From IMG/VR virus record IMGVR_UViG_3300042507_000944, positions 1 through 26,390 of that record: a DNA stretch of 26,390 nucleotides. One strand, 5' to 3'. Within the stretch, counting starts at the first letter, position 1; every line of letters begins with the position of its first letter. Source of the stretch: a virus. This document shows, piece by piece, positions 1-26,390 of this stretch. Below the pieces are notes generated by a model. That model saw only the letters and a program-made list of their open reading frames with translations. It was not told the DNA's origin and searched no databases. The translations under genes were made by a program, and so were the position numbers.

Positions 1-121
1 TTTCATATGACGAACGGACGCCTAGTGTTCTATTAACCCAAGCAGGGTCATCAATTTTAGTATTTTCTTTTCTATGTTGACGAGAACGATTAAGAATATC
101 TTGAAGAGGATTTTTATTCAT
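1..121 (-). CDS. Partial hypothetical protein, N-terminus only
   Basis: An ATG at 121-119 opens a frame that stays open for 40 codons to the left edge, so only the N-terminus is visible. It begins MNKNPLQDIL and is basic and polar, with a later stretch DPAWVNRTLG. The start lies inside the last codons of the upstream AAA+ ATPase gene (stop at 114-116), which is the coupling seen throughout this operon. I do not recognise the family. The continuation outside the window would decide whether this is a long replication protein or another small orphan. Confidence 0.6.
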   Translation of the reverse strand, partial: MNKNPLQDILNRSRQHRKENTKIDDPAWVNRTLGVRSSYE

Positions 122-995
122 CTTTAATCTTTTGTGATTTAATTTCTAAATAATTAGTTTTCCAAATATCTTTATAATTTTGTGGGAAGCGAACCATATC
201 CTTAGTCATTTTTTCAATTAAACTAATATTACGCTCCTTGACATTATCCCAATATTTTTCGCACCACAGCAACATAGCAACTTTTTGTTCATCTGAAATT
301 GTAGGCATAAACTTTTCACATACCTGTTCATTCATTGTGATATGTGCAACATAACCCCAAAGCACATCTCGTGGCATATCAATATCTTTAACTTGATTTC
401 GGCGACGAATTGCAGCCATGTGTCCAAGTGCAACACTTTTTTCTTTTGTGCTGGCACTATCAACTTCGTTAGCAGTGGGCAATGGGATATTACTTAAAAC
501 AATAAAAGTTGCACGACTAACATCAATTTGCCAACCGCTTCTATCTTTACTTCTTGCCGCTTCCATTGCTTCTCTTTGTTCATCACCTAGGCCACCTAGA
601 AGTGTATGTCCATTGGCCTTATTCCAACTTAATATTCGACGATTGCCGAACATACCTTTTAACATATTGATATTCTTTTCAGTCATCAGGCTATCACAGT
701 CGTCGAGTGCAATAGGAACTTTGCCATTAGGTTGAAAATATAATGCAGTCTGCACATCAGCAAGAAATGCAAACGGACTTGTATTACCTTCAAGTACTAA
801 TGGCGGTGTTATCATCTTAGATAGGCCTCTATCTAATTCAAATGTTTTTCCGAGTCCAGGAGGACTATAAACATAATAATTTTCATTAAAAGGATTATTA
901 TTCAATGCTTCATCAATAGTCTGGCGAAGCACCATTTGCTTAAGAGCACCTTTGTTGATAAGGTTAATTTGATCAGTATCAAAATATTGGTTCAT
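114..995 (-). CDS. AAA+ family ATPase
   Basis: A 293-residue nucleoside-triphosphatase of the AAA+ class. Walker A is SPPGLGKT at residues 44-51, Walker B is VPIALDD at 93-99, a sensor-1-like strand FIVLSN lies at 164-169, and an arginine cluster RRR at 197-199 could supply finger or sensor-2 residues. Residues 230-293 form a helical C-terminal part. Phage AAA+ proteins of this size act as helicase loaders, clamp loaders or MoxR-like remodelling ATPases; the sequence does not tell which. It is the last complete gene of the left-hand module, overlaps the upstream 84-residue gene by ATGA, and is followed by an overlapping partial gene. The ATPase assignment is firm from the motifs. A replication role is an inference from context only. 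Confidence 0.85.
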   Translation of the reverse strand: MNQYFDTDQINLINKGALKQMVLRQTIDEALNNNPFNENYYVYSPPGLGKTFELDRGLSKMITPPLVLEGNTSPFAFLADVQTALYFQPNGKVPIALDDCDSLMTEKNINMLKGMFGNRRILSWNKANGHTLLGGLGDEQREAMEAARSKDRSGWQIDVSRATFIVLSNIPLPTANEVDSASTKEKSVALGHMAAIRRRNQVKDIDMPRDVLWGYVAHITMNEQVCEKFMPTISDEQKVAMLLWCEKYWDNVKERNISLIEKMTKDMVRFPQNYKDIWKTNYLEIKSQKIKDE

Positions 996-1246
996 TCTTC
1001 ATTATCCTCTTCATCCATAATTTCACGAGCAATTTCGCAATGATCAAATACTTCTTTGATCAAATCTTTTTCATTCCAACCTAGCATATGTAATCTTGTA
1101 ATGCAATTAGTCATTAAACTGAATATTACAGATGCCTGTCGAGTGTCATCATCATCTAAGAATGGATAATCATCCAAAATCTTAAAAAAGATTTGATCTC
1201 CTTCTTTAATGCCAATGTTGATTAGCATATCATCTTTGCCTTTCAT
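992..1246 (-). CDS. Small acidic hypothetical protein
   Basis: 84 residues, strongly acidic, with a DDDD run near residue 32 and a C-terminus rich in Asp and Glu. There are no cysteine motifs or membrane segments, and the middle is predicted helical (SLMTNCITRLHMLGWNEKDL). The start has a GAGG Shine-Dalgarno a few bases upstream, and the gene is the first one behind the promoter-like module at 1275-1319. It overlaps the AAA+ ATPase gene by ATGA, so the two are probably translated together and may form a complex. A small acidic partner next to an ATPase could be an adaptor or inhibitor, but that is speculation. I do not recognise the family. Confidence 0.75.
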   Translation of the reverse strand: MKGKDDMLINIGIKEGDQIFFKILDDYPFLDDDDTRQASVIFSLMTNCITRLHMLGWNEKDLIKEVFDHCEIAREIMDEEDNEE

Positions 1247-1274
1247 ACCATCCTCTGTGTGTTGTTGATATACA

Positions 1275-1319
1275 AGTATAACGCAGAAACGCCTAATCTC
1301 CTGTTGTGTTTTTACAACA
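1275..1319 (-). promoter_or_regulatory. Promoter module A: inverted repeat plus -10 box
   Basis: Read on the minus strand, an inverted repeat TGTTG-N8-CAACA (arms at 1302-1306 and 1315-1319) is followed 21 bases later by a -10-like hexamer TATACT (1280-1275). There is no good sigma70 -35 hexamer, and the repeat sits where -35 would be. The same repeat, half-spacing and distance recur at 2278-2322. It lies directly upstream of the 84-residue gene and the AAA+ ATPase. The arrangement suggests a promoter that depends on, or is blocked by, a dimeric DNA-binding protein. Confidence 0.5.
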
Positions 1320-1330
1320 AGATGCCCAAA

Positions 1331-1576
1331 TTATCGTTTAGATATCTTGCCCACACGGGCACCACTTGTGTTAAAGATGTTGCCACTGCTGTCAATGCGG
1401 GCAACTCGAGCACCATTGGTATTGAATACTGAACCATCACGGATTCGATATTGTGTGGCGCCATTTAGATCGCGGATGTATTCAGTTTGAGAGGATTTGC
1501 TCAAGTAGGAACTGCCGCCCGATGCACATCCGGTCAATGCCAATGCGGTAATTACTATAAGTGTGTGCATTTTCAT
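1331..1576 (-). CDS. Small predicted lipoprotein
   Basis: 81 residues with a short basic N-terminus, a hydrophobic stretch (residues 4-15) and a lipobox LTGC ending at Cys17. This is a signal peptide for signal peptidase II and lipidation. The mature part holds two copies of a beta-type motif, VFNTNGARVARI (50-61) and IFNTSGARVGKI (67-78). Phage-encoded outer-membrane or periplasmic lipoproteins often block superinfection by masking receptors or stopping DNA entry. That role is inferred from size and signal only. The lipoprotein signal implies a Gram-negative or at least lipoprotein-bearing host. The gene overlaps its upstream neighbour by ATGA and is the last one before the intergenic module at 1275-1319, so it is probably co-transcribed from the promoter at 2278-2322. 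Confidence 0.75.
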   Translation of the reverse strand: MKMHTLIVITALALTGCASGGSSYLSKSSQTEYIRDLNGATQYRIRDGSVFNTNGARVARIDSSGNIFNTSGARVGKISKR

Positions 1577-1800
1577 TCTACTGTCTCTTTCTTTATATAA
1601 CGCAACCCTTGGTAATCGTTGCGTGGTCTTTTACGATTTAACCATTTACTCAAATATGTTTTAAATTTGTGTTCAAAGTTTCCATTACTATACCATCCAT
1701 CTGGCAAATCATAATCTTTAATCCACCAAACAAGAGATTTATAAGAAATATCATCTTTCCAATCATATATTTCTACTTCAAACCAATATTTGATTTTCAT
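1573..1800 (-). CDS. Hypothetical protein, aromatic-rich
   Basis: 75 residues, rich in Trp, Tyr, Lys and Asp, starting MKIKYWFEVEIYDWKDD. It is basic toward the C-terminus (WLNRKRPRND). The beta-like start and many aromatic residues suggest a small folded soluble protein. There are no cysteines or membrane segment. It overlaps both neighbours by the ATGA arrangement, so it belongs to the same operon as the lipoprotein and the two genes upstream. I do not recognise the family. Confidence 0.7.
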   Translation of the reverse strand: MKIKYWFEVEIYDWKDDISYKSLVWWIKDYDLPDGWYSNGNFEHKFKTYLSKWLNRKRPRNDYQGLRYIKKETVE

Positions 1801-2024
1801 TCTCTTCCGTATCTGATTTTGTTAGCGTTGATGGCGTTGTCGCTGGCTTGACAATAACGAATGCGGTCTTCAAGCCATAGCAAGGTGTTGGCGATGCTGT
1901 CAACAAAGGGCCAAATTTCTTTATCTATGGTCTTTTCCAATGCATAGGTTTTGGCCAATAGTTTAAGGTGCTTACTGCACTCGTCTGCTGTCATTGCTTC
2001 AACTTGTTCTTGTGTTAGGGTCAT
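1797..2024 (-). CDS. Hypothetical protein, helical
   Basis: 75 residues, mainly predicted alpha-helical (MTLTQEQVEAMTADECSKHL and a second long helix with AIRY-type ends), with two cysteines and no metal-binding spacing. It overlaps the upstream 67-residue gene by ATGA, and the downstream gene overlaps it in turn. Nothing identifies a function. It is probably one of the small early proteins that phages use against host functions, but no sequence feature proves this. Confidence 0.7.
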   Translation of the reverse strand: MTLTQEQVEAMTADECSKHLKLLAKTYALEKTIDKEIWPFVDSIANTLLWLEDRIRYCQASDNAINANKIRYGRE

Positions 2025-2224
2025 TCTGCGGCCTCCAATTCTTTAAGTTCTGCCTGTTGCTTGATCAATAAAACATTCAGTTTGTCTGCCAATTCTGGCA
2101 TATCTTTAATAGCCATTTTAGTCTGCTTGATATGAATGCGTTTTAGTTCTGCTGGGCCCATGGCCTTCAACGCTGTCAATGCTGATGACCATTGATCTGA
2201 AGTAAGTGTTTTTGCTTTTGCCAT
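2021..2224 (-). CDS. Hypothetical protein, small helical basic
   Basis: 67 residues, Lys- and Leu-rich, with helix-forming stretches TSDQWSSALTALKAM and a C-terminal amphipathic helix LIKQQAELKELEAAE. It is the first gene behind the promoter-like module at 2278-2322. A long AT-rich leader with an AGAGAG ribosome-binding site precedes its ATG. It heads a four-gene set (2224-1331) with continuous ATGA overlaps. I do not recognise the family. The terminal helix could mediate dimerisation. Confidence 0.7.
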   Translation of the reverse strand: MAKAKTLTSDQWSSALTALKAMGPAELKRIHIKQTKMAIKDMPELADKLNVLLIKQQAELKELEAAE

Positions 2225-2277
2225 AATATACTCTCTTTCTGTGTGTGTTATAGAAGCATTATTGCTGTCTATGTATT

Positions 2278-2322
2278 ATTATAACACGAGAACGTGAATT
2301 CTCGTGTTGTGTTTACGCAACA
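2278..2322 (-). promoter_or_regulatory. Promoter module B: inverted repeat plus TATAAT
   Basis: On the minus strand, TGTTG-N8-CAACA (arms at 2305-2309 and 2318-2322) is followed after exactly 21 bases by a perfect TATAAT (2283-2278). It overlaps the end of the FkbM methyltransferase gene and the hairpin at 2283-2308. Fifteen of the 18 bases of the repeat match module A. It is placed to drive the 67-, 75-, 75- and 81-residue genes. Confidence 0.55.
2283..2308 (-). terminator. Hairpin after the FkbM gene
   Basis: A perfect 10-base stem, AACACGAGAA and TTCTCGTGTT, with a 6-base loop lies five bases past the methyltransferase stop codon. In the leftward transcript it is followed by AUAAUAAU rather than a U-run, so as an intrinsic terminator it would be weak. 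Because it also fills the spacer of promoter module B, it may instead be an operator or do both jobs. Confidence 0.45.
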
Positions 2323-3137
2323 GTTTTATCAAAATCAAATAATTTTTCCATTTGCGTTTGGCGAACACGTTCGTTGGGCTGGAACCATAAGTCCATTTCA
2401 CCACGATACTTAACACCCTCATAACGTAGTTCAGTTTGATGACTTGAAAACTTACCATAGAGGTTGCCACGATTTTTACTAACCACGGTATAGTCTAGAC
2501 TGCGGATCCATTCAATCATATCCTCGCCCCAATAACCAAACTTGCGACATTGATTAGCAACAATCTCAAGTTGCAATGTTGGGCGGCAGCGTTGAATAGT
2601 TTGTTCTGCACCTTCTAGCACAAACTTTTCATAACCTTCAACATCAATCTTAATGAATCCAACATCTTGAAAGTTGTATGAATCTAGAGTTTCAACTTGA
2701 ACAGGAACTTTAACACGATTACTTCTATTTTTATCAGCACGAGGATTTTTATCATAATGTGCTAGATGATTATGCCCACCATTCTTCCAATGTGTAATAA
2801 TTTCCGTTGTGTATTGTTTTTCGCCAACACCAACACGATGTAATGTCACGTTGGCAACATTATTATCACGGACGGTATTCTCCCATAACTGCTGTGCCAG
2901 TGGTGTAGGTTCAAAGCATTCAACTTGACTAAACTTTTTAGCATAGTGAATAGCATTGCAGGCATTGTTAGTGCCCACATCTATTGCACGTGACCAATTG
3001 TCAATAAGTGTCTGTGCAAATTCCCAGTTTGTTTTCTGGTATTGTCCTGCTTGTAGTCGTTGAATGTAGAGCGTATCGCCCTCTTCAACCCAATAGATAT
3101 GCCCATCTTTACTATGAACTGGCAGTATGTTTGTCAT
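2313..3137 (-). CDS. FkbM-family methyltransferase
   Basis: 274 residues with the class I SAM-dependent methyltransferase fold of the FkbM family. The SAM-binding loop is AIDVGTNNA (residues 51-59), an acidic strand end CFEP follows near 74-77, and the family signature IKIDVEGYE is at 162-170. A following RPTLQLEI strand is also typical. FkbM enzymes O-methylate sugars or small molecules. In phages they may modify host or virion glycans or other polymers; the substrate here is unknown. The N-terminal 45 residues are an extra beta-rich segment and the last 60 residues a further extension. It is preceded by a 40-residue gene with a short gap and no strong ribosome-binding site. A hairpin and promoter module follow, so it likely closes its operon. 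Confidence 0.85.
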   Translation of the reverse strand: MTNILPVHSKDGHIYWVEEGDTLYIQRLQAGQYQKTNWEFAQTLIDNWSRAIDVGTNNACNAIHYAKKFSQVECFEPTPLAQQLWENTVRDNNVANVTLHRVGVGEKQYTTEIITHWKNGGHNHLAHYDKNPRADKNRSNRVKVPVQVETLDSYNFQDVGFIKIDVEGYEKFVLEGAEQTIQRCRPTLQLEIVANQCRKFGYWGEDMIEWIRSLDYTVVSKNRGNLYGKFSSHQTELRYEGVKYRGEMDLWFQPNERVRQTQMEKLFDFDKTVA

Positions 3138-3185
3138 ATTAGTTTGTTGATGTAAACTTTAAAATCTTACTGTTCAAAGATGTTT

Positions 3186-3308
3186 TTATAAACGATTAAG
3201 CAATGCGTAAAGCAATGGACTAGGATGTGCTACATAGACCTGCTCACGTGCGGCTCCACGAAGTCTGCCACTTAAATTTCTATATCCTGATCGACGCCAT
3301 AATTTCAT
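3186..3308 (-). CDS. Small basic protein, 40 residues
   Basis: A short frame starting MKLWRRSGYRNLSGRLRGAA. Its ATG overlaps the stop of the upstream gene as ATGA, and a GGAG ribosome-binding site lies eight bases before it. It is arginine-rich in its first half and ends in a hydrophobic helix (SPLLYALLNRL). The overlap, ribosome site and codon use like the neighbours support a real gene. A basic peptide of this type could bind nucleic acid or act on host proteins, but I see no known motif. No other gene lies between it and the FkbM gene. Confidence 0.55.
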   Translation of the reverse strand: MKLWRRSGYRNLSGRLRGAAREQVYVAHPSPLLYALLNRL

Positions 3309-3520
3309 AATGTTTTCTCCTCAAGTAAAATAGATTTTAGCCAGGCACCACAATAGATGCCTTGACCTTTGATTCGGTTATATTCAGCAGTGGCCATTTC
3401 ACGCTCACTGAAGTTTAGTTCTGCCCAACGTCCTGCACCTAGGTCTATTCCAACACAATAGGTTTTTACTGCGTCAGGGTTGGCCATAAGTGCCGGGGTA
3501 ATTTTGTTTTGTGCTTTCAT
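3305..3520 (-). CDS. Hypothetical protein
   Basis: 71 residues starting MKAQNKITPALM, with a beta-strand-like middle, YCVGIDLGAGRWAELNFS, followed by a helix and CGAWLKSI. The GIDLGAG stretch superficially resembles an actin-type phosphate loop, but the protein is far too short for that fold. It overlaps its upstream neighbour by ATGA and the 40-residue gene downstream by ATGA. The family is unrecognised. Confidence 0.65.
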   Translation of the reverse strand: MKAQNKITPALMANPDAVKTYCVGIDLGAGRWAELNFSEREMATAEYNRIKGQGIYCGAWLKSILLEEKTL

Positions 3521-3762
3521 TTGTTTTCTAACTCTCGTATTCTGTGTTCTAGTTCAAATACTTTGCTGGTCAATAGATCGATGTGTCGAACTATTTCAAT
3601 TAGGTTAGTGGACATTTTAACACCTAATTGTGAATGCTCTTTTACTCTTTCACCCATTTCCATCATTGTGAAACTGCTTTCTAGTGCATTCATTTCTAAA
3701 TTATTCAATCGGTCAAAGGGACTGACAAAGCCAGTTTCCATATCGTCGTCATTATTACTCAT
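3517..3762 (-). CDS. Coiled-coil hypothetical protein
   Basis: 81 residues from the ATG at 3762 (MSNNDDDMETGF). This start overlaps the end of the previous gene, has AAGGA upstream and avoids the longer overlap given by an ATG at 3798. The acidic N-terminus is followed by two long amphipathic helices; the last, IDLLTSKVFELEHRIRELENK, has clear heptad spacing. It is probably an oligomeric cytoplasmic protein. No enzyme motif or membrane segment is present and the family is unrecognised. Confidence 0.65.
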   Translation of the reverse strand: MSNNDDDMETGFVSPFDRLNNLEMNALESSFTMMEMGERVKEHSQLGVKMSTNLIEIVRHIDLLTSKVFELEHRIRELENK

Positions 3763-4075
3763 ACCAGATTGCGTCCTTAAAATATTCTGCATCGTCATTG
3801 CCCCAGTAGCGTTCTATCTTAGCTTTGAGTTGATTGTCGCGAGTGATGATACAGCAGTTCTTTGTGTCCCAGGGCTTTTCAGTGTCCCAGCGAGTCAATA
3901 CCAATGCTTCAATTTTACGTCCTCTTTGCTCCCACAAAGATTCACTGTGCCAGAAATGGCAAAACTCTTCAAAGGTCAAAGACCACACTTCACCTCTGAA
4001 ACGTGCTTGACAAGCACTACGGTGGAATGCAAGATTGCGAGCGTGTGTAAATGGATCCTTTATTCTGGGAGCCAT
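3755..4075 (-). CDS. HNH-related phage protein, possible nuclease relic
   Basis: About 106 residues from ATG 4075 (MAPRIKDPFTHARN), chosen because AAGGA lies six bases upstream. An ATG at 4093 overlapping the previous stop as ATGA is the alternative. The C-terminal half carries the pattern LVLTRWD..KPWDTKNCCIITRDNQL, which resembles the R-x-D...N segment of HNH-type and related phage nuclease domains. A usual HNH catalytic histidine pair is not clear, so activity is doubtful. The protein is rich in Trp, His and Cys. The gene downstream of the 144-residue HNH-like gene has the same R-x-D...N pattern, so the two may be diverged relatives. Function is unproven. Confidence 0.6.
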   Translation of the reverse strand: MAPRIKDPFTHARNLAFHRSACQARFRGEVWSLTFEEFCHFWHSESLWEQRGRKIEALVLTRWDTEKPWDTKNCCIITRDNQLKAKIERYWGNDDAEYFKDAIWYE

Positions 4076-4089
4076 CTTATATCCTTTTT

Positions 4090-4524
4090 TCATCGATATG
4101 CATGAACAATTTCTTTGATTGTCCACCCTTGATTATATCTTCGACGCAAGGTATAATAGGAAATGTTCAAGTCATCTGCCCACTGTGCTAGGCTCTGTGT
4201 CTTGCGACGATAAGTGGCCCTAATGTTTTGTCTTGGGCAGTTGCGACTACGGCGTTCAGGTGTTTCCCATTGTAAGTTGCCTGGTTCAAAGTTGCCAGTT
4301 TTGTCTTTACGACCTAATACTGTGCCTTCAGGTTTAGGTCCTAATTTTGTCATAACCCAGTTATAAAAATCTTCGTAGTCGTGTTTGCCATCCCAATACA
4401 TTGTGACACCCAATGCACCATATTTGGGATAACTGGGGTTGTTGGGGTTAAGACAGGCTGTCTTCATCCAACGCCAACTTCTGTAGTAGGGGTTGTGAAA
4501 TTTTGGGTCATAGACATATGCCAT
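4090..4524 (-). CDS. HNH/NUMOD-like phage protein
   Basis: 144 residues. The N-terminal part follows the layout YRSWRWMKTACLNPNNPSY, then a W.....FYNWV segment, then LGRKDKTGNFEPGNLQWET, which matches a widespread phage family related to HNH homing nucleases (R-x-D-x-x-G-x-[YF]-x-P-x-N). The C-terminal 40 residues, SLAQWADDLNISYYTLRRR, form a helix-turn-helix of the NUMOD type that recognises DNA. Together they suggest a free-standing homing-endonuclease-like DNA-binding protein; the classic catalytic histidines are not evident. Its ATG is preceded by AGGAG and the leader it shares with the gene starting at 4966. Confidence 0.7.
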   Translation of the reverse strand: MAYVYDPKFHNPYYRSWRWMKTACLNPNNPSYPKYGALGVTMYWDGKHDYEDFYNWVMTKLGPKPEGTVLGRKDKTGNFEPGNLQWETPERRSRNCPRQNIRATYRRKTQSLAQWADDLNISYYTLRRRYNQGWTIKEIVHAYR

Positions 4525-4564
4525 TTTGTTTCTCCTTCATTGTATTTATGTAGCTTATTTTAAA

Positions 4565-4580
4565 CCAGTATTATTACTGG
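4565..4580 (-). terminator. Short hairpin at the end of the 130-residue gene
   Basis: CCAGTA-N4-TACTGG, six base pairs, overlaps the stop codon of the gene ending at 4574. On the minus strand it is followed by TTTAAAATAA. It is a weak intrinsic terminator or a stabilising 3' hairpin. Confidence 0.4.
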
Positions 4581-4966
4581 AATAGATCATCAAACTTATT
4601 GTTGGTTGTGGCGTAGGTATGATACGAGACATGCCCTCGACTGGCAGCTCTCAACATACTCAATGTGTTTTGAAAACGATCAATATCTATGAGGGGTATC
4701 CAATCTTTTTTAGGTAAACCGTCTACTACTAATCGACTATGTACTGCCTGATCGATAAGCCAGACTATGATTGAGTTGTGTGGGTCAACTACTTTGAAAC
4801 TGTTTTCTCTGATTGCTGTGATTGCTTTAGGAAGATAGTCAGTCTCAAATGATGCCCAGTTTGCGGGGGTAAGACTTCTTGCTTTGTAAGTGACTATCTC
4901 TTGCAGTAAGTCAATCACCCTTTCTAGATCGCTGTTTGTTAGTTTTATGAAATCTACTCGTGCCAT
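4574..4966 (-). CDS. Hypothetical protein
   Basis: 130 residues, MARVDFIKLTNSDLERVIDLLQ, mostly helical with two long amphipathic helices, and without cysteines or membrane segments. It has a strong AGGAG ribosome-binding site in a leader identical over 18 bases to that of the gene starting at 4524. Hairpins flank it on both sides (4565-4580 and 5002-5029), so it may be transcribed as a single-gene unit from a promoter inside the leader (TTAAATATA). I do not recognise the family. Confidence 0.7.
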   Translation of the reverse strand: MARVDFIKLTNSDLERVIDLLQEIVTYKARSLTPANWASFETDYLPKAITAIRENSFKVVDPHNSIIVWLIDQAVHSRLVVDGLPKKDWIPLIDIDRFQNTLSMLRAASRGHVSYHTYATTNNKFDDLFQ

Positions 4967-4975
4967 TTTGTTTCT

Positions 4976-5001
4976 CCTGTTCTATATTTAACCAGAACAG
5001 G
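4976..5001 (-). promoter_or_regulatory. Inverted repeat overlapping the ribosome-binding site of the gene at 4966
   Basis: CCTGTTCT and AGAACAGG form a perfect 8-base inverted repeat around a 10-base AT-rich centre containing TTAAATAT. The right arm on the minus strand includes the start of the AGGAG ribosome-binding site. It could be an operator around a late-type -10 box, or an RNA hairpin hiding the ribosome site. Confidence 0.45.
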
Positions 5002-5029
5002 AAAATCCGGGCTATTATACCCGGATTTT
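5002..5029 (-). terminator. Bidirectional hairpin terminator
   Basis: AAAATCCGGG and CCCGGATTTT form a perfect 10-base stem with an 8-base loop immediately after the stop codon at 5032. The GC core with flanking A- and T-runs is the classic layout of a terminator that works in both directions. It separates the operon of the 240- and 156-residue genes from the next gene. Confidence 0.7.
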
Positions 5030-5031
5030 GA

Positions 5032-5502
5032 TCAACATTTTATCCAACGACATTCATGATCGGGATTAAACTGTTTTTTAAGATTATCATACAAGGCATA
5101 CATAATCTTTCTATCATTAGGATTTATAATGCTACCGAGGCTGTCCTTAACATCAAAAGTAATATTGCCACCGTCGCTATTGCAAATCCAAAAGTTGTCT
5201 TGTGTGCTTAGGACCCAAATCTGATATTCTACATTGTGCATTAAACAAATGTCGTGTGCCTGTGTCCATCCACGACCTTTTTTATAGACATTAAACAGTT
5301 CAAGTTTACCAAAAACATCCGCAGTTTCACGGATGCAGATATCTTTCTGCCAACTACGCAATTCTGTTTGAGCTTGTGTATTCCACCATTCGGATACATC
5401 TTCATAGACAGTGGTATCGTAAATGTCACCGCGGTCAGTGTTTATTTGCCAATTTCCGCTACGGCGTAGATCTAAAGTAATTTGATTATTATATTTGATC
5501 AT
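5032..5502 (-). CDS. Hypothetical protein, Trp-rich
   Basis: 156 residues, with ten or so tryptophans and a mixed alpha/beta pattern. It begins MIKYNNQITLDLRRSGNW and ends DHECRWIKC. There are several scattered cysteines but no CxxC pair, and no membrane segment. It overlaps the preceding 240-residue gene by ATGA and is followed by a good terminator, so these two genes make up the first operon left of the boundary region. The family is unrecognised. Confidence 0.7.
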   Translation of the reverse strand: MIKYNNQITLDLRRSGNWQINTDRGDIYDTTVYEDVSEWWNTQAQTELRSWQKDICIRETADVFGKLELFNVYKKGRGWTQAHDICLMHNVEYQIWVLSTQDNFWICNSDGGNITFDVKDSLGSIINPNDRKIMYALYDNLKKQFNPDHECRWIKC

Positions 5503-6221
5503 ATGCCCAACTCCTTAAATGTAATTAAAGGACGCATTTGTTGACCTATAAACTTACTGGCTATAACATTGCCTGCTCGCTGTGCTTGAGTGATAGCACC
5601 TTGTTTAGATAATATGTAGTTAAACTGCTGACCCTCACGCACTATGACCACAAACCAATCTTTATCATCCTCACTTAGAAAAGCCACTGCTTCAGTACTG
5701 CCACCTTTATTAGGCAATGTGCATTTGCTTACACGATAGGAAATATTATTGCTATCAAATCTTTCTTGAATATTTCTAACAGTAGTCCAATGTGGATTAT
5801 ATCGATCTACATCTTCAACTTGACGCCAGACATAACTTACTGGGCTATTCATAAGTGCTACAAGACTTTGTGTAGTGCCATCTTTTTTAATAACTCCAAG
5901 TTTAAGTTTAAGTGATCTTTTACCACTTCCTTTAGTTCCGTTATCAAATAGATCTATTTTTAATCCTCTCCAAAGAACTGGTAAAACTTCAGGGAGATTA
6001 CCAACCCCAGAACAAATGACTGCACCTGGCTGCGAAGCAGGGATGTTTCGCGAAGCGATGCCACTCGCCCCCGCAGGGGTTATGTCTTCCTCACTTGTCT
6101 TTGTCACACAAAGAGTAAAGTTAGTGTCATTAGTAGTAGTTAAGTTGTTAGTGTAGTTAGTGTTATTAATGTTTGTGAAATGTTCAGGTGATACCTGAGG
6201 TTTCGTGAAAAACTTTGTCAT
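5499..6221 (-). CDS. Hypothetical protein with low-complexity N-terminus and palindromic insert
   Basis: 240 residues in three parts. Residues about 14-38 are Asn/Thr-rich low complexity (NINNTNYTNNLTTTNDTNFT). Residues about 47-68 (DITPAGASGIASRNIPASQ) are encoded by a GC-rich, hairpin-rich DNA insert unlike the rest of the gene. Residues about 80-240 form a folded domain, VLWRGLKIDLFD to the end, with charged beta strands and Trp residues. The real domain therefore probably starts after the insert and the N-terminus is a linker or tail. There is no recognised enzyme motif. It is the first gene after the boundary region, with AAGGAAA before its ATG. Being first in the operon hints at an early, abundant product, perhaps nucleic-acid binding, but this is inference. 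Confidence 0.7.
   Translation of the reverse strand: MTKFFTKPQVSPEHFTNINNTNYTNNLTTTNDTNFTLCVTKTSEEDITPAGASGIASRNIPASQPGAVICSGVGNLPEVLPVLWRGLKIDLFDNGTKGSGKRSLKLKLGVIKKDGTTQSLVALMNSPVSYVWRQVEDVDRYNPHWTTVRNIQERFDSNNISYRVSKCTLPNKGGSTEAVAFLSEDDKDWFVVIVREGQQFNYILSKQGAITQAQRAGNVIASKFIGQQMRPLITFKELGI
6025..6079. repeat. GC-rich palindromic element inside a coding region
   Basis: About 55 bases packed with small palindromes: CTGC-GAA-GCAG (6030-6040), TTCGCGAA (6047-6054) and CCCC-N4-GGGG (about 6068-6079). GCGAAGC is present twice (6032-6038 and 6050-6056). It is much richer in GC than its surroundings and keeps the reading frame of the host gene. It resembles in style the small dispersed palindromic repeats of cyanobacteria and the in-frame palindromic elements of Rickettsia. 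No relationship has been tested. Confidence 0.6.
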
Positions 6222-6537
6222 ATTGATGTTTCCTTATTTTATCAGTTATGGTAAAAGACACATCACTGTCCTTTACTCACCTTGAAGCCCCATTGAAGGG
6301 GCCTCTCGGTTTGTGATGTTGTGGAGCATTGCACTCCGATACTGAATAAAACGATAAGAAAACAATCTTACGTTATTGACCCTATGAACTCGATAGAAGC
6401 CTTGCCGGACTAATAAGGAGCTTATCAATAAAATAAGATGTCAGGGGAAGAAGGAGATCAAAATGGCATTATTGAAAATAAAAAGCAATCCACCCCTGAC
6501 AAGTACTATTTAAACATAATGCAAGAAAGAAGTCAAG
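6222..6537. other. Structured gene-free boundary region
   Basis: This is the only stretch above 300 bases without a convincing gene. It contains, from left to right, an outer stem ACATCAC/GTGATGT (6260-6266 with 6313-6319) enclosing a GC-rich hairpin (6284-6305), a small GGAG/CTCC hairpin (6323-6337), and a 9-pair stem with one bulge (6350-6374). An ATAAG-GAG-CTTAT repeat near 6413-6425 and a long-range inverted repeat TGTCAGGGG/CCCCTGACA (6439-6447 with 6493-6501) follow. It could be the 5' leader of the leftward operon, a small structured RNA or a replication origin. The sequence alone does not decide. No tRNA cloverleaf is evident. Confidence 0.6.
6508..6536 (-). promoter_or_regulatory. 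Leftward sigma70-like promoter
   Basis: TTGACT (6536-6531), a 17-base spacer and TTAAAT (6513-6508) form a good -35 and an acceptable -10. It lies just past the stop of the zinc-ribbon gene and points into the boundary region toward the gene at 6221. It would give a leader of roughly 280 bases. It is the best candidate to start the left-hand module. Confidence 0.5.
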
Positions 6538-6801
6538 TTATCGGCGAAAATCATTCCATTTTTTCTTGCAGTTATAACACTTAGTTCGCCAGAATGTGTT
6601 GTCATCACGATCCTGTTTGCGTTCAATGACTATGACTCGATCTCTAACCATTAGGTCGCAGTCATCGCAGGGCTGGTGTGTTTTCTTAGGTTCAAAGATC
6701 ATGTCTTCATAGGCTTCTTCAGCAAGATGCCCACCCCACTTCCTTTTAAAACTGCCCAGTGGTTTTACAAGTTGTTCAAACTTTTCTTTTTTCATACTCA
6801 T
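6538..6801 (-). CDS. Zinc-ribbon protein
   Basis: 87 residues. Cysteines at 45, 48, 75 and 78 form two CxxC knuckles (CDDC and CYNC) about 26 residues apart, with beta strands between (RVIVIERK), which is a classic zinc ribbon. The N-terminal 40 residues are basic and helical. Such proteins bind DNA, RNA or RNA polymerase. The gene is the last of the right-hand module. A perfect 20-base palindrome (6794-6813) covers its start codon and no ribosome-binding site is visible, so expression may be autoregulated. A start at the third codon (also ATG) is possible. Confidence 0.75.
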   Translation of the reverse strand: MSMKKEKFEQLVKPLGSFKRKWGGHLAEEAYEDMIFEPKKTHQPCDDCDLMVRDRVIVIERKQDRDDNTFWRTKCYNCKKKWNDFRR

Positions 6802-6813
6802 AATTATGAGTAT
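6794..6813. promoter_or_regulatory. Perfect 20-base palindrome over a start codon
   Basis: ATACTCATAA followed by its exact reverse complement, with no spacer. It includes the ATG at 6801-6799. It may be an operator for a dimeric protein or a hairpin that hides the start of the zinc-ribbon gene. Confidence 0.55.
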
Positions 6814-6822
6814 TTGGCAAAA

Positions 6823-7029
6823 TCACATCTTGATTACGAATACAGCACCGCAGACCAGTGTAAAGATTCCCAGGCCTGATCTGAAGGCTAATTTGACGAA
6901 AAAGTTCTTAAATCCATCTATTTCTTTGTGGATTTCGTCTATCTTTGCGTCTAAATTGTCTAATCTTTTTTCAATGGCAGCATAACGCATACTGCACACT
7001 TCTTCGTGATCTTTTAGTGTTCTTGCCAT
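6823..7029 (-). CDS. XhlA-like holin-associated membrane protein
   Basis: 68 residues. Residues 15-45 form an amphipathic helix with heptads (IEKRLDNLDAKIDEIHKEID), followed by a single hydrophobic membrane segment at about 49-66 and a short Lys-Met tail. This layout matches the haemolysin XhlA family, small membrane proteins of phage lysis cassettes that cooperate with a holin or with the lysin. GGAG lies eight bases before the ATG. No endolysin is seen beside it, so a lysis role is likely but not certain. Other small coiled-coil membrane proteins could look the same. Confidence 0.6.
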   Translation of the reverse strand: MARTLKDHEEVCSMRYAAIEKRLDNLDAKIDEIHKEIDGFKNFFVKLAFRSGLGIFTLVCGAVFVIKM

Positions 7030-7052
7030 GTCATTCTCCCATTGTTGCTAAA

Positions 7053-7235
7053 TTATTCTGTTGGCACTGCATTGTCATTAGTTTTATCAATAAATTCTTC
7101 TTGATACCAACCAGAATCGACTAGTTCTTGGTCAGAAATATCTAAGCCTGTTCTTGTTGAACCATCTGATAATCTAATACGACTAGGTCGTGCTTCCTGT
7201 CGCTTCATTTCTTTTAAATTTACCCATACTAACAT
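7053..7235 (-). CDS. Small hypothetical protein
   Basis: 60 residues, MLVWVNLKEMKRQEARPSRI, then a turn-rich SDGSTRTGLDIS and an acidic C-terminus. AAGGA is well placed before the ATG. It sits between the LamG-type adhesin and the XhlA-like gene. The family is unrecognised. By position it could be a virion accessory or lysis-associated protein. Confidence 0.6.
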   Translation of the reverse strand: MLVWVNLKEMKRQEARPSRIRLSDGSTRTGLDISDQELVDSGWYQEEFIDKTNDNAVPTE

Positions 7236-7244
7236 GATAATTCC

Positions 7245-8018
7245 TTAAACTATTTGATTTACACCATAGTTACTTGATGTGCTTAGAACTTGTATTTGCA
7301 AACTACTGGTAGTTAATGCTGTAGTAGGAACTTGATAAGTATCACCTTGATATAATGCTGCACCTTTAACAACTCGAAGTTCACTGCAATAGATATATGT
7401 ATCTCTAGCAGGACCGTTATCGTCTGATGCTAACGACACTATATAAGGCACATTCACACTAGCAGTCTGTGACAATGTTCTCATCCTTGTTCCGTTGATA
7501 TACCAACTCATAATGCCATCTTTTCTTGCTAATGCAATGTGATGCCATGTGCTAGTTGAAAGTGCTGGACTAACTGTATATTCGCTACCACCGGAAGGTA
7601 AGTAACTATCTATTCGACCTGTTGCTACCTGAAAACCGAATCCAGTGCTTCCTGCAAACCGTAGGCTAGCAATTAACAAACAGTTTCTATTTGATTCTTT
7701 AAAATTAATCCATGATTCTATAGTATAATCGCCTGTGCCAAAAGCAAATTCACTGCTGCCAGATGAACCAGTTAAAGTTGCATAGGCAGTGTTTCCCCAA
7801 TCCATAGTAATTGGTAAATTTTTAGTCACACTGGTTGTTGTAGTAATGCCACTGCTAATGTTAACTGGCCAATTGTTTTTACTGAGATCTTTAACTCCAG
7901 TCTCGGTGCCTACTAGCAATAGACTGGCCACGCTGGTAGTGCTAATATAATTAGGCGTAGCTATAACGGGCTTTGTTTTACTAACAATCCCCTGTCTTAA
8001 TGGGTGAACTAAACTCAT
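7245..8018 (-). CDS. LamG/concanavalin-like tail adhesin
   Basis: 257 residues. Residues about 95-245 fit a laminin-G/concanavalin-like jelly roll: FGTGDYTIESWINF, then SLRFAGSTGFGFQV, then STWHHIALARKDGIMSWYINGTRM, then YIYCSELRVVKGAALYQG. The W-H-H-I-A and W-Y-I-N-G motifs are typical of the LamG-3 type. Such domains bind glycans and are common on phage fibres. The N-terminal 90 residues probably attach to the fibre or another virion protein. The gene overlaps the 112-residue beta protein by its ATG and follows the two large fibre genes, so host recognition is the likely role. Confidence 0.75.
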   Translation of the reverse strand: MSLVHPLRQGIVSKTKPVIATPNYISTTSVASLLLVGTETGVKDLSKNNWPVNISSGITTTTSVTKNLPITMDWGNTAYATLTGSSGSSEFAFGTGDYTIESWINFKESNRNCLLIASLRFAGSTGFGFQVATGRIDSYLPSGGSEYTVSPALSTSTWHHIALARKDGIMSWYINGTRMRTLSQTASVNVPYIVSLASDDNGPARDTYIYCSELRVVKGAALYQGDTYQVPTTALTTSSLQIQVLSTSSNYGVNQIV

Positions 8019-8356
8019 TATGCAATCTCCATCACACTAACTGTGACATGTAGATCATCGGCTGCACTTGCTGTAGCACGAATTTTCTGTCCACGCTTGA
8101 GCACAATCCTGTTGGGCACAATTTCTAAACTGGTATCAGCTGGCACAGGAATTGTATGTGCCAACTTGCTTAGTTCAGTGTTGCTGCTGTCAGCGATAGT
8201 GATTGTGATATCAGCTGAGTTAGTGCCATCCACATTGGCTACCAAGACGCTCATTACAACGGCACGCTCTGCGTCCGCTGTGTTGGGTGCTTGATAGACG
8301 TCAGTAATTGAAGTACTGCTCAGTTTAACTGTTGCGTTGTTGAATGTATTAGACAT
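8018..8356 (-). CDS. Small beta-rich virion protein
   Basis: 112 residues, almost wholly beta: SITDVYQAP, then AVVMSVLVANVDGTNSADITITI, then IVPNRIVLKRGQKIRATASA, then DLHVTVSVMEIA. This pattern recurs in small structural proteins of marine phages found next to fibre genes. It would fit a decoration, collar or fibre-associated protein. There are no cysteines or signal. It lies between the collagen-like fibre and the LamG adhesin. The exact virion location is unknown. Confidence 0.65.
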   Translation of the reverse strand: MSNTFNNATVKLSSTSITDVYQAPNTADAERAVVMSVLVANVDGTNSADITITIADSSNTELSKLAHTIPVPADTSLEIVPNRIVLKRGQKIRATASAADDLHVTVSVMEIA

Positions 8357-8383
8357 TTTTATTTGTTCCTTTAATCTTTAATT

Positions 8384-11242
8384 TTAACCTAATGCAATCA
8401 TTAATGCAATCACATCTTCGGTATCTGCTGCTGGACCGCTAGGTCCTGATGGTCCTGTTGGACCCGGCACTGTTGAAGCAGCACCTTGAACGCCTTGTGG
8501 TCCTTGTGGTCCGGTAGCACCTGCGTCACCTTGAACGCCTTGTGGTCCTTGTGGTCCGGTAGCACCGGTATTGCCTTGTGGTCCTGTTGGGCCCACGTCA
8601 CCTTGAACACCCTGAGGTCCTTGTGGTCCAACATCTCCTTGAACGCCTTGTGGTCCTTGTGGTCCGGTAGCACCTGTTGGTCCTTGTGGACCAGTTGGTC
8701 CAAGAGCAGCCAAGTTGGTCCAGTTTGTGCCAGTCCAAATGCTAGCAGCACCCGTTTCGTACTTGACAGCATCAGGTGTCAATGTGCCAGTGATAAATCC
8801 ACTGCCGTTGCTGGCATCAATACGATTGACAACACCCAAGAACTGGATGAAGTTTGATCCTGTTGGCATTACATCAGTGTATCCACCAGTAGCACCTAGA
8901 TAGATGCGATCGCCTGTGCTAAATGCTGCTGTGTTAACACCTTTGATTTCACCAAGAACCAACATGCGTCCTTCAGCTTGATCTGCTAGTGTCACATCAA
9001 GAACACCTACTGCAACCTTAGCTGGATCATCTGCACGAGCTGCACCAACAGTAATGGTGTTGCCACTAATGCCAACTTGATAAACTGGTGTGCCTTTGCT
9101 TAGACTTCCACCGCTGACGTTTTTAACATTCTCATAGATTGTCTTGGCATTGACACGGTCAGTCCAATCAGTAGTTCCATCAGCGTTGGCCACTAGGTAT
9201 TGATCATCAGTTGCCGGAGCTGTTGTTGGCAATGTATATTCATTAAACAGTGTCAATCCAGTGGTGTTGATATTAAGGACTTCTGTATTGTCCGCATATA
9301 TTACAACACCACTGCCAGTTGTTCCGGCGGCAATGATAGCACCACCACGGAAATCATTTGCATTAGCCTGTATGTTAAGACCACTGTCATCACCAGCACC
9401 TTTGATATAAGCAGCACCGCCAAAGGCAAATTTTAAACCTGTTTCGCTTAGAGTGGCAAAAGTTGTGCCATCTGCTTTTTGGAATTGATGACTATCACTG
9501 TTGTATAGATTAGCAGTGTTCTTAAGTTCTAAACGAGTTGCTTCAGTGGTTGTGCCAGTATTGACAGTTTGAAATATCATTCTACTACCACGAGCACTAC
9601 CTGTAAAGTCTTCCATTGCAGTGACCTGTATGCGGGCAGTGCGACTTCCAGCTCCTGTGCTGCTGTTAGAAGTTTGTCCGTTAAACAGCAGTTTACCAAC
9701 ACTGTCGCCATTCCTTAATGCATTTCTACGACCACTTGCACCACTTCTGCGTCCACTTGAAAACACTAAGAAGTTGGTATCATTCAATGTAGTGTTATCC
9801 GCACCACTGTTCATTGTCATTGAACCAACTGTTTGACTTGTGCCCACAGTGTAGGTTCCTACACCACCAGTTCCTGTGCCCAGGGCGGTAATAAATGTGC
9901 CTGAAGTGACGCCTGTTGCATAGACACGTTGTCCAATACTGATAACGCCACTGCTAACTGCTGTGACATCTAATGTAGTGCCACTAATGCTGGCCGTGAA
10001 TACTGCTGCATCTTCAAACGGCACACCAAACATTACTAACTGACTGTTGATAATGTTCATTGCTGTTCTACCGTAGCCAGTGTGGGTATCAACACCGTTG
10101 GACATAGTCAATGTTGGTGCATCATTAAATGCATTTCCAAAGTTTAAGAATGAGGTAGGAGGAGCTGATGCTGAACCTGCTGCCCAATTCTGATTAAAGA
10201 ATACTTGACGACTTGTTGTGTTTAGTTGAACACCTTGTGGTTGTGCTCGCATGATAATTCGTGCACCACTATTAGTTGATGTTGTGGCATTGCCCGCAAA
10301 TGCTTCGGTGGATAATCCAATAATTTGTGCTGGTGCAAGATCAATATCACTGGCCCAACGAGCACCGTCGTATCCACCACCGGCAATGACAAATAATGTG
10401 TCACCGCTGCCTGTGGCTGTTGGTGTTGCTGGTGTTCCGCGACCACCTTCCATTAAGAACGCTGGAGTTGCTGGTGTCACTCCAGTGCCGCCTGGACGAT
10501 TTTGTCCATACCCACGTAGAACAAATTCTGGACGCAACCCTACGGTGTAGTTGCTAACAACCATTGCTGGTGTTTGTGTGTTTCCTGCACGAATCAATGC
10601 CTGTCCGTTGGCATCTAGAGGAAATCCACCTGATGAAACTAAATCTTGTGTGACTACACTGTTGAATATGACATTGCTGGTAGTGTTTAGGCTTTGATCA
10701 GCACCCGGTCCGCTCGGTCCAGTTGGTCCAGCATCACCTTGAACTCCTTGTGGTCCTTGTGGTCCAGTTGCTCCAGCATCGCCCTGTGGTCCTTGAGGTC
10801 CTACTGCACCCGATGGACCTTGTGGACCGGTATCTCCAGTTGCACCACTAGGTCCACTAGGACCAGTTGGTCCAGCATCACCTTGAACTCCTTGTGGTCC
10901 TTGAGGACCCACTGCACCAGTTGATCCATTAGCACCTGAAGGTCCTTGCGGTCCTGCTACGCCTTGTGGTCCAGTATCTCCAGTTGCACCACTTGGTCCT
11001 TGAGGACCTGCAACTCCCTGTGGTCCTGCTGGTCCAGATGCACCACTTGGTCCAGTTGGTCCCACTGCACCTGCACCGGTGATTAAAATACCACCAGGTG
11101 TTGAACCATCACCAATGCGGAATTCTTGTGTATCTACAACCCATAGTGGTTCTCCGGCAGCAGCTTCATAGGCTAAAATACTTGTCTCGGTGCCTCTACG
11201 CAGTTGTAGCGGAGGAATGTCGAAATCGTTAGGTGTTGTCAT
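8384..11242 (-). CDS. Collagen-like tail fibre with Mtd-type N-terminus
   Basis: 952 residues. Residues 10-52 (LQLRRGTET..., [17 protein letters not shown]) match the N-terminal attachment domain of the phage major tropism determinant type. Residues 61-180 are 40 uninterrupted Gly-X-Y triplets of collagen type. Residues about 185-840 are beta-rich fibre domains, including a segment near 720-830 ([37 protein letters not shown]) common in aquatic phage fibres. Residues about 848-922 are 25 more triplets, then STVP and four further triplets, and a short hydrophobic end. The collagen parts should form a rigid trimeric stalk. It lies between the 939-residue fibre and small adhesin genes, so it is a receptor-binding or side fibre. 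The repeats could vary in number by recombination. Confidence 0.85.
8455..8705. repeat. Collagen-coding repeats, C-terminal block
   Basis: Near-identical repeats of 36-45 bases code for units of the type [11 protein letters not shown]. The core CCTTGTGGTCCTTGTGGTCC appears in almost the same form at about 8492, 8536, 8606 and 8644. This part of the fibre gene is prone to unequal recombination and to misassembly. Confidence 0.7.
10709..11065. repeat. Collagen-coding repeats, N-terminal block
   Basis: A second set of degenerate short repeats codes for the 40 Gly-X-Y triplets near the fibre N-terminus. Several units share sequence with the C-terminal block, so exchange between the two blocks is possible. 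Confidence 0.65.
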
Positions 11243-11251
11243 TGTTAATCC

Positions 11252-14071
11252 TTATATTAGTCCCTGGTCATATCCGCGCCAGGCTGTTCTTTGAACCGTT
11301 TGATCTTGATACTGAACACCAGCTGGGAAGAATGGTGCAAAAGTCCCGTCATAATTGTAAATTGCTCGAACATGCAAATTGCTTGATGTGTTGTTTGAAC
11401 CAATTCTAGTATATCCACTGCTCTGTGCAAGTATGTTTGTTCCTCTTAGAGTCAAATTACTTGTAGTGTTGCCAATGGTAGTTTCTGCAGCAAAATCAAC
11501 TGACCCAGTGAATACAGTTGCAGCATAAACTGTGAAGTTGTTGGCTGTAATGTCTACGTCGATTGCGTCAACTGTCACATAGTCAACATCCGCAAGCATT
11601 GCTGGAGCTGTGATAGTTATGCCTGCCCCACCTATCAATGTCAGTGTATTGACTGCTGTCAATGTGACATTGGTATTGGTCATGCTCAAACTACCGTTGT
11701 CAGTATTGCTTAACTGTAGGCTACTACCGCTGGCAAACTTTTGGAAACGCAGTTGATTGCTGTTGGATTGTAATAGTGTGTTGTTCTCACGCAGTGTTAA
11801 TCCTGTATTGGCATCACTTTCTAAACGAGTAGAAATTATTGCTGCACCTGACTGATTGGTTGCAGTTGAAAAACTGAATGAACCGTTTTCACCGACTTTG
11901 TATTTGATCGCATAGTCATTGATGTATAAGTCGTTGACTAGATCAGTGATACTGGCTGTGTTGCTGACATTAACAACTCCAGTGTCCGGATCAATGCTAA
12001 GACCTCCACCAATTCTAATACCTCCCAATATTGCACTAGTTGCAGTATTGACATGCAGTGTGTTTAGGTTTGTTGAATCAGTGACTCTTAAGCCTGTTCC
12101 ATAAGTGAAGATGCCTGGTTGTCCACCTGCTGCGGTAGTGCCTAACTGTCCATTCTTAATCCAGAATGATCCGCTACCACCAGGAACACCACCATCATCT
12201 GTTCCACCTGCTCGTCTGGTCCAAAGATTGTTTGTGGCCCAAACTTGCGTGCCAGCTGAATAAGGTTGATCACTCCAATTACGCAATCCGAGATCAATAT
12301 CAATGTCGACATCTACACCATCGGTAGTTGCTTCAACAGTGACTAATCCCCCAGTGAAGTTAATGTTGGTTGCAGTAGATTTTACATTAGTGCCTTCTTC
12401 TAAAATCTGAACACCGTTGCTGGCATTGACAGTTATAGTAGCAGTGTCACCTAATGCAGTCACTGATATAGCTGAACCCACAAAGTTCAATACTGTGGTT
12501 GTATTGTTAACCGATGTGCCTTCATCCTTGACTACAAATCCTTGTGCAGGAATATATCCAACGCTAGCAATACCATCAACTATTTGAATTGTAGTTCCGT
12601 CGACTCTAATTACACCAGAGGCTGTGCTAGAAGCATCATTAACACTGATTGCACCCACTTTGTTAATGCTGATATTGTCACCGATCTTAACAACACCAAA
12701 TGTGCTGGTAGTAGCAGGTGACAAATAGATAGTGGATGTATCAATAAACAACGTTCCATCAAACGTGCGTCCAATTCCATTTCCGTTAATCTTAACACCG
12801 CCCAATGTGCTGGTGCTGGCAATGGGCAATTCATAAGTACTGCCAGGAAGTGCTGCACCCAGCGTTGCAGTGTTAATTGTCATAACACCGGTGCTGCCAT
12901 TGATGCTTAGAAATTCTCCAACTTTGATACCACCCAATGTGCTGGTTGTGGCAATGGGCAATGAATAGGTGACAGGTCTCGTAGTTTGAACTGTTCCATC
13001 GCTCCAAAGGATTTGAGAAACCTTATACGCAGCCATTGAGCTTGAATTGATAAGGACACCTGGGGCAGGATCTGAATCAAACGGATTAGGATCATCCATT
13101 CCAATATAAACAGATTGACTACCAAAGATTCGTGTGCTGCTGCTTTTTACTCTAACTTCACCATCTTGTTGTAAGTTTACAATTGAGATGTGATTCTTAT
13201 CGGGAGCGGTATTGCTTAAGACTACAAAGTCTGGAGCGTATACTTCAGCGGAACCATTGTTTGGTTGAAATATAATGGCCTGCTTGAATTCATTCTCGGG
13301 TGAGCCAGTGACAGCCGAACCCATTACTAAACGAGCTGTGGGGCTGTTGCTGATTATGTCATAGCCATTGGTGTATAAGTCGTTGCTTAAACTCCAGAAC
13401 ACTAAATCACCTAAGTTGACCCAACTGCTGGTAGTTTCACCATTGGTAGTTAATACTTGTCCATAGAGACCTTTATTGCTAGGATAGTATAATCCAGCAA
13501 CTCGCAGTGAATCGACACTTAGTTGATTAAAGTCAACATCTTGATTGAATGAAGCAGTGCTGTTGAATATTGCCGGACCGTTGAATGTTGCAGTTGAATT
13601 TATAACCAATCCACTGCCCACGCCAGTTCCCATGACAAAATTGCGGCTGACAATTAAATCTTGAGTAGTGGCAGTTGTGGTCACTGTCAATGAAGCAAAT
13701 GGTGCTTCTTTCCAAACAACACGACGCCAGTTAGGTGCATCTTGTGCAGGAGCAATAGTGCTGGTAATGGTGGTATTAGTACCAGTGTTGCAGACATATA
13801 GACTATAAAGGCTGTTGACCAACTCGCCTCTGCGATAAACTGTTCCGCTGACCCAATCGCCTTTGAAATAGTTGGCAAAGTCATCTACCAATAGTTCAAC
13901 TGCATCAGTGTAGATGGTAGTGGTGCTTAATTCTGAAGTGGATTCAACAGATACCTCAGTATTAACAATAGTGACTGGTTGATCACCATCCGGTGTTATT
14001 GTAATTAAGGCTTCAGTGACCGTAGTGATCACATTGGTGTTGCTGGTAGAGACATTAACTGTGTAGCTCAT
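11252..14071 (-). CDS. Large tail fibre / structural protein
   Basis: 939 residues, rich in Thr, Ser, Asn and Val, and almost all beta. The N-terminus is MSYTVNVSTSNTNVITTVTE. The region about 60-115 (FKGDWVSGTVYRRGELVNSLYSLYVC) resembles carbohydrate-binding or fibre-shaft modules. Repeats in the middle include LPIATTSTLGGIKVG, LPIASTSTLGGVKING and ATTSTFGVVKIGD, which are of the fibre-shaft type seen in T4-like short fibres and cyanophage fibres. A second pair, VVKDEGTSVNNTTTVLNFVG and ILEEGTNVKSTATNINFTGG, shows another duplication. No catalytic depolymerase motif is evident. Downstream of the J-like gene, it is probably the central or long fibre. Confidence 0.75.
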   Translation of the reverse strand: MSYTVNVSTSNTNVITTVTEALITITPDGDQPVTIVNTEVSVESTSELSTTTIYTDAVELLVDDFANYFKGDWVSGTVYRRGELVNSLYSLYVCNTGTNTTITSTIAPAQDAPNWRRVVWKEAPFASLTVTTTATTQDLIVSRNFVMGTGVGSGLVINSTATFNGPAIFNSTASFNQDVDFNQLSVDSLRVAGLYYPSNKGLYGQVLTTNGETTSSWVNLGDLVFWSLSNDLYTNGYDIISNSPTARLVMGSAVTGSPENEFKQAIIFQPNNGSAEVYAPDFVVLSNTAPDKNHISIVNLQQDGEVRVKSSSTRIFGSQSVYIGMDDPNPFDSDPAPGVLINSSSMAAYKVSQILWSDGTVQTTRPVTYSLPIATTSTLGGIKVGEFLSINGSTGVMTINTATLGAALPGSTYELPIASTSTLGGVKINGNGIGRTFDGTLFIDTSTIYLSPATTSTFGVVKIGDNISINKVGAISVNDASSTASGVIRVDGTTIQIVDGIASVGYIPAQGFVVKDEGTSVNNTTTVLNFVGSAISVTALGDTATITVNASNGVQILEEGTNVKSTATNINFTGGLVTVEATTDGVDVDIDIDLGLRNWSDQPYSAGTQVWATNNLWTRRAGGTDDGGVPGGSGSFWIKNGQLGTTAAGGQPGIFTYGTGLRVTDSTNLNTLHVNTATSAILGGIRIGGGLSIDPDTGVVNVSNTASITDLVNDLYINDYAIKYKVGENGSFSFSTATNQSGAAIISTRLESDANTGLTLRENNTLLQSNSNQLRFQKFASGSSLQLSNTDNGSLSMTNTNVTLTAVNTLTLIGGAGITITAPAMLADVDYVTVDAIDVDITANNFTVYAATVFTGSVDFAAETTIGNTTSNLTLRGTNILAQSSGYTRIGSNNTSSNLHVRAIYNYDGTFAPFFPAGVQYQDQTVQRTAWRGYDQGLI

Positions 14072-14083
14072 GTGTCTCTCCCC

Positions 14084-14587
14084 TTAAGCTGTGACTACTG
14101 CTGTGTATCCTGTGGAGGTAGTTGGTGTTCCGACTGGCACACCTGGCTCCCACGATAGGATCTTAGCAATGCGGTGTGTAGTCTTTTGTGCAGGAGTATT
14201 GGCATCAGTCCAAGTTAGGCCCATGACTAACAAAGGAACATTACTGCGAGCATCGGGATAGATGCTGCCAGCAAATAGTCCAGGAGGATGAGTGACATTA
14301 ACAATACCAGTTGTTTCGTTCATAACCTGAATGTATGAACTTGTGCTGACTACACCGCTTGGGAAGCTGCCAATGACTGCACTGGTAGCAAAGTTTGGTT
14401 CTCCACTGTTTCTATCATAACTGATTTGATCAACTACTACTGTTTGATAGTCTAAGTGAAAGTTCCAACCAGCAATATTTCTTGCGAAATTATATGCATA
14501 GGTTTTTGTTGAGCTTGGGAAAGTAGATTCGACTTTTACGTTGTCTGGGCCACCAAGCCACTGTCCGAGGGTTAATACGCCTGCCAT
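14084..14587 (-). CDS. Phage structural protein, function unknown
   Basis: 167 residues, MAGVLTLGQWLGGPDNVKVE, mainly beta with conserved-looking aromatic residues (YAYNFARNIAGWNFHLDYQT) and a C-terminus SWEPGVPVGTPTTSTGYTAV. It resembles small structural proteins next to tail-tip genes in aquatic phages. CGGAG lies before the ATG. It is the first gene after the hairpin and late-type promoter at 14616-14660. It may connect the tail tip to the fibre that follows. It has no enzyme motif. Confidence 0.65.
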   Translation of the reverse strand: MAGVLTLGQWLGGPDNVKVESTFPSSTKTYAYNFARNIAGWNFHLDYQTVVVDQISYDRNSGEPNFATSAVIGSFPSGVVSTSSYIQVMNETTGIVNVTHPPGLFAGSIYPDARSNVPLLVMGLTWTDANTPAQKTTHRIAKILSWEPGVPVGTPTTSTGYTAVVTA

Positions 14588-14615
14588 GTTAATGTTCTCC
14601 GAATGAGTTGTAAAA

Positions 14616-14637
14616 TCACTGGACTAAGGCCCAGTGA
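14616..14637 (-). terminator. Hairpin upstream of the 167-residue gene
   Basis: TCACTGG...CCAGTGA, nine pairs including one wobble, with a CTTA loop and followed on the minus strand by TTTTAC. It looks like an intrinsic terminator for the J-like gene. It also lies about a dozen bases past a late-type TTAAATATT box, so it could instead be a 5' stabilising hairpin. Confidence 0.55.
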
Positions 14638-14647
14638 AGTTCATATC

Positions 14648-14660
14648 AATATTTAATATA
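14648..14660 (-). promoter_or_regulatory. Candidate late promoter
   Basis: TATATTAAATATTG on the minus strand in an AT-rich gap. It resembles a T4-type late box (TATAAATA) with one extra base. It is placed to drive the 167-residue gene and the fibre genes. Low confidence because AT-rich DNA gives many chance matches. Confidence 0.3.
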
Positions 14661-14692
14661 AAGATAAAATTTAGGTTGATTAGAGGCTATTT

Positions 14693-16600
14693 TTAAATAA
14701 CGCCGCCATCAAAGCCTACGTTTGGATTCCATGCAAAGCCTGGACTACTGGAAGCACTAAAGTCACTGTATCTTCCACCTAATCCTATTCTTGCCTTGAA
14801 ATAATAAGTTCCACTCTGTTGAATAGTGACAACATCAGTGACTACTGAACCGGGATTAAAAGTTCCACCGGCAGCATATTCATTAGTTAGATAACTGAAG
14901 TTGCCTGTGCTGGTTGTCGAATACCACCATTGTATTTCATCTGGTGAAGTACTAGATGCATTAACAGTGGTACTGATATTAAAGCTAGGAGTAGTTGTAG
15001 AGATCACTGCTGGAATAGGAGCACTAGGTGGTGGCAAGCTGGCCGATCCACCAAATGTAGGAATGCCTGAACCTGGAGTGTCTGCACTATCCACTAATGT
15101 TTCATCAGTGTAGATAGTTGAGTTATATTCTAGTGCAGTGATTTCAACTGTGATAGTACCATCTTCGCCTTCAATTTCTCTAAGTTTACTGATGCGAAAT
15201 AATTTGTCATTAAATCCATATACTGAGTTAGTGACCTTGACAACATCGCCAGCTTCACATTGAATAGCTGAATAGTCAGCACGGAATGTAATGATCTTAT
15301 CTACACGACTCTGCTTCAATTCGATTAGACCGATACGAGCTGCGTGTAATGCATTGTTTACCATCTCCAATCTCATATTCAATGTGTTTGGTGGTTCAAG
15401 ATCATTCATTTCACTAGGATCAATAGCACCTTTAAAGTAGTCATTTTGATCACGGATCTTACGGCTGGCAAACTCAACTTCTAGTTGGTTGTATAGATCT
15501 TCTAGGTTGGTTGCTGTGATGCCCACTTCACCTAATATGTTGTCGTCATTGAATTCAAATGCGTTTTCAAGTTCTGTTTCAGTGGCAGCACGATTGTTCA
15601 ACAGCTTCCATTTACCTTGACTGTAATCAAATGTAGTCCAAGCTGCTGCACCTTGACTGATCTTTTCGATTGAATTCTTTACAGTGTCGCCTGTAGATAT
15701 AACACCATTGATTACATAGCGAGCCTGTGTGCTGGTAGTGACCCCATCACCTTGAAACTGGTTAGGAGGAATTTGATTGCTATAATTAAACACACTAACT
15801 GGATTACTGGTGCTGATACTGGTTGTAGTATTGATCTGAGCAACAGGAATGGCTGCTCCATATCGTTGACTGGTCATGTAGTCATACCATACTGATGCAG
15901 GATTGTTTAGTGTGTTGCTAATTTGAAATGTAATTTGTCCCAGTCCAGTGATGCCTTTTTCACCATTGTAGTCAATTTGAATAACTGCAAACACTAAACC
16001 ATTCAATTGATAGTTGGTATCACTTTCACCTAGTGTAGTACGGGCATTTTCAGTATTGCCTGTTGACTGTGGTGGAAAGATTTGACTGGTGCTGTTGGTA
16101 TTGCCCGAATAGATACGCACACGGATAAGTCCGTTAAAGTTAGTGTTAGTTTCACCTAATCCGTTTTGATCAATTGAACTGCGAACAATATGGCTTTCAC
16201 CAGCATCAGTGTCAAAAACTAATTTCTGATCGTTCCAGTAGATGTCACCAACTGAAAATGTTCCAGTCTGTGTCACTTCACTGATAGCCAACACATAGGT
16301 CATTGTTTTGTTTTCGTTTGAAATACGAGCATCAGTCACTGTGCCTTTAGTGTTGACTGTGCCATAGACCACAGGTATTTTGTTGTTGGTTGCGGGTGGG
16401 AATTGAATACGCACACCCGGATCCTGTGCTGTTCCGCCAGAACCGCCAGTTAGACCCAATAGTCTTGCAGTGGCCAATGCCAAGCCCACTGCCACAACAC
16501 TGGTGACAAAGGCAACACCGGCTGCACCTAATACCGCAGCACCTGTGATACCCACCGCTGCTGTGACAATATAACTTGCCGCAATAGTAAAGACAGCCAT
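14693..16600 (-). CDS. J-like tail-tip / host-specificity protein
   Basis: 635 residues. Residues 10-50 are a long Ala/Val/Gly hydrophobic stretch like the gpI-type segment that precedes or fuses to J proteins. Then IPVVYGTVNTKGTVTDARIS and TMTYVLAISEVTQTG resemble the J-family N-terminal region. Residues about 300-480 include the hub-like segment with EFNDDNILGEVGITATNLEDLYNQLEVEF and AGDVVKVTNSVYGFNDKLFRI. Residues about 540-625 look like a fibronectin-III-type domain (EIQWWYSTTS, SGTYYFKARI). It sits at the tail tip, ejects or guides DNA and contacts the host. It is shorter than lambda J (about 1130 residues), with the adhesin parts apparently moved to the fibre genes downstream. Order after tape measure and tail-tip genes supports this. 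Confidence 0.75.
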   Translation of the reverse strand: MAVFTIAASYIVTAAVGITGAAVLGAAGVAFVTSVVAVGLALATARLLGLTGGSGGTAQDPGVRIQFPPATNNKIPVVYGTVNTKGTVTDARISNENKTMTYVLAISEVTQTGTFSVGDIYWNDQKLVFDTDAGESHIVRSSIDQNGLGETNTNFNGLIRVRIYSGNTNSTSQIFPPQSTGNTENARTTLGESDTNYQLNGLVFAVIQIDYNGEKGITGLGQITFQISNTLNNPASVWYDYMTSQRYGAAIPVAQINTTTSISTSNPVSVFNYSNQIPPNQFQGDGVTTSTQARYVINGVISTGDTVKNSIEKISQGAAAWTTFDYSQGKWKLLNNRAATETELENAFEFNDDNILGEVGITATNLEDLYNQLEVEFASRKIRDQNDYFKGAIDPSEMNDLEPPNTLNMRLEMVNNALHAARIGLIELKQSRVDKIITFRADYSAIQCEAGDVVKVTNSVYGFNDKLFRISKLREIEGEDGTITVEITALEYNSTIYTDETLVDSADTPGSGIPTFGGSASLPPPSAPIPAVISTTTPSFNISTTVNASSTSPDEIQWWYSTTSTGNFSYLTNEYAAGGTFNPGSVVTDVVTIQQSGTYYFKARIGLGGRYSDFSASSSPGFAWNPNVGFDGGVI

Positions 16601-16602
16601 AA

Positions 16603-17055
16603 TTATTCCTTAATGTAAGTTCGTTCAGTGCATCTAAAGCCACGACGCTCTAGATCACATGAATCAGTTGATGTCATCATGCTGGTAAAGTAAGCAGTGA
16701 TCTTACTTTGACTTTTGAGTTCATCTCCTTTTAGGCAGTATTGCTTAAACAATCTACCACCTGTTGTTGAGTTGCGTTTTTCAGGAACTACATACCAAAT
16801 CAATTCACGCAGTTGTGTGTGCTTGGGATTCCATATGTTGGGTTCCTTGATAGCAATCAGTATGCCCACTGGTTCTTCATCATCAAATGCCAACCACACA
16901 TAACCATTGTTGAGAAACGTGAATGCCAACTTGCCCAGATGCTCGACATCTTTGCTGGCTTCTATTCCTTGATCATAGCTGGTGTCAGTGAGGAACCGCT
17001 GCATCAACTTGATCATATGACGTGCATCCATGAGTGTATGTGCCTGCTTGATCAT
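16603..17055 (-). CDS. GNAT-family acetyltransferase
   Basis: 150 residues of the GNAT N-acetyltransferase type. Strands about 52-58 (YVWLAFD) and 62-70 (PVGILIAIK) are followed by the core LIWYVVPEKRNSTTGGRLFKQY at about 85-106, where R-x-x-x-x-G-G is the acetyl-CoA phosphate loop region. It probably uses acetyl-CoA to modify a protein or small molecule; the substrate is unknown. Its gene overlaps the tail-tip genes on both sides at its ATG and near its stop, so it is made with late structural proteins. GNAT genes in this position recur in aquatic phages, which suggests a virion or assembly role. That is inference. Confidence 0.75.
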   Translation of the reverse strand: MIKQAHTLMDARHMIKLMQRFLTDTSYDQGIEASKDVEHLGKLAFTFLNNGYVWLAFDDEEPVGILIAIKEPNIWNPKHTQLRELIWYVVPEKRNSTTGGRLFKQYCLKGDELKSQSKITAYFTSMMTSTDSCDLERRGFRCTERTYIKE

Positions 17056-17705
17056 TAAGCACCTCCGCCATCGAAGCTTCCACCGCCACTATCAGTTGGT
17101 GCTGCTGCTGGTGCAGTAAAGGGTTTGCCAAAGTCAAACTGGCTGTCTGCCAATGCTTTAACACGATACATTCCTGTGTCGCCCGGATACCAAAACTTTT
17201 GATCAGCATCATTAGTTCTACGTCCGGTATATTTCTTTTCCATAATAGCATGAATACTTGAACATTGAATACCAACTGTGTTGCTGGTCAGTTTGTTGTC
17301 CTGATCCCAGTTTTCACTTAGACTGTAATTACTGATATATCCACTAAATCGTAGATATACTTGTGTAGCATCATAGTTGCCACTAGTAGGATCAAAGAAT
17401 GCACGATAGATCTGTATCTTGCCACCTTTGATATTGCTATTCAACACAATGCTCATATAGTTAGGGCTTCCATCATCAGGTGGCAATCCGCTCAACTGAA
17501 TAGCAATCTGATTGTTAGTGACTCTTAAGTCATCCTGTATTTCACTCATGCCTATAAAGTTTCCTAATTGCGTATAGGTGTTGCCATTGTAGACAATAGG
17601 ACTCCATGCATTGCTAATATAATAGACATCATCATTGATGGTAATGTCTATCAACATACAATGTTTAATATTAGGATTTGATAATGCTGGAATAGTTGTG
17701 CTCAT
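17055..17705 (-). CDS. Tail-tip protein, DUF2163/gpL-like
   Basis: 216 residues. The beta-rich N-terminal region IKHCMLIDITINDDVYYISNA and NGNTYTQLGNFIGMSE is like distal tail or hub proteins. A later YTGRRTNDADQKFWYPGD motif resembles the conserved R-R-x-N...D...F/W...G-D end of tail-tip proteins that act with J. The last 20 residues are Gly-rich and flexible. It has two cysteines only, so a lambda gpL-type four-cysteine iron-sulphur site is absent. It lies between the 215-residue protein and the GNAT enzyme, overlapping both, as expected for a tail-tip operon. Confidence 0.65.
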   Translation of the reverse strand: MSTTIPALSNPNIKHCMLIDITINDDVYYISNAWSPIVYNGNTYTQLGNFIGMSEIQDDLRVTNNQIAIQLSGLPPDDGSPNYMSIVLNSNIKGGKIQIYRAFFDPTSGNYDATQVYLRFSGYISNYSLSENWDQDNKLTSNTVGIQCSSIHAIMEKKYTGRRTNDADQKFWYPGDTGMYRVKALADSQFDFGKPFTAPAAAPTDSGGGSFDGGGA

Positions 17706-18349
17706 ACGATTCTCTCAATCAATTCAAAATTGCCCGTGTATTGAACTAATTGCATAGGAGTAAGCTGATATGTTGGCAATCCACTAACAATTACTCTCCA
17801 TGTGCAGGTATTTCCATAGACTAAATTTTGTCCTGTTAATGTAATGCCTTCACTAGTTATAACATTTCTATGCAACAACACTGACGTTGTGGTATTGACA
17901 CCTCTAGTGCAGGTTTCTGCAACAGTGTAGGGATAACGGCTGTTAGCAGGTTGAATATAATCACCTTTGGCAAATATTACAGTTCCGCTTGACACTGCTG
18001 GCAATGTGCGTAAAGTAAAAGTATCTGTGCCCACTGCATGAATTGCCATTGAATCTATGTCTGCCTTATTAAGTTGTCCTTGATAAGAAGTAATGTAATT
18101 CATGTTGGCCGTGTTGCTGAGTTTAATTGTGTATTCGTCAACGCGGTCACCTTGGTCAATCATTTCAATTAGATCACGACTGCTGGACCATTTAAGGTAA
18201 GCTGGTGGTGTCACTGTAAACTTCCACGGTTGAGCACTAGCACGTTCTGCTGTTTTAATGCGTTGGCTTCGGCTGATTGTTTGACCTACAACACGACGGC
18301 GGTCGATCTCAATAGTTTGTGACTTATCTATAATTGTCTGTAATGACAT
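17702..18349 (-). CDS. Distal tail or gpM-like minor tail protein
   Basis: 215 residues, MSLQTIIDKSQTIEIDRRRV then VGQTISRSQRIKTAERASAQ. A WKFTVTPPAYLKW segment is followed by a beta-rich body and the end TGNFELIERIV. Proteins of this type follow the tape measure gene in many aquatic siphoviruses and form the first ring of the tail tip. The ATG overlaps the end of the tape measure gene and its stop overlaps the next gene, so it is co-translated. The name is by position and pattern only. Confidence 0.6.
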   Translation of the reverse strand: MSLQTIIDKSQTIEIDRRRVVGQTISRSQRIKTAERASAQPWKFTVTPPAYLKWSSSRDLIEMIDQGDRVDEYTIKLSNTANMNYITSYQGQLNKADIDSMAIHAVGTDTFTLRTLPAVSSGTVIFAKGDYIQPANSRYPYTVAETCTRGVNTTTSVLLHRNVITSEGITLTGQNLVYGNTCTWRVIVSGLPTYQLTPMQLVQYTGNFELIERIV

Positions 18350-20853
18350 TATCTGCTCCTAGTTGGTTGGCTTCTTCGGCCTTGTTCTGTCACAGCATAT
18401 ATAAAGCTGGGGTCTCTGGCAACTAACTGACGGAAACTTGCTGCATCAACTGCTTCTATATTGTAGTTAACTACGGTTGGACCAAATCCAACACCTCTTC
18501 CGCCGGATGTAAGTGCATCATTAGGAATTACTGTTCCCGATGATTTAGGAACAAATAATTCTGGTCCTTTTTCACCAACAATATAAGGTTGATTTGCACT
18601 TGCTGGCCCACCTTCTGCTAACATAGGAATGCCAAACATTCTTGTGGCAGCAAATACAATAGCACGCTTAACTGCAATACGTGCTAGGTCAGCAAGAATG
18701 CTTTGTGCCATATCTTTAAAACTTAACTTACCTGTTTGAACAAATCTCACAAAGGCATCTTCCATACCATCTGTAAATGTTCTAAATCCATCACGAGCCT
18801 GTTGTCCTGCATCTAATGCATTTTCAGCATAACTTTCAAATGCATCTTTAATACCAAGTTTAAATTCTTCTTGAAATGCCATAACTGTTCGTAAGTTTTC
18901 ATTAGAGAAATCTTTAAATCCATTTAGATAATTTTCACTTACACCTAATGATTTAAGTTGTTCGTTTGCAAGACTTTTAAATCCGTTTGCAATTTCACTT
19001 AAACCTTTAGCAAGTTCTTCTGCACGTTCCGGTGTTAGTCCATCTTCATTATCGAATGCTGTTGAAAAACTTCGTCCTGCTTCTAATGTTGCTTTGCGAG
19101 CTTCTTCGTTGATCTTAGCAATTTGTTGACGTAGAGGACTAAGACCTTTTAAACTGGCTTCAAAATTTCGACCAACTTTAATTTCATTTATATTTTGTAA
19201 TATATTACCTAGCTGTTGTTGAAGATTAATTTGATCTTCAACAGCTTTAATAATATTTTGTTCAGTCTGTAATCTATCCTTTTCAATTAGATTAGCAGTT
19301 TGTTGTTGACGAATAGAATCTAAGATTAATTTTACATTTTCATCGCGAATAATTAAAAGTTGTTTCTGTTGTTCTATAATTTCATTGTTAAGATATTGTT
19401 CATCTTTGCCTAGACTTAATCTACGATTTTCAAGTTGAAGAAAAATTTGACGATATTGTTGCTGTATTTCTGCCTGTGCTTCTATGATCTGTCGTTCTTC
19501 TTCGCTTTTTCCAATTAACATTGTTTGAATATTAATTGCACCATCTCTTAATTCTAATTGTGTTCTATATTCTTTTGTAATATCACGAATTGATTTTAAT
19601 TGATCTTGTTGTTTTTGTCTAACACTTGTTGTTTGAGCATCAGCTCTAGCTTGAATCTCTGCTATTTTTGCTGCTTGTTCTTGAGCAAAACTAATGCCAA
19701 GCTCTTTTTCTTTTGCTTTAAATTCTGAAATAGCCTGAAGTCTTTCATATTCAGCATTGATCTGAATTCTTTTTATTTCATCAGCATTTTGTAATTCAGA
19801 TAACTTTCTAATTTCTAATCGACTTTTTTCTGCTCTTAATGCACTATCTGCCAAAGCTTTTTGTTTAGCTTCTGACATTTGACCAAAACCACCAGATTCT
19901 CTCTCATTTGGTCTTGGTCGGTAAGCTGACATTCGACCTGCCATATCAGCCTCATTTCTTGCCCTATCTCTCTCAGCTAATTCATCAGGAGTCATTTCTC
20001 GAGAGATTAATGGTTCTGTAGATTCTCTACCTAAAATGCTATTTAAAAATCCTCTTAAACCTGGACCCAAATAAGTCTTTCGACCCATTTCTTCAAATTT
20101 CTTTTCAATCTTATCAGCTTTTTCATAAGCATTTTCTATATCTAATGCTACTTGTCCAAAGAAAGAAATTAATTTTCTTTCAAGACCATCACGAATACGG
20201 TCAATGGCTTCTGCATATTCGTCTAACTTTTTAATCTCAGCATCTTTAACTGGATCAGCGATAGCATTAAGTTTTTGTAGATCAAGTTTAGTAATGTTCT
20301 TGCCAAGTAAATCAACAGCAGCAGCATATTTTTCACCACTTAGATTGCCTGCTTGAAACTGTTGAGTAATATCTCGAAGTATTGCTTCAGTGCTGCGAAC
20401 TTTGCCACCGGCATCAGTGACAAATACTCCTAATTTTCGAAAAGCATCTTGAAGTTTTTCATTGCCGCTTGCAGCCTCTTGCACATTTTGATTTAATTTA
20501 GCAGCAATTTGCCCAAAATCATCAGCTTTACCGCCAGCTTCGATTACACTGGTTCTAAAGTTTAACAATGTGCCTTCTGCAATTCCAGTTGCACCTGAAA
20601 TGTCACTGATGTTGGCAGCAAGATTAACTGCTTGTAATCCTAGTGCTGCAAACGCTCCGCCTGCGGCACCGGCAGCTAAACCAATAGGACCGAGACGTCC
20701 TAAAATGCCAGTAAGTGCATTGTTTAATGGACCAGTATTAGCACCAAAACTGGCAACTTGATCGCTTAAATTTTTAATGGCTGAACTGGCCTTGTCAATA
20801 GAAGTTTGTCCATCTACTTTAAATCTAAGTAGAAAATTCTCTATGGTTGCCAT
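18349..20853 (-). CDS. Tape measure protein
   Basis: 834 residues, the longest helical protein in the tail module. An early hydrophobic stretch is at about 54-80 (GPIGLAAGAAGGAFAALGLQ). Residues about 300-600 are long Gln/Glu/Lys-rich coiled coil. Residues about 665-745 have the lambda-type C-terminus (ARDGFRTFTDGMEDAFVRFV, SFKDMAQSILADLARIAVKR). Residues about 744-780 hold the highly recurrent GG-P...YIVGEKGPELFVP...GTVIPN motif. It fixes tail length and passes into the host membrane on infection. At about 0.15 nm per residue, 834 residues would give a tail near 125 nm, similar to lambda. The lambda tape measure is 853 residues. Confidence 0.9.
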   Translation of the reverse strand: MATIENFLLRFKVDGQTSIDKASSAIKNLSDQVASFGANTGPLNNALTGILGRLGPIGLAAGAAGGAFAALGLQAVNLAANISDISGATGIAEGTLLNFRTSVIEAGGKADDFGQIAAKLNQNVQEAASGNEKLQDAFRKLGVFVTDAGGKVRSTEAILRDITQQFQAGNLSGEKYAAAVDLLGKNITKLDLQKLNAIADPVKDAEIKKLDEYAEAIDRIRDGLERKLISFFGQVALDIENAYEKADKIEKKFEEMGRKTYLGPGLRGFLNSILGRESTEPLISREMTPDELAERDRARNEADMAGRMSAYRPRPNERESGGFGQMSEAKQKALADSALRAEKSRLEIRKLSELQNADEIKRIQINAEYERLQAISEFKAKEKELGISFAQEQAAKIAEIQARADAQTTSVRQKQQDQLKSIRDITKEYRTQLELRDGAINIQTMLIGKSEEERQIIEAQAEIQQQYRQIFLQLENRRLSLGKDEQYLNNEIIEQQKQLLIIRDENVKLILDSIRQQQTANLIEKDRLQTEQNIIKAVEDQINLQQQLGNILQNINEIKVGRNFEASLKGLSPLRQQIAKINEEARKATLEAGRSFSTAFDNEDGLTPERAEELAKGLSEIANGFKSLANEQLKSLGVSENYLNGFKDFSNENLRTVMAFQEEFKLGIKDAFESYAENALDAGQQARDGFRTFTDGMEDAFVRFVQTGKLSFKDMAQSILADLARIAVKRAIVFAATRMFGIPMLAEGGPASANQPYIVGEKGPELFVPKSSGTVIPNDALTSGGRGVGFGPTVVNYNIEAVDAASFRQLVARDPSFIYAVTEQGRRSQPTRSR

Positions 20854-20858
20854 ATCTA

Positions 20859-21134
20859 TTATCCTTTACTTTGTTTCTTAATCCATTCCTGCATATGTGC
20901 AATAGTGGGCTGTGTCATACCTTCTCTTGCCTGAGGGCTATAACCTTCATCAAGTCTGCGAGCATAGGGATAGTTAGCTTCAATCTCATTTTTAGAAAGA
21001 AATGTATTTCGTCTTGCATTGCCACTACGAATAGGGGTTATGCTGCGAAAGTATTTGAACCCTTCCTTGGCCAATGTGTCATCAGTAAATTGTTTGTTTA
21101 ACTGATCTAATCTTTTCCCTATTGCTCCCTTCAT
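20859..21134 (-). CDS. HK97 gp10-like tail completion protein
   Basis: 91 residues. MKGAIGKRLDQLNKQFTDD is followed by ITPIRSGNARRNTFLSKNEI and NYPYARRLDEGYSPQAREGM. The P-x-R-S-G-N...N-T and Y-A-x-x-L-D-x-G-x-S motifs match the HK97 gp10 / minor tail family that completes or seals the neck end of the tail. In most phages this gene lies between the capsid and the major tail genes. Here it is just before the tape measure, which is unusual. Its ATG overlaps the preceding gene. Confidence 0.7.
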   Translation of the reverse strand: MKGAIGKRLDQLNKQFTDDTLAKEGFKYFRSITPIRSGNARRNTFLSKNEIEANYPYARRLDEGYSPQAREGMTQPTIAHMQEWIKKQSKG

Positions 21135-21322
21135 TTTCTCGCATCCTTTACTAACTGTTCCAAATCGTCTATATTATAATTTTCCATCTTCTCAGGATTA
21201 TTTTTGTAATCCTCCCAAGTCGTCAACACATCTGTAATCATTAAATCGTAGGTTGTTGCATTGGCAATCACTTGGCTAGGCAGTAAGTGGTATGTCTTGG
21301 CCAAATAACCTACATTAATCAT
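21131..21322 (-). CDS. Tail assembly chaperone extension (T-like)
   Basis: 63 residues from its own ATG, MINVGYLAKTYHLLPSQVIA, with the typical T-like end of a helical pair and YDLMITDVLTTWEDY. Its frame is the -1 frame of the G-like gene and is open back through 21367, so the main product is most likely a GT fusion of about 177 residues made by frameshifting (99 residues of G plus 78 from this frame). The ATG at 21322 overlaps the G stop as TAATG and could allow separate translation. GT bridges the tape measure and the tail tube protein during assembly and is not in the finished virion. Confidence 0.75.
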   Translation of the reverse strand: MINVGYLAKTYHLLPSQVIANATTYDLMITDVLTTWEDYKNNPEKMENYNIDDLEQLVKDARK

Positions 21323-21663
21323 TAAACTTGTGTCCCAACTTTTTTCTTGGACGACTTGGCCTTTGACTTTCCCAAGTTTTCATTTATTTTTACCATAACA
21401 GCTAATGTAATATCTACAGGTAAAATGCAATCATCCTCAATGGCCTGCTTTCCTTCTTCGTTTAAAATAATTTTACGCAGAGTGTTCATTAATTGATCAC
21501 TGCTGCTTTCTTGTTGAAATTTATAAAAATCAAAATAGGTTGCAAGATCTAAATGATCTTTCATCCAAAACGTTATTATTTCTCCGTAAGAATCAACAAT
21601 ATCTTGATCATCAAGTTTTATTTCTTGGAGTTGTGGCTTTGTGGCTAATTTGCTTATGTTCAT
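21322..21663 (-). CDS. Tail assembly chaperone (G-like)
   Basis: 113 residues, MNISKLATKPQLQEIKLDDQ, ending in a Lys-rich tail (KSKAKSSKKKVGTQV). The size, acidic helical body and position between the major tail gene and the tape measure fit lambda gpG and its relatives. Residues 98-99 are coded by the slippery heptamer G-GGA-AAG (21373-21367), exactly the lambda sequence in the right phase. G binds the tape measure protein during assembly. The gene has AGGA before its ATG, which overlaps the upstream 57-residue gene as ATGA. Confidence 0.8.
   Translation of the reverse strand: MNISKLATKPQLQEIKLDDQDIVDSYGEIITFWMKDHLDLATYFDFYKFQQESSSDQLMNTLRKIILNEEGKQAIEDDCILPVDITLAVMVKINENLGKSKAKSSKKKVGTQV
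21367..21373 (-). other. Programmed -1 frameshift site GGGAAAG
   Basis: On the minus strand the bases TTG-GGA-AAG place GGGAAAG in the X-XXY-YYZ phase relative to the start at 21663. A -1 slip leads into a frame open for 78 codons that contains the T-like gene. Lambda uses the identical heptamer at its G/T junction. No strong downstream stem is apparent. Confidence 0.8.
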
Positions 21664-21833
21664 CTTTCTTCCTTTTTATCTTTAATAATGTGTAGAACTG
21701 CAAGTGCAAACTTGAGTCTACTGTTAATCTTGTCAAGGTCGCCCTGTGCTGACTTGACTTCTGCAAGAGACTTAGCAATCTCCGCTTCTAAACTTTTTAT
21801 CAGATCCTCTTCCGAGTAGTCTCGTAGATCCAT
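21660..21833 (-). CDS. 57-residue coiled-coil protein
   Basis: A short frame, MDLRDYSEEDLIKSLEAEIA, too short for usual length filters. GGAG lies before the ATG and its stop overlaps the G-like start as ATGA. Most of it is one amphipathic helix with heptads (residues 10-52). It begins just after the terminator at 21869-21895 and a late-type TTAAATATA box, so it is the first gene of the tail-assembly operon. It may assist the chaperones. The family is unrecognised. Confidence 0.65.
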   Translation of the reverse strand: MDLRDYSEEDLIKSLEAEIAKSLAEVKSAQGDLDKINSRLKFALAVLHIIKDKKEER

Positions 21834-21849
21834 AATAATCTCCTAACTG

Positions 21850-21861
21850 TATATTTAACGA
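21850..21861 (-). promoter_or_regulatory. Candidate late promoter for the tail-assembly operon
   Basis: On the minus strand GTTAAATATACAG follows the terminator directly and ends about 17 bases before the ATG at 21833. The same GTTAAATATA occurs before the gene at 4966. It resembles a T4-type late box only loosely. Confidence 0.35.
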
Positions 21862-21868
21862 CAAACAA

Positions 21869-21895
21869 AAATAGGAGCAGGTTATGCTCCTATTT
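21869..21895 (-). terminator. Intrinsic terminator after the major tail gene
   Basis: AAATAGGAGCA and TGCTCCTATTT form an 11-base perfect stem with a 5-base loop. On the minus strand a T-rich tract, TTTTTGTTTG, follows. It is the clearest terminator in the window and lies 20 bases past the stop of the major tail protein gene. It would give more tail tube message than tail-assembly message. Confidence 0.85.
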
Positions 21896-21915
21896 CACAC
21901 TCCTAAGTCCAGTGT

Positions 21916-22371
21916 TTAGACTGTGCCGGCAGTTAGGTCACCGTTAACACTGATAGTGATAGGTGATACCCAAACTGGGGCTGTTGGGTTGACAGTGGGT
22001 GCTAGGTTGGTAATGAAACCAGTTCCGCCGACAAACTTGCTTCCAGTCTTGCGACCGTTGAAATAAACACGAAAGTTTACTTCTACTGCATCATTGCTCA
22101 GGTCAAACAATCCAGGCACGCCGTTGGTGGCTGCGAAGAATGTTGCACTGTCTAATACTAGGTTAGCACTGATGCTGTTGGTTGCAGGTGTTGATACTGC
22201 TAATTGTGCAAATGTGTCCAACTGTGTCCAGTTGAATACGCCTGCTGCGTTGTTGATTGTGACATCCTGTAGAGCTGGTACGATATATCCAGAACTTGTT
22301 GTGCTAATAGTAGCAGTAGAGATCTGAATAACAGCGTTGTCTGTTGGAGCACTTACGTTGATATAAGCCAT
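21916..22371 (-). CDS. Major tail (tube) protein
   Basis: 151 residues, nearly all beta (VIQISTATISTTSSGYIVPA, VEVNFRVYFNGRKTG, WVSPITISVNGDLTAGTV), without cysteines or membrane segments. It lies between head-tail joining genes and the tail-assembly chaperones, where the tube protein is found in lambda-like phages. It should stack as hexamers to form the tail tube. A strong terminator directly after it and a good ribosome-binding site agree with a highly expressed structural protein. The assignment is mainly by position and fold type. Confidence 0.75.
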   Translation of the reverse strand: MAYINVSAPTDNAVIQISTATISTTSSGYIVPALQDVTINNAAGVFNWTQLDTFAQLAVSTPATNSISANLVLDSATFFAATNGVPGLFDLSNDAVEVNFRVYFNGRKTGSKFVGGTGFITNLAPTVNPTAPVWVSPITISVNGDLTAGTV

Positions 22372-22384
22372 CGCTTGTTCCTTT

Positions 22385-22783
22385 TTATGTTGTTGCTTGA
22401 TTTAGTCTAAACTCAAAGGTGTAGATCAATACATCTTCTTGCTTATCCAAGGTATAATCGCTTTCAACTCCGAAATTAACTATACCAGTGCTATTTTTGG
22501 CACCTAAAATCTTAGTAATAAGACTGTCCAATTGACTAGGTTGATTTTTTGCATCCACTGCCAGGTAGACTTCACATATTGAATCATTCTGAAATACTTC
22601 GCCGCCATTGAGTGTAGGGATCAAAGTAGTTTGTTCCACACGCTCTAAGTCAACGTAGACTTTCTTCATGTTCTTGATATAGAGAGGAGTTCCGTTCTGT
22701 TCCCACGGCAACTCACTGGCAACAGCAAACTGTGTAAGTGTGCTAGTTGCTGTGGTAATTGCTGCTAACAGTTCAGTTCTCAT
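22385..22783 (-). CDS. Tail terminator / minor tail protein (gpU-like)
   Basis: 132 residues, MRTELLAAITTATSTLTQFA, with the alpha-beta layout of tail terminator proteins: an N-terminal helix, central strands (KVYVDLERVEQTTLI, DSICEVYLAVDA) and an end strand VLIYTFEFRLNQ. Such proteins cap the tail tube and bind the head neck. Its position between the connector and the major tail gene matches. It overlaps the upstream gene by ATGA. Confidence 0.65.
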   Translation of the reverse strand: MRTELLAAITTATSTLTQFAVASELPWEQNGTPLYIKNMKKVYVDLERVEQTTLIPTLNGGEVFQNDSICEVYLAVDAKNQPSQLDSLITKILGAKNSTGIVNFGVESDYTLDKQEDVLIYTFEFRLNQATT

Positions 22784-23310
22784 CTTACTCTCACAAGATT
22801 TAAACGGGTTGGCATCTTTTCTTCTTTAGTGACTGTGCCACTAGCGTCGAAATCATACCAGGTTCCATCTTCAATAAGTTCCATAAACAGTTTGTCAAAC
22901 TTGGTTCTGTAGACACCAATCTTCACTACCTCTGCGTTATCCTGACTTGAAAAGTCTGCTATTTTAGGTAGCAGGTATTCATACAGGGTAAAATACACAC
23001 ATAGGTCTGTGAAGTCTACTTTACGCTTAAGGATTAAGTTAGCGTTAGGTAGAGGTGCGTCTACAAATCCATTACGAGTCTGAGTGGCTGTTCTTTGAGC
23101 TTCATTAGCTTCTACAAGATAATAGCTCTTCCACCATGCTGTGTTGCGGATTAACTGAAGAATGCGGCTTGTGGCCTTTTCAGTTAGATCCTCAACCATA
23201 GCTGCATCGGCGATGCCTTCATTAGCTTCAAAGAGTCTTTGATCAGTGGCAGTGACGTCTTCGTATTCTGCGAATGCGATTACGTTGCCACCGGATATAA
23301 TGAAAGCCAT
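22780..23310 (-). CDS. Head-tail connector / adaptor protein
   Basis: 176 residues. The N-terminal half is helical with EKATSRILQLIRNTAWWKSY, the usual helix bundle of gp6-like adaptors that bind under the portal. A later helix DFTDLCVYFTLYEYLLPKI and a C-terminal MELIEDGTWYDFDASG follow. It comes directly after the major capsid gene, as adaptor proteins do. The family match is by layout, not by a catalytic motif. Confidence 0.65.
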   Translation of the reverse strand: MAFIISGGNVIAFAEYEDVTATDQRLFEANEGIADAAMVEDLTEKATSRILQLIRNTAWWKSYYLVEANEAQRTATQTRNGFVDAPLPNANLILKRKVDFTDLCVYFTLYEYLLPKIADFSSQDNAEVVKIGVYRTKFDKLFMELIEDGTWYDFDASGTVTKEEKMPTRLNLVRVR

Positions 23311-23328
23311 CGTCTTGATTCCTAATGA

Positions 23329-24189
23329 TTAAACAGTTGACTGGAAGATTGATCTTACGCCGTACTGCTGATAAACAGTTCCAACACCATACATGGCTGA
23401 GCAAACAACATCAGTACCGATAGCACGAGCACGACGCTGTGTTTCGATCTGGATGTCACGCATTAGACCAAAGCCCAATGCATCACGGTGGAATACACCA
23501 CCTAAGAAATCATTAGTGCTCGGGCCGCTTTGTGGAGCATTGCTGCTTTCATAGACTGGAACACCGAACAACTGTCCGATATAACCCATACGCATTGCTT
23601 CGTTGGCAACATCACCGAATGCACCACCGCTGAAAGCTGTGTTGCCAGTTGTTGTCAAAGCTGACTTCAAGTCATAAGCAATTCTCGGATGTAGAACTGC
23701 TACAATACCGTCGCTGCTTACGCCTTGTGATTTCAACTTAGTAATAGCTTCCATAACCAAAGCTGGGCTAATAGTTGTGCTAGTGTTTCCAACTGTGTTA
23801 GTTGTGAAGTTAGCAAATTGACCCATCAAGTCAATGTCAATCTTACGAGCAACTGCTTCACCGAATAAACGGCCTAGGTCAGCAACTACGTTAGATGCAC
23901 TTGCGTTTACAGCTAGGTCAGTGACCATAGTAGCAAGACCAACTTGACCAACTGTGAAAGTTGCAACATCAGTGCTAACTTCAGCAATAGCGAAGTCATC
24001 ACCTTCAGTCAAACTTGCCGCAGTTTGCACTGGGTAGATTGGCACTTGAATAGTTTTACCTTGGCTAGGAGCCAAAGAATAGTTTTTAACCAAACCACGC
24101 ATAATACTGCGTTCGTTGGCAACGAACATCGCTTCTTGAACGATGGTAGGTAATAGGTCATTTAATGTGACGCTTGTAGATCCAGCCAT
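23329..24189 (-). CDS. Major capsid protein, HK97 fold
   Basis: 286 residues. It has the N-terminal helix SVTLNDLLPTIVQEAMFVAN, the strand KTIQVPIYPVQTAASLTEGD, the spine helix ASNVVADLGRLFGEAVARKI, and the A-domain segment VAVLHPRIAYDLKSAL, then GQLFGVPVYESSNAPQSG and RDIQIETQRRARAIGTDVVC. These are typical of the aquatic-phage HK97-fold capsid subfamily near P22 and N4 coat proteins. No N-terminal prohead sequence is fused; the scaffold is a separate gene upstream. It forms the icosahedral shell. The ribosome-binding site is AAGGAA, and codon use is even, as in a highly expressed gene. Confidence 0.88.
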   Translation of the reverse strand: MAGSTSVTLNDLLPTIVQEAMFVANERSIMRGLVKNYSLAPSQGKTIQVPIYPVQTAASLTEGDDFAIAEVSTDVATFTVGQVGLATMVTDLAVNASASNVVADLGRLFGEAVARKIDIDLMGQFANFTTNTVGNTSTTISPALVMEAITKLKSQGVSSDGIVAVLHPRIAYDLKSALTTTGNTAFSGGAFGDVANEAMRMGYIGQLFGVPVYESSNAPQSGPSTNDFLGGVFHRDALGFGLMRDIQIETQRRARAIGTDVVCSAMYGVGTVYQQYGVRSIFQSTV

Positions 24190-24211
24190 GGTAATATTCC
24201 TTTAAAAATGT

Positions 24212-24880
24212 TTAGGCTAATCCAGCAGACTTGCGGTATTCCGCGTATAATTTTCTATCTGCTGGGTTTGACATGTTTAACTTTGACACGTCAAATTTCT
24301 CTCGTGATTGATTCACATTGCTCTTACCTTGTGTGGTAGCTGGGCCTGCAGACTTGAAGTGCGGATTGCTGTCTAAGAATTCTTTAACTAGGTCCTCTAC
24401 TTTGAAAGGTTGACCCTTGTCTGAATATCTCACTGTGCCTTTTTCATCTAGCACTTCAACTTCACCCGTTTCGCCTAATCTAAGATTAGACTTCAATAAT
24501 GCTTGCACCTGTTTGGGATTCACTGCACCTAATTGTGCGGCAGTGTTTACCAAAGGCATATCCACTGTGTAAGATTTAATGATCTCATCACGCTTACGTA
24601 TTTCTTCGTCTTTCTTAGCAGCTAGGTCAGCAATGATCTTATCAAAGTCCCCTCGCTTCTTTTGAAGCTCAAGTTGTTGCTGTTCGTGTGTTGCTTTGAG
24701 TTGACGTAGTTCATCAATGTCACCTAGTTCAGCAAGTGTCTTTTCATACTTCTTCTGGACTGCACCTTTTGTGCGGGCCATCATGTTGTCGACTTCTTCC
24801 TGTGTATAGGTCTTTACTGATGTTGCCTGGTTTGTTTCGGAAGACCCAGTATCTTCATTAGCCAATGTATTGTCTGACAT
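24212..24880 (-). CDS. Scaffolding protein
   Basis: 222 residues, very charged. Residues about 26-110 form a coiled coil (TYTQEEVDNMMARTKGAVQK, HEQQQLELQKKRGD, KKDEEIRKRDEIIKS). A middle NTAAQLGAVNPKQVQALLK lies at about 112-131, and the C-terminal DPADRKLYAEYRKS-type helix-loop-helix resembles the capsid-binding end of scaffolds. Position directly before the major capsid gene supports the call. It directs capsid size and leaves, or is destroyed, at maturation. No protease motif is seen. A 5' hairpin at 24913-24935 and a TATAAATA box precede the gene. Confidence 0.8.
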   Translation of the reverse strand: MSDNTLANEDTGSSETNQATSVKTYTQEEVDNMMARTKGAVQKKYEKTLAELGDIDELRQLKATHEQQQLELQKKRGDFDKIIADLAAKKDEEIRKRDEIIKSYTVDMPLVNTAAQLGAVNPKQVQALLKSNLRLGETGEVEVLDEKGTVRYSDKGQPFKVEDLVKEFLDSNPHFKSAGPATTQGKSNVNQSREKFDVSKLNMSNPADRKLYAEYRKSAGLA

Positions 24881-24912
24881 CGTGGCATCGCCTTTATAAG
24901 TTAAAGTAGGTT

Positions 24913-24935
24913 GACAACTCCAGAATGAAGCTGTC
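24913..24935 (-). other. 5' hairpin before the scaffold gene
   Basis: GACAGCTTCA-TTC-TGGAGTTGTC on the minus strand forms a 10-pair stem with two wobbles and a 3-base loop. It begins about nine bases after the TATAAATA box, so it would lie at the very 5' end of a transcript from there. It may protect the capsid message from decay. Confidence 0.5.
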
Positions 24936-24943
24936 AGTGTTTC

Positions 24944-24951
24944 TATTTATA
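24944..24951 (-). promoter_or_regulatory. TATAAATA late-type promoter
   Basis: An exact match to the T4 late promoter core TATAAATA on the minus strand, in the 84-base gap before the scaffold and capsid genes. A sigma gp55-like factor would be needed; none is in this window. The position before the most heavily made proteins is apt. Confidence 0.45.
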
Positions 24952-24961
24952 TCCAATGACT

Positions 24962-24987
24962 AAATCAGGCTATTTTATCCCTGATTT
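24962..24987 (-). terminator. Hairpin across the stop codon at 24965
   Basis: AAATCAGG and CCTGATTT, an 8-base stem with a 10-base loop, overlaps the last codons of the preceding gene. It has no U-tract, so it is a weak terminator or a 3' processing hairpin. Confidence 0.4.
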
Positions 24988-25306
24988 GATTCAATTGCTG
25001 TCTATTCTGTTGTATCAGAACAGGTATTGGTGTGGCATACTCTCCGTATCCTGGATATGAGAACAGCCACTCGTGAATGGGATCAATCGAATCAAGTTCC
25101 TCAGCCATTGCTTCAACTACTGTGTCAGGATAAGGAACGTGCCATACCCTAGCATGATAATGATCCAATGGTGGGATTGATTTTGAATCTCGCCAATCTT
25201 GTAAATCGATAAGCCCTTGTTGGTAAGCTCGCAAGCTCCAAGGGCATTCTTTAGCTATACTTTTATAGTAGGCTAACCAATCAACGCTTTGGTGGCTTCT
25301 TACCAC
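24965..25306 (-). CDS. Hypothetical phage protein, conserved type
   Basis: 113 residues from a GTG at 25306 (VVRSHQSVDWLAYYKSIAKE), with GAGGA just upstream. The frame is open further up to a TTG at 25390, but that part overlaps a separate small gene. Segments WLAYYKSI..ECPWS and EWLFSYPGYGEYATPIPVLI, then QQNRQQLNQIRDK, recur in a family of small proteins beside portal genes in aquatic phages. The function is unknown. A small frame MPGRGRGRGKKPPKR (25328-25281) with a perfect AAGGAG site runs in the -1 frame across this start, so the true N-terminus may come from there by frameshifting or through a sequence error. Confidence 0.65.
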   Translation of the reverse strand: MVRSHQSVDWLAYYKSIAKECPWSLRAYQQGLIDLQDWRDSKSIPPLDHYHARVWHVPYPDTVVEAMAEELDSIDPIHEWLFSYPGYGEYATPIPVLIQQNRQQLNQIRDKIA

Positions 25307-25328
25307 GGCCTCTTCCTCTTCCTGGCAT
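25281..25328 (-). CDS. 15-residue basic leader or misread N-terminus
   Basis: MPGRGRGRGKKPPKR then TGA. It has the best ribosome-binding site of the area (AAGGAG, seven bases before ATG). Its stop falls where the next frame, GAT-TGG-TTA, continues as DWLAYYKS. A +1 shift at CGT-TGA-T would fuse it to the 113-residue protein. Gly-Arg-Lys-rich starts are common in phage proteins of this region. Confidence 0.45.
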   Translation of the reverse strand: MPGRGRGRGKKPPKR

Positions 25329-25338
25329 AGTAGTCTCC

Positions 25339-25434
25339 TTAAAAAAGTTTTACTGTTAGTAGGGCAATGCCATAAAAGGTCAATGTCCAAATGCCACCTA
25401 AGGCAAAGTATTTGATCTTTTCAGTCTTAGACAT
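25339..25434 (-). CDS. 31-residue single-span membrane protein
   Basis: MSKTEKIKYFALGGIWTLTF followed by YGIALLTVKLF. A short basic N-terminus is followed by one hydrophobic segment of about 20 residues (10-29). Its ATG overlaps the portal stop as TAATG, giving direct translational coupling. The coupling, length and clear membrane span suggest a real gene. Tiny membrane proteins of phages may be spanins, holin partners or exclusion proteins; nothing selects among these. Confidence 0.6.
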   Translation of the reverse strand: MSKTEKIKYFALGGIWTLTFYGIALLTVKLF

Positions 25435-26390
25435 TACTCATCCTCCATAGGTTCCCACTTGGCACACCAGAATACTGCACGAACTGGTGCATCAAACTTA
25501 GTGCAATAGAGTTCGCCCGGCTTGTAGTATTCACAGTTGCCGCAGTTTTGTCCTTCTGGAACTTCTGCGTTTGAGGCAGGTTGATATGCGTTGGGTAAGT
25601 TTGCGTTGATCTCTTCACCATCAGGATAGAGCCTGCCTGGCTGTGGATTAGGATCAATGAATGGCAGACGAGCTTTTTCTTCGCCTAGCATTTCAATTAG
25701 TTGTTCATCAATAACACGGAACATAACAGGATCAGTTGCAGCTGACTTAGCTGAAACCAACTGTGATATCTCACGCTGTTCATCGCGGATGTTGAAGCTG
25801 TCTGGATAGTCTACAGAACCATTCCACATGCGTCCTTGATACAGACCGAACAACTTCCAAATTTGTTCTTCAGCTAGTTCTAGTTGATCTGCTTTCTCTG
25901 CCAGCTTGGCGTTGAGCAATTGGAACTCCGTCTCGAGTGAAACCCCAGAAGCGGTTTGTGTCTTGGTAGTGCGAACACCTGAGGTGAAACTCATACGCTC
26001 AATAGCTTCGACTAACTTGTCTATGCTGGTATGAATATTAGGAACGCTGGTTCCGCCTGACTCCAAATAATACGGATTTTGTCCTGCGTCCGCGCCTTCT
26101 TGTAAAACAATAATAGCGCCGGCACCTGAACCCAACTGTGCTGTTGCAGGAACAACTAGGCTGGGGTGCCCGTCTAAGCGGATTGCCTGTTCATTCTCAC
26201 TTTGTAGATTGTATATCTGACGCTGAACATCCGAGATGTCAGTAATGTCGCTTACACCTAGATCTTTTGTGATGCCACGCTGATTGTAGACTAGGATAGC
26301 AGGGATCTTGCCCAGCATATTCAACTCTTCATCACGCAAGACTGCTTCTTTCTTAACATCGTCCATTTGATATGTTTTGATAGTTTCACG
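25434..26390 (-). CDS. Portal protein, C-terminal part, with four-cysteine cluster
   Basis: The frame is open past the right edge, so the N-terminus is missing; residue numbers count from the Met at 26366. Segments LGVSDITDISDVQRQIYNLQ, then SIDKLVEAIERMSFTSGVRT, then SGVSLETEFQLLNAKLAEKA match the stem, crown and clip parts of portal proteins from aquatic phages. The gene lies directly upstream of scaffold and capsid genes, as portals do. After residue 265 comes an extra domain with Cys 275, 278, 288 and 301 and aromatic residues between, close to the high-potential iron-sulphur protein (HiPIP) pattern C-x6-[LIVM]-x3-G-[YW]-C-x2-[FYW], except that F299 replaces the glycine. The portal forms the dodecameric DNA channel. 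The terminase gene probably lies just outside the window. Confidence 0.75.
   Translation of the reverse strand, partial: RETIKTYQMDDVKKEAVLRDEELNMLGKIPAILVYNQRGITKDLGVSDITDISDVQRQIYNLQSENEQAIRLDGHPSLVVPATAQLGSGAGAIIVLQEGADAGQNPYYLESGGTSVPNIHTSIDKLVEAIERMSFTSGVRTTKTQTASGVSLETEFQLLNAKLAEKADQLELAEEQIWKLFGLYQGRMWNGSVDYPDSFNIRDEQREISQLVSAKSAATDPVMFRVIDEQLIEMLGEEKARLPFIDPNPQPGRLYPDGEEINANLPNAYQPASNAEVPEGQNCGNCEYYKPGELYCTKFDAPVRAVFWCAKWEPMEDE

Follow-up and report, generated by a model that had tools for sequence, protein, structure and literature searches.

The virus record IMGVR_UViG_3300042507_000944 of IMG/VR, analysed here as one stretch of 26,390 nucleotides (the window), ends within a portal protein gene of an aquatic phage, and the last residues of this portal contain four cysteines. 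This raises the question what such a tail is, if it holds a metal and, if so, what a metal site could do on a protein of the phage head. A first-pass annotation had read the portal end as C-x2-C-x9-C-x12-C with a closing W-C-A-K-W, and its frame, coordinates and spacing are all correct. The features referred to below are as follows.

25434-26390, minus strand: portal protein gene, C-terminal 318 codons (open frame)
25599-25667, minus strand: linker LPFIDPNPQPGRLYPDGEEINAN from the last portal-core helix to the four-cysteine domain (low pLDDT in a relative)
25437-25598, minus strand: HiPIP-like four-cysteine domain LPNAYQPASNAEVPEGQNCGNCEYYKPGELYCTKFDAPVRAVFWCAKWEPMEDE, last 54 residues of the portal (Pfam, PDB profile, hhalign)
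25584-25586, minus strand: Tyr at Cys1-14, conserved in the LPxxY motif
25542-25544, minus strand: Cys1, putative cluster ligand
25533-25535, minus strand: Cys2, putative cluster ligand
25527-25529, minus strand: Tyr at Cys2+2, aromatic cage position (Tyr in 24/24 of the core-only set)
25503-25505, minus strand: Cys3, putative cluster ligand
25464-25469, minus strand: Trp at Cys4-1 (24/24 Trp) and putative ligand Cys4 (codon 25464-25466)
25455-25457, minus strand: Trp at Cys4+3, the other aromatic conserved in HiPIPs (24/24 Trp)
24212-24880, minus strand: scaffold-like protein, head module context (gene position)
23329-24189, minus strand: major capsid protein, context (Pfam Phage_capsid_4, E=3e-11)

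The stop codon of the portal gene lies at 25434-25436 on the minus strand. Since the virus record stops at 26390, its edge cuts off the 5' part of the gene and the portal is incomplete; full-length homologous portals in IMG/VR comprise 517-570 aa. The open frame matches the phrog_145 portal (E=6e-23) and carries the four-cysteine domain at its C-terminus, which bears out the fusion proposed earlier. The limits then given for the domain were 25434-25580; its start lies further upstream, at about 25598, because the LPxxY segment is part of the domain. An AlphaFold model of a full-length relative resembles solved portals in Foldseek comparisons (SH-Ab15497, 8xb5, E=1.8e-17; SPP1, 7z4w, E=7e-9). 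The tail is joined to the final core helix by a linker of low model confidence, whose counterpart in locus L097 (residues about 440-480) has a pLDDT of about 43-50.

The scaffold-like gene sits between the portal and capsid genes, in the order also seen in Pelagibacter phage HTVC112P. This phage, too, has an FkbM-family methyltransferase near its head genes; the one in the window is encoded at 2313-3137 (minus strand; Pfam E=6e-20). Also on the minus strand of the window are a tail-fibre-like protein of 952 aa with long collagen-like Gly-x-y (GPQGPQG) repeats (8384-11242) and a zinc-ribbon-like protein of 87 aa with two CxxC motifs, CDDC and CYNC (6538-6801). In another locus (L133:457-3165), a 903-aa open frame apparently joins a terminase (start MALSATQQTVADCDKRFRVVIAGRR) to a portal, as a fusion or as an assembly artefact.

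Conservation of the tail among portals

Portals were collected from IMG/VR with patterns derived from the portal core only, and 78 of them were read through. Because the fetching patterns came from the core only, the tail had no influence on the choice of these portals. A homologous four-cysteine tail was found in 24 of the 78, about a third of the portal group, so that the same tail does occur on other portals, as the first-pass annotation had proposed to check. All 24 share the C-x2-C-x9-C-x12-C arrangement, a Tyr at Cys2+2, a Trp at both Cys4-1 and Cys4+3, and the LPxxY motif. The 2-9-12 spacing recurs in each of 89 distinct portal contexts. A profile search of all open frames in the loci collected up to that stage yielded 173 distinct complete copies of the domain, every one with all four cysteines kept and none with a cysteine exchanged for histidine; loss of the cysteines in close homologues, which had been named as an argument against the domain, did not occur.

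Mean identity in the core-only set amounts to 76% for the domain versus 68% for the core, with 21 of 166 core windows equally conserved. An earlier set had given 92% versus 61%, values that we dropped as inflated because most of its loci came from patterns inside the domain. At fourfold synonymous sites inside the domain 41% differ, a divergence that rules out a very recent spread as the cause of its conservation. The four-cysteine tail is more than chance.

The cysteines might bind no metal at all and be linked by disulphides, or form a chance cluster at a fast-changing protein end. Portal C-termini are highly variable in this family, and AlphaFold finds no fold for the tail: AlphaFold2 of the domain alone (42 sequences) reached a pLDDT of 53 and a pTM of 0.28, with no confident fold, and within the full portal the pLDDT of the tail is about 40-52. 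Such low values could be expected if folding of the tail is cluster-driven, as reported for PioC, and are no evidence for a fold. Against a metal-free tail stand the invariance of spacing, cysteines and aromatics across portals of about 50-60% core identity, the identity above that of the core in the core-only set, and the recurrence of the module in unrelated host proteins (see below), and we regard this explanation as highly improbable.

In L033 (5001-5930; on the same contig as L099), a TGA in the same frame lies between the portal core and a HiPIP-like tail that is itself intact. A single mutation or an assembly error is the probable cause; recoding was also considered.

Similarity to HiPIPs

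The last part of the tail had been proposed to fit a PROSITE-style HiPIP pattern with one exception, and C-TKFDAP-V-RAV-F-W-C-AK-W indeed does so with a single change, G to F. With the tail alone, the best Pfam match is HIPIP, at 23.7 bits for 57 aa and 21.3 bits for 45 aa (cut-off 22), and the whole 318-aa portal fragment scores 19.1 bits, under the cut-off; a HIPIP match at E<=1 was obtained for 40 of 42 domain copies. A profile built from 42 phage copies and free of cellular HiPIPs gave HiPIPs as its nine best matches among all PDB sequences, led by 2hip (E=1.1e-4). The single tail sequence finds PioC first, as a weak match (E=0.02). Aligned with 13 cellular HiPIPs by hhalign, the portal copies reach 94.7% and the protease copies 73.8%. 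The scores of 39-41, at 94-95%, compare with a mean of 12 and a maximum of 23, at about 1%, in 100 shuffles in which the non-cysteine columns were permuted and the cysteine columns kept; as the score of the portal copies falls from 41 to a mean of 12 on shuffling, the similarity extends beyond the cysteine columns. A search of about 85,000 prokaryote genomes found a single cellular relative, a HiPIP of a betaproteobacterium whose leader is Tat-like (confirmed at 65.7 bits). By Pfam, the PDB profile and hhalign against shuffles, the resemblance noted in the first-pass annotation appears as distant sequence homology, and we consider a kinship of the tail with HiPIPs very probable.

The 2-9-12 spacing of the portal tail falls within the HiPIP arrangement C-x2-C-x(8-16)-C-x(12-13)-C. 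Cellular HiPIPs have 2-16-13 or 2-12-13, and PioC, with cluster ligands Cys22, 25, 34 and 47, has 2-8-12 (PMC7462912). Like the minimal HiPIPs (PF01355) PioC (PDB 6xyv, 7a4l, 7a58) and Iro, the phage tail combines four cysteines in the form C-x2-C-x8/9-C-x12-C with an aromatic residue at Cys2+2, a Trp before Cys4, an aromatic at Cys4+3 and, possibly, a counterpart of the upstream Tyr. The Trp before Cys4 and an aromatic two or three residues after it are a conserved HiPIP feature (PMC7462912), and Trp occupies both places in all 24 core-only portals. The Tyr of LPxxY is located at Cys1-14 in the phage tail and is possibly the counterpart of the conserved N-terminal Tyr that packs on the cluster of HiPIPs, which in the cellular ones is found at -22 to -25. 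Unlike HiPIPs, the phage tail has no Gly at the consensus position Cys4-2, which is Y, F or W in portals and F/Q/N and others in proteases; this Gly is a consensus and not a strict feature, 2 of the 15 cellular HiPIPs compared here being likewise without it. Moreover, classical HiPIPs are exported, stand-alone electron carriers, whereas the phage domain is the C-terminal domain of a portal, a structural host protein, with no export signal and with a putative cluster.

Four-cysteine sites in cytoplasmic phage proteins often hold zinc, and the four cysteines of the tail could bind one zinc ion as well, in a small structural domain that is merely HiPIP-like. A weak match to Zn_ribbon_RRN7 in 3 of the 42 copies (best E=0.11) would agree with this. 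A zinc ribbon, however, needs two CxxC knuckles, and the tail has a single CxxC and two isolated cysteines. The best Pfam match being HIPIP, the zinc-ribbon match that would have told against the earlier proposal did not occur; HiPIPs also rank best in the PDB, and the similarity resides in non-cysteine columns, too. The lack of any Cys-to-His exchange in the 173 distinct copies and the fusion to ferritins described below likewise argue against zinc, the latter making iron the likelier metal and giving a hint of redox or iron handling next to DNA. We therefore hold a zinc site to be improbable; that the tail contains a [4Fe-4S] cluster in vivo is, in our estimate, probable.

A mobile module of phage proteins

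The four-cysteine domain is a mobile module, an aspect absent from the first-pass annotation: besides portals, its carriers include prohead proteases, Dps-like ferritins and a minor head protein. In related portals, the slot of the tail is taken by a helical 'HIQxMIMEGY' module, by an 'NPxTGE...TEQEH' module or by nothing recognised. The cores of L280 and L281 are near-identical and their tails different, and on the portal-core tree the HiPIP label changes 14 times, with at least 8 changes forced by well-supported branches. The phage records tested have one copy of the domain each, the sole exception being two in one protease; among these records, none with a tail-less portal has the domain. 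In L038, L062 and many other portals, NPxTGE...TEQEH and HIQxMIMEGYTDxxILALHPE are interchangeable C-terminal modules.

Hundreds of IMG/VR stretches encode a prohead protease variant of the domain, mostly with 2-15-12 spacing and with the same LPxxYxPA...VPEG lead-in. The carriers, that of Pontimonas phage phiPsal1 (MG835450) among them, were confirmed as Peptidase_S78/phrog_80; in the collection searched, phiPsal1 is the only phage with the domain for which a cultured host is named in the record. A third variant (ICANCAFY..., mostly 2-8-12) was found elsewhere in proteases and in the minor head protein phrog_7625. One HiPIP-like domain of a minor head or head morphogenesis protein (phrog_7625, phrog_2841) is encoded in L385:2533-3918. 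The protease frames of L160, L169, L379 and L396 also match Pfam Hva1_TUDOR near the N-terminus.

The portals of L426-L429 lack a tail, and the gene that follows, adjacent to the portal stop, codes for a ferritin domain (Pfam E-values of 1e-19 to 1e-22) whose C-terminus is the same HiPIP-like module behind the same RxYPDG linker (e.g. L426:1339-2007); this part of the portal linker moves with the domain onto Dps proteins. The same fusion was found in L425, a stretch without a portal. The ferritin of L419-L423 bears a six-cysteine relative of the domain, and in L430-L432, L440 and L044 the six-cysteine module is on the portal; with L277 and L310 included, this relative occurs on Dps, at the portal C-terminus or alone. 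In no portal-Dps locus is the cysteine module on both proteins; it is on either the one or the other. All 21 Dps genes (21 of 21) keep the Dps ferroxidase motif H-x11-H-x14-D-x3-E unchanged. Dps genes are absent from all 178 loci whose portal has the HiPIP tail, and no ferritin is encoded in the window record.

Dps-like ferritins with ferroxidase ligands have been described for gut phages (PMC8008677). Those found here differ in lying beside the portal and, in relatives, in the HiPIP-like fusion, neither of which is described in the passages of that report considered here. Uncultured-phage proteins of DSL-LC01 and Manatee Spring carry the submitters' annotation 'high potential iron-sulfur protein', and the one of DSL-LC01 adjoins capsid maturation proteases. 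This type aligns with the phage domain set (hhalign 91.5%) but differs in its six cysteines, a long insertion, the lack of a Pfam HIPIP match and a value of 13% against cellular HiPIPs. The annotated HiPIP of a Dishui Lake phage is unmentioned in the main text of the corresponding paper.

A relative of the NPxTGE...TEQEH module is also present on Dps (L436, L438). Because a module without a cysteine cluster occupies the same portal and Dps slots, a structural adaptor has to be considered: the domain would derive from a HiPIP and fold around its metal but play no redox part, serving instead to attach portal, protease or Dps to a shared partner, such as the capsid interior, DNA or a host factor, and the cluster would merely hold the fold. 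In favour of an adaptor, the C-terminal slots of the portal and the neighbouring Dps share unrelated modules (HiPIP-like, six-cysteine and the cysteine-poor NPxTGE...EH), the HiPIP label switches at least eight times on the portal tree, and the module is in different head proteins in different phages. On the other hand, the strict keeping of the cage aromatics and of all cysteines argues that the cluster site itself matters. In addition, a covariation test for a partner of the tail in scaffold or capsid gave no support for one: their similarity does not follow the tail type, and thus no partner is visible within the head module. We consider the adaptor rather unlikely.

Possible roles in the phage head

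Our preferred reading, to which we give an even chance, is a HiPIP-type [4Fe-4S] module on head proteins with an iron or redox role. According to this proposal, the tail would belong to the HiPIP superfamily, as a minimal member similar in size to PioC and Iro. While still in the cytoplasm, it would most likely receive a [4Fe-4S] cluster from the host iron-sulphur assembly machinery, and this cluster would drive its folding. A flexible proline-rich linker would suspend the tail from the portal core at its C-terminal end; tails attached in this way would, in a complete portal ring, line the inner side of the portal vertex in about twelve copies, beside the packaged genome. Portal crowns are C-terminal and shift towards the centre of the capsid (PMC7234808); as proteases and minor head proteins belong to the head, too, the module is most likely displayed inside the head. 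The HiPIP-like tail would represent one of several interchangeable C-terminal modules, placed by relatives on the Dps of the next gene or on the protease.

The data show the kinship in sequence, the invariance of ligands and aromatics, the mobility of the module and its link to Dps; cluster type, position inside the head and redox role of the tail are what we infer. Its most likely task would be a part in the iron or redox chemistry of the head or its surroundings, for example electron transfer to or from bound iron, or protection of the DNA against oxidative damage. A redox or iron role of the module as such is a possibility that we rate at a little under even. A more specific proposal, namely that aquatic tailed phages equip each portal subunit, on the inner portal face, with a redox-active [4Fe-4S] HiPIP module, which they exchange with neighbouring Dps ferritins and maturation proteases, and that part of the head thereby serves iron handling or protection of the genome from oxidation, is put forward tentatively.

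Several points speak against the preferred reading of an iron or redox module. The predicted metal and fold derive from sequence, the consensus Gly before W-C is missing, and HiPIPs are normally exported, stand-alone electron carriers. The tail is on only about a third of the portals and near relatives have cysteine-free modules in its place, which shows that a portal can do without it. The cysteine-free module type on the Dps of L436 and L438 favours a generic adaptor. Finally, the window record is without a ferritin, and Dps was found in 0 of the 178 HiPIP-tail loci.

Phage tail-tip hubs, i.e. relatives of lambda gpL, and the hub of the R. capsulatus GTA have an iron-sulphur cluster (PMC7296036 and reference therein). 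They resemble the portal tail in having a four-cysteine iron-sulphur cluster, putative in the portal, in a structural protein of tailed phages, and differ from it in protein (the tail hub), domain and location; no homology is claimed. In the literature we found no HiPIP or iron-sulphur domain described for a portal, a prohead protease or a phage Dps. The HiPIP label, phage Dps and clusters of tail hubs were already known; new is a domain, HiPIP-like by its sequence, in an unexpected host protein.

The copies on portal, protease and Dps suggest that virus heads harbour an iron or redox chemistry as yet unexplored. As the module is present in several hundred contigs, any role would be widespread. 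Annotators can also now name hundreds of cysteine-rich termini of phage head proteins that had lacked an explanation. If the cluster is confirmed, a dodecameric tailed portal would bring about 48 additional iron atoms into each virion where only DNA handling is expected, head assembly would be tied to the host iron-sulphur supply, and it would become directly testable whether phage heads carry iron.
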